Below are positions 1-59,963 of a stretch of 59,963 bases of DNA, one piece after another. The first letter of the stretch is position 1, and the number at the start of each line of letters is the position of its first letter. The DNA comes from Gammaproteobacteria bacterium (GTDB lineage: Bacteria; Pseudomonadota; Gammaproteobacteria; Steroidobacterales; Steroidobacteraceae), in the NCBI GenBank assembly GCA_027365225.1, contig DAHXNV010000012.1, forward strand, positions 1 through 59,963. Direction: 5' to 3'. Made by a program: the position numbers and the translations under genes. The notes under the pieces were generated by a model, which had not been told where the DNA came from, ran no database searches, and worked only from the letters and a program-made list of their open reading frames with translations.

Positions 1-66
1 TCCAGCTGTGTGGTGCCGGAGGGCAATGCGGTGCTGGAGGGGGGCATCACGGCCGGCGCTCCCCTC
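1..66 (+). pseudogene. Fragment of a paralogue of the secreted protein at 2966-3799
   Basis: Read in frame from base 1, this stretch gives SSCVVPEGNAVLEGGITAG. The intact gene at 2966-3799 has SSCVVPDGKAVLEAGVTAG near its N-terminus. DNA similarity to about 3116-3180 is obvious, then it stops abruptly near base 66 and the frame runs on into low-complexity sequence unlike the paralogue. I read it as the broken 3' edge of a duplicated gene whose 5' part lies outside the window. It could also be a shortened divergent paralogue. Confidence 0.55.
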
Positions 67-234
67 GGGCGCTCGCGATCCGGCGGGCGCGGCCGCGGGA
101 AGCTTGACTCGGCGCAGTGGGGCTGGCGGGATGGTGCCGGCCCTTCGATGTCGAGCGGCTCGAGAGGATGTTGGTGCGCCGCAGTGCACCGGCTTCGTCA
201 CGTCCGCCTGTTGCGTCAGTTGCGTGTCATGCTG

Positions 235-1584
235 CTAGTGAGGCGGAAGGTCGCGCAGGTGCTGCCGCTCCTGAAGCTGTGCATCGCTCAGACGAGCGTC
301 GTAGATCGATCTGGGCTCGATCGATCGCGACACGATGGTCGCGGTGAAAACAATCAGCAAGAGCGGGAGAATAAAGGAGCGATCCCGGCCCGTCAGCTCC
401 AGCATCAGCACGACTGCGGAGATCGGGCCCTGTGTCGTCGCCGCCAGCACCGCGCCCGCGCCGAGCAGGGCGAACAAGCCTGGTGGAACTCCAGGCCATA
501 AATACGACCAGGCGGCTCCCAGAACGCCACCCAACATCGCGCCGGCCGTCAGAGACGGCGTAAACATGCCGCCCGGCGCGCCGCTGCGCATGCACAAGAG
601 CGTCGCGGCGGGTTTCAATAACAGCAGTGCCAAGAAAAGTACCGGGGCAACCTTGCCGGTGAACGCCAGCTCCGATACGTCCTTGCCGTTGCCGAGAATC
701 TGTGGAAACCAGATCGACACGACGCCGAGCGATGTCATGATGAGCACAGGTAGCGTGTATCGCTGCCAGCCCTGCGGCCTGTGGCGATCGGCCCAAGTCA
801 CCATGCGTACGTATCCGACGGAAGCCAGGCCGGCGATCGGACCTGCGAATAGCGCCCACAACATGACCGACGCGGATATTGCGTATGACGGAATAACGTA
901 GGTGGGCGCATCGGGCAGGGCGAGCCAGGAGACTCCCACCGCGATCAGTGACGTGAACAGCGCGGGCAAAACGTACCGCAGGGCCAGCTTGCCGCGCATC
1001 ACCTCCAGCGCAAACAACGCCCCGCCCAGCGGAACGCCGTACGCCGCGCCCATGCCGGCTCCGGCGCCGCACGCCACCAGGAGGCGGCGCTGCTCATCCG
1101 GCAGTCCTTCCCTGTCGGAAACGAGATTGGCGAACACCGCCCCGGCCTGTTTGGGTGCGCCTTCTCGGCCGAGCGATACTCCCATGCCGACGATGATCAC
1201 CGACAGCAGCGCACTGCCCAAAGTCAGCAGCGTCGGCATTCGACCGGCCTGGAACCAGATGGCCTGGGTCGTATCGATGCCGTTGCCACTGGAGAGACGC
1301 TTCAGCAGCTTCTGTCCCACGCCGGTGACCAGCGCGGCGCCGAGGAGAACGACGATATGTCGCCACGGGGTGGCGTGCTGAGCCGCCTCGAGCACATCGG
1401 TCGGCGACCCACCCCATGAGACGTACTGTACAACCTCGAGGATGCTCGTGAGTATTGCGGCGCCAATTCCCGTGGCGATACCGGTCAACACGACCGCCAG
1501 CCAAAACCGTGCCGCTCCTGGGTGATGAAGCGTGGACGGTATGACATCGCGATCGTCAATCGGCGCAGTCGGAGTGCTCACCAT
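235..1584 (-). CDS. ClC-family chloride channel/transporter
   Basis: Inner-membrane voltage-gated ClC-type anion channel or Cl-/H+ antiporter of 449 residues, a normal length for a bacterial ClC without CBS domains. It has many hydrophobic helices. The GREG(A)P-like motif is at about residues 139-144, with the gating glutamate E141 present. The second anion-filter loop GGMFTP is at about 338-343. A tyrosine near the C-terminus (RSIYDARL) sits where the inner-gate tyrosine of E. coli ClcA lies. The first filter motif is atypical: SGNGID replaces GSGIP. It stands alone, convergent with the fragment at the window edge. Channel versus antiporter cannot be told from sequence alone. Confidence 0.9.
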   Translation of the reverse strand: MVSTPTAPIDDRDVIPSTLHHPGAARFWLAVVLTGIATGIGAAILTSILEVVQYVSWGGSPTDVLEAAQHATPWRHIVVLLGAALVTGVGQKLLKRLSSGNGIDTTQAIWFQAGRMPTLLTLGSALLSVIIVGMGVSLGREGAPKQAGAVFANLVSDREGLPDEQRRLLVACGAGAGMGAAYGVPLGGALFALEVMRGKLALRYVLPALFTSLIAVGVSWLALPDAPTYVIPSYAISASVMLWALFAGPIAGLASVGYVRMVTWADRHRPQGWQRYTLPVLIMTSLGVVSIWFPQILGNGKDVSELAFTGKVAPVLFLALLLLKPAATLLCMRSGAPGGMFTPSLTAGAMLGGVLGAAWSYLWPGVPPGLFALLGAGAVLAATTQGPISAVVLMLELTGRDRSFILPLLLIVFTATIVSRSIEPRSIYDARLSDAQLQERQHLRDLPPH

Positions 1585-2351
1585 GGTCGCGGTTATCGCT
1601 CAAGCGCTGTCGAGAGGGGTGCACGTGAGGGAATACGATCGTCAGACCGGGACTCTTGCGCACGGGCACTGCCGGTTCGAGTGGTTTGCGGCGTTCGCAA
1701 TTCAAGGCTCCGCAGAGGCTCCTTTGCAGCCTGTTGGCCGAGTCGGTCGCGGACAATTTATCCTTACCGGCCGCAAAGGCAAGGGCCGGCTCATCGGCGA
1801 GCGGCGCTTTGCGAACGGGAGGCTGGGCTTGTGGCAGATCACGCGCTCGCGCAAGGGAGGCTGGCAGATGCGCGGCATCGCCGGTCGCCGGGAATGGCGT
1901 GGCATCGAGCCGCGGGCCAGGTGCCAGGCCCGATCCGGAGCGAGGCAGGCTGGACAGGCGCAGCCGCGCCGCACGCGGGCGGGCTTGCGAAGCTCGTTGG
2001 GGAATGCCGCCGCTCCGAGCACGCACGGATCCGGGGCTTGCGTGAGCGGACTGCAAGCTCGCCACCGAGCGCAAGCATCCGAGCGGCGTCGTTCAGGCGC
2101 TTGCCTGCCGCGCCGCGGGCGTGACGGTGCCGTAGCGGATGGGATGCCGCGCCGCGAGGGATGATGATGCGGGTCCTCGGGCCGCCGCTCGGATGCGCTC
2201 GCAAGCATGGATGGGATCGCCCCGAGCAGCTCGGGTGAACGGCGGCGCGCGGCGCATGTCTGACCCGTGTGGCGCGGCGGACCGTTGACCCGTCGGCGGC
2301 CCTGCTGGTCTAATGGCCGCATGGTCCGAACACTTGCAACGAGGCATGCTC
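1585..2351. other. Non-coding stretch, no supported gene
   Basis: About 770 bases between the divergent ClC gene and the DUF1993 gene. Long open frames exist on both strands, but their translations are arginine/alanine-rich with no domain-like character, as expected of very GC-rich non-coding DNA. Apart from the candidate promoter at 2285-2314 I see no structure to report. Confidence 0.5.
2285..2314 (+). promoter_or_regulatory. Candidate sigma-70 promoter for the DUF1993 gene
   Basis: TTGACC at 2285-2290 and TCTAAT at 2309-2314 are separated by 18 bases; each hexamer matches the sigma-70 consensus at five of six positions. It lies about 40 bases before the chosen start at 2352 and points the right way. 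Confidence 0.5.
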
Positions 2352-2870
2352 ATGTCTATGTCGAGCGCAGCTATACCTAGCTTCCAGATCGGTCTCAACG
2401 TGCTCTCGGGGTTGCTCGATAAGGCGGAGGCCTACGCTGCGGCGAAGAAGATTGACCCGGCGGTGCTGCTGCAGGCGCGCCTGTATCCGGACATGTTTCC
2501 GCTGACCCGGCAGGTGCAGATTGCGTGCGATTCGGCGAAGAATGGCGGCGCGCGCCTCGCCGGAGTCGAGCCCCCGACGCACGAGGACACCGAGCAGACC
2601 TTCGAGCAGCTCAAGGCGCGCATCGCCCGCACGATTGCCTTCGTGAAGACCCTGCCGGCGGGCGCGATCGACGCCGCGGCGGACCGTGAGGTCATATTCC
2701 CGATGGGCCGCGACAACAAAGGGCGCATGCGCGGGGCGGACTATCTCAATCATTTCGTGCTGCCGAATTTTTACTTTCACATCAGCATGACATACGGCAT
2801 TCTTCGCCATTGCGGCGTCGAGATCGGCAAGCGAGACTACCTCGCTGGCATTCCCATGACGGTGATTTGA
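2352..2870 (+). CDS. DUF1993 family protein
   Basis: 172-residue cytoplasmic protein of the DUF1993 family, whose function is not established; members have a DinB-like helical character. The family-typical opening (IPSFQIGLNVLSGLLDKAEAYA) and the C-terminal stretch around LPNFYFHISMTYGILRHCGVEIGKRDYLAG are present and the length is usual. Three in-frame ATGs cluster at 2346, 2352 and 2358. I chose 2352 because GAGG at 2341-2344 is then correctly spaced. It is monocistronic with its own candidate promoter. Confidence 0.8.
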   Translation: MSMSSAAIPSFQIGLNVLSGLLDKAEAYAAAKKIDPAVLLQARLYPDMFPLTRQVQIACDSAKNGGARLAGVEPPTHEDTEQTFEQLKARIARTIAFVKTLPAGAIDAAADREVIFPMGRDNKGRMRGADYLNHFVLPNFYFHISMTYGILRHCGVEIGKRDYLAGIPMTVI

Positions 2871-2965
2871 CAGCGTGCGAGCCCAGCCGCGGTGGCACGG
2901 TCGGCGGGGTACGCGCGCAGGCGTCGGCACCATTCCCCGCTGATTCAAACGCAGGAGGACAGCGC

Positions 2966-3799
2966 TTGAATAAGCAGTATGGTGTGATTCTTCTGGGACT
3001 GGCCGCGCTCGCGCCAGTGTTTTGCCCTGCGGCGCGCGCGGGCAACGTGGTCAATCCCTGCGCCGGTCCTTCGGGCCTGCTCGGTCTGCTCGATCGTCCC
3101 ACGATCGCCGATTCCAGCTGCGTGGTGCCGGACGGCAAAGCGGTGCTGGAGGCGGGCGTCACCGCCGGCAATCTGCCTGGGTCCGGCCTGCTCGGCGGGG
3201 TCGTCGATACGCTGCCCAATCTCGAGCTGCGATTCGGCTTGCCGGACCAGTCGGAGTTCGTCTGGCTGCCGCCGAATTATCAATATCTGTCGGTCAACGG
3301 CCAGCCGCCGGCGATGAGCGGTTTCGGCGCCACGACCATCGGCTTCAAGCACGTGCTCGGCACGACCCAACATTGGCAATGGACCGCCGAAGCGCTGGCG
3401 ACGCTCCCCTCGGGCGACGCGGAGTTCGGCAGCAATGGGGTCGGGGGCGCGGCCAATGCGATCGTCAGCTACAGCAGCAGCGGTCCGCTCGGGGTGTCGT
3501 TCCAGATGGGGGTCTCGTCGCAGACCGAGCCCACCCTCGCGGGCGGGCAGCGCTACACGAGCTTCAATCCCGACCTGGTGGTGACCTGGCTGTGGAATCC
3601 GCGCTTCCAGTTCTATGGGGAGATCTACGCGCAGTCCTCATCGGGATACGATCAGGGCTGGGGAACCGACGCGGACGGCGGCATTCAGTACCTCATCAAC
3701 CGCAACTTCGAGGTGGATCTGGAAGAGGGCGTGAGCGTCCAGGGGAACCTCGGCGGCTTCGCGAATTACACGGGCGCGGGGCTCGGAGTGTTGTTCTGA
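2966..3799 (+). CDS. Secreted/outer-membrane protein, likely Phenol_MetA_deg-like beta-barrel
   Basis: 277-residue exported protein. A signal peptide covers about the first 25 residues (ending PAARA). The mature part is rich in alternating aromatic and small residues, with pieces such as TIGFKHVLG, FNPDLVVTWLWNPRFQFYGEIYAQ and a final Gly-rich strand ending LGVLF, typical of outer-membrane barrels annotated as transporters of the meta-pathway phenol-degradation family. The start is TTG at 2966, because AGGAGG at 2953-2958 sits seven bases upstream and the signal peptide begins there; the frame is open further upstream without meaning. A broken paralogue lies at the window start. Substrate unknown. 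Confidence 0.7.
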   Translation: MNKQYGVILLGLAALAPVFCPAARAGNVVNPCAGPSGLLGLLDRPTIADSSCVVPDGKAVLEAGVTAGNLPGSGLLGGVVDTLPNLELRFGLPDQSEFVWLPPNYQYLSVNGQPPAMSGFGATTIGFKHVLGTTQHWQWTAEALATLPSGDAEFGSNGVGGAANAIVSYSSSGPLGVSFQMGVSSQTEPTLAGGQRYTSFNPDLVVTWLWNPRFQFYGEIYAQSSSGYDQGWGTDADGGIQYLINRNFEVDLEEGVSVQGNLGGFANYTGAGLGVLF

Positions 3800-3807
3800 C
3801 CGATCCC

Positions 3808-4155
3808 CTACGGGACGGATCTGCCCTCGCTCAGACGCAGCCAGCCTTTCACCACGCGGTAGATGTACCACACGCCGGCCGCGGCAAGCACCACCCAGCC
3901 GATGAATACCAGGCAGAGCACGCCGCCGATCGCGCTCCACAGCAGCATGAACCAGAAGGTGCGGATCTGCCAGTTGAAATGGCTGTCCAGGAGCGTGCCG
4001 CGGACCTCGGGCCGCTTGATGTAGTCGATGATCAAGGCGGCGAGGGCGAGCGCCGGGAAGACGATGGCGCCGGAATACAGGCCATACGTGATATTGCCGA
4101 GGCTGCGATCGAACGCTGCGGGCAGCCCGTCGTGCTGCGGAGGCTGACTGTTCAT
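3808..4155 (-). CDS. Small inner-membrane protein, DUF4870-like
   Basis: 115 residues with three hydrophobic segments (around ITYGLYSGAIVFPALALAAL, FWFMLLWSAIGGVLCLVFIG and VVLAAAGVWYIYRVVKGW). This architecture and the YIYRVVKGWLRL ending resemble the DUF4870/YccF-type small membrane proteins of proteobacteria, whose function is unknown. The start at 4155 has a GGGGAG element upstream. An in-frame start at 4191 would add twelve unlikely residues. It converges on the outer-membrane protein gene. Confidence 0.6.
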   Translation of the reverse strand: MNSQPPQHDGLPAAFDRSLGNITYGLYSGAIVFPALALAALIIDYIKRPEVRGTLLDSHFNWQIRTFWFMLLWSAIGGVLCLVFIGWVVLAAAGVWYIYRVVKGWLRLSEGRSVP

Positions 4156-4335
4156 GCGCGTCGGTTCTCCCCGAAGGAACGGGCGGTGCACGCCAACCCG
4201 GCGGCGTTTGCGTTGAATCTGCCGTTACTATAGCAGAGGCCGTTGCGCTCGACAGGGCCGGACGGTCTGTTGCACACTGCGCGCGGCGCGATACGACCAT
4301 CCGTGCTCGAGCCGCGCTCGCCGAGGCTCATGCTC

Positions 4336-5820
4336 ATGCGCAAATCACGCGTATCGTCCGATCCGGCGGCGCCCCCGGTGGTGGTGTGGCTGCGCAACGA
4401 TCTGCGTCTGCGCGACAATCCGGCGCTTGCCGCGGCGGCCGCATCCACTCGGCCGGTCATACCGCTCTACATCCTCGATGAGGGCCCGAGCGCCGGCCGC
4501 GCGCTCGGGGGCGCTGCCCGGTGGTGGCTGCACCACAGCCTGATCGCCTTGGCCGCTGCGTTCGATGCGCTCGGGACCGGTGTCGGCCCGGCGCCGAGGC
4601 TGCTGCTGCGCAGCGGGCGCGCGGTCGATGTGCTGCAGGATCTGATCGCCTCGACGGGCGCAGCACGCATCCTCTGCAATCGCACCTACGATCCGCTCCT
4701 CGATGCAGCGGATGCGGCTCTGGAGTCCGCGCTTCGCCCCGCCGGCGTCGCCTTCGAGCGCTGTGCCGGGGGCATGCTCGCCGAGCCGGATGCGCTCCTC
4801 ACCGGCGGCGGCGGGCCGTTTCGGATCTTCACGCCGTTCTGGAATCGCCTGCAGAGCCTGGAGCCGGCCGCGCCACTGTCCGCGCCGCGTGCATTGCCGG
4901 GTTACGCCGGTCCGGTGGCGAGCGAGCGCATCGAGGCGTGGGGTCTGTTGCCGCGCACGGGCTGGGACGCGCAGTTCGCGCGCCTGTGGATGCCCGGGGA
5001 GCGCGGCGCGGCGGCTCGGCTGCGCGCCTTCCTGCGCGGGCAATCGGCCGACTACCGCGGAACCCGCGATTTTCCAGCGCTCGAGGGCACTTCACGCCTC
5101 TCGCCGCATCTGCGCTTCGGAGAGATCAGTGCGCGACAGGTCTGGCACACGTTCCTGCGCGGACCGGCGGGAGGACGGATCGAGCTGACCGGCGCGGGCT
5201 TTGTGCGCCAGCTCGGCTGGCGAGAGTTCGCGCGCTACACGCTGCATCATTTTCCCGATCTGCCCATACGGCCCTTGCGTTCGGAATTCGCCGCATTCAA
5301 GTGGCGCGACGATGCGCGCGCGCTCGATGCCTGGCGGCACGGGCGCACGGGGTACCCGATCGTCGATGCCGGCATGCGCGAGCTGTGGCAGACCGGCTGG
5401 CTGCACAATCGCCTGCGCATGATCGTCGGATCGTTTCTCGTCAAGGACCTGCTCATTCCCTGGCAGCGTGGTGAAGCCTGGTTCTGGGACACGCTCGTCG
5501 ATGCCGACAGGGCGAACAATGCGCTCAACTGGCAGTGGGTGAGCGGCTGCGGCGTCGATGCCGCGCCGTATTTCCGCATCTTCAATCCGGTCGCGCAGAG
5601 CCGGCGGTTCGATCCCGACGGGGCGTATCTGCGCAAATGGATTCCGGAGCTGCGCGCGCTGGCAGCGCCGCTCATCCACGAACCATGGACCGCCGCGGCC
5701 CCGGTGTTGGCGGCCGCCGGCATCAGACTGGGCGAGAGCTACCCGCGCCCCATCGTCCTGCACAGTGAGGCGCGCAAGCGCGCCCTCGCGGTATTCGAGG
5801 CGATGCGCCGGCGCGCGTGA
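4336..5820 (+). CDS. phrB: Deoxyribodipyrimidine photolyase
   Basis: Class I cyclobutane-pyrimidine-dimer photolyase, 494 residues, using FAD and an antenna chromophore to split UV dimers with light. The N-terminal Rossmann antenna domain begins VVVWLRNDLRLRDNPAL. The FAD-binding domain holds the family signature TGYPIVDAGMRELWQTGWLHNRLRMIVGSFLVKDLLIPW, followed by the DxDxANNxxNWQW block (DADRANNALNWQW). The start at 4336 is preferred to 4243 or 4330 because GAGG at 4324-4327 is correctly spaced. The gene is alone here, but photolyases are often co-regulated with lipid clusters like the one at 14.6-23.3 kb. Confidence 0.93.
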   Translation: MRKSRVSSDPAAPPVVVWLRNDLRLRDNPALAAAAASTRPVIPLYILDEGPSAGRALGGAARWWLHHSLIALAAAFDALGTGVGPAPRLLLRSGRAVDVLQDLIASTGAARILCNRTYDPLLDAADAALESALRPAGVAFERCAGGMLAEPDALLTGGGGPFRIFTPFWNRLQSLEPAAPLSAPRALPGYAGPVASERIEAWGLLPRTGWDAQFARLWMPGERGAAARLRAFLRGQSADYRGTRDFPALEGTSRLSPHLRFGEISARQVWHTFLRGPAGGRIELTGAGFVRQLGWREFARYTLHHFPDLPIRPLRSEFAAFKWRDDARALDAWRHGRTGYPIVDAGMRELWQTGWLHNRLRMIVGSFLVKDLLIPWQRGEAWFWDTLVDADRANNALNWQWVSGCGVDAAPYFRIFNPVAQSRRFDPDGAYLRKWIPELRALAAPLIHEPWTAAAPVLAAAGIRLGESYPRPIVLHSEARKRALAVFEAMRRRA

Positions 5821-6258
5821 GGACGCCGGGAGCGGCGCCTGCATCGGTGCGCCGACACGCCGGCAACACGGTGCCGCCCGGGGATACGGCGCGCGTCCCT
5901 GGGTGCAGGCGCCGTTGGCGCTTGCGTTTTCGGCGGATGGCGCAGGACAATTCCGGCCGCGGCGCAGGCGAGCATCCGCGGCGAGGGCAGTCTGGATCGA
6001 TCGAATGAGACTACGGCAAGGAGGATGCGAGCAAGCCCGGGCGCCATCCGCCCCAATGTCCCGATGCGCATCATTCGGCGGTGAGGTGCTGGTGTCAGGG
6101 GGAATCGAGGGCTCCGTTGGTGATCAGTCCGGCATCTCGGGGCGAAGGCGGATCAGCCGTACCGTTGGGCCGGGGCGCGGGTGCGCCGCCGAGCCGCTGC
6201 GCGGCGCAGGCGCCGAACGGCCCTGTTGCGCGGGTGATGCCCTTGCGTGTGACGCGCC
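5821..6258. other. Non-coding stretch
   Basis: About 440 bases between photolyase and the membrane protein gene. No convincing reading frame, RNA or strong promoter was seen; the open frames are GC-rich shadows. Confidence 0.45.
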
Positions 6259-7311
6259 ATGCGCAACGCCGTAGGATCCTGGCTAGAGGCACGGCCGTCG
6301 GTTCGCCTCGCGTGGCTGGTCGGGCGCAATGTCCTGCGGCGCTGGCCGCTTGCCGGACCGGCCGCACTCGGCGCGCTCGCCGCACTCGCGATGCTCGGTC
6401 GCGTGCGGGCCGTGGCGCGGGCGATCGGGTCCGCCGCCCGCGAGCCGCGGCTCGTGCTGGTGATCTCGGCCTTGATTGCGACCGTGTTGGTGGTGCGGCG
6501 CCACCGGCGGCTCGCGCGCGCGGCTCACCGCCGCTGGCTCGGCGCGCTCCCCAATGATGTGTCGGCGATGGTCCGGGCCGTGAGCGGGCCCGTGGCGCTC
6601 GGGCTCACGGCGGCCGTGTGGCTCGCGCTGGCTTCGGCTCTGGCGCGGCTGCCGGCTTGGATGCCCGCCCGCATCATCATGGTCGGTACCGCCGGAGCGG
6701 TGATCGGCGTGGCGCTTGCCGCCGCAATCGCCGCGGCGCGCGAGTGGCGCGCGCGGCGCGGCCGCTCCGGCGCGCGGGTGCGGCGGCGCTCGCGCTATTC
6801 GCCGAGCGAGCCTGCGCGGTCCGGGTGGGCCACCCGTGCGATGTTGGCGCCGCTTGGGGGCTGGCCGCTCGCCGAGGCGCGCTTCAGGGATCGTCCGAGT
6901 ATCCGGGCGCACAGCCTCTGGCTGCTGCTGTTGGCGGTGCCCATGAACGAGCCGGTCGGACACGTTCTGGCGAGCGTGTTCGTCTGGCTGTTGATCCTGC
7001 ACTTGTTGAACCTGCTGCGCGCGCTCGTGCGCACCGCTTTCCCCGCATCCTGGTGGCTCGCGCCGACGTCCCTCGGGCCGGTGCGCTTTGCGATCGCGCT
7101 CTGTCGGCGCGCGCTCGGCGCGAGCGCCGCCGCTTGCGCCGTGTTGATCGTCTTGACGTATGCGCTCGGCGGTGCGACGCCGGCGCGCATCTGCGTGCTG
7201 GCCGCCGCGCTCTGGCTTGCCGTGGCCGGTGGGCTCGGCGTGGCCGTGAGCGCGCTGGCATTGCGCGCCCGCTCCAAGGCCGAGCGCGCGGTATTCCGGT
7301 GGCGCGGATGA
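6259..7311 (+). CDS. Multi-pass membrane protein, probable ABC exporter permease
   Basis: 350 residues with roughly eight hydrophobic segments separated by short Arg-rich loops. It matches no family I can name. Its stop overlaps the start of the following ABC ATPase gene (ATGA), so the two are almost certainly translated together, and I infer that it is the transmembrane subunit of that transporter. Substrate unknown. The start at 6259 gives an immediately plausible N-terminal region before the first helix. Confidence 0.6.
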   Translation: MRNAVGSWLEARPSVRLAWLVGRNVLRRWPLAGPAALGALAALAMLGRVRAVARAIGSAAREPRLVLVISALIATVLVVRRHRRLARAAHRRWLGALPNDVSAMVRAVSGPVALGLTAAVWLALASALARLPAWMPARIIMVGTAGAVIGVALAAAIAAAREWRARRGRSGARVRRRSRYSPSEPARSGWATRAMLAPLGGWPLAEARFRDRPSIRAHSLWLLLLAVPMNEPVGHVLASVFVWLLILHLLNLLRALVRTAFPASWWLAPTSLGPVRFAIALCRRALGASAAACAVLIVLTYALGGATPARICVLAAALWLAVAGGLGVAVSALALRARSKAERAVFRWRG

Positions 7312-8063
7312 GCGGCGCCGCGGTACGGTCCACGGCCCCGGTGCTGCGCGTCAGCGGATTGAGCGCCGGCTACGGCGCGCACCCGGTCCTGCGCGAGGTG
7401 AGCATCGAGGTCGGCCTTGGGCAGTGGTACGTGCTGCTCGGTCCCAACGGCAGCGGCAAGTCGACGCTGCTCTACTGCATCGCAGGATTGTTGCGGCCCT
7501 GGGCGGGCCGGATCGAACTCGGCGGTGTGCCGCTCGCGACCGATGCGCGCACCGCCAAGAGGGTGCTTGGCTTTGCGTGTGCACCAGAGCGATTGCCCGG
7601 TCTGCTGACCGGACGGCAGTGTCTGGAGGTTTATGCGGCCGCCAAGGGAACGCGGAGCATCGATGCCGAAGTGCTGGAGTTGGCGGAGCGCTTCGCGGTC
7701 ATGCCGCTCCTCGATCAGTACGTGGACACCTACTCGCTCGGGACGCGACAGAAACTTGCGGTGCTGCAGGCGCTGATCGGCGCGCCGCGCCTGATCGTGC
7801 TCGATGAGGCATTCAATGGGCTCGATCCCTCGAGCGCGGCGTGCCTGAAGCGGCACTTGCACGCTCGGGTCGAAGCCGGCCACAGCTCGATTCTGCTCGC
7901 CACGCACGCGCTCGATGTCCTCGAGCGCCATGCGAGCCAGGTCGGCCTGATGATTGCCGGGCGGCTCGTGCGGGTCTGGTCGGCCGAGCAGCTTGCAGCA
8001 TTGCGCGGCGCGGGCGAGACGCTGGAGGAGACGCTCGCGCGTGCCGCGGCGGAGTCACCCTAG
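7308..8063 (+). CDS. ABC transporter ATP-binding protein
   Basis: 251-residue ATPase subunit. Walker A is GPNGSGKST, the signature region is degenerate (YSLGTRQK in place of LSGGQ), Walker B is LIVLDEAF, followed by the switch histidine in LLATHALD. The layout fits the ABC-2 exporter class (CcmA/NatA-like). The start ATG at 7308 overlaps the stop of the upstream membrane gene. Substrate not deducible. Confidence 0.88.
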   Translation: MSGAAVRSTAPVLRVSGLSAGYGAHPVLREVSIEVGLGQWYVLLGPNGSGKSTLLYCIAGLLRPWAGRIELGGVPLATDARTAKRVLGFACAPERLPGLLTGRQCLEVYAAAKGTRSIDAEVLELAERFAVMPLLDQYVDTYSLGTRQKLAVLQALIGAPRLIVLDEAFNGLDPSSAACLKRHLHARVEAGHSSILLATHALDVLERHASQVGLMIAGRLVRVWSAEQLAALRGAGETLEETLARAAAESP

Positions 8064-8190
8064 CGCCTCAATTCAGGGTGCGCCGCCGATCCGCACCGCC
8101 GCGCAGGCGCGACCGAGCCCGTGGCTGCCTGCGCAGGCGGCGATGACGATGTCTTTGCGCCGCATGCGGCCGCGCCGGTGCGCGCGGCGC

Positions 8191-8457
8191 TCAACGCAGC
8201 TGACTGTCCTTGCTGGCGCGGCGATTGTAGCCGCTCGAGCCTGGGCCATCGCGGTCGGCGAGCATCTGGCAGGCCAGACAGAGGCGCGCGCCCGGGAGGG
8301 CCCGGCGGCGCTCCGCCGCGATGGGCTCGCCGCATTGCGCGCAGTGAGTCAGACCCGCTCCCTGCGGCAGACGGCTGCGGGCCCGGCTGATGCCGTCGGT
8401 CACCGTCGCGTCGATTTGTTCATTCACGGCGCCGTCGCCGGCCCAGCCATTGGCCAT
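8191..8457 (-). CDS. DksA/TraR C4-type zinc-finger protein
   Basis: 88-residue protein with one Cys4 zinc finger, CAQCGEPI then CLACQ after about 17 residues, and the conserved RR-LPGARLC spacing of the YbiI/TraR branch. These short DksA relatives may bind RNA polymerase; in this branch the role is largely unproven. The long coiled coil of true DksA is absent. It is transcribed away from the MarR operon. Confidence 0.8.
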   Translation of the reverse strand: MANGWAGDGAVNEQIDATVTDGISRARSRLPQGAGLTHCAQCGEPIAAERRRALPGARLCLACQMLADRDGPGSSGYNRRASKDSQLR

Positions 8458-8513
8458 GGCACGCTCCCGAGGCGGGGTTATCCTGCATCCAAGTGTACTT
8501 GCCCCACCGTCAT

Positions 8514-8590
8514 CTGGGGTATTGTGTCTATGATATCAACTGATATTATATATAAAGTGATAATATACACTTCACCATAATGGGTCGCAG
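8514..8590. promoter_or_regulatory. AT-rich control region of the efflux operon
   Basis: A strikingly AT-rich island in GC-rich surroundings. It contains the exact palindrome TGATATCA (8531-8538) and an imperfect inverted repeat with arms AAGTG (8555-8559) and CACTT (8568-8572). Such repeats just before a marR gene are the usual place for MarR-dimer operators and the operon promoter. No single -35/-10 pair stands out. Confidence 0.5.
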
Positions 8591-9085
8591 ATGACCCCCG
8601 ATCGTTTCCGCCAGCTGGGCTTCCTGTTGAAGGACGTGAGCCGTCGCTATACGCGGCGTTTCGAGGAGCGTGCGCAGCGCTTCGCGCTCACTCTGCCGCA
8701 GTGCCGGGTGTTGATTCTCCTGCAGAGCAACCAGGGCGTGTGCCAGAAGCGCCTGGCTGAGCTCGCGGAGCTCGATCCGATGACCCTCGTGCGCATCCTC
8801 GATCGCATGGAGGCGGACGGCTGGGTGCGGCGGAGCTTCGATCCGGCCGATCGGCGCGCGCACACGCTGTGGCTCACGGCTGCGGCGGCAACCGTGCTCG
8901 AGCAGATCTGGCAGCTGATCGGCGAGACCCGCGCGGAGATGCTGCAGGGTCTGTCGGCAGAGGAGCGCGCGCAGCTCGTGGCGTTGCTCGAGCGCGTGCA
9001 CGCAAACCTGAACGCGCTGCCGCCGCTGCCGGGCGAGTCGGGGGACGCCGGTATCGGCGGCAAGGCCGCCAGGAGCGAGCGATGA
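8591..9085 (+). CDS. MarR-family transcriptional regulator
   Basis: 164-residue winged-helix regulator. The recognition helix region is KRLAELAELDPMTLVRILDRMEADGWVRR, followed by the wing DPADRRAHTLWLT. It is first in an operon with membrane fusion, MFS and outer-membrane efflux genes, the classic arrangement for a ligand-relieved repressor like EmrR. It probably binds the AT-rich repeats immediately upstream. Its stop overlaps the start of the next gene (ATGA). Confidence 0.9.
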   Translation: MTPDRFRQLGFLLKDVSRRYTRRFEERAQRFALTLPQCRVLILLQSNQGVCQKRLAELAELDPMTLVRILDRMEADGWVRRSFDPADRRAHTLWLTAAAATVLEQIWQLIGETRAEMLQGLSAEERAQLVALLERVHANLNALPPLPGESGDAGIGGKAARSER

Positions 9086-10164
9086 ATGATTCCGCGCAGG
9101 GCGGCGAGGCGGTGTCCGCGGCGAATCCGGCCGCGCGCCCGCTGGGCGCGCGGTTGCGTCCGGTGCTGCTGTGGGGCGTGCCGCTGCTGGCGATCGGGGC
9201 CGCCCTTTATGTCTACCTGACCAGCGGCCGTTATGTGTCGACCGATGATGCCTATCTGCGCGCGGCCCAAGTGGCCATCAGTGCCGATGTCTCCGGCCGC
9301 GTGGTCGCGCGCTATGTGCACGACAACGAGCCGGTGCGGCGCGGCCAGGCGCTCTTGCGGCTCGATGAGCGTCCGTTCCTGATTGCCGTCCAGGCCGCGC
9401 GGGCGCGCCTCGGCGCCGCGCGGCTCGCCGTCGAGTCGCTCGAGGCCGTTTACCGGGCCGATGAGGCCGCACTCGCCTCCAGCCGCAGCCAGTTGGCCTA
9501 CGCGCAGCGGGAATATCGTCGCCAGGTGCGGCTGCTCAAGATCGGCGTCTCCTCGAAATCCCGATTCGACCGCGCGCGGTTGGCTCTGCAGCAGTCGCGC
9601 CAGGCGGTTTCGGGCGCCAAGCAGCGGATCGAGGCGGTGCTTGCCCAGCTCGGCGGCAGTGCGGACATTCCCCTCGATCAGCATCCGCAGGTTGCCGAGG
9701 CGCAGGCCGCGCTCAATCACGCTCTGCTCGAGCTGTCCTATACCACCGTGCGTGCTCCCATGGCCGGCATCGTGACTGAAGTGCAGCACCTGCAGGTTGG
9801 CGATTATCTGCCGCGTGCCACCAAGGCATTCGTGCTGGTCTCGACGCACGACATGTGGATCGCGGCGGACTACAAGGAAGACGTTCTCGCCAAAGTCCGT
9901 CCGGGCGAGAAGGCCACGGTGACCATCGATGACTATCCGGGCCGGACATTCCATGCGGTCGTGGCGAGCATCACGCCCGGCACCGGTGCGCAATTCGCAA
10001 TATTGCCGCCGCAGAACGCGACGGGCAATTGGGTCAAGGTGGTGCAACGCCTCGACGTGCGGCTGCGGCTGACCGGGACGCTGCCGCCGGTGCGCTCGGG
10101 CTTGAGCGCCGAGGTGACGATCGACACGCACTCCGGGCCCGGCGCACGGCCCGCGCGCGGCTGA
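9082..10164 (+). CDS. emrA: HlyD/EmrA membrane fusion protein
   Basis: Periplasmic adaptor of a tripartite multidrug efflux pump, 360 residues. One N-terminal membrane helix (about residues 27-48) precedes the biotinyl-lipoyl motif (DVSGRVVARYVHDNEPVRRGQALLRLD), a long alpha-helical coiled-coil hairpin with repeated LA/RQ/QS heptads, and the second lipoyl half (VRAPMAGIVTEVQHLQVGDYL). The start at 9082 overlaps the marR stop. It pairs with the MFS pump and the NodT channel downstream. Confidence 0.9.
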   Translation: MNDSAQGGEAVSAANPAARPLGARLRPVLLWGVPLLAIGAALYVYLTSGRYVSTDDAYLRAAQVAISADVSGRVVARYVHDNEPVRRGQALLRLDERPFLIAVQAARARLGAARLAVESLEAVYRADEAALASSRSQLAYAQREYRRQVRLLKIGVSSKSRFDRARLALQQSRQAVSGAKQRIEAVLAQLGGSADIPLDQHPQVAEAQAALNHALLELSYTTVRAPMAGIVTEVQHLQVGDYLPRATKAFVLVSTHDMWIAADYKEDVLAKVRPGEKATVTIDDYPGRTFHAVVASITPGTGAQFAILPPQNATGNWVKVVQRLDVRLRLTGTLPPVRSGLSAEVTIDTHSGPGARPARG

Positions 10165-10193
10165 GTCAAAGGACCGAGCGCCCTTCCTGCATC

Positions 10194-11717
10194 ATGGATC
10201 ACGCCGCCGACAGCGCCTATCCGCATCGGATCCCGATCACCATCGCGGTGACCCTCGCGACCATCCTGCAGTCGGTCGATATTACGATCGCCAACGTTGC
10301 GCTGCCGCACATCGGCGGCAGCATGGGGGCGACGCTCGTGCAGATGGACTGGGTGCTCACCTCGTACATCGTCGCGGCGGCGATCGCGACCCCGCTGTCG
10401 GGATGGCTCGCCGGGCGTTACGGCCGCAAAAGCGTTCTGCTCACCGCCGTTATCGGCTTCACGGTGAGCTCGGCGCTGTGCGGACTGGCCCAGTCGATCG
10501 GGCAGATCGTGGTGTTCAGGCTCATGCAGGGCGCATTCAGCGCCGCGCTGGTGCCGCTGTCGCAGGCGGTGCTGCTCGACATCAATCCGCCCGAGCACCA
10601 CGGCCGGGCGATGGCGTTGTGGGGCCAGGGCGTGGTGCTCGGCCCGATGCTGGCGCCGGTGCTCGGCGGTTGGCTCACCGACAGCTACAGTTGGCGCTGG
10701 GTGTTCTACATCAACGTCCCGTTCGGCATTCTCGCCGCGGCCCTCATCGTCATCTACATGCGCGAGACCGAAAGACGCCAGTCCAGATTCGACTTCTTCG
10801 GGTTCGCCACCCTGAGTCTGGCGGTCGGGGCGCTGCAGGTCCTGCTCGATCGCGGGTCGCTGAAGGATTGGTTCGGCTCGACCGAGATCTGGATCGAGGC
10901 GGCCGTGGCGCTGCTCGGTCTGTACTGGTTCCTGGTGCATACGTTCACGACGCGTGAGCCGTTCGTCAGTCCGGGGCTGTTCCGCGACCGCAACTTCAGC
11001 ACCGGAAACTTCCTGATGTTCATCATCAGCATGGTCCTGTTCGCGACGCTTGCGCTGCTGCCGCCGTTCATGGAGGACCTGCTCGGCTATCCGGTGCTGA
11101 CCGCCGGCATTGCCATGGCGCCGCGCGGCATCGGCAGCTTCATCGCCATGTTTCTCGCCGGCCGGCTCATCGGGCGCGTCGACTCGCGTGTGTTGATCGC
11201 CGTCGGCCTCGCGATCGCGGGCGTTTCGCTCTGGACCATGGCTGAAAACCTCTCCCTGCAGATACCGCAGACGCTGATCTGGGGCGAGACCCTCGTGCAG
11301 GGTTTCGGCATCGGACTGACCTACGTGACCTTGACGACCGTGGCGTTCGGCACGCTCGCCCGCCACGAGCGCTCCGAGGGCACTTCGATCTTCAACTTGC
11401 TGCGCAATATCGGCAGCAGCGTCGGTATCGCGGGCACGAGCGCGATTCTCACGCGCAACGTGCAGGTGATACACCAGAGTCTGGTATCGCACATCGTGCC
11501 GTACGGGGGACAGATCGTGCTGCATGCGCCGTTCAGTTGGACGTCCGTCTTCGGCTTGTCGGCGCTCAATGCGCTGGTGACACAGCAGGCGACCATGATC
11601 GCCTACAACGACGACTTCAAGCTGATGGGCCTCATGACGCTCGCGGTGGTGCCCCTGGTTCTGGTGCTGCGGCCACGCAGGGCCCGCGCGAGCGAGGCCA
11701 CGGTGGTGATGGAGTGA
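10194..11717 (+). CDS. emrB: DHA2-family MFS multidrug transporter (EmrB/QacA)
   Basis: 507-residue, 14-helix drug:proton antiporter in the inner membrane. Motif A is GRYGRKSVLL, motif C in helix 5 reads GVVLGPMLAPVLGGWLTD, and the helix-1 motif is LDxTIVN-like (QSVDITIANVALPHI). It exports toxic compounds through the EmrA-like adaptor and the outer-membrane channel encoded on either side. The start is placed at ATG 10194, 29 bases after emrA. Confidence 0.92.
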   Translation: MDHAADSAYPHRIPITIAVTLATILQSVDITIANVALPHIGGSMGATLVQMDWVLTSYIVAAAIATPLSGWLAGRYGRKSVLLTAVIGFTVSSALCGLAQSIGQIVVFRLMQGAFSAALVPLSQAVLLDINPPEHHGRAMALWGQGVVLGPMLAPVLGGWLTDSYSWRWVFYINVPFGILAAALIVIYMRETERRQSRFDFFGFATLSLAVGALQVLLDRGSLKDWFGSTEIWIEAAVALLGLYWFLVHTFTTREPFVSPGLFRDRNFSTGNFLMFIISMVLFATLALLPPFMEDLLGYPVLTAGIAMAPRGIGSFIAMFLAGRLIGRVDSRVLIAVGLAIAGVSLWTMAENLSLQIPQTLIWGETLVQGFGIGLTYVTLTTVAFGTLARHERSEGTSIFNLLRNIGSSVGIAGTSAILTRNVQVIHQSLVSHIVPYGGQIVLHAPFSWTSVFGLSALNALVTQQATMIAYNDDFKLMGLMTLAVVPLVLVLRPRRARASEATVVME

Positions 11718-11721
11718 GCGC

Positions 11722-13197
11722 ATGAAACGAGCGCGAAACCGCGGGCACATCGGCTGGCGGCATGCCCTGGCGCTCACGGCGCTGCTGTTCGCCGGCTGCG
11801 CGGTCGGACCGGTGTTCCGGCGGCCGCGCGTGCCGACCCCGCCGCACTACCGGCCGCCCGCGCCGCGGGCAGCGGGTGCGACCCCAGTGCCGGCCCGGTA
11901 CCGCGAGCGGGTGGTGCTCGGGGCCGGTTCGGCCGGGCAGTGGTGGCGTCTGTTCCACTCGCCGCAGCTCGACGCGCTCATCACGCGGGCGCTCGATGAC
12001 AATCACACCGTCGCCGCCGCCGCGGAGGCGCTGGCCGAGGCGCGCCAGGGTGTTGCGGTCGCCGGCGCGGCCCGTTACCCGCAGATCGACGGGAGTCTGG
12101 GCACCGGACGGAACAAGTACGGTGCGGCGTTTCTCGGGCCTGAGCATTTCCCGCCCTTCACCTATTTCGAGGCGGGCGTCAGCGTCGCGTATGAGCTCGA
12201 TTACGTGGGCGCCACGCGCGATCGGATCGAGGAGCAGCGCTCGCTCGAGCAATACCGGCGCAGCGAGCTCGCCGCGACGCGACTCGTTCTGAGCGGGGAG
12301 GTGGCCTCCCAGGCGGTGACGATCGCCTCGGTCCGGGCCCGGATCCGGGCGCTCGATGACCTGCTGCGCGCGGATCGAACCAACGTCAACCTGGTGCGCG
12401 AGGCGGTCGCGGCGGGCTCGGAGCCACGGCTGGATGTGCTTGCCGCCAAAACGCAGCTCGCCAGCGATGCAACGCTGCTCCCTGAGCTGTATCAGCGGCT
12501 GGCCGTGGCGCGTCATGCGCTCGCGGCTCTGTTGGGGCGTGCGCCGGCCGACTGGCGCCAGCCGGACCCGACGCTCGGGGAGCTGCCGTTGCCGCGCCGC
12601 GTGCCGGTCACGGTGCCCTCGCGGCTGCTGCGCCGCCGACCCGACATCCTGGCCGCGCAGGCGCAGCTGCGCGCCGCTACCGCGGCGGTGGGGGTGGCCA
12701 CGGCGAATCTCTATCCGCAAATCGAGCTTTCCACCTCGCTCGGGCAGCAAGGGCTGCAGCCGGGCCAGCTGTTCGACGCCAGCTCGGCCGCCTGGTCCCT
12801 GATCGCGGGTCTGACCGCGCCGCTGTTCGAGGGCGGGCGGCTGCAGGCCGAACGCCGGGCCGCGCTCGATGTCCTGCACGAGCGGGCCGACCTGTACCGG
12901 CAGGTGGTCGTCAACGCCTTCCGGCAGGTGGCCGATGCGCTCGATGCGTTGCAGCACGATGCGCAGCTGCGCGCCGCGCAGGCGCGCGCGCTGTCCTTGG
13001 CGCGCAAACGCCTGGTTCTCGAACGGGAGAGTTATCTCGCCGGAAACACCGGATTGTTGCCCGTTCTCGATGCGCAGCGGCAACGCGAGCACGCCGAACT
13101 CGGGCTGCTCGACGCCGAGCAGCGCCAATACCTCGACACCATCCGTCTTCTGCTGGCCGCCGGCGGCCGAGTCACGCCGCGACGATCCCCCGGATGA
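11722..13197 (+). CDS. NodT/OprM-type outer-membrane efflux lipoprotein
   Basis: 491-residue TolC-like channel of the RND/EmrAB outer-membrane factor family. The signal peptide ends in lipobox LFAGC, so it is lipid-anchored. Two OEP repeats follow, with characteristic pieces such as WWRLFHSPQLDALI near the N-terminus, RRRPDILAAQAQLRAATAAVGVATANLYPQI in the second repeat and a Gly-rich entry loop. It starts four bases after emrB and completes the MarR-EmrA-EmrB-NodT operon. Confidence 0.92.
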   Translation: MKRARNRGHIGWRHALALTALLFAGCAVGPVFRRPRVPTPPHYRPPAPRAAGATPVPARYRERVVLGAGSAGQWWRLFHSPQLDALITRALDDNHTVAAAAEALAEARQGVAVAGAARYPQIDGSLGTGRNKYGAAFLGPEHFPPFTYFEAGVSVAYELDYVGATRDRIEEQRSLEQYRRSELAATRLVLSGEVASQAVTIASVRARIRALDDLLRADRTNVNLVREAVAAGSEPRLDVLAAKTQLASDATLLPELYQRLAVARHALAALLGRAPADWRQPDPTLGELPLPRRVPVTVPSRLLRRRPDILAAQAQLRAATAAVGVATANLYPQIELSTSLGQQGLQPGQLFDASSAAWSLIAGLTAPLFEGGRLQAERRAALDVLHERADLYRQVVVNAFRQVADALDALQHDAQLRAAQARALSLARKRLVLERESYLAGNTGLLPVLDAQRQREHAELGLLDAEQRQYLDTIRLLLAAGGRVTPRRSPG

Positions 13198-13353
13198 AGC
13201 CGCCCGCGCCCGCGGCACGCACGGACCGCAAGGCGCTCCGGGGGCGGCTCCGAGCGCGCGCCAACCCCGCGCACGTGAGGTCCGCCGCGCGCCGCAGCCG
13301 GGCGCGGTCAGGACTGGCGCCGCTGGACCGCGCCGCGTCCGTTCGCGAATCCG

Positions 13354-14061
13354 CTACAGGCCCGAGAGGCTCAGACTGCTCGAGTTCGAGCGGATCTTGA
13401 CCACCGCGCATCCCTGACCGGCTCGCCGCAGCCTGACACACAGCGCCAGCGCCGCCGGCCGGCTCATCTGCTCGGAGCGCACCGTCGTGACTTTCACGGC
13501 GCCGCCGGGCGGGACGACCCGGATGGTCGCAAGCAGGCTCGCGAAACGCCTCTTGAGGCGCTGGGCGGCCGCATTGGCGGCGCTCGCCGTGCGGTAGCGG
13601 CCGAGCTGCACCTGATAGCCGGCCAGCGTGTCGAGTCGCGCCCGGGCCTCGGTAGCCTCGGGGGCGCTCGGGAACCTCTGCAGGAACGTCCGGTAGGCCG
13701 TGATCGTGCCGGCCGTGCGCGCGGTCCGCCACGCGCTCGATCCCCTCAGGGCGCTGATCGCGCCCTGCGCTTGGGCCGTGTATGCGCCGGCGGGGTATCG
13801 TGTCAGGTAGTGCCGATAGGCCCGCTCGGTGCCGGCGCTCTGGGCCGCCCGCCAGGCGCGGGTATCCTCCAGCGCGGCGATGCGATTGCGCGCCTGTTGC
13901 ACCCGCGGATCGTCGGGATGTTGGCGGATGAAGCCGCGGTAGGCGGCGACCGTGCCCTGCGCCGAGGCCCTCTGCCAGGCGGCGTTGGAGGAGCTGCAGC
14001 CGACGAGGGCCGCCGCAGCGAGCAGACCGGCACACAACGATGCAAGCGAGGATGTCTTCAC
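13354..14061 (-). CDS. SPOR-domain lipoprotein with three tandem helical repeats
   Basis: 235 residues. The signal sequence ends in lipobox LVGC. Three tandem repeats of about 38 residues follow (each AW-R-A--GT--AYR-FL-R-P-----A--RI--L), resembling TPR/Sel1-like alpha-alpha units. A C-terminal SPOR-like domain begins GYQVQLGRYRTASAANAAAQRL. SPOR domains bind denuded septal peptidoglycan, so a periplasmic role at the septum is inferred. The SPOR call is moderate because the domain is divergent. Confidence 0.72.
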   Translation of the reverse strand: MKTSSLASLCAGLLAAAALVGCSSSNAAWQRASAQGTVAAYRGFIRQHPDDPRVQQARNRIAALEDTRAWRAAQSAGTERAYRHYLTRYPAGAYTAQAQGAISALRGSSAWRTARTAGTITAYRTFLQRFPSAPEATEARARLDTLAGYQVQLGRYRTASAANAAAQRLKRRFASLLATIRVVPPGGAVKVTTVRSEQMSRPAALALCVRLRRAGQGCAVVKIRSNSSSLSLSGL

Positions 14062-14609
14062 GGTGGTCCCCGAGTCGCGAACTCGAGCGCGTAAGCTACC
14101 CTACGAGCCTCGAATCTTCCAGAACAGACACGGCTCACGCCACGGTAAATCTGTTCTGAGGCACCCCCCTTTCCTGAAGAGCCGGATGGTCAAACGGGTG
14201 CGGGAGGAGCGACGGGTGCAGCCGGACGCGGGCAGGGGGTGCTGCGGGCATTCTCGCTCATGAGCAGGTAATCGAAGACGGTGCGCACGTTGCGATTCCG
14301 GCCGCGCCGATCGCCAGCACCACGGGCAGCGGATGGCGCGGGCCTTGGCCGCGGCGCGGATCGGGGATGCTCTCCAATCTGCTGGCTCACAACGGAATGA
14401 ACATCGCGGTGAGCCTGGTGTCCATCGTCCTCCCTGTACAAGGCTCGCCGCAATGGCGGCTGGTGGCTCTCGGGGGCCTCTCGGCCGTACTTGCCGCGCT
14501 GCTTTAGCGCCGGGTCTCAGCCATCCCGCGAGCTTGACCCCATCACGAGCCGCTTTATCCCTCGGGAGCTTGGGGGTGGGACGAAATCACCCTGCGGCTC
14601 ACGCCGGTG
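14062..14609. other. Intergenic region with a possible membrane-gene remnant
   Basis: About 550 bases between the SPOR and lipocalin genes. On the + strand, 14367-14507 encodes a 46-residue hydrophobic peptide (MLSNLLAHNGMNIAVSLVS ... ending VLAALL) that looks like the end of a multi-pass membrane protein. The frame upstream is open but not convincing. I could not assign a family, and it may be a decayed gene end. Nothing else is supported. Confidence 0.3.
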
Positions 14610-15191
14610 TCAACGACACAGCCGCGCGTCGGGGGGGCGTGGTCCGCTCGGTTCCGGCCAGCGCTGCGGGCTCTTGCGCAGCTTGCTCACGTCGTAACCC
14701 ATCGCGGCTACCCGCGCCACCATGGCGGCATAATCGTGCCGGGAGATGTGCGGTGTGCGCGCCATGAGCCAGACGTAATCGCGCGCATCGCGTGCGACGA
14801 TCACCCTGCTGTAGTCTGGCGCGAGCCAGGCGACGATGTACTGCAGGCGCAACAACCAGAACAGATGCACATGCCATTCGGCATTGCCCGTATGGGCCAC
14901 GACAGTGGCCGTCGAATGGACTGTCCGCAGCCGGGCGGCGAAACCGCCGCGCCGGAAGCGAAAGACGGTGCAGATCGAGCCGTTGCGCTCGAGCCGATAG
15001 GTCTCGACCGGATCGTAGTCATCGTGCTCGATGCGGGTGGGGATGGCCCCGATGACGTACCAGCGGCCCATGTAGCCGGACAGATCGACGTGGGCGACCG
15101 GGACGATCGGCGGGCGAGCCGAGGCGGACATCCGGCATGCGGCGAGGCTCAGCCCGGCGAGCAGCACGAGCGTGACACGTGCGCGGATCAT
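14610..15191 (-). CDS. blc: Bacterial lipocalin (Blc-like lipoprotein)
   Basis: 193-residue outer-membrane lipocalin. The signal peptide ends in lipobox SLAAC, then comes the lipocalin GxW motif in GYMGRWYVIGAIP. Strands of the single eight-stranded barrel follow, including WLMARTPHIS near the end. Blc proteins bind fatty acids and lysophospholipids. It is the last gene of the sigma-led lipid operon and overlaps the upstream methyltransferase stop by four bases, supporting a role in handling modified or damaged lipids. Confidence 0.88.
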   Translation of the reverse strand: MIRARVTLVLLAGLSLAACRMSASARPPIVPVAHVDLSGYMGRWYVIGAIPTRIEHDDYDPVETYRLERNGSICTVFRFRRGGFAARLRTVHSTATVVAHTGNAEWHVHLFWLLRLQYIVAWLAPDYSRVIVARDARDYVWLMARTPHISRHDYAAMVARVAAMGYDVSKLRKSPQRWPEPSGPRPPDARLCR

Positions 15192-16267
15192 CGCCGTGTG
15201 AACCGGTAGTGGGCGATCAGCCATTCGGTGCCGCGCGCGTAGCCGAACAGCTCGGCGCAGGCCATCCAGAAGAGGCGCCAGCGCTCGAACCACAGCCGCG
15301 CGTTCGCGCCGTAGGCTTCGTCCAGCACGGCAAGCACCCGGCTGCGCAGCTCATCCTGGCGCGCGAGCCACAGATCGGCGGTGCGCCGGTAATGTGTGCC
15401 GTCGATCAGCCAGCGGCGCTCGAGGGCGAGATCGTCCTGGAAGTGCAGCAATGTGTCGGCCGAAGGCATCATTCCGCCGGTGAAGAAATGCCGTCCCATC
15501 CAGTTGTCCGCTCCGGCGGTGTCGAAGGGATACATCAGTGTCCGGTGCGCGAACACGTGGGTAAAGAGCTTGCCGCCCGGCTTGAGCCAGCCGGCAATGC
15601 GCCGCATCAGGATCGCGTAGTTGCGCACGTGCTCGAACATCTCGACGGATACGCAGCGGTCGAAGCAGGCCGAATCGAGGCTCAGATGATTGACGTCGCG
15701 CGTCAGGACGTGCACGTTGGTCAGGCGGCGTGCCCGACACTGTGCCTCGATGTAACGGCGCTGGCCGTTGGAGTTGGAAACCGCCAGGATCCGCGCGCGC
15801 GGAAATCGGCGCGCCATCCACAGCGTGAGCGAGCCCCAACCGCAGCCGAGCTCGAGGATCTGCTGTCCGTCGGCGAGTTCGGCTCGCTGCGCGCACAGCT
15901 CGAGCATCGCCTCCTCGGCCTCGGCCAGGCTCTCTCTGCCGCGCGGGAAATAGCAGCAGGAATACTTCAGACGCGGTCCCAGACACAACTCGAAGAACGC
16001 CGGCGGCAGTTCGTAGTGCTGGGCATTGGCTGCTTCGGTGTGCAGGGCAACCGGGGCGGCGCGCAGCGAATCGATGCGCTCGGCGAAGCGCTCGGCCTGG
16101 GCCGCGATGCCGCCGTGGCGCTCGGCACGCAGGCGCGCGGCGCACAGGCGGCGGATGCCGAGGCGCACCAGCGCATCGGGCAGCAGCCCGCGCTCGGCGA
16201 GACCGAGCAGTCCGGGGGCGGGGCGCCCGGCGTCGAGCTCCTCGGTGTGCGTCAATACCGTGCTCAA
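15188..16267 (-). CDS. Cfa-family SAM methyltransferase resembling coclaurine N-methyltransferase
   Basis: 359 residues, SAM-dependent methyltransferase of the cyclopropane-fatty-acid-synthase superfamily. SAM motif I is ILELGCGWGSLTLW. The catalytic cysteine region is YSCCYF (Cys near 104) and the glutamate motif is MFEHVRNY. The block HRTLMYPFD...NWMGRHFFTGGMMPS is closer to the plant coclaurine N-methyltransferase branch than to true Cfa. The start is TTG at 16267: AGGAG lies seven bases upstream, and TTGA overlaps the stop of the DUF1295 gene. It probably methylates an unsaturated acyl chain or related lipid, but the substrate is unknown. Confidence 0.8.
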   Translation of the reverse strand: MSTVLTHTEELDAGRPAPGLLGLAERGLLPDALVRLGIRRLCAARLRAERHGGIAAQAERFAERIDSLRAAPVALHTEAANAQHYELPPAFFELCLGPRLKYSCCYFPRGRESLAEAEEAMLELCAQRAELADGQQILELGCGWGSLTLWMARRFPRARILAVSNSNGQRRYIEAQCRARRLTNVHVLTRDVNHLSLDSACFDRCVSVEMFEHVRNYAILMRRIAGWLKPGGKLFTHVFAHRTLMYPFDTAGADNWMGRHFFTGGMMPSADTLLHFQDDLALERRWLIDGTHYRRTADLWLARQDELRSRVLAVLDEAYGANARLWFERWRLFWMACAELFGYARGTEWLIAHYRFTRR

Positions 16268-17058
16268 TGGTCGACTCCTGATCGTGGCCGGTGGGGGAAC
16301 CATGGAAAGAAGAGCGGTGTGGTGCGCTGGTAATCCCGATAGTCCTCGCCCCGCGAGCGCAGCGCCTGCTGCTCGGTCCACGGGATGCCGCTGAGATAGC
16401 GCAGGAACACGAACATCGTGACCGGCCCCAGCCAGGCGATGGGCGCGAGGGGCGATCCGACGGACCATGCAACGTAGGCGAACCAGTGCAGCCATTCGAA
16501 GAAATAATTGGGGTGACGCGAATAACGCCACAGGCCCGTGCGGCAGGTGCGGCCGCGATGCTCGGGCCGCGCGCGGAAGTGCGCGAGCTGCCGATCGGCC
16601 AGCGATTCTCCGAGCACGCCCACGAGCCAGATCAGCGTTCCGGCGACAAGCCACACCGTGTGCGGATGGCGGTTGCTCGCCACGGCGGCGAAGGGCAGGG
16701 CGAACCACGGGACCGACAGTGCCTGACATTGGAAAAAGACGAACCAGCGGCGTTGATCGTCCCGCCAGCGGGCACGCAGCGCCTGATAGCGGCCATCCTC
16801 CTGCTCGCGGCGCACACGTGCGGCGAGGTGCGCCCCGAGCCGGAGCGCCCAGCCAGCCCCGAGCACCGCCAGCAGCAGGCGCGGCGCGGCTGCGCCGCCG
16901 CCCGTTGCGGCCAACACCCAGGCGCACAGCGCCAGCAGCGTGGCCCACAACACATCGACCAGGCCGGCGTTGTGGTGAGTGCGCTGCCGCAGCCAGCCTG
17001 CGAACATGACCGCGGCCGCGAGCAGCCAGAGCAGGCCGAGGGCGCGAGCGGGACTCAC
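16264..17058 (-). CDS. DUF1295 membrane protein (steroid-reductase/isoprenylcysteine-methyltransferase-like fold)
   Basis: 264 residues with about six hydrophobic helices. The C-terminal signature TGLWRYSRHPNYFFEWLHWFAYVAWS and the final FPWFP segment match DUF1295, a family related to 3-oxo-5-alpha-steroid 4-dehydrogenases. Members recur in bacterial clusters with Cfa-like enzymes, where they are suspected lipid reductases. The start is GTG 17058, overlapping the DUF2878 stop as GTGA. Confidence 0.85.
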   Translation of the reverse strand: MSPARALGLLWLLAAAVMFAGWLRQRTHHNAGLVDVLWATLLALCAWVLAATGGGAAAPRLLLAVLGAGWALRLGAHLAARVRREQEDGRYQALRARWRDDQRRWFVFFQCQALSVPWFALPFAAVASNRHPHTVWLVAGTLIWLVGVLGESLADRQLAHFRARPEHRGRTCRTGLWRYSRHPNYFFEWLHWFAYVAWSVGSPLAPIAWLGPVTMFVFLRYLSGIPWTEQQALRSRGEDYRDYQRTTPLFFPWFPHRPRSGVDH

Positions 17059-17588
17059 GGTGTGCTCCGGGGCGCCTCGGCGGCGAGCCAACGGCGGGCG
17101 AGCAGGGTGAGGACCGGCAGAGCGAGGGCCCAGCCGAGCCCGAGCGCGAGCAGCGAGGGCCACGGTCGGGCGGGAAAATACACGGCATGCCAGCCGTGCG
17201 CGGCTGCCGAGTAGGACAGCGGCCCGCCGACGGCGCCGAGAATCGCCGCGAGCCACGGGCGGGTCTGCAGGTAGCCGAACAAGGGCACGATCGTCAAGCC
17301 GAAGGTGCCCCAGAGGGCGAGCAGCCAGGCCGGTGATGAGGCGAGCGGCCGGGCTGCCGCATAGTGAATCAGGCCGGCGCGCACCCAGCAGGTCTCGAGT
17401 ACGCCGCCGATCAGCAACGCCGCGGCCAGCAAGCGAGTTTCCACCCGGGGATGCCCCGAGGCGCGCAGGCGCCAGCCGGCGAACACGACCGCCGCGCCCA
17501 CGCCCGGCCAGACACTACCGTGACCGGCGCCGATCACCGCGGCGAACCACACGATCTCGTAGGCGACAAATGTCAGCAGGGCAGTCAC
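17055..17588 (-). CDS. DUF2878 membrane protein
   Basis: 177 residues, about five membrane helices, with the DUF2878 feature PLFGYLQTRPWLAAILGAVGGPLSYSAAAHGWHAVYF. Its function is unknown, but the family is found almost only in Cfa/DUF1295/amine-oxidase clusters. The start is GTG 17588, overlapping the upstream Cfa-like stop (GTGA), so it is translationally coupled. Confidence 0.82.
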   Translation of the reverse strand: MTALLTFVAYEIVWFAAVIGAGHGSVWPGVGAAVVFAGWRLRASGHPRVETRLLAAALLIGGVLETCWVRAGLIHYAAARPLASSPAWLLALWGTFGLTIVPLFGYLQTRPWLAAILGAVGGPLSYSAAAHGWHAVYFPARPWPSLLALGLGWALALPVLTLLARRWLAAEAPRSTP

Positions 17589-18868
17589 GCGGCCGGTCCC
17601 CTTGCCCCATGACGCCACTCGGGCTTTACCAGCAGCAGATGCGCCACCCCGAGCGCGCGCTCGCGAAAGCCGCCCTCGCAATACGCCAGATAGAATTCCC
17701 ACAGACGGATGAACCGCTCATCGAAGCCGAGGGCGCGTACCTCGGCAAGGCGCGCCATGAAGCGCCGGCGCCACGCCTCGAGGGTGCGCGCATACGAGTC
17801 TCCGAAGTCATCGAGGGCGACCAGGGCGAGATCGCTGGCGCGCGTCTTGGCCGCCATCATGGCGTTCACCGAGGGGATGAAGCTGCCGGGAAACACATGG
17901 CGCTTGATGAAGTCCACCGACGTCAGGGCCTGTTGGTAGCGGTGATCCTCGATGGTGATCGCCTGCAACAGCGCCGCGCCCCGCGGGCGCAGCCGGCGGG
18001 AAATCGTCGCGAAGTACTCCTCGAGATGTTCCGCGCCGATCGCCTCGATCATCTCTATCGATACCAGTTTGTCGAAGCGGCCGCCGAGGTCGCGGTAATC
18101 CTCGAGGCGCAGCTCGATGCGATGGTGCAGTCCGGCGGCGCGGACCTGCTCGCGCGCAAACTCATATTGCCGGCGCGAGATCGTCGTGGTGGTGACTCGG
18201 CAGCCATAGTGGCGCGCCGCGTGCAGCGCGAAGCCGCCCCAGCCGGTGCCGATCTCGAGCACGTGGTCGGAGCTGGTGAGCGCGAGCCTGCGGCAGACCG
18301 CCTCGAGCTTGCGCGTCGAAGCGGATTCGAGCGTATCCGCAGCGTCGACCCACAGCGCCGAGGAATACATCAGGTCCGAAGACAGGAACAACGCGAAGAA
18401 CGCGTTGCTCAGATCATAGTGCGCCGCGATGTTGCGCCGGCTGCCGGCCCGGGAGTTGCGCCGCGTCGCGTGCCACGCGCGGCGCACCGCGCCGGCGAGG
18501 CTTGCCCAACCGGATTCCAGGCCATCGAGCAGCGCCCGGTTGCGCACCAGGAGTCTGACCAGCGCCACCAGCGCATCCGATCCATCGAGCCCCGGCGCCG
18601 AGCAGCGCCACATCCCCTCCAGGTAGGCTTGCGCGGCGCCGACACTGCCGCCGGCGGCCACCGCGCGGTAGAAAGCGGGATCCAATATCTCGAGACGCAC
18701 CGCGGGATCGCGTCCGCCGCCCGTGCCGAGCATGACGGTTCCGGCGGCGTCGCGCAGCTCGAGCCGGCCGCGCTCCAGCGCGGCCAGACGCGCCAGCAGA
18801 CGGGAGCGCAGAAAGCGATCGAGGGTCGCGGCGCGCGGCCGAGTGATCGAGCCGACGGTCGTATTCAT
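17585..18868 (-). CDS. Cyclopropane-fatty-acid-synthase-like methyltransferase lacking two catalytic residues
   Basis: 427-residue Cfa-family protein with an N-terminal lipid-binding domain and a C-terminal SAM domain (VLEIGTGWGGFALHAA). The substrate-binding stretch NIAAHYDLSNAFFALFLSSDLMYSSALW carries serine where E. coli Cfa has Cys139. The LLHTIG histidine (His266) is replaced by glutamine (LLQAITI). The glutamate in VSIEMIEAIG is kept. These changes, as seen in sequence, argue against classical cyclopropanation and fit a methyl-transfer role on unsaturated phospholipids. The start at 18868 overlaps the DUF1365 stop (ATGA). Confidence 0.85.
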   Translation of the reverse strand: MNTTVGSITRPRAATLDRFLRSRLLARLAALERGRLELRDAAGTVMLGTGGGRDPAVRLEILDPAFYRAVAAGGSVGAAQAYLEGMWRCSAPGLDGSDALVALVRLLVRNRALLDGLESGWASLAGAVRRAWHATRRNSRAGSRRNIAAHYDLSNAFFALFLSSDLMYSSALWVDAADTLESASTRKLEAVCRRLALTSSDHVLEIGTGWGGFALHAARHYGCRVTTTTISRRQYEFAREQVRAAGLHHRIELRLEDYRDLGGRFDKLVSIEMIEAIGAEHLEEYFATISRRLRPRGAALLQAITIEDHRYQQALTSVDFIKRHVFPGSFIPSVNAMMAAKTRASDLALVALDDFGDSYARTLEAWRRRFMARLAEVRALGFDERFIRLWEFYLAYCEGGFRERALGVAHLLLVKPEWRHGARGPAA

Positions 18869-19653
18869 GTGTTTCCCCGCACCGGTCGTGAGCCGTGTGG
18901 ATGGTCGTGGCCCGGCACGCCCTTCAGCCACAGGCGCAGCGCCTGCCAATAAATCGCGCCGATCACCTGCGTGCACATCAGCGGGTAGCGCCACAGCACG
19001 CGCGCAAGATTTGCGTCCGTGAGCGGCCGGCGGCGCAGGTCGAGATTCGCCTCGAGCTCGGGCCGCTCGCCGCGTCTGACCGACATGTGCACACGCAGCC
19101 GCTCGCCGGGCGCGCTGAAGCGCCACCGGTAGCGGCGATCGAGCGGCAGGAAGGGCGAGACGTGGAAGGCTTTGTCGAACTGCCATTCCCAGAGCGCGCC
19201 ACGGCGCTGCGCCTCCGAGATGGGCAGCACGTAGGCGTGCCGCTCGTTCCACGGCGTGTTGGTGATGGCGGCGATGATCGCCGCGAGCGCGCCGCCGCTG
19301 TCGTGACAGTAGTAGAAGCTGACCGGATTGAACACGTATCCGCCGTAGCGCAGATGGGTCAGCAGCCGCACCGCGCCGCGGGGCCGAAATCCGGCATGCC
19401 GCTCCACCAGCGCGCGCGCCGCCTCGGCGAGCGGCATCGTGGCCGGCGCCAGATAATCGCCGCGGCGGAACTCCGCGAGGTTGCGCCGGTCGACCGACCA
19501 CAGGCGGCGCCCGGCGAAAACCCGATCGAGCTCATCGAGATCGAGGCACAACTGCGCGATGCGATAGCCGAAGGCGTGTCGGCGGGGCGAGAGCCGCCAG
19601 TGCCGCACCGAGCCCTCGTATATCGCGCTGTCGAGCGCGGCGTCGCGGTTCAT
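18865..19653 (-). CDS. DUF1365 family protein
   Basis: 262 residues. Family hallmarks are present: IYEGSVRHWRLSPRRHAFGYRIAQLCLDLDEL at the N-terminus, and HLRYGGYVFNPVSFYYCHDSGG, NERHAYVLP and FDKAFHVSPFLPLDRRYRW in the middle. Biochemical function is not established; DUF1365 genes nearly always sit between an FAD amine-oxidase-like gene and a cfa-like gene, as here, implying a role in acyl-chain modification. ATGA overlaps on both sides show tight coupling. Confidence 0.9.
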   Translation of the reverse strand: MNRDAALDSAIYEGSVRHWRLSPRRHAFGYRIAQLCLDLDELDRVFAGRRLWSVDRRNLAEFRRGDYLAPATMPLAEAARALVERHAGFRPRGAVRLLTHLRYGGYVFNPVSFYYCHDSGGALAAIIAAITNTPWNERHAYVLPISEAQRRGALWEWQFDKAFHVSPFLPLDRRYRWRFSAPGERLRVHMSVRRGERPELEANLDLRRRPLTDANLARVLWRYPLMCTQVIGAIYWQALRLWLKGVPGHDHPHGSRPVRGNT

Positions 19654-20921
19654 GCGGCCACCTGGCCCGGCGGCGGTTGCGCGCAGCGCGCATCGAGCGC
19701 GGCCGCCACGGCGGCGGCGCTGCGCATGCCATCTTCGTGAAAGCCCCAGCCCCAGTAGGCGCCGGCGAACCAGGTGCGCTTGACGCCCTGGATCTCGCCC
19801 CGCCGCCGCTGCGCGCCGAGCGCCTCGTGGGTGTGCACGGGGTGCGCGTAGCGCATGGTGCGCAGGATCTTGGCCGGATTGATCGCGGCGGTGCGATTGA
19901 GCGTGACGATGAGCGGCTCGGGCGCCTCCAAGCCCTGCAGCAGACTCATGCAGTAGCTCACCGTGCAGGGCGCGCCCGGATCGCGCGGCACGAACGCGTT
20001 CCATGCCGCCCAGGCCTTGGGTCGTCGCGGCAGCAACGACGTGTCGGTGTGCAGCACCGCTTCATTCGACTGATAGGCGATCGCCCCGAGGATGGCGCGC
20101 TCTGCGGCGCTCGCGTCCGCCAGCAGCGCCAGGGCCTGATCGCTGTGGCAGGCGAGCACCACGTGATCGAAGCGCTCGGTGCCGCCGGCGTGGGCGACGC
20201 TCACCGCGCGCGCATCGCGCCGCACCGAGTGCACCGGGCAGCCGAGGCGCTCGCGTACGTGCCAGCGCGAACGCAGCGCGTCCACGTAGCGGGCCGAGCC
20301 GCCGCTCACGACGCGCCACTCGGGGCGTGCGCGCACGCAGAGCATCTGGTGGTTGACCATGAACTGCACCAGGAAGCGCGCGGGGAACGACAGGATCTGC
20401 GCGGGCGGCGAGGACCACAGCGCCGAGGCCATCGGCACCAGATGATCGTCGCGGAATGCCGCGCCATAGCGGCCCTGCGCCAGGTATTGCCCGAGCGTCG
20501 GCCCCGCGGCGTCGCCCGTGAGCAGGCGTGGCGCCTCGCGGTAGAAGCGCAGCAGGTCGCGGATCATGCCGAGGAAGCGCGGCGCAAACAGGTTGCGCCG
20601 TTGACAAAAGAGCGTATCGAGGGACGTTGCGTTGTATTCCAGTCCACTGCGCTCGTTGTGCACCGAGAAGCTCATGGTGGTCGGCCGCGAGGCGACCCCG
20701 AGCTCGGCGAGCAGCGCCGTGAACAGCGGATAGTGGCGCGGGTTGAACACGATGAATCCGGAATCGACCGCATAATCATGCCCGCCGAGACGCACCCGGT
20801 GCGTGTGCGTGTGACCGCCGAGATAGTCGTTGGCTTCGAACAGAGTGACCTCGTGCTGGCGCGAGAGCAGCCAGCTCGAGGTGAGCCCGCCGATGCCGGC
20901 GCCGATGACCGCGATGCGCAC
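19650..20921 (-). CDS. FAD-dependent amine-oxidase-like oxidoreductase
   Basis: 423-residue flavoprotein. The N-terminal dinucleotide-binding fold is MRIAVIGAGIGGLTSSWLLSRQHEVTLFEAN followed by LGGHTHTHR. The C-terminal FAD motif is WFAGAYWGWGFHEDGMRSA. It belongs to the NAD(P)-binding amine-oxidase/desaturase-like subfamily adjoining DUF1365 and cfa genes. By context it acts on lipid acyl chains, perhaps as a desaturase, rather than on amines. It begins four bases after the fatty-acid desaturase gene. Confidence 0.87.
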   Translation of the reverse strand: MRIAVIGAGIGGLTSSWLLSRQHEVTLFEANDYLGGHTHTHRVRLGGHDYAVDSGFIVFNPRHYPLFTALLAELGVASRPTTMSFSVHNERSGLEYNATSLDTLFCQRRNLFAPRFLGMIRDLLRFYREAPRLLTGDAAGPTLGQYLAQGRYGAAFRDDHLVPMASALWSSPPAQILSFPARFLVQFMVNHQMLCVRARPEWRVVSGGSARYVDALRSRWHVRERLGCPVHSVRRDARAVSVAHAGGTERFDHVVLACHSDQALALLADASAAERAILGAIAYQSNEAVLHTDTSLLPRRPKAWAAWNAFVPRDPGAPCTVSYCMSLLQGLEAPEPLIVTLNRTAAINPAKILRTMRYAHPVHTHEALGAQRRRGEIQGVKRTWFAGAYWGWGFHEDGMRSAAAVAAALDARCAQPPPGQVAA

Positions 20922-20925
20922 GGTG

Positions 20926-21891
20926 TCAGCGCCTCGCCGCCGCCAGAACGCGCGCCGGCAGCGGCTTCAGGCCGCTGATCAGCCCGAGTGCGGCGAGCAG
21001 CCGCAGCCCATACCAGGTGAGATCGATCTCCCACCAGCGAAAGCCCTGGCGGGCGGTGCCGGGGAAGTGGTGATGGTTGTTGTGCCAGCCCTCGCCGAAA
21101 GTCAGCAGCGCGAGCAGGAAGTTATTGCGACTGTCGTCGCAGGTCCGGAAGCGGCGCGAGCCCCAGCGGTGCGCCAGGGAGTTGATGGTGACGGTGGCGT
21201 GGAACAGCGCCACCGTGGAGATGCAGAAGCCCCACACCAGCAGCTGGGGACCATCGGTGCCGAGTTGCGGCGCGCAGCGCTGCAGCACGCCCCCGAGGGC
21301 GTACAGCGCCGCCGCGAGCAGCACCGGCACCGCGACGTCGTAGCGATCGAGCCAGCGCAGCTCCGGATACTTGGCCAGATCCTGCACGCGCGCGAGGTCG
21401 GTGCGGAACGCGCCCCGGGTGAGGAACCATCCCATGTGGCTCCGGATGAAGCCGTGAATTCGCGGGGAGTGCGGATCGCGCGCCGTGTCGGCGTTGCGGT
21501 GATGATTGCGATGGTGCGCCGCCCACCACAGCGGTCCGCGCTGTACGCACGCCGCGCCGATCACGGCGAACAGCAGCTGCACCGGGCGCGAGGCGCGGAA
21601 TGTGCGGTGCGAGAATCCGCGGTGATAGAAGCCGGTGAGCGCGAACATGCGCACCGCGTACAGCCCGGCGGCCACGGCGAGCGCCGTCGCCGATACCCCG
21701 GTCCAGATGGCTCCGAGGCAGGCCAGATGCAGAATGACAAACGGCGTCGCGCGCAGCCAGTCGATGCGATCGGCGCTGCGGGGGTCCGGCGGCGCGTCAC
21801 TGTCGCGGGTGTCGAACCAGTGCCGCAGCGTGCGCAATGCGCACGGGGTCTTCGGACCGGTTTGCGTAATGACGGATGGCGGGCGGGTCAC
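20926..21891 (-). CDS. Acyl-CoA/phospholipid delta-9-type fatty-acid desaturase
   Basis: 321-residue di-iron membrane desaturase. Three histidine boxes are visible: HRGFSH, HHRNHH and HNNHHHFP, with paired hydrophobic helices between boxes 2 and 3. It introduces cis double bonds into acyl chains using O2, which would provide substrate for the two Cfa-like enzymes downstream. I chose GTG 21891 as start; no ATG fits and the ribosome site is weak, so the N-terminus is uncertain. A candidate ECF promoter lies at 21921-21950. Confidence 0.87.
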   Translation of the reverse strand: MTRPPSVITQTGPKTPCALRTLRHWFDTRDSDAPPDPRSADRIDWLRATPFVILHLACLGAIWTGVSATALAVAAGLYAVRMFALTGFYHRGFSHRTFRASRPVQLLFAVIGAACVQRGPLWWAAHHRNHHRNADTARDPHSPRIHGFIRSHMGWFLTRGAFRTDLARVQDLAKYPELRWLDRYDVAVPVLLAAALYALGGVLQRCAPQLGTDGPQLLVWGFCISTVALFHATVTINSLAHRWGSRRFRTCDDSRNNFLLALLTFGEGWHNNHHHFPGTARQGFRWWEIDLTWYGLRLLAALGLISGLKPLPARVLAAARR

Positions 21892-21920
21892 GGTGAGGCA
21901 CCAGCAGTGACTGTGGTGCT

Positions 21921-21950
21921 CTATACGGAGCGGGCGCCCCTTTGGATGCA
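21921..21950 (-). promoter_or_regulatory. Candidate ECF-sigma promoter before the desaturase gene
   Basis: On the minus strand TGCATCC (21950-21944) and CCGTATAG (21928-21921) are 15 bases apart, in the gap between rskA and the desaturase. The C-rich -35 and CGTATA-like -10 recall ECF promoters, but I found no second copy before the sigma gene to support it. Confidence 0.3.
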
Positions 21951-21994
21951 GGGGCCTGCTCGGGGGGGGCGCTTGGGTCGGAGAGCGATCGGCC

Positions 21995-22753
21995 TCAGGC
22001 GGAGCGCTGCGGGGGGCGCACGAGGCGCAGCGCCGAGGCCGGTGCGGCGCCGATCGCGCCGGTGGCGACCACCGCCCCGGTGGGTTGCCCGGTGGGTGAG
22101 CCGCCCCGCGGCTCGATGGATACGGCGAGCCGCGCGGTCGGCCCGAGGCGGGCAACCAGGCTCGCGCTGAGCGCGAGCGTCATGGGTGCGCGAGTCGAGA
22201 TCAGACCGACGGCGATGGGGCGCGCGCCCGGCGGGATCAGCCACAGTTCCGGCGTGCGGCCGGCGCGCACCGGCTGCGGCGCCGCCGGCACCACGATCAT
22301 CCGCGCCTTGCCGATGTCCATCGTCGCCGTCCAACCGACCTGTCCGTCGGTCTGCATGATGGTGGCGGCCATGTACGGGATCGGTGGGGTGGGCGGGCGG
22401 TGGGTGGCCAGGACCACCAGAGCGGCACATGCGGCGGCGAGCAGCGCACCGGACCCGAATGTCAGCCAGTGCCACAGCCGCAGGTTTTCCCACCAGCCGC
22501 CGCGGGTGTCGGCGGGGGCGTCGAACTCCAGGGCCGCGCGGATCCGCGCCCAGAGTTGCGGCGGGGGCGTCTCGGGACCGATTTCCTCGGCGAGCGGCAA
22601 CAGACGCCGGCGCCAGTGCGCCTCGGCCGCCGCGGCGTGCGGATCCGCGGTGACCTCCCGTTCCACCGCGGCGCGTGCATCGGCATCGAGCACGCCGAGC
22701 ACGTATTCGGCGTAGCGCAGGTCGCCCGGGTCGTCGTCGGCGGGAGTGTTCAT
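21995..22753 (-). CDS. RskA-type anti-sigma factor
   Basis: 252 residues. A cytoplasmic sigma-binding helix region occupies residues 1-90 (YAEYVLGVLDADARAAVEREV). One membrane helix spans about 97-117. A periplasmic RskA/DUF2337-like domain follows (GWTATMDIGKARMIV, PELWLIPPGARPIAVGLI). No zinc-binding ChrR-type HxxxCxxC motif is visible, so the signal is probably relayed by membrane proteolysis as for RskA/RsiW. It overlaps the sigma gene by ATGA. Confidence 0.85.
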   Translation of the reverse strand: MNTPADDDPGDLRYAEYVLGVLDADARAAVEREVTADPHAAAAEAHWRRRLLPLAEEIGPETPPPQLWARIRAALEFDAPADTRGGWWENLRLWHWLTFGSGALLAAACAALVVLATHRPPTPPIPYMAATIMQTDGQVGWTATMDIGKARMIVVPAAPQPVRAGRTPELWLIPPGARPIAVGLISTRAPMTLALSASLVARLGPTARLAVSIEPRGGSPTGQPTGAVVATGAIGAAPASALRLVRPPQRSA

Positions 22754-23307
22754 GTCTCGAGGCACGTGCGCAGTTGCAGCAGGGCGCGGCGGATCCAGCT
22801 CTTCAGGGTGGCGAGCGGCACCTGGCCACGTTCCGCCAATTCCTTATACGTTGCTCCCGTGAAGAAAGCTGCACGCACCGCACGGCTGTACTTGGAGTCC
22901 AGCTGCTCGAGGCAACGCTCCAGGCGCAGATAGTCCGCGCTCGCCATGGCGTGCGCGGCGGGTCCGCCGCTCGCGTCGGGCACACGCTCGAACTCGAGAG
23001 GATCGACGTTGGTCGTCTCGCGCCTCTGGCGCAACCGGTCGATCGCCCGATTGCGGACCACGGCGGTGAGCCAGGTATTGGCGCCCCCGAGCGAGGGGTT
23101 GTAGTGATTCGCGCGGCGCCACACCGAGACGAATGCCTCCTGCAGCACGTCTTCGGCCTCGCTTCGCTCCTGCAGCAGCCGCACGCACAGGCCAAACAGG
23201 CGTGGAGCGGTCTGTTGATAGAGCCGCGCGAACGCGGCGCGGTCGCGCATTCCGGTGCGAACCAGAAGTTGCTCGAGCGTATCGGTCTCGGTGGATGTAT
23301 CGTTCAT
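22750..23307 (-). CDS. ECF RNA polymerase sigma factor (SigK-like)
   Basis: 185-residue ECF sigma factor. Region 2 is FARLYQQTAPRLFGLCVRLLQERSEAEDVLQEAFVSVWRRA with NTWLTAVVRNRAIDRLRQ. Region 4 is YKELAERGQVPLATLKSWIRRALLQLR. The regulator/anti-sigma pair heads the lipid operon. The start at 23307 is chosen because homology begins there; an earlier start at 23376 adds unlikely residues. Confidence 0.9.
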   Translation of the reverse strand: MNDTSTETDTLEQLLVRTGMRDRAAFARLYQQTAPRLFGLCVRLLQERSEAEDVLQEAFVSVWRRANHYNPSLGGANTWLTAVVRNRAIDRLRQRRETTNVDPLEFERVPDASGGPAAHAMASADYLRLERCLEQLDSKYSRAVRAAFFTGATYKELAERGQVPLATLKSWIRRALLQLRTCLET

Positions 23308-23730
23308 CAGCTGACCGCGCCGCGGCCCCCGATGCCGGATCGGACCGCGGGTCGAGGCACGCTCCGCCGCAGGCAAGGACCATGTGGTCCCGGAGGATTC
23401 TCCGGGAGAACCCGCCGGCTTTCAAGCACTTGCTGGCGCTGCGGCGCGCGCGGCAGCGCAAGTCGGCACTTTCCGCGCCCCCGGCTGCGGCGATCCGCAT
23501 TTTCCGCCGGCGCGCCAGTGTACTACCCTTCCATCCTGCGCCACGACGCGCCGGCCGGCACGCCGGGCCCGCAGCCGGATCGCTCGGGTCGATGCCGAGG
23601 CGCGGGCCGTCCGGTGTCATTGTGGCATGATCGGGCGGCCCCGGATTGCCCGGGCCGGGCGCGGTGGCTGAGCGGGCGCGCCTGCCGCGGCGGCGGGGCG
23701 CCTGGGCGACACGAGTCGAGGGTCAAAGTC
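23308..23730. other. Divergent intergenic region between sigma factor and cydA
   Basis: About 420 bases that must hold the promoters for both the sigma/lipid operon and the cyd operon. No Fnr box or clear sigma-70 promoter was found. The only ordered feature is the hairpin at 23388-23407. Confidence 0.4.
23388..23407. repeat. Perfect 8-bp inverted repeat (hairpin or operator)
   Basis: Arms TCCCGGAG and CTCCGGGA are perfectly complementary around a GATT loop. It lies 81 bases upstream of the sigma factor start. No T-run follows, so a terminator is unlikely; it may be an operator or a leader hairpin. Confidence 0.5.
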
Positions 23731-25317
23731 ATGATCAACGGAACCGTGGTCGATCTGTCCCGCGTGCAGTTCGCGGCCACCGCGCTGTATCACTTCCTGT
23801 TCGTACCGCTCACGCTGGGCCTGAGCTTTCTGCTCGCGGCGATGGAGACCGTGTACGTCACGACCGGCAAGCCGATCTACAAGCAGATGGCGCAGTTCTG
23901 GGGCAAGTTGTTCATGATCAACTTCGCGCTGGGCGTGGCCACCGGTCTGACCATGGAGTTTCAGTTCGGTACCAACTGGTCGTTCTATTCCGGCTTCGTC
24001 GGCGACATCTTCGGCGCGCCGCTCGCCATCGAGGGGTTGATGGCGTTCTTCATGGAATCGACCTTCGTCGGTCTGATGGTGTTCGGCTGGGAGCGCCTGT
24101 CCAAGGGACAGCACCTGGCCGTCACCTGGCTGGTGGCGTTCGGCTCGAATCTCTCGGCACTGTGGATCCTGGTGGCCAACGGCTTCATGCAGGATCCCGT
24201 CGGCGCGACCTTCGATCCCGTCACGATGCGCATGCAGCTGACCAGCTTCCAGAAGCTCATCTTCAGCCCCGACGTGCAGTCGAAGTTCGTGCACACGAGC
24301 ATCGCCGGTTACGTGACGGCGGCGGTCTTCGTTACCGGCGTCAGCGCCTTCTATCTGCTGCGCGAGCGCCACGTGCCGCTCGCCAAGCGCTCGTTGCGCA
24401 TGGCCGCGCTGTTCGGTGTGCTCGCGACCATCGGCGTGATCACGCTCGGGGATGCGTTGGGCTTCGTCGCCGCGCGGGTGCAACCGACGAAGCTCGCGGC
24501 CATGGAAGGGCTGTGGAAGGCCCAGTCCGCGCCCATGCCGTTCAATCTCATCGCGTTCCCGAGCCAGAGCGCGCAGAAGAACTACGGCATGGTGCAGGTG
24601 CCGGATCTGCTGTCGCTGCTGGTCACGCACTCCCTCGACGGCACGGTGCTCGGCATCGATGCGCTCGAGCGGCAGGCGCAGCGCAGGATCGAGCGGGGTA
24701 TCCCGGCGGTGCAGGCCCTGCGCGTGCTCGCCAGGGATCCCACCAATGCGGCGGCGCTGGCGCGATTCGCTGCCCATCGGCGTGATCTGGGCTACGGATT
24801 CCTGCTGCAGCGCTATGCGCCCAATGTCAGCCAGGCAACCCCGGCGCAGGTGCGCGCCGCGGCGCGCGGCGCCATTCCGCCCGTGGCGGCGGTATTCTGG
24901 TCGTTTCGCGTCATGGTGGGCCTCGGCCTGCTCATGCTGGCATTTTTCGTGCTGGCCGCGCTGTACTCACTGCGCAACACGGTGCAGAGCAAGCGGTGGT
25001 TCCTCAAGGCCGCGGTGTGGATGATCCCGGTGCCGTTTCTCGCCAACGAGTGCGGCTGGCTGGTCGCCGAGCTCGGCCGCCAGCCCTGGACGGTGTTCGA
25101 TGTCCTGCCGACGTGGATGAGCGCCTCGAGACACAGCGTGGCCTACATGGTCTTCTCGCTGATCGGTTTCTTCGGGCTGTATTCGATCTTCATCGTCATC
25201 GAGCTGTACCTGCTGGTGCGCGCGATCCGGCTCGGGCCGGCCGAGCCCGGCGGGCACGGGATGCTTGCGGGGCCGACGGTGCCCGCGGCCGCGTACGGCG
25301 CCAAGGCGCAGGGGTGA
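23731..25317 (+). CDS. cydA: Cytochrome bd ubiquinol oxidase subunit I
   Basis: 528-residue catalytic subunit of the high-affinity bd terminal oxidase, which oxidises ubiquinol and reduces O2 to water at low oxygen. Visible heme ligands and signatures: RVQFAATALYHFLFVPLTLG (His21, heme b595 ligand), FFMESTF, FVHTSIAGYV (heme b558 His), SFRVMVGLG (Met ligand) and the GRQPW quinol motif. Length and the insert before SFRVM indicate a long Q-loop form. The start at 23731 begins the homologous region. First gene of cydA-B-X-D-C. Confidence 0.96.
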   Translation: MINGTVVDLSRVQFAATALYHFLFVPLTLGLSFLLAAMETVYVTTGKPIYKQMAQFWGKLFMINFALGVATGLTMEFQFGTNWSFYSGFVGDIFGAPLAIEGLMAFFMESTFVGLMVFGWERLSKGQHLAVTWLVAFGSNLSALWILVANGFMQDPVGATFDPVTMRMQLTSFQKLIFSPDVQSKFVHTSIAGYVTAAVFVTGVSAFYLLRERHVPLAKRSLRMAALFGVLATIGVITLGDALGFVAARVQPTKLAAMEGLWKAQSAPMPFNLIAFPSQSAQKNYGMVQVPDLLSLLVTHSLDGTVLGIDALERQAQRRIERGIPAVQALRVLARDPTNAAALARFAAHRRDLGYGFLLQRYAPNVSQATPAQVRAAARGAIPPVAAVFWSFRVMVGLGLLMLAFFVLAALYSLRNTVQSKRWFLKAAVWMIPVPFLANECGWLVAELGRQPWTVFDVLPTWMSASRHSVAYMVFSLIGFFGLYSIFIVIELYLLVRAIRLGPAEPGGHGMLAGPTVPAAAYGAKAQG

Positions 25318-25320
25318 ACC

Positions 25321-26454
25321 ATGGGACTCTATGCGACCCTGCAAGTGATCTGGTGGCTGCTGCTCGGCGTGTTGCTGATGGGCCTGGCGGTGATGGTCGG
25401 CATGGACATGGGCGTCGGGGCCATCCTGCGCTACGTCGGCCGCACCGACCTCGAGCGGCGCGTGGCGCTGAACATCATCGGGCCGCACTGGGACGGCAAT
25501 CAGGTGTGGTTCGTCCTCGGCGGCGGGGCGATTTTCGCGGCCTTTCCGCTGCTGTACGCGACGGCCTTCTCGGGCTTGTACATGGTGATGCTGCTGTTGC
25601 TGTGGACCATGATCATGCGTCCGCTCGGCTTCGAGTATCGCAGTCAGATCGAGCGGCCGGCCTGGCGCAACGCCTGGGACTGGGTGCTGTTCGTCAGCGG
25701 CGCGGTGCCGATGATCGTGTTCGGCGCGGTCGTCGGGAATCTGTTCCGCGGCGTGCCGTTTCACTTCGAGTGGGACCTGACATCGTTCTACACCGGCGGC
25801 TTACTCGGGCTGCTCAACCCCTTCGCCCTGCTGACCGGCGTGCTCGCGCTGTCGCTCGCGGCGATGATGGGCGCATTGAGGGTGATGAACGGCGCCGAAG
25901 GCGCGCTGTTCCAACGCGCCCGCGCCGTGGTGCAGCGGGCCGCCGGCGCGGCGATCGTGCTGTTTGCGATCGGCGGCTTCTGGGTGCACGCAATGCCGGG
26001 CTACCGGCTGGTCGGCAGTCCCGGGCCGGGCGTGCCCCAGACGCCCCTGCAGCAGAGTGTCGTGAGGATCCCGGGGGCATGGCTGACGAACTTCGGCGTG
26101 CATCCGCTGCTGTGGCTCGCGCCGCTCGCGGGCTTCGGGGGCATGGCCGGCGCGTGGCTCGCGGCGCGGGCGGATCGCTCGCACCTCGGCTGGTGGCTCG
26201 GCGCGCTGGCGTGGATCGGGGTGATCGGGACGGCCGGGGCGGCGCTGTTTCCGTTCATGCTGCCCTCGAGCGCCGATCCGTCGATGAGCCTGACGCTGTG
26301 GAACGCGAGCTCGAGCAAGGACACGCTGCTGTGGATGGCGGGCTTTGCCGCGGTGTTCGTGCCGCTGATCCTCTGGTACACGAGCTGGGCGTTCTGGGTG
26401 ATGCGCGGCAAGGTCAGCGCCGAGAAGATCGCGCGCGATGAGCATGCTTATTGA
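25321..26454 (+). CDS. cydB: Cytochrome bd ubiquinol oxidase subunit II
   Basis: 377-residue integral membrane subunit with eight to nine helices. Family signatures include the opening LQVIWWLLLGVLLMGLAVMVGMDMGVGAIL, IGPHWDGNQVWFVLGGGAIFAAFPLLYA, and the late PFMLPSSADPSMSLTLWNASSSKDTL. It starts three bases after cydA. It forms the oxidase heterodimer with CydA and is stabilised by the CydX-like peptide downstream. Confidence 0.96.
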   Translation: MGLYATLQVIWWLLLGVLLMGLAVMVGMDMGVGAILRYVGRTDLERRVALNIIGPHWDGNQVWFVLGGGAIFAAFPLLYATAFSGLYMVMLLLLWTMIMRPLGFEYRSQIERPAWRNAWDWVLFVSGAVPMIVFGAVVGNLFRGVPFHFEWDLTSFYTGGLLGLLNPFALLTGVLALSLAAMMGALRVMNGAEGALFQRARAVVQRAAGAAIVLFAIGGFWVHAMPGYRLVGSPGPGVPQTPLQQSVVRIPGAWLTNFGVHPLLWLAPLAGFGGMAGAWLAARADRSHLGWWLGALAWIGVIGTAGAALFPFMLPSSADPSMSLTLWNASSSKDTLLWMAGFAAVFVPLILWYTSWAFWVMRGKVSAEKIARDEHAY

Positions 26455-26464
26455 GGACGGATCG

Positions 26465-26665
26465 ATGCGCACATTCCTCTATTTCCTGCTGTTCATGGTC
26501 CTTGCCGTCGTGGTCACGATCCTGGCGGCGATCCTCGGCGCCGAGGGGGCCTGGTACTTCGCCTGGCTGATCGGCACGGCCATGCTGGTGCTGATCAGCG
26601 CCGCCGGCGGCGCGCTGCTCGATGCGCAGGAAGCCAGTGCCGCCGCCGGGCGCGGGCCGTCCTGA
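26465..26665 (+). CDS. cydX: CydX-like bd oxidase accessory protein with extra N-terminal membrane segment
   Basis: 66 residues. Residues 29-45 carry the CydX hallmark AWYFAWLIGTAMLVL, and the tail LLDAQEAS matches the Glu-containing end of CydX. E. coli CydX is about 37 residues and starts right at the WYFAW motif. Here about 28 extra residues form a strongly hydrophobic helix before it (FLYFLLFMVLAVVVTILAAIL). No in-frame start lies closer to WYFAW, and GAGGA at 26453-26457 is well placed for ATG 26465, so the extension looks real. Confidence 0.8.
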   Translation: MRTFLYFLLFMVLAVVVTILAAILGAEGAWYFAWLIGTAMLVLISAAGGALLDAQEASAAAGRGPS

Positions 26666-28449
26666 TCGCGCCGGAGCACGCCTCGTCCCCGGGGCTGGCC
26701 ACGACCCCGCCGGCGCAGCAGGCCGACGGAGCGGGCAAGGACTGGCTGCGCCGCGCGGCGCGGGAGATTCGCCGCCCGCTGCATCGCGTCGCGCTGCTGA
26801 CGGCAGCGCAGGGGCTGGGGCTGGTGGCGCAGGCGTGGCTGCTGTCAGGGATCCTCGCCGAGGCTCTGTTGAGGCGCGCGCCGCTGGCGCGCCTGTGGCC
26901 GCAGGCTGTGGCGCTGCTGCTGCTCGCGCCGGTGTGCTTCGCATTGAGCGTCGGCGCCCGGGACACGGCCGAGCGAGCGGCGCAGCGCCTGGCCGACTCG
27001 CTGCGCGGGCGAGTGCTGCGCGGCGCCCAGGCGCTCGGGCCGTATCGGCTGCGCGCCGAGGCGAGCGGCGATCTGATCACCCAGCTGGTCGAGGGGATCG
27101 ATGCGGTACAGGCGTACTTCGCGCGTTACCTGCCGCAGGCGCTCGGCGCCGTCCTGATTCCGGCGTTGCTGCTGCTGTTCGTGTTTCCCGCGGACTGGCT
27201 TTCGGGTCTGATCCTGCTGCTCACCGCGCCGCTGATCCCGCTGTTCATGACATTCGTGGGACAGGCCGCCGAGCACGCCAGTGAGCGCCGGTACGCACAA
27301 CTGCGGCGGCTCGGGGCGGCATTCATCGAGGCGCTCGGCGGCCTCGTCACGCTGCGCCTGCTCGGCGCCGCCGACCGCTTCGCGCAACACCTGGACGAGC
27401 AGAGCGAGGCGTATCGCACGCTCACGATGCAGGTGTTGCGCATCGCGTTTCTTTCGGCGCTCGTGCTCGAGTTTTTCGCGATGGTCAGTATCGCCATGGT
27501 CGCGGTGTTGATCGGTTTCCGCCTCCTGTGGGGCGAGTTGCCTTTGCGCGCCGGCCTGTTCGTGCTGCTGCTCGCGCCGCAGCTGTATCTACCGCTGCGG
27601 GCGCTCGGTGCGCTGCGCCATACGCGTATGGACGCGCTGGCCGCGGCGCAGCGGCTCGCGGCGCTCGCTGAGCTGGCGCCGGTGGCGCGGCCGCGGGCGG
27701 CCCGAGTGGCGATGGCGGAGGCGCCGCAGATCGCCATCGACCGCGTCTGTTATGCGCATCGCGGCCGGACCGCGGCGCTGCGTGACTGCAGCATCGTGCT
27801 GCATGCTCGGCGCGTGACCGCCCTGGTCGGGGCAACCGGCGCCGGCAAGAGCACGCTGCTCAGTCTGCTGCTGTGCTTCGCGGCGCCGGACAGTGGCTGT
27901 ATCCGCGTCGACGGGGTGGACTTGACGAGGCTCGATGCGCAGCAGTGGCGAGCGCGCGTGGCATGGGTGCCTCAGCGGGCGCACGTCTTCGAGGGCAGCG
28001 TGCGGGACAATCTGCTGCTCGCCGCGCCGCAGGCCGATGCCGCCGCGCTCGAGCGCGCCGCCGAGCGTAGTGGCCTCGCGCCGGTGCTGGCGCGGCTGCC
28101 GCGGGGCTGGGCCACCCCGCTCGGGGAGCACGGACTCGGGCTCTCGGGCGGGGAGTTGCAGCGCCTGGCGCTGGCGCGGGCACTGTTGCGGGAGCGGGCG
28201 ACGGTCTGGCTGCTCGATGAGCCCACCGCCCATCTGGATGCCCCCAGCACGCGCGCGGTGGAGTCGCTCATCCACGGTGTCGCCGCCTCGCGCACGGTAC
28301 TTCTGGTCGCGCACCGATTGAGCGCAGCCCGCTCTGCCGACTGGGTGGTCGTCATGAGCGGGGGCCGCATCCTCGAGCAGGGTCCCCCGAGCGAGTTGGC
28401 GCGCGCCCCCGGCGCGTATGCTGCGCTGTTGCAGGCGGAGCAGTCATGA
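26662..28449 (+). CDS. cydD: Cysteine/glutathione exporter subunit CydD (ABC, TM+ATPase)
   Basis: Half-transporter of the CydDC heterodimer that exports cysteine and glutathione and is needed for bd oxidase assembly. N-terminal ABC membrane domain (Q-AW helix, FVFPADWLSGLILLLTAPLIPLFMTFVG), then Walker A GATGAGKST, signature LSGGELQR, Walker B VWLLDEPT. Homology begins upstream of the first GTG (26824), yet no ATG, GTG or TTG exists in frame between the cydB stop and 26824. I propose CTG 26662, which overlaps the cydX stop as CTGA and would give 595 residues. The N-terminus is therefore uncertain. Confidence 0.88.
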   Translation: MIAPEHASSPGLATTPPAQQADGAGKDWLRRAAREIRRPLHRVALLTAAQGLGLVAQAWLLSGILAEALLRRAPLARLWPQAVALLLLAPVCFALSVGARDTAERAAQRLADSLRGRVLRGAQALGPYRLRAEASGDLITQLVEGIDAVQAYFARYLPQALGAVLIPALLLLFVFPADWLSGLILLLTAPLIPLFMTFVGQAAEHASERRYAQLRRLGAAFIEALGGLVTLRLLGAADRFAQHLDEQSEAYRTLTMQVLRIAFLSALVLEFFAMVSIAMVAVLIGFRLLWGELPLRAGLFVLLLAPQLYLPLRALGALRHTRMDALAAAQRLAALAELAPVARPRAARVAMAEAPQIAIDRVCYAHRGRTAALRDCSIVLHARRVTALVGATGAGKSTLLSLLLCFAAPDSGCIRVDGVDLTRLDAQQWRARVAWVPQRAHVFEGSVRDNLLLAAPQADAAALERAAERSGLAPVLARLPRGWATPLGEHGLGLSGGELQRLALARALLRERATVWLLDEPTAHLDAPSTRAVESLIHGVAASRTVLLVAHRLSAARSADWVVVMSGGRILEQGPPSELARAPGAYAALLQAEQS

Positions 28450-30242
28450 GCGCCTCGCAGGCGGCGCCGCCCGAACCGGCGATCCGGCAAGCCGACCCGG
28501 CCGGGGCGCGCAACGGGTCCGGCGGCGCGGCGGCGCGCGCCCCGGTGCGCCGGCTCCTGGCGGTCCTCGATCTGCACCGCGGATGGATGGCCGGCGGCGC
28601 GGCGCTCGCGTTCCTCGCGGCCTTCGCGGCCATCGGCTTGATGGCGGTGTCGGGCTGGTTCATTGCGGCGATGGCGTTGGCCGGGGCCGCCGGCGCGGCC
28701 ATCAACTACTACACGCCCGCCGCGGCCATCCGCGCCTGCGCCATTGCGCGCAGCGGCGGGCGCTACGGCGAGCGCGTCGTGACGCACGAGGCGACCCTGC
28801 GCGCTCTGGCGGGATTGCGCGCCTGGTTGTTTCGGCGGTTGATCCCGCTCGCGCCGGCGCGCCTCGCGGCATTGCGCAGCGGGGAGCTGTTCGCGCGCCT
28901 GCGCGCCGACATCGATGCGCTGGAGCATTTCTATCTGGCCGTGCTGGTGCCGGCGGCGGTGGCCCTGTTGTCCGTGCTCATGGCGCTCGTCGTGTGCGTG
29001 CTCGTGCTGCCGGCCGCCGCGCCTGTGCTGCTGCTTGGCGTCATGATCGGCGCAGTCTTGCTGCCGCTGTGGACACGGCGGCGGGCACAGCGCGATGCGG
29101 CGCAGTCGGTGACCGAGGCCGGCATGCTGCGCGGATTGCTGCTCGATGCATTGCGCGGACACGAGGATCTGCTCGCCTGGGGGGGCGTGGCCGCGCACAC
29201 CGCGCGCATCGATGCGCTGGCGGAGCGTCTGGGGGGGCGGCGCAGCCGCATCGAGCGGTTGCGGGCCGTTGGTGGAGGGTTGGCGGGCGCGCTCGCGCAA
29301 CTGACACTGCTCGCCATCCTGATCATCGCGGTGCCGGCGGTGCGCGGTGGCGCGCTGCCGCCGGCGGAGCTGGCGATGCTCTCGCTGCTGACGCTCGCGC
29401 TATTTGAAGTGCTCGGTCCGCTGCCCGAGGCGCTCGCGCAGTGGCATGCCACGCTCGGCGCGGCGGCGCGGGTGTTCGAGCTGGCCGACACGCCGCCGCC
29501 GTTCCTCGAGCCGCGGACCAGCGTCCCGTTGCCGGCAGCCCCCGCCATCGTGTTCGAGGACGTGCGCCTGCGCTACGCCGAGGACGCGCGCTGGGCGCTC
29601 GATGGGATCGACCTGACGCTCCCCGCGGGCGCGCGGCTCGCCGTGGTCGGGGCCTCGGGCGCGGGCAAGAGCTCGCTGCTCGCGGCGCTGTTGAAACTCT
29701 ACCCGGTGCAGACCGGACGCGTGCTGTTCGGGGGCGAGCCGCTGGCGGCGCTGCAGGGGGACGTGCTGCGCCGGCAGATCGCGGTGATAGCCCAGCACAC
29801 CACGCTGTTCAACCTGTCGCTGCGGGACAATCTGTTGCTGGCGGCGCCCGAGGCGGGTACCGACCGGATCGAGCGTGCCGTCCGTCTGGCGCAGTTGGAG
29901 CCATTCGTGGCGTCCTTGCCGCAGGGCTACGCCACAGTGCTCGGTGAAGCGGGGGTGCTGGTCTCGGGCGGCGAGGCGCGGCGCATCGCCATCGCCCGCG
30001 CGCTGCTGCAGGAGGCGCCCGTGCTGGTGCTCGACGAGCCGACCGAAGGCCTGGATGCGCGCACCGTCGGGGAGCTGTATGCGGCGCTGTCGGCGGCCGC
30101 GCGCGGCCGGACGATGTTGCTCATCACCCACCGGCTGAGCGGACTGGCCCAACTGGTGGACGAGGTGGCGGTGATGGACGCCGGGCGCCTCGTCGCGCGC
30201 CTTCCCGTGGATGACTATCTGGCCCGCGAGCGCGACGCCTGA
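28446..30242 (+). CDS. cydC: Cysteine/glutathione exporter subunit CydC (ABC, TM+ATPase)
   Basis: 598-residue partner of CydD. It begins with a disordered Ala/Pro/Arg-rich tail, then the membrane domain (GWMAGGAALAFLAAFAAIGLMAVSGWFIAAMAL, typical of CydC), Walker A GASGAGKSS, signature VSGGEARR and Walker B VLVLDEPT. Its start overlaps the cydD stop (ATGA). Together the pair keeps the periplasm reduced and supports heme loading of the bd oxidase encoded upstream. Confidence 0.94.
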   Translation: MSASQAAPPEPAIRQADPAGARNGSGGAAARAPVRRLLAVLDLHRGWMAGGAALAFLAAFAAIGLMAVSGWFIAAMALAGAAGAAINYYTPAAAIRACAIARSGGRYGERVVTHEATLRALAGLRAWLFRRLIPLAPARLAALRSGELFARLRADIDALEHFYLAVLVPAAVALLSVLMALVVCVLVLPAAAPVLLLGVMIGAVLLPLWTRRRAQRDAAQSVTEAGMLRGLLLDALRGHEDLLAWGGVAAHTARIDALAERLGGRRSRIERLRAVGGGLAGALAQLTLLAILIIAVPAVRGGALPPAELAMLSLLTLALFEVLGPLPEALAQWHATLGAAARVFELADTPPPFLEPRTSVPLPAAPAIVFEDVRLRYAEDARWALDGIDLTLPAGARLAVVGASGAGKSSLLAALLKLYPVQTGRVLFGGEPLAALQGDVLRRQIAVIAQHTTLFNLSLRDNLLLAAPEAGTDRIERAVRLAQLEPFVASLPQGYATVLGEAGVLVSGGEARRIAIARALLQEAPVLVLDEPTEGLDARTVGELYAALSAAARGRTMLLITHRLSGLAQLVDEVAVMDAGRLVARLPVDDYLARERDA

Positions 30243-30443
30243 GCCGCGCCGACGCGGGCCGACCCGGGCCGACCCGGTGGCGCTGCGGAAGGGCATCGAG
30301 GCGGCGCATGGCCGCGTACGGCGTGTGACCGCCGCGGACGTGCATCAGAGGCTCGCGGCCGACCCTGAGCGGCGCGGTGGGCACGCGCAGGCCGTGTTGT
30401 CCCCGCCCGGCGCGCTGTCGCGCGCCGCTTCACCGCCGGAAAA

Positions 30444-30457
30444 TTGACGGGAATCAA
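30444..30457 (+). promoter_or_regulatory. Fnr/Anr box upstream of ubiD-ubiU-ubiV
   Basis: TTGACGGGAATCAA, one base away from the Fnr consensus TTGAT-N4-ATCAA. Its centre is 42.5 bases before the ubiD ATG, which is where a class II activator site lies relative to a transcription start. A TAGCGT/TTAGCG element follows at about 30478-30484. No ribosome-binding site precedes the ATG, so the message may be leaderless. Confidence 0.8.
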
Positions 30458-30492
30458 ACTCCCCGGCGCGTCCCGCGTTAGCGTGCCGCGCG

Positions 30493-31965
30493 ATGGCATT
30501 TCACGATCTGCGCACGTTCCTCTCGCACCTGGAGGCTCATGGTGATCTGCGCCGCGTCAGCCGCGCGGTAAGCCCGGAGCTGGAGAGCACGTCATTTTGT
30601 CTGCGGGCGCTGCGTCGCCAGGGTCCGGCCCTGCTGTTCGAGCGGCCGGCCGGCGCCGAGCACGCGCTGCTCGGCAACCTCTTCGGCCACCCCCGCCGGA
30701 TCGAGGCGGCCCTGGGGCGTGAGCGGGCCGGCTCGCTGCGCGAGCTCGGCGAGTTGCTCGCGGCGCTGAAAGAGCCGCACTGGCCGGCGAATGTGCGCGA
30801 GGCGCTCGCGAGCTGGCCGCAGTTCGCGCAGCTCGCGCATGTCGCGCCGCGGCGCCTCCCGCGCGCGCCGTTTCAGGAATACACCCTGGGCGGGGCCGAG
30901 ATCGATCTGACCCGGCTGCCGATCCAGCGATGTTGGCCCGAAGATGCCGCTCGGCTGATCACCCTCGGACTGGTGGTCACGCGCGGCCCGCGCAAGGCGC
31001 GCCAGAACGTGGCCGTTTACCGCCAGCAAGTGATCGGCCCCAACCGGGTGATCATGCGCTGGCTGGCGCACCGGGGCGGGGCCGGCGATTTCGCCGATTG
31101 GCAGGCCGACCGGCCGGGCGAGCCGTTTCCGGTGCTCATCGCCATCGGCACCGATCCGGCGACGCTGCTGGCCGCGGCGGCGCCGATTCCCGATACTCTC
31201 TCGGAATACGAGTTCGCCGGCCTGTTGCGCGGGGAGCGCAGCGCCGTCGTGCATTGCGAGGTGAGCGGACTCGACGCGCCGGCCGGCGCGGAGATCGTCA
31301 TGGAGGGCTTCATCAAGCCCGGCGATACCGCCCTGGAAGGACCATTCGGCGATCACACCGGTTACTACAATTCGCAGGCGCCCTTCCCGGTGGTGACGCT
31401 CGAGCGGCTGCACCTGCGCTCCGGGGCGATCTACCAGGGCAGCTACATGGGACGCGCGCCGCACGACGAGCCCTCGGTGATGGCGTTGGCGCTGAACGAG
31501 CTGTTCGTGCCCATCCTGCGGCGCATATTCCCCGAGATCGTCGACTTTCATCTGCCGCCGGAGGCGTGCTCGTACCGCCTGGCCGTGGTCAGCATCCGCA
31601 AGCAGTATCCCGGCCATGCCCGGCGCATCATGATGGGAATCTGGTCCTACCTGCGCCAGTTCACCTACACGAAATTCGTGATCGTCACGGACGAGGACAT
31701 CGACGTGCGCAATTGGCAGGAAGTGATCTGGGCCGTTGCGACCCGCGTCGATCCGGCGCGTGACTCGCTGCTGCTCGAGCACACTCCCATCGACTACCTC
31801 GATTTCGCCAGCCCGGTGAGCGGGTTGGGCTCGAAGCTCGGGCTCGACGCGACGCACAAATGGAGCGCCGAGAGCGCCCGGCAGTGGGGCCGTCCCATCC
31901 GGCTCGACGCGCTGGTCGAGCGGCGAGTCGATGCGCTGTGGCAGGAGTGCATCGGCGATGCCTGA
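30493..31965 (+). CDS. ubiD: UbiD-family prenylated-FMN decarboxylase (ubiquinone biosynthesis)
   Basis: 490-residue UbiD, which decarboxylates 3-polyprenyl-4-hydroxybenzoate using prenylated FMN made by UbiX. The prFMN and metal region is [29 protein letters not shown]; the catalytic stretch is [21 protein letters not shown]. Length matches E. coli UbiD (497). It heads an operon with ubiU and ubiV behind an Fnr box, so this copy is tied to anaerobic quinone synthesis. No ubiX is nearby. The stop overlaps the ubiU start region by eight bases. Confidence 0.9.
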
Positions 31966-32971
31966 GCAGCCCCGAGTGGAGCTGGTGTGTCCGGCCGGAA
32001 CGCTGCCGGCCCTGCATGCTGCCGTGGACAACGGCGCCGATGCCGTGTATCTCGGTCTGCGCGACGGTCTCAATGCGCGTAATTTCCCCGGCCTGAATTT
32101 CTCCCTCGCCGATGCGCGCCGCGGCATCGAGTACGCCCACGAGCGCCACGCGCGCGTCTTCGTCGCGCTCAACGTGTATCCCCAGCCGAACCGCTGGCCC
32201 GCCGCCACCGCCGCGGTCGATGCGGCCGCCGGCGCGGGAGCCGATGCGGTGATCCTTGCCGATCCGGGCCTGCTCGCCTACGCCGCCGAGCGCCATCCGG
32301 GGCTCAACCGGCACCTGTCCGTGCAGGCTTCGGCCAGCAATTGGCGCGCGCTCGAGTTCTATCAGCAGCGCTTCGGCGTACGCCGCGCCGTGTTGCCGCG
32401 CGTGCTGTCCCTGGCGCAGGTGCGGCGTGTCATCGAGCGGGTGAGCATGGAGATCGAGGTGTTTGGATTCGGGAGTCTGTGCATCATGGTGGAGGGACGC
32501 TGCGCGCTCTCGGCGCATGTGACCGGTGAGTCCCCCAACACACACGGGGTGTGCTCGCCGGCCCATGCGGTGCGCTGGCAGGAGCGGCCGACGGGCCGCC
32601 AGGCGCGCCTCAGCGGGGTGCTGATCGATGAATTCGCGCCGCACGAGCCGGCCGGCTACCCGACCCTGTGCAAGGGGCGTTTCGAGGCGCTCGGCGCGCT
32701 CATGCACGCCCTGGAGGAACCTGCCAGCCTCAGCGTGCTCGAGCTGCTCCCGCAGCTGCTCGCCGCCGGAGTGAGCGCCATCAAGGTCGAAGGCCGTCAA
32801 CGCAGCCCGGCCTACGTGGCGCAGGTGACCCGCGCGCTGCGGGTTGCGCTCGACAGCTGCCGGCGCGACCCGGGCAACTACCGTCCGCCGGCCGCCTGCG
32901 GGGCGGCTCTCGAGCGGCTTGCCGAGGGCCGTACCCACACGCTCGGGGCGTACAACAGACCCTGGCAATAG
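31958..32971 (+). CDS. ubiU: O2-independent ubiquinone hydroxylase subunit UbiU (U32 family)
   Basis: 337-residue peptidase-U32-like protein. With UbiV it hydroxylates the ubiquinone ring without O2. The four [4Fe-4S] cysteines are at 175, 182, 199 and 238 ([26 protein letters not shown]), exactly the spacing of E. coli UbiU 169/176/193/232. The opening [26 protein letters not shown] is typical. ATG 31958 overlaps the ubiD end, showing translational coupling. Confidence 0.96.
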
Positions 32972-32983
32972 AGGCGCGCGAGA

Positions 32984-33859
32984 ATGAAGCTGTCAGTCGG
33001 CCCGTTGCTCTATCACTGGAGTCGCCCGCAGGTGTTCGCGTTCTACCGCGAGCTCGCGTCCCAGCCGGTCGACTGCGTGTATCTTGGCGAAGTGGTGTGC
33101 TCGAAGCGGCGGGAGCTCGGCCGCGCGGAGTGGGCCGCGATCGCGCGCGAGCTCACCGCCGCCGGCAAGGAGGTCATCGTCTCGACCCTGGCGCTGATGG
33201 AAGCGGAGTCGGAGCTGGCCGCGCTCGCGCGCATCGTGGCCGACGCCGTGACCATCGAGGCTAACGACATGGCGGCCGTGCAGCTCGCCGGCGGCCGGCC
33301 GTTCGTCATCGGACCGCATCTGAACGTCTACAACGGCAAGACGCTGCGGCTGCTCGCGGCGCTCGGCGCGCGCCGTTGGGTGGCGCCGCTCGAGCTCGAC
33401 CCTGCGGCCGTCGGCGCGCTGCTGGCCGAGCGGCCGGAGGGCCTGGAGTCGGAGGTGTTCGCGTACGGCCGGATGCCGCTGGCCTTCTCGGCGCGCTGCT
33501 TCAGCGCCCGCGTCCGCCGGCGCAACAAGGACGACTGCGGGTTCGTGTGCGGCGAGGATCATGATGGCTTGACGCTGTACACGCGCGAGCGCGAGCCGTT
33601 GTTCGCGCTCAACGGCATCCAGGTCCAGTCCGCGCAGGTGCGCAATCTGATCGGTGTCGTGGACGCGCTGCGGCATTCGGGCGTGGAGATTGTGCGCCTC
33701 TCGCCGCACTCCCCGGCCGCGGTGCCGTTTACAGCGGTGATCGAGGCGTTCGCGGCGGCGATCGGCGGCGAGGGGGGCGCGCAATGTCCGCCGAGCGCCC
33801 TGCCGGGCGGCTACTGCAGCGGCCTGCTGCGCGCGGAGCGGGGCTCGGGCTCGGCGTGA
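32984..33859 (+). CDS. ubiV: O2-independent ubiquinone hydroxylase subunit UbiV (U32 family)
   Basis: 291-residue U32-like partner of UbiU. Cysteines C39, C172, C185 and C189 reproduce the Cys39 and C-x12-C-x3-C pattern of E. coli UbiV (39/180/193/197) that binds a [4Fe-4S] cluster. The N-terminus KLSVGPLLYHWSRPQVFAFYREL is diagnostic. It follows ubiU by 12 bases. Its last 49 bases overlap the convergent ubiT gene; the tail after about residue 262 is low-complexity and may be a recent extension. Confidence 0.96.
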   Translation: MKLSVGPLLYHWSRPQVFAFYRELASQPVDCVYLGEVVCSKRRELGRAEWAAIARELTAAGKEVIVSTLALMEAESELAALARIVADAVTIEANDMAAVQLAGGRPFVIGPHLNVYNGKTLRLLAALGARRWVAPLELDPAAVGALLAERPEGLESEVFAYGRMPLAFSARCFSARVRRRNKDDCGFVCGEDHDGLTLYTREREPLFALNGIQVQSAQVRNLIGVVDALRHSGVEIVRLSPHSPAAVPFTAVIEAFAAAIGGEGGAQCPPSALPGGYCSGLLRAERGSGSA

Positions 33860-34356
33860 CCCGCGGTGCGGCGTGGCTCGAATGGCGCGAAGGGGGAGCG
33901 GGGCAGCAGCCGCAGGGCCGCGCGCACGGCTGTTGCCAGAGTCTGCGGTACCAGGCCGCGCGCTGCGGGCGGCCACTGCCACTCGAGCGCATCGAGCGCG
34001 TTCTTGATCGCCAGCCCGGTCTCGGTCTCGCCTTCGAAACTCAATCGGCGCTGGAAAAACAGGGTGTCCGGATCCTCGGCGCGCGCCGCGAGTCGCGCCA
34101 GATCGATCAAACGGCCGCGCAGCGTGACATGCGGCGTGGCACCCGCGGCGGCGAGCGCGAGCCTGCGGCCGCGAACGACCAGCATCATGGTCAGCGGCAG
34201 GTCGGTGGCGCGCACGCATACCCGTTTGCCCTCGAGCTCCTCCAAGGTCTGCGCGAGTCCCAGGCCGCGCGTGCAGTGGTTGAACACGCCGACGAACACG
34301 GGTCCGAGCGGATTGAGATCGGCGAGCAGCGCCCATCCGGGTGGCGAGGCATTCAT
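33811..34356 (-). CDS. ubiT: UbiT, SCP2-domain lipid-binding accessory of anaerobic ubiquinone synthesis
   Basis: 181-residue SCP2-domain protein, the lipid-binding partner of UbiU/UbiV. The opening NPLGPVFVGVFNHCTRGLGL and the core LEGKRVCVRATDLPLTMMLVVRGRRL, TPHVTLRGRLIDLARLAAR and DTLFFQRRLSFEGETETGLAIKNALDALE match UbiT/YhbT. Start ATG 34356 lies 40.5 bases from the centre of the Fnr box at 34390-34403, with no ribosome-binding site between. An alternative GTG start at 34380 is possible. Confidence 0.92.
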   Translation of the reverse strand: MNASPPGWALLADLNPLGPVFVGVFNHCTRGLGLAQTLEELEGKRVCVRATDLPLTMMLVVRGRRLALAAAGATPHVTLRGRLIDLARLAARAEDPDTLFFQRRLSFEGETETGLAIKNALDALEWQWPPAARGLVPQTLATAVRAALRLLPRSPFAPFEPRRTAGHAEPEPRSARSRPLQ

Positions 34357-34389
34357 GGCGCGATGGTAACGGGCCGCCACCGCGGGAAT

Positions 34390-34403
34390 TTGACCGATGT
34401 CAA
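34390..34403. promoter_or_regulatory. Fnr/Anr box shared by divergent ubiT and fnr
   Basis: TTGACCGATGTCAA, a perfect inverted repeat with half-sites TTGAC and GTCAA. Its centre lies 40.5 bases from the ubiT ATG and 53.5 from the fnr ATG. It could activate ubiT and autoregulate fnr. Confidence 0.75.
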
Positions 34404-34449
34404 GTGCGGATAACCCGCATGTGCCGCGGCCGATGCAGCGTTATCCTTT

Positions 34450-35187
34450 ATGACTATGAACACCGGATCGCACGCCAAGCGAGCCAGCCTGCCGGCCTGC
34501 GTCAGCTGCCGCGAGTGCACGCTGCAGCCCATTTGTCTGCCGGGACATCTGCCGCTCGCCGAGGCGCGCGCGCTCGAGCGCGCCGTCGAGCGCGGCCGGC
34601 CGTTGCCGGCCGGATCGGCGCTGGTGCGCTGTGGCGCGCGCATGGACGCGCTGCTGGTGGTGCGCAGCGGCTCGGCCAAATCGCACAGCGTCACGCTGGA
34701 GGGGCTCGAGCAGGTGCACGGCTTCGTGCTGCCGGGCGAGGCGGTGGGACTGGAAGGGTTTGCCGCCGGTGTCTACACGTGCGAGGTGACCGCGCTCGAG
34801 CCGCTCGAATACTGCCGCATGCCGATGCGCGGGCTCGAGGCGCTGATCGAGCAGCTCCCGGGCGTGCGGCGCGAGATCCTGCGGCTGCTTGGCGGGGCGC
34901 TCGATGAGTCCCAGCGGCTGCGCGGTCAGCTCAATCTGTGCGATGCGCGCGGCCGCGTGGCCCGCTTCCTGGCGGACCTGTCCCAGCGGCTGGCGCGGCG
35001 GGGACTGTCGCCCACGGAATTCCGCCTCAGCATGAGCCGTCGCGATATTGCCCGCCATCTGGGCCTTACGCTCGAGACCGTCAGCCGTTCGCTCGGCGCG
35101 CTCACGCGAGAGGGCTGGGTGCGGGTGCGCGCCCGCGAGGTGACGGTGCTGCGGCCGGAGGCGCTCGCCGCGCTCGGCCGGGCCTAA
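34450..35187 (+). CDS. fnr: Fnr/Anr-type oxygen-sensing transcription regulator
   Basis: 245-residue CRP/FNR-family activator. The N-terminal cluster CVSCRECTLQPIC places cysteines at 17, 20, 23 and 29, and the distal cysteine is C122 (LEPLEYC); C20, C23, C29 and C122 match the E. coli FNR [4Fe-4S] ligands. The cNMP-like beta-roll is followed by the HTH RRDIARHLGLTLETVSRSLGAL with the FNR recognition residues E-xx-SR. It controls anaerobic genes; three matching boxes lie within 7 kb. The start ATG at 34450 has a poor ribosome site, and ATG 34456 is an alternative. Convergent with the radical SAM gene, overlapping four bases. Confidence 0.95.
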   Translation: MTMNTGSHAKRASLPACVSCRECTLQPICLPGHLPLAEARALERAVERGRPLPAGSALVRCGARMDALLVVRSGSAKSHSVTLEGLEQVHGFVLPGEAVGLEGFAAGVYTCEVTALEPLEYCRMPMRGLEALIEQLPGVRREILRLLGGALDESQRLRGQLNLCDARGRVARFLADLSQRLARRGLSPTEFRLSMSRRDIARHLGLTLETVSRSLGALTREGWVRVRAREVTVLRPEALAALGRA

Positions 35188-37070
35188 CTCGCCGCGTCCT
35201 CGGACATCGCGAGCCCGGGCAGCTGCAGGCGGAAGGCCCACGCGTTCGGCAGCGGCGGCACATGCGCGCCGGTTTCGATCGATATCCGGTCGGCGAATCG
35301 GCGCAGGCGGCTGAGCAGGCGCCGCACGCGGGGCACATCCGCGCGGCTCACGTGCTCGAAGCGCAGGGTGAGGCGCGCCGGGGTCTCGAGCAGCAGCGCG
35401 CCGAGCTCGGTGCACATCCTGCGCAGCCGCAATCCCGACAGCCCGCGCAGCGAGAGCGCGAGGACCGGCACGCTGTCATCGGCGGCGCGGGAGTGTATGG
35501 AGAGCTGTCCGCTGCCTGAGCGGCGCAGCATGCGGGTCAGGCGCGCGACGCGCCGGTTCAACGATCGGCGGGGCGGCGCTGCCTCGAAGCCGAGGTGCCG
35601 GCGGGCGTAATCCTGCATCGATAGCCCGACGATCCAGTCGCCGGCCACGAGCGGTATTTGCCAGGGAGTGAGCCAGGGCACGCTGCGCAGGAAGTGCCAG
35701 TGGCGCCGCGCTCCGCCGGGCAGGATACCGCGCCACAACAGGCGCGCGAGGATGGCGAGCCCGCCGAGCGCGCCGTATTCCATTGGGCCGGCGGGCCGTC
35801 CGAGCGAGCGGCGCTTGTTGATGATGCGGCGGGCGATCGCATCGTCCGCCAGCAGCCGCCGATGCAGCCACCGGTAACCGCCGATGAGCTCCTCGCGGCT
35901 CATGTTCAGCGGCTCGACATTGGTGTCGAGCTTGGTGTTGTCCCCGGCGCTCGCCTCGGTGCGCAGCCGGCCGGCGGCCCGCAGGCGCTCGTAGAGCGGC
36001 GTGCGTGGCATGGCGTGCAGCAGCCCGATCATGGCGGCCTGGATTCCCGAGCGGGCGATGAAGTCGAACTGCCGCTGGAAAGTCGCGACGGTGTCGTTGT
36101 CGAATCCGACGATGAAGCCGGCCATCACCTCGATGCCGTGGCCGTGGATGCGCTCTACGGCCGCGAGGGGGTCGGCGCGCATGTTTTGCACCTTGCGCAT
36201 CTCGCGCAGGCTGGCCTCGTCGGGCGACTCGATGCCGATGAAGGTCCAGCGGAAACCCGCCGCGCGCATCAGCTGCATCAGCTCCGCGTCTTCGGCCAGG
36301 TTCAGCGAGGTTTCGGTGCCGAAGCTGAAGGCGTAGTCGTGCCGGGCCTGATACTCGGCGAGGAAGCGCAGCAGCTGTTTGGCGACGGCGCGGTTGCCGA
36401 TCAGGTTGTCATCGACGAAGAACACCTTGTGCACCCCGAGCACGCGCAGTGCATCGAGCTCGCGGGCGATCTGCTCGAGTCGCTTGTGGCGCGGCTTGCG
36501 GCCGAACATCACGATGATGTCGCAGAACTCGCACAGATAGGGGCAGCCGCGCGAGAACTGCAGCGTGGCGGTGGTGTAGCGCGACAGCTGCAGCAGATCG
36601 AAGCGCGGCGTAGGGGACTCGCCGAGATCGATCATGTCCTCCTCGCGGTACAGCTCGCGCGGCGAGCCGGCGGCGAAGTCCGCGCAGAAGCGTCGCCAGA
36701 TGCGCTCGGCCTCCCCGCAGATCACAGTGTCGGCGAGCCCGGCGTATTGCTCGGGGCACAGCGAGGCGTAGCTGCCCCCGGCGACCACGAAATGGCCGAG
36801 TCCCCGGTAGTACTCGAGCAGCGCGCGCTGGCGCGGAAACTGCACGCCCATGCCGCCGATGCCGATCAGGTCGGCCTGCGGGTCAAGCGGCAGCGGCTCG
36901 ACGTTCTCATCGACGATGCGCACGTGCCAGTGCGGCGGGCACAGCGCGGCGAGCGTGGCGAGCCCGAGCGGCGGATTCACCGCCCGTTTACCCGGCAGGA
37001 TCTCGCTCACGGCCCAGTGGAAATTCCAGAAGCTCTCGGGCGATTTGGGATTGATCAGCAGCAGGCGCAT
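35184..37070 (-). CDS. B12-binding-domain radical SAM protein with DUF4070
   Basis: 628 residues. Residues 1-150 form a Rossmann B12-binding-like domain ([40 protein letters not shown]) without an obvious DxHxxG lower-ligand motif. The radical SAM core follows with [14 protein letters not shown] (CxxxCxxC). A DUF4070-type C-terminal region (about 375-480) and an Arg-rich tail complete it. The reaction is unknown; relatives include BchE- and hopanoid-type methylases and cyclases. It sits between fnr and a third Fnr box, so anaerobic expression is plausible. Confidence 0.85.
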
Positions 37071-37139
37071 GGTGCAAAGGTCCGACCGGCGCGGCGCGCT
37101 CGGTGAGCGTGCAGGATAGCGAGGGGGCCGCGGGAGGGA

Positions 37140-37153
37140 TTGATCGGCGTCAA
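37140..37153. promoter_or_regulatory. Fnr/Anr box between radical SAM gene and Cds1-like gene
   Basis: TTGATCGGCGTCAA, one base from the consensus. The centre is 46.5 bases before the desulfhydrase ATG (37193) and 76.5 from the radical SAM start (37070). Either or both could be regulated. A CATGCTAGGTT stretch around 37175-37185 may hold the -10. Confidence 0.75.
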
Positions 37154-37192
37154 ATTCCCCGCCGAGGAGAGGATCATGCTAGGTTCGGGGCC

Positions 37193-38278
37193 ATGCCGAG
37201 CACTCATCCTGCGCACCGGGACTGGACGGACCAGGCGGTCCGCCGGATCGAGGCGGACTTCAATCGCTCCGCCGATACCCACCTGATCCCGATCGACCTG
37301 CCGCACTATCCGGGGATCGAGTTGTATCTGAAGGACGAGTCGAGCCATCCCACCGGCAGTTTGAAGCATCGGCTGGCGCGCTCGCTGTTCCTCTACGCGT
37401 TGTGCAACGGCTGGATCGGACCGGATACCCCGATCGTCGAGGCCTCGAGCGGCTCGACGGCGGTGTCCGAGGCGTACTTCGCCCGCATGCTCGGGTTGCG
37501 CTTCATCGCGGTGGTCCCGCGCTCGACCGCCGCGGAGAAGATCGCCGCGATCGAGTTCCAGGGCGGGGAGTGTCACTTCGCCGACGATCCGAACGAGGTC
37601 TATCGGGAGGCGGAGAGTCTCGCGCGCGCATCGCGCGGCCATTACATGGATCAGTTCAAGTACGCGGAACGGGCGACCGATTGGCGCGGCAACAATAACA
37701 TCGCCGAGTCGATTTTCCAGCAACTCGCCCGCGAGCGCCATCCCGTGCCGCGCTGGATCGTCTGCGGCGCCGGCACCGGCGGTACCTCGGCGACCCTCGG
37801 GCGGTTCGTGCGTTACAATCATTTCGCCACCGAGATCTGCGTGAGCGATCCGGAGGGCTCGGTGTTCCATCGTCATTTCGCCGACCGCGGCGTCACCACG
37901 GTCGAGCGTTGCGAGAGTTGCATCGAAGGCATCGGCCGGCCGCGCGTCGAGCCGTCGTTCATTCCCCAGGTCGTCGACCGGATGATCGCGGTGCGCGACG
38001 CGGACAGCATTGCCGCGGCGCGCGTGCTGAGCGAGCGGCTCGGGCGGCTGTGCGGGGGCTCGACCGGCACCAACCTCTGGGCCTGCGCCCAGCTGATCGC
38101 CGAGTTGGTCGCGCAGAGGCGCGAGGGGTCGGTGGTGTCGATCCTGTGCGACCAGGGTGAGCGTTACGCCTCGACGTACTTCAATGACGCCTGGGTGGCG
38201 CGCAAACATCTGGATCTCGCCCCGGGCATGCGGACGATGCGCGAGTTCTTCGCCGGCCGCGGCTTCACATCGCACTAG
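37193..38278 (+). CDS. PLP-dependent cysteine synthase-family protein, Cds1-like cysteine desulfhydrase
   Basis: 361-residue fold-type II PLP enzyme. The PLP lysine is in [17 protein letters not shown] (K58), the phosphate-binding loop is [14 protein letters not shown], and the asparagine loop is [15 protein letters not shown]. The [12 protein letters not shown] signature and overall form fit the Cds1 branch, shown in Mycobacterium to release H2S from cysteine, rather than CysK. It is preceded by an Fnr box, so anaerobic sulfide release or cysteine turnover is inferred. Start ATG 37193; ATG 37103 would run through the box. Confidence 0.82.
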
Positions 38279-38332
38279 GCGGCGCGCGGGGCGGGCCGCG
38301 GCAGCGGGGCGTAAACTGAGGAGAATGGCCAC

Positions 38333-39925
38333 ATGATGATCAGGGTCACGCGACGGTGCGCGCTCGGCGCGCTCGGGGTTCTCACCCTCGGCCTGGCGGC
38401 AGCCGGCGTGCGGGCCACGCAGGCGCCGCTGCAGGTCAAGACGCAATACGGCTGGGTGCGCGGGACGGTGGCGCAGGGCGTCATTGCATTCAAGGGCATT
38501 CCGTACGCGGCGCCTCCGGAGGGTGCGCTGCGCTGGGCGGCTGCGCATCCGGCCAAGCCGTGGCACGGCGTGCGGCCGGCGCTGAAGTTCGGGCCGGACT
38601 GCATGCAGCGGCCCACTCCCGGGGACATGGCCCCGCTGCGCACGCGCCCCAGCGAGAACTGCCTGTTCGTGAACGTCTGGCGTCCGAGGAGGGCCGCGCG
38701 TGCCCCGCTGCCGGTGATGGTGTGGATCTACGGCGGCGGATTCGTCGATGGCGGTACATCGCCGGCGGTCTACGACGGCAGCGCATTCGCACGCGACGGC
38801 GTGGTGCTGGTCAGTTTCAACTATCGGCTCGGCAATTTCGGCTTTTTTGCGTTTCCGGCGCTGGTGCGCCGCGGCCTGCCGGCGGGCAACTTCGCCCTGA
38901 TGGACCAGATCGCCGCCCTGCACTGGGTGCGCCGCAACATCGCCGCCTTCGGCGGCAACCCCCACAACGTCACGATCTTCGGGGAGTCAGCCGGTGGCAT
39001 GTCCGTCAACGCCCTGCTGATCTCGCCGCGTGCCCGCGGGCTGTTTCAAAAGGCCATCATCGAGTCCGGCGGCGGCGGCGGGGTGCTGTTGCCGCGGCAT
39101 CCTCTGGCCGGCGCAGCGGACTCGGCCGAGGCGATCGGTGTGGCTCTGGCGCGCCACCTCGGCGTCACGGGCAAGGGCCTGCGCGCGCTGGCCGCGCTGC
39201 GCGCATTGCCTGCGCAGCGGGTGCTCGATGGGCTGAACATGGCGACCGAGGCGCGCGACAAGACCTTCGTCGGCGGTCCGGTGGTGGACGACCTGTTGTA
39301 TTTCGGGCCCGCCGTCGATGAGTATGCCAAGGGCATGGGCGCGCGTGTGCCGGTGATGATCGGCACGAACAGCGCCGATCTCGGCGATATGCCCGAGCAA
39401 TCCCTGCCCTCGCTGTTCGCGAGCTTCGGGCCCTACGCCGCCGAGGCACGCGCGGCGTTCGACCCGAACGGTAAGCGCACGCTGGCGCAGGTTTCGGCGC
39501 AGATCGGCGGGGCGCGCTGCATGCTCGAGCCGGCGCGCGCCATCGCGCGCATCCTTGCGGCGCGCGGCCAGCCTGTGTACGAGTACCGGTTCTCCTACGT
39601 CGCCACCGCGATGCGCAAGATCTGGACTACCGGCGCGCCGCACGCGAGCGAGATTCCGTACGTATTCGATACCGTCCGTGCCCACTATGGCGCCCGAACC
39701 TCCGCGGCCGATGAGGCGATGGCGCGGGCGATGCACCGCTACTGGGTGGCCTTCGCGCGTACCGGCCGGCCGGACCCGGCCGGCGAGCCCGCCTGGCCTC
39801 GCTATCATGGCCGCACCGATCGGTTGATGAATTTCACCGAGCAGGGACCGGTGGCCGAGCGCGACCCGTGGCGCAAGCGGCTCGATCTGGTGATGCACGA
39901 GCGGGGGCCTGCGCCGATTCCGTGA
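38333..39925 (+). CDS. Secreted type-B carboxylesterase
   Basis: 530-residue alpha/beta hydrolase of the cholinesterase/carboxylesterase type-B family. The signal peptide has twin arginines (VTRRCALGALGVLTLGLAAAGVRA), so Tat or Sec export to the periplasm is likely. The nucleophile is Ser219 in FGESAGG, the oxyanion loop is YGGGF, SENCLFVNVW is the family N-terminal signature, and the catalytic histidine is in GAPHASEIPYVF. Substrate unknown. GAGGAG shortly upstream supports this start. Confidence 0.92.
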   Translation: MMIRVTRRCALGALGVLTLGLAAAGVRATQAPLQVKTQYGWVRGTVAQGVIAFKGIPYAAPPEGALRWAAAHPAKPWHGVRPALKFGPDCMQRPTPGDMAPLRTRPSENCLFVNVWRPRRAARAPLPVMVWIYGGGFVDGGTSPAVYDGSAFARDGVVLVSFNYRLGNFGFFAFPALVRRGLPAGNFALMDQIAALHWVRRNIAAFGGNPHNVTIFGESAGGMSVNALLISPRARGLFQKAIIESGGGGGVLLPRHPLAGAADSAEAIGVALARHLGVTGKGLRALAALRALPAQRVLDGLNMATEARDKTFVGGPVVDDLLYFGPAVDEYAKGMGARVPVMIGTNSADLGDMPEQSLPSLFASFGPYAAEARAAFDPNGKRTLAQVSAQIGGARCMLEPARAIARILAARGQPVYEYRFSYVATAMRKIWTTGAPHASEIPYVFDTVRAHYGARTSAADEAMARAMHRYWVAFARTGRPDPAGEPAWPRYHGRTDRLMNFTEQGPVAERDPWRKRLDLVMHERGPAPIP

Positions 39926-40003
39926 GCCGCCGGGGCGCGGGGAACCGGACGTGCCGGCTGAAGGTCAAGGTATGCGGGTGCTGGATGGCCGGAGATTCAC
40001 GCA

Positions 40004-40549
40004 ATGAACCGCTTGCGAAGCATGATGCTGGTCTGCCTCCTCGCGACACTTCCGGTGGGCGCATGGGCTGGCGCGGCGCACGGCCGTGGACCGCAGCGGC
40101 CCGCGCTCTGGCGGACCTACGACATGATCGTGGACTTGGACAATCTGCCGCGCACCTATACGTGCGACCAGCTGTGGTATGTCTTTTACGACCTTCTGGC
40201 GCGCCTGAAGACACCGTATGCCAGTTTGAACGTTTTGCCGTATCGGTGCAGCCGCACGCCCTCGGGGGACCTGCGCTCCCCGCGCGTGCAGGTGCAGTTC
40301 CAGATGCCCAGAGTGTTGCGCGGCAAGGCTGTGAAATGGGCGACGCTGAAAGCGGTGCGCCGGCGGATCGTCATCGGTCCGGGCAGGCCGAAGCGGCTTA
40401 CGGCCTCGGAGTGTCAGCTGCTGCGCCAGATCCGCGCGACGCTGTTCGCATCCCTGCCCGTGAAGATCGTCCGCAGCAATCTCAATTGCGCGGCCGGTGC
40501 ACATTTCGGTCTGACGCTGCAGCTGTGGGTAGCCGCGGCGGGCCGATGA
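40004..40549 (+). CDS. Hypothetical exported protein
   Basis: 181 residues with a signal peptide ending around VGAWA. The mature part has four cysteines (YTCDQLWY, YRCSRT, SECQLL, LNCAAG) that could form two disulfides, and a basic core. I recognise no family. It lies downstream of the esterase and converges on sodB. Its coding character is supported by a clean signal peptide and balanced composition against the shadow frames. Confidence 0.65.
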   Translation: MNRLRSMMLVCLLATLPVGAWAGAAHGRGPQRPALWRTYDMIVDLDNLPRTYTCDQLWYVFYDLLARLKTPYASLNVLPYRCSRTPSGDLRSPRVQVQFQMPRVLRGKAVKWATLKAVRRRIVIGPGRPKRLTASECQLLRQIRATLFASLPVKIVRSNLNCAAGAHFGLTLQLWVAAAGR

Positions 40550-40614
40550 ACGCTCGCCCCGTGCAGGCATCGCCCGGGGGGCGGTGCGCCTGCGCGGGGG
40601 TGGACGAGCGCCGC

Positions 40615-41223
40615 TCAGGCGGCGGCGAGCTGTGCGGCGGCGAACTCGAAGTTGGCCAGGCGGGCGAGGAAATTGTCGGTAAAGTCGGGCCGCCGATTGC
40701 GGAAGTCGACATAGTAGGCGTGTTCCCACACGTCGAGCACCAGCAGCGCCTTGCCCTCGCCGGTGGCGAGCGGTGTGCCGGCATTGCCCGTCTTGGTGAC
40801 CTTCAGCCGCCCATTGCGGTCCAGGATCAGCCAGGCCCAGCCCGAGCCGAATTGCCCGAGTGCCGCCGCCTTGAATTCCTCTTTGAATTTCTCGACGCTG
40901 CCGAAATCGCCGGTCAGTTTCTTCTCCAGGCTGCCGGGCATGCCGCCGCCGTTCGGCGCGAGGGAGTTCCAGAACAGGCTGTGGTTCCAGTGCTGGCCGG
41001 CATTGTTGAAGACCCCCACCAGATCGTCGCGGCCGTGGGCCAGGGTGATGATCTGCTCGAGGCTCTTGCCCTTGAGGGCGTCGTTCTTTTCCACCAGACC
41101 GTTCAGCGCAGTGACGTAAGCCTGATGATGCTTGCCGTGATGCAGCTCAAGTGTTTCCTGACACATGCCGCGGGCGGCAAGGGCGCCGGGCGCGAAGGGA
41201 AGCGAGGGGAGTGTGAAGGTCAC
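40615..41223 (-). CDS. sodB: Iron superoxide dismutase
   Basis: 202 residues, cytoplasmic Fe-SOD converting superoxide to O2 and H2O2. Metal ligands are H28 (LELHHGKHH), H81 (WNHSLFW), D164 and H168 (LDVWEHAYYVDF). Q77 in NNAGQ and GNAGTPL indicate the iron type. The start is GTG 41223 with GGAGGAG just upstream. Downstream is the convergent hypothetical exported gene. Confidence 0.95.
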   Translation of the reverse strand: MTFTLPSLPFAPGALAARGMCQETLELHHGKHHQAYVTALNGLVEKNDALKGKSLEQIITLAHGRDDLVGVFNNAGQHWNHSLFWNSLAPNGGGMPGSLEKKLTGDFGSVEKFKEEFKAAALGQFGSGWAWLILDRNGRLKVTKTGNAGTPLATGEGKALLVLDVWEHAYYVDFRNRRPDFTDNFLARLANFEFAAAQLAAA

Positions 41224-41318
41224 GGGGGGCTCCTCCGTCAGTGGATCTGATCCCGGGTGGGCAGATCCTGAAGGCTAGGAGACTTTCTGGAATTTGTCCA
41301 GGAGCCGCCGGCGGCCAA

Positions 41319-41353
41319 GGTTGTGGTAAAGCGAGTTCTGAGTTCTTGAGGGG
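41319..41353 (+). repeat. Direct repeat copy 1 flanking the toxin-antitoxin module
   Basis: Begins GGTTGTGGTAAAGCGAG and continues through a TTCTTGAGGGGGA-like end. It closely matches 42305-42339 in the same orientation. The two copies bracket the PIN/antitoxin genes and the structured element at 41370-41530, so they may be traces of an insertion. Confidence 0.6.
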
Positions 41354-41369
41354 GAGGTCATTAACAAGC

Positions 41370-41530
41370 AATAAGCGCTGGATCGGGGCTTCTGCCCCGC
41401 CCAGCGCCATTGAGCCAAAAAGCGTGGTTTTTGGCTCAATGTCCGTCACCTGCGGCGGCGGGGCACTTCCCTGTGCCTGTCAGACGTTCGTGACGCTTCA
41501 TGGTTCGGGGTGAACGCGACTCCATGGGGA
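41370..41530 (-). repeat. Structured repeat element, copy A
   Basis: 161-bp element matching 56957-57118 in opposite orientation at about nine bases in ten by eye. Read on the minus strand it forms a hairpin with 12-bp perfect arms (ATTGAGCCAAAA side pairing with TTTTGGCTCAAT), a second with GCGCTGG/CCAGCGC arms enclosing GGGGC/GCCCC, and a smaller GGCAC/GTGCC hairpin. It begins one base after the toxin stop codon. With the direct repeat it fills the 308-base sodB-toxin gap. Confidence 0.8.
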
Positions 41531-41531
41531 A

Positions 41532-41957
41532 CTATTGGCAAACGTCCCACGGGTTCAAGAGCGACACGCCGAGTGGCGTGAAATCGGCGACATTTCGGGT
41601 CACGACCGTCAAGCCGTGCGTCAGGGCGGTCGCCGCGATGAACACATCATGCTCGGGGCGCGGGTCGGGAACGTGAAGGGATGCGCTGCGAAGCGCCACG
41701 GCCGTGTCGAGCGGCAGGGTTCGTTCCGCGAATTCAGGCAGGATGTGCTGATCCATCCAAGTGCGAAGCCTGGCGCCTTGAGCCGGATCGCGCCGCTCGA
41801 TCCGCAGGATGCCGAGTTCAATCTCCATCAGGGTAATGGCGGAGAGGTAGACGCTCGTAGAATCCACGCCGGACAGCCAGGCGACGACATTGGCGTCGGC
41901 TTTGCCGTCTCCAGCCTTGCGCAGCTCGGAAATGACATTGGTATCGAGCAGGAACAT
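41532..41957 (-). CDS. PIN-domain toxin (VapC/FitB-like)
   Basis: 141-residue PIN ribonuclease. Acidic active-site residues are visible in FLLDTNVISEL (first Asp), LMEIELGI (Glu), and HDVFIAATALTHGLTVVTRNVADF (later Asp pair). The NVISELRK start is typical of the FitB/VapC group. It probably cleaves RNA when free of its antitoxin. ATG 41957 overlaps the antitoxin stop by one base (TGATG); GTG 41960 is an alternative. Confidence 0.9.
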   Translation of the reverse strand: MFLLDTNVISELRKAGDGKADANVVAWLSGVDSTSVYLSAITLMEIELGILRIERRDPAQGARLRTWMDQHILPEFAERTLPLDTAVALRSASLHVPDPRPEHDVFIAATALTHGLTVVTRNVADFTPLGVSLLNPWDVCQ

Positions 41958-42211
41958 CACGAGAAATCGGCTGATCGGGCGAGTTCACGCAAGCGGGGCG
42001 GATCAAATTCAATGTCCGCGAGTCCTGGCATGGACAGGGCGTCAACGATATTCCGATGTTTGCCGATGATACGCTGATAGTCCTCGATGCTGAGCAGCAC
42101 ATGGGCGGGCCTGCCCCGGTCGGTGATGAACACCGGCCCTTTGGCGGCAGCTTTCTTGGCCCGGCTTGTGTCCTGATTGAACTCCCGGCTGGATAGGGTG
42201 GTGATGGTCAT
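41957..42211 (-). CDS. Phd/YefM-family antitoxin
   Basis: 84 residues. The N-terminal DNA-binding fold is TTLSSREFNQDTSRAKKAAAKGPVFITDRGRPAHVLLSIEDYQRI, matching Phd/YefM; the C-terminal part (DIEFDPPRLRELARSADFS) is the toxin-wrapping tail. It precedes the PIN toxin with a TGATG junction. It should repress its own promoter from the AT-rich region just upstream. Confidence 0.9.
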   Translation of the reverse strand: MTITTLSSREFNQDTSRAKKAAAKGPVFITDRGRPAHVLLSIEDYQRIIGKHRNIVDALSMPGLADIEFDPPRLRELARSADFS

Positions 42212-42239
42212 GGGCGACCCCCGTGGGTGAAGGGCAACA

Positions 42240-42275
42240 TCAACTATTGTATACACGTTACTACATATGATCTCC
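42240..42275 (-). promoter_or_regulatory. Probable toxin-antitoxin promoter/operator
   Basis: AT-rich patch upstream of the antitoxin. On the minus strand it contains TATACAAT (42253-42246) as a -10 and the palindrome GTATAC. No good -35 hexamer is visible. Antitoxin autoregulation here is expected from the family. Confidence 0.4.
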
Positions 42276-42304
42276 TTCGTCAACGCCGCTTTGGTTTCCT
42301 GCAC

Positions 42305-42339
42305 GGTTGTGGCAAAGCGAGCCTTGAGTCTTGAGGGGA
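42305..42339 (+). repeat. Direct repeat copy 2 flanking the toxin-antitoxin module
   Basis: Begins GGTTGTGGCAAAGCGAG and ends TCTTGAGGGGA. Same orientation as 41319-41353, differing at a few positions. It lies on the antitoxin side of the pair. Confidence 0.6.
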
Positions 42340-42441
42340 TGCAACGAGAAGGGTCGGGACTGACGCTGAATTGTCCGTGGGGGCGGTAGGACGTTGCGCA
42401 GCGGGGGATGTGCGCCGGCCGCAGACGCTCGAACTCCGCAC

Positions 42442-42470
42442 TTGCGCCGGCTCGCGCACCTGGATATAAT
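42442..42470 (+). promoter_or_regulatory. Strong sigma-70 promoter for a structured transcript
   Basis: TTGCGC (42442-42447), 17 bases, then a perfect TATAAT (42465-42470). This is the best sigma-70 promoter in the window. The predicted start near 42477 is about 250 bases before rlmKL, and the interval is full of hairpins. Confidence 0.75.
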
Positions 42471-42476
42471 GTCAGT

Positions 42477-42700
42477 CGCACGAACAACGTGCCTACCGCC
42501 GAGCGGGCGGGAAGTTACGCGCGGGGAGTAGCCTGCGCGGCGGAGGCAGCGAACGGGTAACCGTTCACCCGCCTCAGCGCCGCCCCACGAAGAACCGCGA
42601 ACCGGCCCAAAGGTCCTTGAAAGCACCAAGGCTTGCAAGGACCGAGATACGGCAAGTGCTGTCTGGAACGGCATGAAGACGTGTGGGGGCAGGACTCTAA
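42477..42700 (+). ncRNA. Putative structured non-coding RNA or long leader of rlmKL
   Basis: From the predicted start there are four successive hairpins. GCACG/CGTGC (42478-42492). CCGCC/GGCGG (42496-42510). A long stem at 42537-42583 with arms GCGGCG+GAGGC and GCCTC+CGCCGC capped by GAACGG-GTAA-CCGTTC, a GNRA tetraloop. And 42612-42643 with perfect GGTCCTTG/CAAGGACC arms and an inner AAGC/GCTT. No reading frame is convincing. It does not match RNase P, tmRNA, SRP or 6S RNA as I know them. The 3' end is undefined; the transcript may continue into rlmKL as a regulatory leader. Confidence 0.5.
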
Positions 42701-42728
42701 TGACTGATGCAGCTGAATTTCAGCCACC

Positions 42729-44951
42729 ATGCGCCGCGCGCGATCCGTGCCGGCCTCGCCTGACGTGAGCCCCCTGTCACTCCTGGCCACCGCGCCACGC
42801 GGGCTTGGCGATCTGCTCGCCGCCGAGCTCACCGCGCTCGGCGCCGAGGCGGTGCGCGAGCGATCCGCGGCGGTGAGCTTTGCCGGCACGCTCGAGACGG
42901 CGTATCGCGCCTGCCTGGAGTCGCGGCTCGCCAATCGCGTGCTGCTGCAGATCGCGCACTTCGAGGCGCCCGACACCGAATCGTTCTACGCCGCGGCGCG
43001 GGCGGTCGCGTGGGGCGAGCACCTGGGTGCCGGGGCGAGTCTGGCGTGCGAGTTCACCGGGCGCCATCCCACCATTGCCCACAGTCATTTCGGCGCGCTC
43101 AAGCTCAAAGACGCGATCGTAGATGCCATGCGCGCACCGAGCGGCGCGCGGCCGAGCATCGCGCTGGATCGTCCGGATGTGCGCGTGCATGCGCATGCCC
43201 ACGGCACGACCGTCACGCTCTATGTCGATCTTTCGGGGGAAAGCCTGCACCGGCGCGGCTATCGCGGCGAGGCGGGCGAGGCGCCGCTGAAGGAGAACGT
43301 GGCCGCCGGCGTGCTGATCCGCAGTCTCTGGCCGCAGCTCGCGGCCGAGGGGGCGGAGTTTCTCGATCCGATGTGCGGCTCGGGAACGCTCGTGATCGAG
43401 GCGGCGCTGATCGCCGCGCGGCGCGCCCCAAGCCTCGGCCGCGCGTATTTTGGCTTCCTCGGCTGGCGCGGCCACGATGCGCAGCTGTGGAGGACGGTCC
43501 AGGAGGCCGCCCGTTCGCGCTGCCTCGAGCGCGCGCCGGCGACACCGATGCTGCGGGGCGGGGACCTGGACCGCGCGGCCGTGCGCGCCGCTCTCGCCAA
43601 CGCCGAGCGGGCCGGCATTGCCGAATGGGTGCAGTTCGAGACCGGTCCTCTGCGGGCGGCACGCCCGGCGGGGTCGGGCACCGGGCTCGTGTGCACCAAC
43701 CCGCCGTACGGGGTACGTCTGATGGATCTCGAGCGGGCGCGCGCGACCCATCGGGAGCTCGGCGCGGTGCTGCGCGAGCACTTCCAGGGCTGGCGCGCGG
43801 CGGTGCTGACCGGGGCGCCGCAGTTCGGCATGGAGTTGGGGATTCGTGCCGCACGGACCCACTCGGTGTGGAACGGCGCGATCGAATGTCGGCTGTTGCG
43901 CATGAGCGTCGAGCCGCGCAGCCTGCGCCCGCCGGGCTCGCTGGCGCGGCCGGACAGCCCGCTCGCCGAGACGCCCGGCGCGCGCATGTTCGCCAACCGG
44001 CTGGCGAAGAATCTGCGGCAGCTGCGGCGCTGGGCCGAGCGCGAGGCGGTTTCGTGCTATCGCCTCTATGACGCCGACATGCCCGAGTATGCCTTTGCCA
44101 TTGACCAGTACGAGACGCTTGACCCGCTCGAGCGCTGGCTCTACGTGCAGGAGTACGCCGCTCCGGGGGACATCGACCCCGAGGCGGTGCGCCGGCGGCG
44201 CGGGGAGGTGTTGGCGAGTCTGCCGCGCGTGACCGGCGTGCCGCGCGAGCGGATCAGGGTACGGACACGCCGGCGTACCCGGCGCGGCGAGCAGTATGGC
44301 AAGGACGAGTCGCGCAGCGACGCGCTCGGTAGCCAAAACCCGGTCGTCACCGAAGGAGGATTGCGATTCGAGGTGAGCTTCGAGGAGTATCTCGATACGG
44401 GGCTGTTCCTCGATCATCGCCTCACCCGTGAGCGGCTGCGCGGGGCGGCCCGCGGCCGGCGCTTTCTCAACCTCTTCGCCTACACCGGCACCGCGACCGT
44501 GTACGCGGCCGCCGGCGGGGCCGTCGCGACCACTTCGGTCGATCTGTCGCGGACCTACCTCGATTGGGCGCGCCGCAATCTGCGGTTGAACGCGTTGCAG
44601 GACGGCCCGCATCGTCTCGTTCAGGCCGATTGTCGCCAGTGGTTGCGTGATGCGGCCGGCGAGCCGGCCCGCTTCGATCTCATCTTTCTCGATCCGCCGA
44701 CGTTCTCCAATTCCAAGCGCATGCAGGGTGTGCTCGACATCCAGCGTGATCACGGCGCGCTGATCGAGCAGTGCATGCAGCTGCTCGCTCCCGAGGGAGT
44801 GCTCGTGTTCTCGACCAACGCGCAGCGCTTCCAGCTGCACGCCGAGGTCGCAGTGCGCTACCGGGTGAGTGATATCTGCGCGGCGACGCTGCCGCGCGAT
44901 TTCGAGCGCAATCCGCGCATTCACCGCTGCTTCGAGCTGCGCGCGCGCTGA
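42729..44951 (+). CDS. rlmL: Bifunctional 23S rRNA methyltransferase RlmKL
   Basis: 740 residues. The N-terminal half is RlmL (G2445 m2G): THUMP domain, then SAM motif DPMCGSGTLVIEAALIAARRAP and catalytic TNPPYGVRL. The C-terminal half is RlmK (G2069 m7G): FLNLFAYTGTATVYAAAGGA and LDPPTFSNSKR. Such fusions are typical of gammaproteobacteria. The start at 42729 is the first ATG; a GTG about 13 codons later, at VSPLSLLAT, is an alternative. A long structured region with a strong promoter precedes it. Confidence 0.95.
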   Translation: MRRARSVPASPDVSPLSLLATAPRGLGDLLAAELTALGAEAVRERSAAVSFAGTLETAYRACLESRLANRVLLQIAHFEAPDTESFYAAARAVAWGEHLGAGASLACEFTGRHPTIAHSHFGALKLKDAIVDAMRAPSGARPSIALDRPDVRVHAHAHGTTVTLYVDLSGESLHRRGYRGEAGEAPLKENVAAGVLIRSLWPQLAAEGAEFLDPMCGSGTLVIEAALIAARRAPSLGRAYFGFLGWRGHDAQLWRTVQEAARSRCLERAPATPMLRGGDLDRAAVRAALANAERAGIAEWVQFETGPLRAARPAGSGTGLVCTNPPYGVRLMDLERARATHRELGAVLREHFQGWRAAVLTGAPQFGMELGIRAARTHSVWNGAIECRLLRMSVEPRSLRPPGSLARPDSPLAETPGARMFANRLAKNLRQLRRWAEREAVSCYRLYDADMPEYAFAIDQYETLDPLERWLYVQEYAAPGDIDPEAVRRRRGEVLASLPRVTGVPRERIRVRTRRRTRRGEQYGKDESRSDALGSQNPVVTEGGLRFEVSFEEYLDTGLFLDHRLTRERLRGAARGRRFLNLFAYTGTATVYAAAGGAVATTSVDLSRTYLDWARRNLRLNALQDGPHRLVQADCRQWLRDAAGEPARFDLIFLDPPTFSNSKRMQGVLDIQRDHGALIEQCMQLLAPEGVLVFSTNAQRFQLHAEVAVRYRVSDICAATLPRDFERNPRIHRCFELRAR

Positions 44952-44993
44952 GCGCAGTTGCGCGCTTGCCGGGCCGGGCGGCGCAGGCAGGCC

Positions 44994-46403
44994 TCAGGGC
45001 GTGGTGCGCTCCCCGGCGGCCACAGTCCTTTTCAACGCCTCGAGGCAGCGTCCGTCGATCGCGGTGTCGCGCTCGCGCTCCATCAGCTCGAGCGCGCGCT
45101 CGAGCGGCATCGCCGCCCGATAGGGGCGCGCCGCGGTGATGGCATCGAAGATGTCGCAGGCCGTTATGATGCGGGTCGCGAGCGGGATCGCCGCGCCGGC
45201 CAGACGCTTCGGATAGCCCGTGCCGTCCGGCCGCTCGTGGTGCGCGCCGGCGATCGGCGCCAGTGCGCTGAACACGCTCACGCGCGCCAGGATCTCCTCG
45301 GTGAAGCGGGCATGGCGTTTCACGGCGGCCCATTCCTCGGCATCGAGGCGGCCGGGCTTGTCGAGAACGCCGTTGCTGACGCCCAGCTTGCCGATGTCGT
45401 GCAGCAATGCGGCGCGGTGCAACCAGCGGCGGCGGGACTCGGGTACCTCGAGTTCCGCGGCGATCGCATCGGCGTAACGCGCCACGCGCTGACTGTGCCC
45501 GTAGGTGAAGCTGCTCTTCGCGTCGATGATGTCGGCGAACGCTTCCGCGATAGAGTCGAGCCGCGGCTCATCGACGAGCACGGTGCTCGCGTCGGGCTCG
45601 AGCGCCACCACGCGCTCCTCGAGTCCCTCCGGGCGCAAGCCCGACCAGAACGCTGGGCTGCGCGCGACGGCGAAGAACGCCCGACTGACTTGCGGATCGA
45701 ACCAAGTGCCCGTGCGGCGGCGCACTTCGGTATCGGCGGCGCGTTCGCCGCCGACGGTGTTGAAGACATCGACGACTTGGGCGAGCAGCGCAATGCGCGC
45801 GCCGATCGGGATGGAGTCGCCGCGCAGGCCCTGCGGCCGTCCCTTGCCGTTCCAATGCTCGTCCAGGCTGAAGATGCCCGCGGCGACCGCTGCGCTGAAG
45901 CCGAGCCGTCGCACGATGTCCGCACCCCGCTCGCAACGCGTATGAACCAGCTCGGTGGCGAGCGCATCCCCATTGCGGTACAGGTTCACCAGCCGCTTGA
46001 CGCGCGCGCGCAGCGCTTCGCCGGGTCCGGCGTGGCGCAGCACGAAGCGGGCCAGCTGCAGCAGGCTCTGCGAGTCGACCCGTTTGAAGTCGTGCTTGGT
46101 GCGCAGCTCATCGCCGCCGTAAAGCTCCCAGAGGCGCGCGGCGTTGCTGCTGCAGCCGGTGTCCTTCAGCAGCAGCGTGTAGTAGAGGTCGGACAGCCCC
46201 GGCGGGTCGAGCCCGAGCATTCGACCGGTGTGCATGCCGATCCAGCAGCCGCGCAGACAGTGTCCGGGCGGCTGGCCCTCGGTGAGGTCGAGGGCGTAGC
46301 TCAGCGCACCGATGATCTGCGCGAGGCGTACCGTCGCGCCGGTACGGACCGGCTGCGATATCAGCCAGTCGGGGATTCGGGCCTGATCTGCGGCTGCATT
46401 CAT
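44994..46403 (-). CDS. HD-GYP-type phosphohydrolase with two HD regions
   Basis: 469 residues. The C-terminal HD-GYP domain (about 290-460) has YGHSQRVARYA, LLHDIGKLGVSN, HARFTEEIL and HHERPDGTGYPKRL, the metal and GYP motifs of c-di-GMP phosphodiesterases. The N-terminal half looks like a degenerate HD repeat (CLRGCWIGMHTGRML, LDEHWNGKGRPQGLRGDSIP). No receiver or sensor domain is present. It probably degrades cyclic dinucleotides in the cytoplasm; specificity is not certain. Start ATG 46403. Confidence 0.88.
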   Translation of the reverse strand: MNAAADQARIPDWLISQPVRTGATVRLAQIIGALSYALDLTEGQPPGHCLRGCWIGMHTGRMLGLDPPGLSDLYYTLLLKDTGCSSNAARLWELYGGDELRTKHDFKRVDSQSLLQLARFVLRHAGPGEALRARVKRLVNLYRNGDALATELVHTRCERGADIVRRLGFSAAVAAGIFSLDEHWNGKGRPQGLRGDSIPIGARIALLAQVVDVFNTVGGERAADTEVRRRTGTWFDPQVSRAFFAVARSPAFWSGLRPEGLEERVVALEPDASTVLVDEPRLDSIAEAFADIIDAKSSFTYGHSQRVARYADAIAAELEVPESRRRWLHRAALLHDIGKLGVSNGVLDKPGRLDAEEWAAVKRHARFTEEILARVSVFSALAPIAGAHHERPDGTGYPKRLAGAAIPLATRIITACDIFDAITAARPYRAAMPLERALELMERERDTAIDGRCLEALKRTVAAGERTTP

Positions 46404-46770
46404 CGAAATCTCCGGCCGGCGCCCGCGGCGGCGGGTTGCCGGGTGATCGGTATCGGGGCGCGCCTGAGCGCGGGTTTTACCAAGATCGGGTGCCGTTTCT
46501 CGTGCCCGCGGTCACGTTTCGGGGGGCTCGGGGCTCGCGCCGCCCCGGTGGCCCCGGCGGTCTTTACAGGGCGCGGCGCTTACGGTAGCTTCCAGGCCAG
46601 CATGTTCCCGGTGAAAAAGCGCACGCAGACCCTGAAGACGCCCTGGCGTGGGGCTGGGGAGATGCGCGTGCGCTAGGGACGCGCGACAGTCGCGAAGACA
46701 CCCACAGGCCCCGCCGGAAGCGACCGTCGGGGCCTTCGTTTTTTCTGAGCCTATGGAGCGGAGTCTGCAC
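46404..46770 (+). promoter_or_regulatory. Leader region of asd with attenuator-like layout
   Basis: No protein gene of normal size. On the + strand a 24-codon open frame (ATG 46602, TAG 46674-46676) encodes a peptide with three Lys, three Thr and two Met (MFPVKKRTQTLKTPWRGAGE start). Its RNA folds with GCGCACGC (46619-46626) pairing to GCGTGCGC (46666-46673). A CGCGA/TCGCG hairpin follows at 46682-46694, then the terminator at 46707-46744 just before asd. This arrangement resembles amino-acid attenuation; alternatively a free small RNA ends here. Confidence 0.45.
46707..46744 (+). terminator. Rho-independent terminator/attenuator before asd
   Basis: Stem GGCCCCG-CGG with CCG-CGGGGCC (one internal mismatch) around AAGCGA, followed by TTCG and six T residues ending at 46744. 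It is the clearest terminator in the window. It lies only 27 bases before the asd start, and no + strand protein gene ends upstream. Confidence 0.8.
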
Positions 46771-47796
46771 ATGTCATCTGGTCGTTCGGCCGGCGCCTCG
46801 CCGGTGGTCGCGGTCGTCGGTGCCACCGGGGCCGTCGGTGTCGAGCTGCTGCGCTGCCTCGAGCAGCGCGCGTTCCCGCTCGCGAAGCTGCGCCTGCTTG
46901 CCTCGGAGCGCTCGGCGGGCAAGACGCTGACGTTTCGCGGCGAGCCGCTCGTGGTCGAGGCGCTCGCCGAGGACTCGTTTCGTGGCGTCGATATCGCGCT
47001 GTTTTCCGCCGGCGGAGCCCTCTCCAAGCGGTTCGCGCCGCTCGCGGTGCAGCAGGGCGCGGTCGTGGTCGACAACTCCTCGGCGTTCCGGCGCGATCCG
47101 GCCGTGCCGCTGGTCGTGCCCGAGATCAATCCGCAGATGGTCAAGACCCATCGCGGCATCATCGCCAATCCCAACTGCTCGACGATCATCGCGATCACGC
47201 CGCTGTGGCCGATACACCGCCGCAACCCGATCAGGCGGCTGATTCTCTCGACCTATCAGGCGGCCTCGGGCGGCGGCGCCGCCGCGATGGCGGAGCTGCG
47301 CGAGGCGACCCGCGCCTATCTGCAGCAGCAGCCGTTTACGCCGCACGTCCTGCCGCACCCGTATGCCTTCAACCTCTTCAGCCACAACTCGCCCGTCAAT
47401 CCGGACAATGGCTACAACGAGGAGGAGCTGAAGGCGCTCTACGAGACCCGCAAGATCTACGGCGACGAGTCCATCCGCGTCACGGCGACCTGCGTGCGTG
47501 TGCCGGTGCTGCGCGCGCATTCGATCGCCATCAACTTCGAGTGCGAGCGGCCGATCACGCCGGACACGGTGCGTGACCTGATCGGCGCCGCCCCGGGCGT
47601 GAAGCTGGTCGACGATCGGGAACGCAATTATTTCCCCATGCCGACGGACGCCTCGGGCACCGATGCGATTCTGGTCGGCCGTATCCGCGCGGACCTGTCC
47701 GATCCGAGCGGCCGCTCGATCGCGCTGTTCGTGGCGGGCGATCAGCTCCTCAAGGGCGCCGCGCTCAATGCCGTGCAGATCGCCGAGTTGCTGTGA
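46771..47796 (+). CDS. asd: Aspartate-semialdehyde dehydrogenase
   Basis: 341 residues. It reduces beta-aspartyl phosphate to aspartate semialdehyde with NADPH, the branch step to lysine/diaminopimelate, threonine and methionine. The NADP loop is VVGATGAVGVELLRCLEQR, the catalytic cysteine is in NPNCSTI, and the active-site region YQAASGGGAAAM and catalytic His in RVPVLRAHS are present. It is the short class without the E. coli-type insertions. Start ATG 46771 has CGGAG seven bases upstream; ATG 46753 is less well placed. Confidence 0.95.
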   Translation: MSSGRSAGASPVVAVVGATGAVGVELLRCLEQRAFPLAKLRLLASERSAGKTLTFRGEPLVVEALAEDSFRGVDIALFSAGGALSKRFAPLAVQQGAVVVDNSSAFRRDPAVPLVVPEINPQMVKTHRGIIANPNCSTIIAITPLWPIHRRNPIRRLILSTYQAASGGGAAAMAELREATRAYLQQQPFTPHVLPHPYAFNLFSHNSPVNPDNGYNEEELKALYETRKIYGDESIRVTATCVRVPVLRAHSIAINFECERPITPDTVRDLIGAAPGVKLVDDRERNYFPMPTDASGTDAILVGRIRADLSDPSGRSIALFVAGDQLLKGAALNAVQIAELL

Positions 47797-47808
47797 GGGA
47801 TCGAGAAC

Positions 47809-47826
47809 TGTCTCCATCAGGAGACA
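47809..47826 (+). terminator. Hairpin after asd, possible weak terminator
   Basis: TGTCTCC and GGAGACA form a perfect 7-bp stem with an ATCA loop, 12 bases after the asd stop. No U-run follows. It could protect the 3' end or end transcription with Rho. A second imperfect hairpin lies near 47865-47883. Confidence 0.4.
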
Positions 47827-48046
47827 TCTCCCGGCCGAGGCAACTTTCAGGCCTGGAACCACCGCCAAGCCGCGCGGCCTTGGTTAGGAGATGGATTCCA
47901 GTGCCCGCCAACATCAACTCCAGGTCGAGCTGCAGCTTGCTGTGAAATCTTGCAATTTTTGAGCTACAGGGCGCCTCCTCGGGTGTAGGATAGAGGGTGA
48001 GAAGACATTTCTTGAGTTTGGAAATCCTAACGGTAGGGAGAAACCC

Positions 48047-48406
48047 ATGAAGAAATTATGGATCGGCGCGATGGCGCTGTTTGCTTTGGCGGTGGTTCCC
48101 GTGGCGATGGCAAGTCCTGTGACGGCCTCCGCGCATCAGGGTGCCTGGGCCCACCACACCATGATGAAGAAGGGCATGTGGTCCCCTGCGGCGCACAAGG
48201 CCTGGGTGATGAAGGTCCAGCATGCGCTCGACATGCATGGCGCACATCTGAAAGTTGACGGCAACTGGGGCCCGATGACCAAGAAGGCTCTTGTGGCGTT
48301 TCAGCAATCCCATGGCCTCGCGGCGAGCGGTCATATGGACAAGGCGACGCTGGCGAAGCTCGGTCTGGCGCACCACCATGCGATGATGAAGCCGGCCAAG
48401 CACTAG
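48047..48406 (+). CDS. Small exported peptidoglycan-binding protein, His/Met-rich
   Basis: 119 residues. The signal peptide ends about VPVAMA. A single PG_binding_1 domain follows (VMKVQHALDMHGAHLKVDGNWGPMTKKALVAFQQSHGLAASGHMDKATLAKLGL). The flanks are rich in histidine and methionine (HHTMMKKGMW, HHHAMMKPAKH), which could bind copper or another metal. GGGAG lies just upstream of ATG 48047. It acts in the periplasm; no partner gene is adjacent. Confidence 0.85.
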   Translation: MKKLWIGAMALFALAVVPVAMASPVTASAHQGAWAHHTMMKKGMWSPAAHKAWVMKVQHALDMHGAHLKVDGNWGPMTKKALVAFQQSHGLAASGHMDKATLAKLGLAHHHAMMKPAKH

Positions 48407-48630
48407 AGCCAGGGATCGAAGAGATCACGCAAGGACCGCCCATGCGGTCCGCGGCGCGCAGACCGGGTGCCGAGTAAGAGGCTCGGTTTGTCGCCGCCGC
48501 TGGTCGGTTGAAACCGCGGAGGCGAGCCGCTCGGCAGCTGGCGGGCGGACTCGGCGCGCGGCATCGGGTGCGATCGGCCGGGGCGGCGTGCGGCCTGCTG
48601 AACCGCGGGCTGCGTGATGGGCTTGTGCTC

Positions 48631-49899
48631 CTACAGCAAGTCCCGCAGCCGGTAGTAAATCATCGCCAGCGCGAGCAGTGGGCGGCGCGCGAGCGGGCCG
48701 CCCGGAAAGTCCCGGTGCGGGATGCGCGCGAACACGTCGAAGCGCTCGGCCTGTCCGGCGATCGCCTCCGCGATGAGCTTGCCGGCCATGCCCGCGAGCG
48801 CGATGCCGTGGCCGCAGAACCCCTGCGCGAAGTACACGCCGGGGAGCAGCCGGCCGAAGTGCGGCGCGCGGTTCTGGGTCAGGTCGAGCAGTCCGCTCCA
48901 GGCGTACTCGATGCGCGCATCGGCGAGCTGCGGGAAGACCCGCAGCAGCCGTTTGCGCGTCGCGGCCCGGGCGTCGACGTCCGCGCCGCGGCCATAGCTG
49001 ATCGGGCCGCCGAACAGCAGCCGATGATCGGCGGTGCGGCGGAAGTAATCGAGTACCCAGTTCATGTCGCTGACCGCCGCGCCGTTGGCGATCAGGGCGG
49101 TGGCGCGCGCCGCGCCGAGCCGCTCGGTGGCGATCACGTGGGCGGCAACGGAAATGATCTTGGCGGCAAGCGCCGGGGCGGCCGGGCCGAGGGAGGCGTT
49201 GCCGCACAGGACGACATGGTCGGCGCGCACCTCGCCGGCTTCGGTGTGCACCCGGCCGGGTGCGACCTGCAGGGCGCACGTGCCCTCGAACAGGTGTACC
49301 CCGGCGCGTTCGGCTGCTTCCGCCAGTCCCAATGTGTAGGCCAGGGGATGCAGATGTGCGCCGTTGGCGTCGAACATCGCGCTGCGGTAGCGGCGGCTGG
49401 CAAGGGTGGCCCGCAGCTCATCGCCGGGCACGTAGCGAACGGTGCCATAGTTGAATCGGGTCTGCAGCGCCTCGATATGAGCGCGCAACTCACGGTCGTG
49501 GCGGCGCTTGAGCGCGGCGAGCATATAGCCGTCGGTCCAATCGCACTCGATGCGGTGCCGCTCGATCAGGGCGCGGGTGAGACTGACCGCCTCGCTCGCC
49601 ACCTCCCAGACGACCCGCGAGCCGTCCGCGCCGATCAGCCGATCGAGCGTCTCCTGGGCACATGCCACACCGTGCAGGACTTCCCCGCCGCTGCGGCCGG
49701 AGGCGCCCCAGCCAATCCGGTGCCGCTCGAGCAGAACCACCGAATAGCCGCGCTCGGCCAGATGCAGTGCCGCCGAGCAACCGGCGATCCCCCCGCCGAC
49801 GACACAGACCGCGGCGCGCTCGGAGCCGCGAAGCGGCGGCCTCGGGGCGGGAACGTGAACCGAGGCGGCATAGTACGAGCGGGCATGGGTGGCGGGCAT
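48631..49899 (-). CDS. puuB: Gamma-glutamylputrescine oxidase-like FAD oxidoreductase (PuuB)
   Basis: 422-residue DAO-family flavoenzyme. The FAD fold is AAVCVVGGGIAGCSAALHLAERGYSVVLLERH, followed by GWGASGRSGGEVLHG. The C-terminal FAD region is GVYFAQGFCGHGIALAGMAGKLIAEAI. PuuB oxidises gamma-glutamylputrescine to the aldehyde in putrescine breakdown. It is divergent from puuD-puuA, 30 bases apart. AGGAG upstream of ATG 49899 supports the start. Confidence 0.88.
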   Translation of the reverse strand: MPATHARSYYAASVHVPAPRPPLRGSERAAVCVVGGGIAGCSAALHLAERGYSVVLLERHRIGWGASGRSGGEVLHGVACAQETLDRLIGADGSRVVWEVASEAVSLTRALIERHRIECDWTDGYMLAALKRRHDRELRAHIEALQTRFNYGTVRYVPGDELRATLASRRYRSAMFDANGAHLHPLAYTLGLAEAAERAGVHLFEGTCALQVAPGRVHTEAGEVRADHVVLCGNASLGPAAPALAAKIISVAAHVIATERLGAARATALIANGAAVSDMNWVLDYFRRTADHRLLFGGPISYGRGADVDARAATRKRLLRVFPQLADARIEYAWSGLLDLTQNRAPHFGRLLPGVYFAQGFCGHGIALAGMAGKLIAEAIAGQAERFDVFARIPHRDFPGGPLARRPLLALAMIYYRLRDLL

Positions 49900-49910
49900 G
49901 GTGATGCTCC

Positions 49911-49916
49911 TATAAT
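49911..49916 (+). promoter_or_regulatory. Candidate -10 element for puuD-puuA
   Basis: A perfect TATAAT in the 30-base puuB-puuD gap, with no convincing -35. Transcription would begin around 49923, about seven bases before the puuD ATG, which lacks a ribosome-binding site. Confidence 0.35.
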
Positions 49917-49929
49917 AGCCGCCACGTCC

Positions 49930-50685
49930 ATGCCATCAGTGCGCCCCCTCATAGGTCTTCTCGCCGACCGCCGGATGATCGGCCCGCAGCCGTTTCACGC
50001 GGCTGCGGAGAAATATGCCCGTGCGCTGCTCGATGTGGCCGATGCGCTGCCGGTGCTGATCCCGCCGCTCGCCGAGGCGCTGGGATTCGAGACGCTCATC
50101 GAGCGGCTCGACGGGCTGCTGTTCACCGGCAGTCCCTCGAACGTCGAGCCGCACCATTACGCCGGTCCGCCGAGCGCCCCCGGCACGCTGCACGACCCGG
50201 ATCGCGACGCCACCACGTTGCCGCTGATCCGCAAGGCGGTGGCCCACGGTGTCCCGATCCTCGGCATCTGCCGGGGCTTCCAGGAGATCAACGTGGCCTT
50301 CGGCGGCAGCCTGTATCAGCGCGTGCATGAGGTGCCGGGGCACCTGGATCACCGCGACGACGAGACGCAGCCGATCGAGGTGCAGTACGGAGCGGCACAC
50401 GAGGTCACGCTCGAGCCGGATGGCCTGCTGCGCGAGTTCGCCGGTGTCGAGCGGGTCCGGGTCAATTCCCTGCACTGGCAGGGGATCGAACGACTGGGCG
50501 GAGGGCTGGTGGTCGAGGCACGGGCGACCGACGGCCTGATCGAGGCCTTCCGCGTGGCCGCGGCGCCAGGGTTCGCGCTCGCGGTGCAGTGGCATCCGGA
50601 GTGGAAAGCCCGGGAAACCCCCCTCTCGCGCGCGCTGTTTGCCGCCTTCGGCGCGGCCTGTCGCGCGCGCTCGCGCGCGCATTGA
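49930..50685 (+). CDS. puuD: Gamma-glutamyl-gamma-aminobutyrate hydrolase (PuuD)
   Basis: 251-residue class I glutamine-amidotransferase-like hydrolase that releases GABA from gamma-glutamyl-GABA. The nucleophile is in GICRGFQEINVAFGGSLYQ, and the His/Glu pair is in QWHPEW near the C-terminus. The early GLLADRRMIGPQPFHAAAEKYARAL region and SPSNVEPHHY loop match PuuD. Followed by puuA 12 bases later. Confidence 0.92.
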   Translation: MPSVRPLIGLLADRRMIGPQPFHAAAEKYARALLDVADALPVLIPPLAEALGFETLIERLDGLLFTGSPSNVEPHHYAGPPSAPGTLHDPDRDATTLPLIRKAVAHGVPILGICRGFQEINVAFGGSLYQRVHEVPGHLDHRDDETQPIEVQYGAAHEVTLEPDGLLREFAGVERVRVNSLHWQGIERLGGGLVVEARATDGLIEAFRVAAAPGFALAVQWHPEWKARETPLSRALFAAFGAACRARSRAH

Positions 50686-50697
50686 AAGGCATACCTG

Positions 50698-52038
50698 ATG
50701 GTGAGTGAGCTGGGTCAATTTTTCCGGGATCACGCCATCTCCGAGGTCGAGGCGATCATTCCCGACATGGCGGGCATTGCGCGCGGCAAGATCATGCCGG
50801 CGGCGAAGTTCGCCGAGGACGGCGGCATGCGCCTGCCCGAGAGCGTGTTCCTGCAGACGGTGACCGGCGACTATCCGCCCGATACCGCCCAGGCGATGAG
50901 TCCGGCGGAGATCGACATCATCTTGAAGGCCGACCCGAAAACGGTGCGGCGCGTGCCGTGGGCGGCCGAGCCGACCGCACAGGTGATTCACGACTGTTTC
51001 TACGCTGACGGGCAGCGCGTGACCATGGCGCCACGCCACCTGCTGCGCAACATCGTTGAGTTGTATGCGCAACGCGGCTGGGAGCCGGTCGTGGCGCCGG
51101 AGCTGGAGTTCTACCTGGTCGAGCAGAACAAGGACGCGGATTATCCGCTGCGTCCGCCGGTCGGGCGCTCCGGGCGCGCCGAGCCGGGGCGTCAGTCCTA
51201 CAGCATCGCGGCGGTGAACGAGTTCGATCCGCTGTTCGACGACATCTACCAGTTCTGCGAGGATCAGGACATCGAGATCGACACGCTGATCCACGAGGAC
51301 GGCCCGGCGCAGATGGAGATCAATCTGATTCACGGGCACCCGCTCGATCTGGCCGACCAGGTCTTCCTGTTCAAGCGCACCGCGCGCGAGGCGGCGCTGC
51401 GGCACAAGATGTACGCCACTTTCATGGCCAAGCCCCACGCCAAGGAGCCCGGCAGCGCCATGCACATCCACCAGAGCGTGGTCGACATCCAGACACGCCA
51501 GAACGTGTTCAGCAATCCCGACGGGAGCCCTTCGCGGCTGTTCTTCGCCCACATCGGCGGTCTGCAGAAGTACCTGCCGGCGGCCATGGCGCTGTTTTGC
51601 GCCAACGTCAACTCCTACCGCCGCCTGACCCGGTATCTGTCGGCGCCGATCAACGTTCACTGGGGCTACGACAACCGCACCGCGGGGCTGCGCGTGCCGA
51701 TGTCCGGGCCGCAGGACCGGCGCGTGGAGAATCGCATCTGCGGCGCGGATGCCAATCCGTATATTGCGCTGGCGGCATCGCTCGCCTGCGGTTACCTGGG
51801 GATGATCGAGGGGCTGCAGCCCACCGATCCGATCTCCGGCAGCGCGCACGAGCTGCCGTTCGGCCTGCCGCGCTCGCTCGATGAGGCGCTGCGCGCGCTG
51901 CGCGGCAGCACCGCGCTGGTGAGGCTGCTCGGGGAGTCGTTCGTGTCGGCCTTCACCATCGTCAAAGAGGCCGAGTACGAGGTGTTCTTGCAGGTAATCA
52001 GCTCCTGGGAGCGCGAGCATCTGCTCTTGAACGTCTGA
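50698..52038 (+). CDS. puuA: Gamma-glutamylputrescine synthetase (PuuA, glutamine-synthetase family)
   Basis: 446-residue glutamine-synthetase-fold enzyme that ligates glutamate to putrescine using ATP. Metal-site residues are in APELEFYLV and HEDGPAQMEINL; the substrate loop is GSAMHIHQS; ATP/arginine residues are in NVHWGYDNRTAGLRVP and RVENRICGADANPYIALAA. The adenylylation tyrosine motif of GlnA is not seen. With PuuB and PuuD it covers three of four steps to GABA; puuC is not in the window. Confidence 0.92.
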   Translation: MVSELGQFFRDHAISEVEAIIPDMAGIARGKIMPAAKFAEDGGMRLPESVFLQTVTGDYPPDTAQAMSPAEIDIILKADPKTVRRVPWAAEPTAQVIHDCFYADGQRVTMAPRHLLRNIVELYAQRGWEPVVAPELEFYLVEQNKDADYPLRPPVGRSGRAEPGRQSYSIAAVNEFDPLFDDIYQFCEDQDIEIDTLIHEDGPAQMEINLIHGHPLDLADQVFLFKRTAREAALRHKMYATFMAKPHAKEPGSAMHIHQSVVDIQTRQNVFSNPDGSPSRLFFAHIGGLQKYLPAAMALFCANVNSYRRLTRYLSAPINVHWGYDNRTAGLRVPMSGPQDRRVENRICGADANPYIALAASLACGYLGMIEGLQPTDPISGSAHELPFGLPRSLDEALRALRGSTALVRLLGESFVSAFTIVKEAEYEVFLQVISSWEREHLLLNV

Positions 52039-52175
52039 GTCGGTCTGCTCCGTGACGCGAATCTTGCGCGGGGCCGTGGTTGCCGCAATACTCGCGACGC
52101 CGCGCGCCCGGCGCATCATTGCGCACCGGGACGCGCCGGCCATTCCCTGCAGCAGAATACGGGCGCGAGCAAAGC

Positions 52176-52925
52176 ATGATGGACAAGATGTTGGGTATCG
52201 ATGTCGGTGGGTCCTCGATCAAGGCCGGCGTGGTGGACGTGTCGGCCGGGAAGCTGCTCGGCGAGCTGATCGCCGCGCCGACGCCGCAACCCTCGACGCC
52301 GGCGGCGATGATGCCGGTGATCGCCTCGCTCGCGGCCCGCTTGCCCGAAGCGCAGGGCCGCATCGGCCTCGCCTTCCCGGCCGTGGTCAAGCACGGACGC
52401 GCGCGCACCGCGGCCAATGTGGATCACGCCTGGATCGGCGCCGACGGGGCGGCGCTGGTGCGTCGGACGCTCGATCGCCCGGCGCTGTTTCTGAACGATG
52501 CCGACGCGGCGGGGTTGGCCGAGGTGCGCCTCGGCGCCGGGCGCGGTGAAGCCGGCACGGTGATCATGCTCACCTTCGGCACGGGGATCGGCTCGGCGCT
52601 GTTCACGGGGGGGCATCTGTTTCCCAACAGCGAGTTCGGGCACATGGAACTGAATGGCATGGATGCGGAGAAGTGGGCCTCGGCGCACGTCAAGACCCTG
52701 CAGAGCCTCGACTGGAGGGCCTGGATCGAGCGGGTGAACGTGTATCTGGAGCGCATGCACGCGCTGTTCTGGCCGGATCTGTTCATTCTCGGGGGGGCGA
52801 TTAGCGAGCGGTTCGCCGACTTTGCGCCGCTGTTGCACTCGCCAGCGCGCATCGAGCCGGCCCAGTTCGGCGGCCAGGCCGGGGTGATCGGCGCGGCGCT
52901 CGCGGCCGCGGAAGCGGATGCCTGA
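52176..52925 (+). CDS. ppgK: Polyphosphate glucokinase (ROK family)
   Basis: 249 residues. The phosphate loop LGIDVGGSSIKAGVVD and the segment GLAFPAVVKHGRARTAANVDHAWIG mark the polyphosphate-glucose phosphotransferase branch of ROK sugar kinases. The second phosphate loop is TFGTGIGSALF, and SEFGHMEL is the ROK catalytic/metal region, without the zinc cysteines of classic ROK repressors. It phosphorylates glucose with polyphosphate, perhaps also ATP. ATGs at 52176, 52179 and 52188 are all possible starts. Confidence 0.87.
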   Translation: MMDKMLGIDVGGSSIKAGVVDVSAGKLLGELIAAPTPQPSTPAAMMPVIASLAARLPEAQGRIGLAFPAVVKHGRARTAANVDHAWIGADGAALVRRTLDRPALFLNDADAAGLAEVRLGAGRGEAGTVIMLTFGTGIGSALFTGGHLFPNSEFGHMELNGMDAEKWASAHVKTLQSLDWRAWIERVNVYLERMHALFWPDLFILGGAISERFADFAPLLHSPARIEPAQFGGQAGVIGAALAAAEADA

Positions 52926-54132
52926 GACCGGCCGCGCCGGCCAGCCGGTCAAGATGAGCTGGAGTGCGCGCAGCAAGCTCCCCGAGCTCGGCACGACGAT
53001 CTTCACGGTCATCTCGCGCCGTGCCGAGTCCCTGGGCGCGATCAACCTCGGTCAGGGCTTCCCCGACTACGACATCGATCCTCTGTTGGCGCAGCTCGTC
53101 GAGCGCGCCATGCGTGGGGGCCACAACCAGTATGCGCCCATGGAGGGTCTGCCGGCGCTGCGCGAGCGAATCGCCGCAAAGCTCGCGGCGCTCTACGGTC
53201 TGTCTGCCGATCCGGGCAGCGAGATCACGATCACCCAGGGGGCGACCGAGGCGATCTACTCGGGCATCCAGGCGGTGGTGGGCCCCGGCGACGAGGTCAT
53301 CGGGTTCGATCCGGCCTATGACGCGTACGAGCCCGCGGTACGGCTCGCCGGTGCGCGCTGCATCCGCCTGCCGCTGGCGCCGCCGGCCTTCGGTTACGAC
53401 TGGGACCGGGTGCGCGCAGCGCTGAGTCCCCGCACCCGGCTGATTCTGATCAACTCGCCGCACAACCCCAGCTGCACGGTCGCGACATCGGCCGACCTCG
53501 ACGCCCTGGCGCAACTGATCCGGGGGCGCCAGATCACGGTGCTCGCCGATGAAGTCTACGAGCACATGGTGTTCGACGGCCGCCGGCACGCCTCGGTGTT
53601 GCAGCACTCGGAGCTGCGCGCGCGCAGTCTGGCGGTGTTCTCGTTCGGCAAGACGCTGCATGCGACCGGCCTGCGGGTCGGCTATGCCGTTGCGCCGGCG
53701 GAGCTCACCGGCGAGCTGCGCAAGGTGCACCAGTTCAATACCTTCAGTATCGCGCATCCGCTGCAGTGGGCGATCGCCGAGTATCTGGCGGCACGGCCCG
53801 CGACCGGCGCGGATCTGGCGGCGTTCTTCGCCGCCAAGGGCGATCGGCTGCGCGCCGCGCTCGCGGGCGGCCCGCTGCGGCTGCCGCGCGCGCAGGGGAC
53901 TTTCTTTCAGCTCCTGGATTTCAGCGCGCTCGGCCCGCCGGGAGACACCGCGTTCGCCGAGCGGCTGCTCACCGAGGCGGGGGTTGCGTCGATTCCGCTG
54001 TCGCCGTTCTATGCCGAGCCGCCGCCGCTGTCGCTCGTGCGCCTGTGCATCGCCAAGCGCGATGCGACGCTCGATGCGGCCGCCGCGCGCCTGCGGGAAT
54101 TCCTCGAGCGGGAGGGCCGTGCGGGCGCCTGA
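52918..54132 (+). CDS. Class I/II aminotransferase, methionine aminotransferase-like (YbdL)
   Basis: 404-residue PLP fold-type I enzyme. INLGQGFPDYD and NQYAPMEGLPALRERIA are N-terminal hallmarks; SPHNPSCTV and the PLP lysine in SFGKTLHATGLRVGY are the core; the C-terminal arginine is in LVRLCIAKRDATL. The closest named group is YbdL/kynurenine-aminotransferase-like, which transaminates methionine and aromatic acids. It overlaps the ppgK stop by eight bases, so it is co-translated. Confidence 0.88.
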   Translation: MPETGRAGQPVKMSWSARSKLPELGTTIFTVISRRAESLGAINLGQGFPDYDIDPLLAQLVERAMRGGHNQYAPMEGLPALRERIAAKLAALYGLSADPGSEITITQGATEAIYSGIQAVVGPGDEVIGFDPAYDAYEPAVRLAGARCIRLPLAPPAFGYDWDRVRAALSPRTRLILINSPHNPSCTVATSADLDALAQLIRGRQITVLADEVYEHMVFDGRRHASVLQHSELRARSLAVFSFGKTLHATGLRVGYAVAPAELTGELRKVHQFNTFSIAHPLQWAIAEYLAARPATGADLAAFFAAKGDRLRAALAGGPLRLPRAQGTFFQLLDFSALGPPGDTAFAERLLTEAGVASIPLSPFYAEPPPLSLVRLCIAKRDATLDAAAARLREFLEREGRAGA

Positions 54133-54261
54133 GGGTCCGCGTATCGGCGGCTCGAGTTTGCCCGGGGGAAACCCAACATGCCCATTGAAGTGCGGACCCG
54201 AGTGTCGGCGCGCCAGAGCGGTTGCAGCGCCCCTATCGAGCGTTGCCTGGACGATGACCCG

Positions 54262-55548
54262 TCAAGGCAGTCCATTGACGCTGCCGAAGCCGTCTGCGGA
54301 TCGTAACTCCATCAGCGTCATCCGGAAACCGCCGACGAGGAACAAGCTGGCGATGGCCCATGCTAGCGCCGGCAGCCAATCGAGCTGCTTGGCGGCGGTC
54401 TGGGTCTGAATGACAACCAGAATGCTCGTATAGGCGATCGCGGTCGACGAGGCCAGCGGATATCGGACCCATTGGGCCTCGCGGTTTCGGCGTGTCACCT
54501 TCCGCGCGTGAATATTCGCCAGGCATACGATCGCAACGATGGTTGGCGGTAGCCATGCGGGCATTGGGAGCGCGTGGTGTGGAGCGAGGTACCCGATCGC
54601 CCATGCCGCGCTCATCGTCAGGATCAGGGGGAGCAGCTGCACAGCATGGAGCACGAAACACACGCGACCCATCGGCAGTGGTAGGCAGCGCCAGAGCCAC
54701 AAGGATCGCGTCCATCGTTGAGCGGCGAGGACTGACCATAGCGCCGTGGTGAGGAGAAATGCCCACAGCAGCACCGCCGTGGCCTGGGGATAGATCAGCC
54801 TCATGAGACAGGCTCCGCCGAGTCCCGCGACGAGCATCATTGCCGCCTGCGTCGTCGCGATTGACATGATCTGCCGTCCACCTGATGGAACGGTTCCCAA
54901 GGCGGTTGCGGCGTTTTGGTGCCGCGGATGGATGATCGGTGTGGTTTCCGCCGGCATGGCGCGGCCCGTGTTCGCGCGCAGGAACGGCAGCAGCAAAAGC
55001 GCACATCCGATCGCCATGATTGCAATGCAGGCGGTGCGTGCGCGAGGATCGAGCGGGTAACCGTAGAACGCTGCGAGCAGCGGGATGCTCCAGGTCAAAA
55101 TTAGGCGTGGTGCAGCGCGCAATCGGACCTTGAGCCGCGTCGTCAAGGGAAGCCAGGCGGTATACCCGAATGCCGACCAGATCCCGCCAAGCTGCAGGAT
55201 GACCGCCGAGGCTGGGGGAACGGTCCAGCCCTCGCTGTGATTGCTCACAATGGCCAGCAACAATGCGCAGCTCAGTGTGAGTCCGGGCAGGATCGTTGCA
55301 CCCCACCAGTTGGCGAGGGCGATCTCTCGTCGCGAGAGCGGCAATGTCTGCCACAGCAGGCCGCGGGCCGGTGCCGACCGCGTGCTTGCAATCGCCAGCA
55401 GAAGCACTCCGGGAAGCAGCTCCTGTCGGCCATGGAGCGCCCACGCCGCACTGGTCACGAAAAATTGCAGGGCCAGGGCGGCAAGCAGCCAGACGCCTCC
55501 AGAGGCCTGCAGATGTCGGACCAGGAGTCTGATGATATGTCGGTTCAT
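54262..55548 (-). CDS. ABC transporter membrane protein (ABC-2-like)
   Basis: 428 residues with roughly ten hydrophobic segments and a central polar region. It follows the ATPase gene by eight bases. It has no clear family signature, but the ytrA-like regulator/ATPase/permease order makes it the permease of that exporter. ATG 55548 starts the protein (MNRHIIRLLVRHL); upstream codons are low-complexity. Confidence 0.7.
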   Translation of the reverse strand: MNRHIIRLLVRHLQASGGVWLLAALALQFFVTSAAWALHGRQELLPGVLLLAIASTRSAPARGLLWQTLPLSRREIALANWWGATILPGLTLSCALLLAIVSNHSEGWTVPPASAVILQLGGIWSAFGYTAWLPLTTRLKVRLRAAPRLILTWSIPLLAAFYGYPLDPRARTACIAIMAIGCALLLLPFLRANTGRAMPAETTPIIHPRHQNAATALGTVPSGGRQIMSIATTQAAMMLVAGLGGACLMRLIYPQATAVLLWAFLLTTALWSVLAAQRWTRSLWLWRCLPLPMGRVCFVLHAVQLLPLILTMSAAWAIGYLAPHHALPMPAWLPPTIVAIVCLANIHARKVTRRNREAQWVRYPLASSTAIAYTSILVVIQTQTAAKQLDWLPALAWAIASLFLVGGFRMTLMELRSADGFGSVNGLP

Positions 55549-55556
55549 GCTGCCTG

Positions 55557-56456
55557 TCAGCGTGGCCGCCACGGCCGCCGCGCTTCGTCGACCTGGATCA
55601 GAGTCAGAAAAAGCTCCTCGAGCGTCAGGGCCGTATTGGAGATGATGTCCCATCCCTGCTGGAGCAGCGACGCCGGCGTATTGGCGCGCAGATCGAGCAG
55701 AATCCTTGCGCGGCCCTCGTGACCCTCGAGGACGGTCACGCCCTCGAGTCCGGGACGCGGCGAGTGCGGAGTGGCGAGTTCGAGCAAACGGTAGCGATCG
55801 AGGAGTTGGTCGATGCGGCTTGTGATGAGGATCTTGCCGCGATTGAGCACCGCCACGTGATCGGCGACTCGTTCGACGTCGGCGAGCTGGTGCGAGGAGA
55901 TCACGATGCTGTGCGACTCGTCCCCCATGAATTGCAGCAGCTCGACGAATAACGCACGTTTGGAGACCGGGTCCAATCCGACCGTAGGCTCATCGAGAAT
56001 CAGCAGGTCGCATTCCCGCGAGAGCGCAAGTATCAGCGCGAGCTTGGTCCGTTGCCCGAAAGAGAGCTCGGCGATCCGCTGCGTCCGTTGGATATCGAAC
56101 AGCGCCTGTAACCGTTCGGTGCGCGACGGCACCCAGTCAGGGTAGAAGCTGCGTACGAAGTCAATGGCTCTGCCGACCGTTTGCCAGGCCGAGTAGTCCA
56201 GCGCGGGGCTGACGAAGCCGACCCGGCGTTTGATGTCGGCCTCCCGTGAGGCGGACGGCAGGCCCAGCAGCTCGACCTCGCCGGACTCGGGAGATCCAGC
56301 CCCCATCAGCAGATTCAAGGTGGTGGTCTTGCCGGCGCCGTTCGGGCCGATCAGCGCATAAATCGCGCCTCGAGGGACCGCCAGAGTCAGAGGTCCGAGT
56401 GAGAATTCCGGGCCGACGCTCCTGAAAACGCGCTTCAATTCAACCGCCATGCTCAT
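55557..56456 (-). CDS. ABC transporter ATP-binding protein (CcmA/YtrB-like)
   Basis: 299 residues. Walker A GPNGAGKTTT, signature LSFGQRTKLALILAL, Walker B LLILDEPTVGLDP, switch His in VISSHQLADVERVAD, plus a C-terminal domain after residue 215. It powers the membrane protein encoded downstream. ATGA overlap with the GntR gene upstream shows coupling. Substrate unknown; relatives handle antibiotics or cell-envelope stress. Confidence 0.92.
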   Translation of the reverse strand: MSMAVELKRVFRSVGPEFSLGPLTLAVPRGAIYALIGPNGAGKTTTLNLLMGAGSPESGEVELLGLPSASREADIKRRVGFVSPALDYSAWQTVGRAIDFVRSFYPDWVPSRTERLQALFDIQRTQRIAELSFGQRTKLALILALSRECDLLILDEPTVGLDPVSKRALFVELLQFMGDESHSIVISSHQLADVERVADHVAVLNRGKILITSRIDQLLDRYRLLELATPHSPRPGLEGVTVLEGHEGRARILLDLRANTPASLLQQGWDIISNTALTLEELFLTLIQVDEARRPWRPR

Positions 56457-56887
56457 CGCTGTCCCCCGGTCTTCTGCGCTGTTGGTGGCTGTGATTCGAC
56501 CAGCTCGCGTTGCAGGATCTCGACAAGCTCCCGATCCTCGAGCCCGGCTTCCCGGCCGGCGCGCACGGCGCTGCGCAGGGCGGCGATCGCGGCGTTGCGT
56601 CGTTCCGCTCTGGAGCGGTGCCCACCCCCTGGAGCGACAAAGGTTCCCAGACCCTGATGGCGCAGGATGAGTCCGTCGCGCTCGAGTTCCTCATAGGCCC
56701 GTTTGACCGTGATCAGGCTCACTGCCAGCTGCGCCGCGAGTGCACGGAATGAGGGCATCGGGCTGAGGGCAGGCATACGGCCGCTGGCAACCTCGCGGCG
56801 GATTGCCTCGACGATTTGCTGGTACAGCGGGGCCGCGCCGCCGGTGGAAAGCGGCGGGAACTGCAGGGTGGATACGTTTTCGGGCAC
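56453..56887 (-). CDS. GntR-family regulator, YtrA type
   Basis: 144 residues. A winged helix (PLYQQIVEAIRREVASGRMPALSPMPSFRALAAQLAVSLITVKRAYEELERDGLILRHQGLGTFVA) is followed only by a short helical tail, as in YtrA-type GntR repressors. It heads an operon with the ABC genes. The start is GTG 56887, because the promoter/operator lies immediately upstream. Predicted transcription begins at or within a base of the GTG. Confidence 0.9.
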   Translation of the reverse strand: MPENVSTLQFPPLSTGGAAPLYQQIVEAIRREVASGRMPALSPMPSFRALAAQLAVSLITVKRAYEELERDGLILRHQGLGTFVAPGGGHRSRAERRNAAIAALRSAVRAGREAGLEDRELVEILQRELVESQPPTAQKTGGQR

Positions 56888-56892
56888 GGCAT

Positions 56893-56922
56893 CTGTATAT
56901 ACTAAACATATACAGTATGCAA
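56893..56922 (-). promoter_or_regulatory. Promoter and operator of the GntR-ABC operon
   Basis: On the minus strand TTGCAT (56922-56917), 17 bases, TATACA (56899-56894): a good sigma-70 promoter. It overlaps a perfect inverted repeat with arms CTGTATAT (56893-56900) and ATATACAG (56908-56915) around ACTAAAC, a likely GntR operator. Transcription would start near 56887, the GTG itself. Confidence 0.8.
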
Positions 56923-56956
56923 GTGACGCCCGAGTCTTGAACCCACCCCCAAGGAG

Positions 56957-57118
56957 TCCCCGATGGACTTGCGTTCACCCCGAGCCATGAAGCATCACGA
57001 ACATGTCACAGGCACAGGGAGGTGCCCCGCCGCCGCAGGTGGCGGACGTTGAGCCAAAAACCACGCTTTTTGGCGCAACGGCGCTGGGCGGGGCAGGAGC
57101 CCCGATCCAGCGCTTATT
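56957..57118 (+). repeat. Structured repeat element, copy B
   Basis: 162-bp partner of the element at 41370-41530, in + orientation here. It keeps the long GCCAAAAA/TTTTTGGC hairpin, the GCGCTGG/CCAGCGC stem with inner GGGGC/GCCCC, and the GGCAC/GTGCC hairpin. The outermost A-T pair of copy A is G-C here, a compensatory change. It lies in the gap between the GntR gene and the DUF2905 gene, which otherwise holds nothing. Confidence 0.8.
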
Positions 57119-57172
57119 AATAGCGGGCGAAGCGAAGCGCCGGGCCCCGACGCTGGAATCAGGCCGCGCGCC

Positions 57173-57373
57173 TCAACGCCGCAAGATCCACGCCAGGATC
57201 GAGATCACCAGGCTGATCAACAGCATGGTGGTGATGGGAAAGAAGAATTGAAAGCCCGGCCGGTCGATGACGATGTCGCCGGGGAGCTTGAACAGCGGCA
57301 GGCGCCGGACCCAGTGCCAGCCGAGACCCACCAGGATCAGCAGCGCTCCGAGAAAGATCAGAATGCGGCTCAT
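57173..57373 (-). CDS. DUF2905 small membrane protein
   Basis: 66 residues with two membrane helices (ILIFLGALLILVGLGWHWV and FFFPITTMLLISLVISILAWIL) and the family motif LPLFKLPGDIVIDRPGFQFFFPI. Length and motif fit DUF2905, of unknown function. Start ATG 57373; 57406 would add eleven non-conserved residues. Confidence 0.9.
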   Translation of the reverse strand: MSRILIFLGALLILVGLGWHWVRRLPLFKLPGDIVIDRPGFQFFFPITTMLLISLVISILAWILRR

Positions 57374-57427
57374 GCCCGCCAGTTTACCCGGATTCACTGC
57401 GGGCACGGGATCGCGGCGGCGGCCGTG

Positions 57428-58057
57428 TCAGTCGAAGTCGGCGGGCAGATCGGGGTGTAGGTGATGGGCGTAGAGCCGCTCGATCTGCGGCGCGAGGATC
57501 CGGCCGGTCGACAGCTCGGGCAGCGCGCGCAGCGGAAAGAAGTCCACGGCGTCGGTCTCGGTACCGGCCGCCGGTTCCCCGCCGGTGCGCTCGCAGACGA
57601 ACATCAGCTTGTAGATGTGGTGGATGGCGGGCGGATGCGGATGGCGCCGCCGATCGACGAGCGCCGCGAGCTTGATGGCGCGGGCCTCATAGCCGGATTC
57701 CTCGCGGATTTCCCGCGCCACGGCCGCCGAGGGCGCGTCGTTGACGTCGACCCAGCCGCCGGGCAGCGCCCACCTGCCGTCCGAGCGCTCGCGGACCAGC
57801 AGCACGCGCTCGTCTTCGAAGATCGCGCCACGCACGTCGACTTTCGGCGTCGCATAGCCGTGCTCCCCATCCCAGAGCGCCTGGGCGCGCTCGAGCGAAA
57901 TCTCGAGCGCGCCGGCGAGCAGTGCCGCGGCCAGGTCCTGAAGCTCGTGGTAGCGCTCGCGATCGAAGGGGTCGCGGGTGAAGGCGAGACCGTTCTGCGC
58001 CAGCGCCCGCACCTTGCGTGCCCAGTCGAGTACGTCCGCCGTCCGGTCGATGACCAC
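57428..58057 (-). CDS. Nudix hydrolase with N-terminal Nudix_N domain
   Basis: 209 residues. The first 60 residues (FDRERYHELQDLAAALLAG) are the helical Nudix_N domain found in YjhB-like proteins. The Nudix box reads GWVDVNDAPSAAVAREIREESGY with all catalytic glutamates. It probably hydrolyses nucleotide-diphosphate derivatives; the exact substrate is unknown. It follows icd by 16 bases on the same strand and may be co-transcribed. Confidence 0.9.
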   Translation of the reverse strand: MVIDRTADVLDWARKVRALAQNGLAFTRDPFDRERYHELQDLAAALLAGALEISLERAQALWDGEHGYATPKVDVRGAIFEDERVLLVRERSDGRWALPGGWVDVNDAPSAAVAREIREESGYEARAIKLAALVDRRRHPHPPAIHHIYKLMFVCERTGGEPAAGTETDAVDFFPLRALPELSTGRILAPQIERLYAHHLHPDLPADFD

Positions 58058-58073
58058 GGCTGCGCCGAGCGGC

Positions 58074-59381
<1,308 letters not shown>

Positions 59382-59568
59382 GAGGACTCCTCGGTGATCA
59401 CAAGACCTGAGCGACCGGCTGCGGCCAAAAGCCGCGCGGGCCGATAATCGTAGCATGGGCCTGCCGGAGGGCGGACTGTAGCAGAACAGCGGCCCGTGCC
59501 TGCCGGGCAGGGGCGCGGCATCTGTGCCACACTTGCCCGCAACGATTTTCCGGGGGGTTGCCCGCATC

Positions 59569-59963
59569 ATGAACGAGGCCGCCGACAACGATTCCGCGGG
59601 CAGCAATTCGCTGCTGCGCAAGCTCTTTGCCGTGCATCCCGTCGTCACGCCCGAGCACTCCGGGGCCGAGCGGCTGAAGCAGACGCTGTCCGTTTGGGCG
59701 CTCCTGGCCATTGGCATCGGCGCCACGATCGGCTCGGGCATCTTCGTGCTCACGGGTGTGGTGGCGGCCAGACACACCGGGCCCGCGATCACGATCTCGC
59801 TGATGATCGCGGCTTTCGGCAGCGGCCTGGCGGCGCTGTGCTACGCGGAGTTCGGGGCGTTCCTGCCGGTATCGGGCAGCGCTTACAGCTACACGTACGC
59901 CACCCTTGGGGAAGTCGTCGCCTGGTTCATCGGCAGGAACCTGCTGCTCGAGTACGGTATCTC
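59569..59963 (+). CDS. APC-family cationic amino-acid transporter (partial, runs off window)
   Basis: First 131 residues only. After a soluble stretch ([26 protein letters not shown]) come the first membrane helices [55 protein letters not shown] and a third beginning at [18 protein letters not shown]. These are the cationic amino-acid transporter (CAT/YfnA) signatures: GATIGSGIF, then CYAEF and [11 protein letters not shown]. Start ATG 59569. Divergent from icd, so the roughly 190-base gap must hold both promoters. Confidence 0.93.

Follow-up and report, generated by a model that had tools for sequence, protein, structure and literature searches.

Guide RNAs or transposon ends that lack a nuclease gene occur in stand-alone IscB ωRNA loci and in palindrome-associated mini-elements. 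The haloarchaeal sotRNAs (RF02656, RF02657) are ωRNAs of tnpB elements. For TnpB itself our background comes from PMC8612924, PMC12558985 and PMC10278001. As PMC8612924 describes it, the RNA bound by ISDra2 TnpB is about 150 nt long and joins the tnpB 3′ end and the right end of the element to about 16 bases of the adjoining DNA; in PMC10278001, processing of the guide RNA out of the tnpB mRNA is the reported route. A literature search, covering titles, abstract beginnings and few subscription journals, and therefore leaving absence unproven, returned no TnpB guide-RNA mini-elements that carry a promoter.

The window analyzed here is a stretch of 59,963 nucleotides; G000 denotes its genome, other G numbers related genomes, L numbers loci, and C numbers contigs. 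Positions 42441-42701 are one copy of an element dispersed through the genus, and the flanks differ between copies. Sequence comparison leads us to read this element, with a probability of about 0.88, as a non-autonomous mini-transposon of the TnpB (OrfB_IS605) type, i.e., a self-promoted guide-RNA gene that lacks the tnpB coding part. It looks like a free-standing guide-RNA gene that has kept the tnpB promoter and has been copied around the genomes of one genus. Like the ISDra2 reRNA (or ωRNA), it combines the 3′ end of tnpB with the right end, goes with a TnpB of the same family and has a predicted guide derived from the flank. Unlike in ISDra2, the element is without tnpB and has its own promoter-like site, its scaffold is 207 bases long rather than about 150 nt, and its flank motif is CNNY rather than TTGAT. 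The haloarchaeal sotRNAs differ in that their Rfam families do not match the element. Compared with the stand-alone IscB loci and the palindrome-associated elements, the nuclease concerned is TnpB, and the deletion retains the tnpB promoter region.

With positions 42430-42735 as query against 99 related genomes, close copies were found at unrelated sites in the same genome and in relatives of the genus, chiefly G006 and G056. Two copies in G000, on C141 and C99, are 96 and 95% identical to the query. At a cutoff of E up to 1 the sequence search as a whole counted 93 of the 99 genomes, but much of what it listed is short and weak. A covariance-model search, in which 24 candidates were scored per genome under filters strict enough for copies to be missed, recovered the RNA from 24 of the 99 genomes, every one belonging to the window's genus, one of 24 genera. 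These amount to 4 matches in G000, 14 in G006, 20 in G056 and 22 in G042, some of which are pieces of one copy.

The scaffold occupies positions 42494-42700 of the forward strand and terminates in the transposon right end CTCTAA (42695-42700, same strand). Its assignment as a reRNA/ωRNA scaffold draws on homology to tnpB 3′ ends, on covariation, and on a match to covariance model R1 (1-208). In five loci (L045, L047, L052, L057, L070) the region homologous to the element adjoins a tnpB match, and in L045 and L047 the tnpB frame continues from ..RDVNAAKNLRAEGL.. across the scaffold, its stop codon being the TAA of the right end. The L047 protein has the domains HTH_OrfB_IS605, OrfB_IS605 and Cas12f1-like TNB, and it matches two TnpB chains of solved structure (E 4.5e-58 and 5e-58); in a single alignment of this single protein, its RuvC stretches align with those of a designed nuclease. 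TldRs, which are nuclease-dead TnpB regulators, have a mutated RuvC site; L047, the only protein aligned, retains these stretches. With the L047 protein as query, 26 of the 58 genomes of the genus give a match (E up to 1e-10), and two of the six near-full-length matches listed are free of internal stops, namely L047 itself (G055) and L045 (G022). The search of G000, an assembly that is 65.6% complete, revealed no intact TnpB: one match of 66 residues was obtained, and none to OrfB_IS605. This absence may reflect a gap in the assembly, since several of the tnpB matches are cut off by a contig end. The scaffold is best read as the right-end guide RNA of a TnpB, with the host DNA past CTCTAA as its predicted guide.

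Upstream of the scaffold lies a promoter-like site (42442-42470, forward strand) whose homologs in full elements precede tnpB. The first-pass annotation had placed TTGCGC at 42442-42447 and TATAAT at 42465-42470, with a spacer of 17 bases, and both hexamers are exactly there. Its description of this site as the best sigma-70 promoter in the window finds no support, however: the −10 hexamer is perfect, but the −35 hexamer is weak, agreeing with TTGACA at 3 of 6 positions, and the site fell below the threshold of a consensus promoter scan of 41500-43500, which reported 0 promoters. The predicted 5′ end of the RNA, at 42477-42493 of the forward strand, aligns with tnpB starts and seems to be what is left of the first codons of that gene; in the predicted fold this segment can form the hairpin GCACG-AACAA-CGTGC. 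No terminator-like site was detected within 41500-43500, so transcription may possibly run on into rlmKL downstream.

The origin of this arrangement is suggested by two families of copies, A and B. The family A left end, together with the promoter, aligns upstream of tnpB in all five loci aligned (in G006, G000, G056, G022 and G042), which points to an internal deletion that joined the guide RNA to the promoter of tnpB; this is our best reading of the element. The family A left end matches 21 of 51 tnpB or Y1 loci, several matches being partial and some representing the same place twice, while the family B left end matches none of the 51 listed. As judged by eye, about 12 bases that include the tnpB start codon are absent from three aligned mini-copies and from the window, and the next tnpB codons enter the scaffold near TACCG, which is found at both ends of the lost part. 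A first fuzzy promoter pass gave 96 rows with many chance matches and was replaced by one with 14 family A and 38 family B rows, of which 2 of the former and L047, L065 and L069 of the latter still appear by eye to be chance. Of the 14 family A rows, 9 have an exact TATAAT and 1 (L039) has an ATG after the −10 region and before the scaffold; an ATG so placed occurs in 7 of the 38 family B rows. Some of the rows are chance matches. In all nine family A mini-copies read, a stop or a frameshift interrupts the tnpB frame, which is open in all four tnpB-type scaffolds (L045, L047, L052, L056). Family A has ends in common with the autonomous element and has its coding part deleted, as is required of an IS200/IS605 mini-element; the left end of the window copy itself is not of the family A type.

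The first-pass annotation had also described a highly structured RNA of no class it could name, and on both counts our calculations agree. The fold of 42477-42728 has an energy of −108.7 kcal/mol, compared with −92.29 (sd 4.65) for shuffled sequences (z −3.53); 0 of 200 shuffles are as low, and the fold contains both the GTAA-capped stem and the 8-bp arms. A whole-window Rfam search returned nothing at gathering score, and positions 42380-42800 gave only three sub-threshold microRNA matches (E 1.4, 5.6 and 8.3), all on the reverse strand. The compensatory changes that the annotation had proposed to look for were found. When family A scaffolds are aligned with those of the tnpB type (16 sequences), 97.7% of cells pair, and at 18 of the 56 pairs both partners vary with pairing preserved. 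This count, which is favored by a consensus fold derived from the same alignment, exceeds that of any of 500 shuffles and those obtained when partners are slid by 1 to 3 columns. In the 24 family B scaffolds the signal is weaker, with 7 of 39 predicted pairs covarying. Altogether the scaffold pattern gave 62 rows, 40 of which were used in alignment A1 (16 in A3 plus 24 in A2), including one truncated copy (L184). The other 22 were dropped by eye: four are family A copies of G056 with about 80 extra bases within the scaffold (L038, L040, L041, L042), five look real but have odd ends or lengths or are near-duplicates (L070, L182 at 907-1090, L189, L195, L203), and the remainder look like chance pattern matches. 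The region behind the promoter-like site is a conserved, structured and probably non-coding RNA.

By its position past the right end, and by analogy with ISDra2, the predicted guide comprises the first 16-20 bases of the flank (42701-42720, forward strand), within the rlmKL leader. In most copies shown, similarity stops at the right end or within a few bases of it. An exception is the pair L069 and L076 (each at 3001-3179, in species G011 and G037), whose 3′ flanks are nearly identical, so that they would have the predicted guide in common. Allowing up to 3 mismatches, the 21 bases at 42705-42725 occur nowhere else in G000. A scan of 102 loci showed the left-flank motif CNNY, a candidate TAM, at every one of the 15 left ends in family A, of which two (L045, L210) stand before tnpB, and at 19 of the 26 in family B; at the base frequencies of the window, this motif is expected by chance at about 0.16 per site. 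Clean empty sites were not obtained for the sister copies L071 and L072, where the relatives hold about 23 and 47 bases on the left that G000 lacks. In the mechanism that we propose, the RNA would begin near 42477, pass through the scaffold into flanking DNA, and be loaded in trans by a TnpB produced elsewhere in the cell. The guide from 42701 on would then direct TnpB to cut alleles without the insertion, and repair would copy the element back, by analogy with what is proposed for ISDra2 in PMC8612924. Movement of the element would require a transposase in trans. Y1_Tnp matches are present in 12 of 58 genus genomes; the one in G000 (L213, C77:11-370) is a candidate for moving the element.

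If this reading is right, the element would show a transposon guide RNA turning into a gene of its own. That is, one deletion would place the guide RNA under the tnpB promoter, and processing from the tnpB mRNA would be unneeded. This might be a step from a transposon toward multi-guide systems, and a structured RNA missing from Rfam would gain a name and a seed alignment.

The window copy stands 28 bases before the start of rlmKL (42729-44951, forward strand; RlmL_1st, THUMP, RMKL-like methyltransferase and Methyltrans_SAM). On its other side lies a degenerate left part of the insertion (42302-42440, forward strand), which G056 also has at its orthologous locus, with identity at 114 of 132 aligned bases; it aligns with the family A left end over only 1 and 4 columns, that is, without detectable similarity, and by eye its right half (about 42390-42440) resembles the family B left region. 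With so degenerate a left end, the copy may be immobile. G056 carries an element at the same place, before an rlmKL that is 98% identical. Between the two loci the left part is 86.4% and the right flank 98.0% identical, but the element is 76.9% identical with 52 gap columns. Comparison of the window element with six family A copies gave identities of 93.8-95.8%, and that of the G056 element with one family B copy gave 84.2%. These comparisons suggest an old insertion, common to the window and G056, in which the G056 scaffold comes from another subfamily; promoter and scaffold look replaced in place, with the guide kept. The window copy may instead conceivably be a chimeric assembly; its 11 to 16 base differences from each of the six copies argue mildly against simple filling-in. 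We suggest, with considerable doubt, a more general scheme in which TnpB guide-RNA mini-elements are dispersed, trans-acting, self-promoted guide genes, and a newer subfamily can replace a resident promoter and scaffold in place, the guide staying and the insertion thereby being kept matched to the current TnpB.

Could the element be a decayed remnant with no present function, whose RNA may be made although its cognate TnpB is gone? The lack of an intact TnpB in G000 and the degenerate left end of the window copy are what one would expect, and this explanation deserves some weight. Nevertheless, we regard it as somewhat unlikely: the element remains close to its six family A relatives, pairing has been kept through compensatory change across the family, and the missing TnpB may lie in an assembly gap. 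A new class of host small RNA, one of the two alternatives offered by the first-pass annotation, would account for the promoter-like site, the structure and the lack of an Rfam match. It is already contradicted by homology to the tnpB 3′ end and by the dispersal of the copies, and we consider it hardly credible.

The other alternative was a regulatory leader of rlmKL, and in a related form the insertion would have been co-opted as promoter or leader of that gene, perhaps with the leader as the target of a nuclease-dead TnpB. The 28-base spacing, the lack of a detected terminator and the occurrence of the insertion in two species would fit such a role. However, a search for rlmKL gave matches in 53 of the 58 genomes of the genus, and among the 29 loci compared besides the window's own (30 in all; blastn, E up to 0.001), a homologous element precedes the gene in G056 only; it was not found in the other 28, G042 included, although a very divergent one could escape. 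Moreover, the same element occurs at numerous unrelated sites, its relatives are tnpB 3′ ends, 42705-42725 matches only its own place in G000, and the RuvC stretches are kept in the TnpB examined (L047). A regulatory leader is thus unsupported, and co-option seems to us improbable. A PIN-domain and Phd/YefM pair of the toxin-antitoxin type, not found at the same place in G056, lies nearby on the reverse strand (window 41532-42211), between the two copies of a direct repeat about 37 bases long, at 41316-41353 and 42302-42338.
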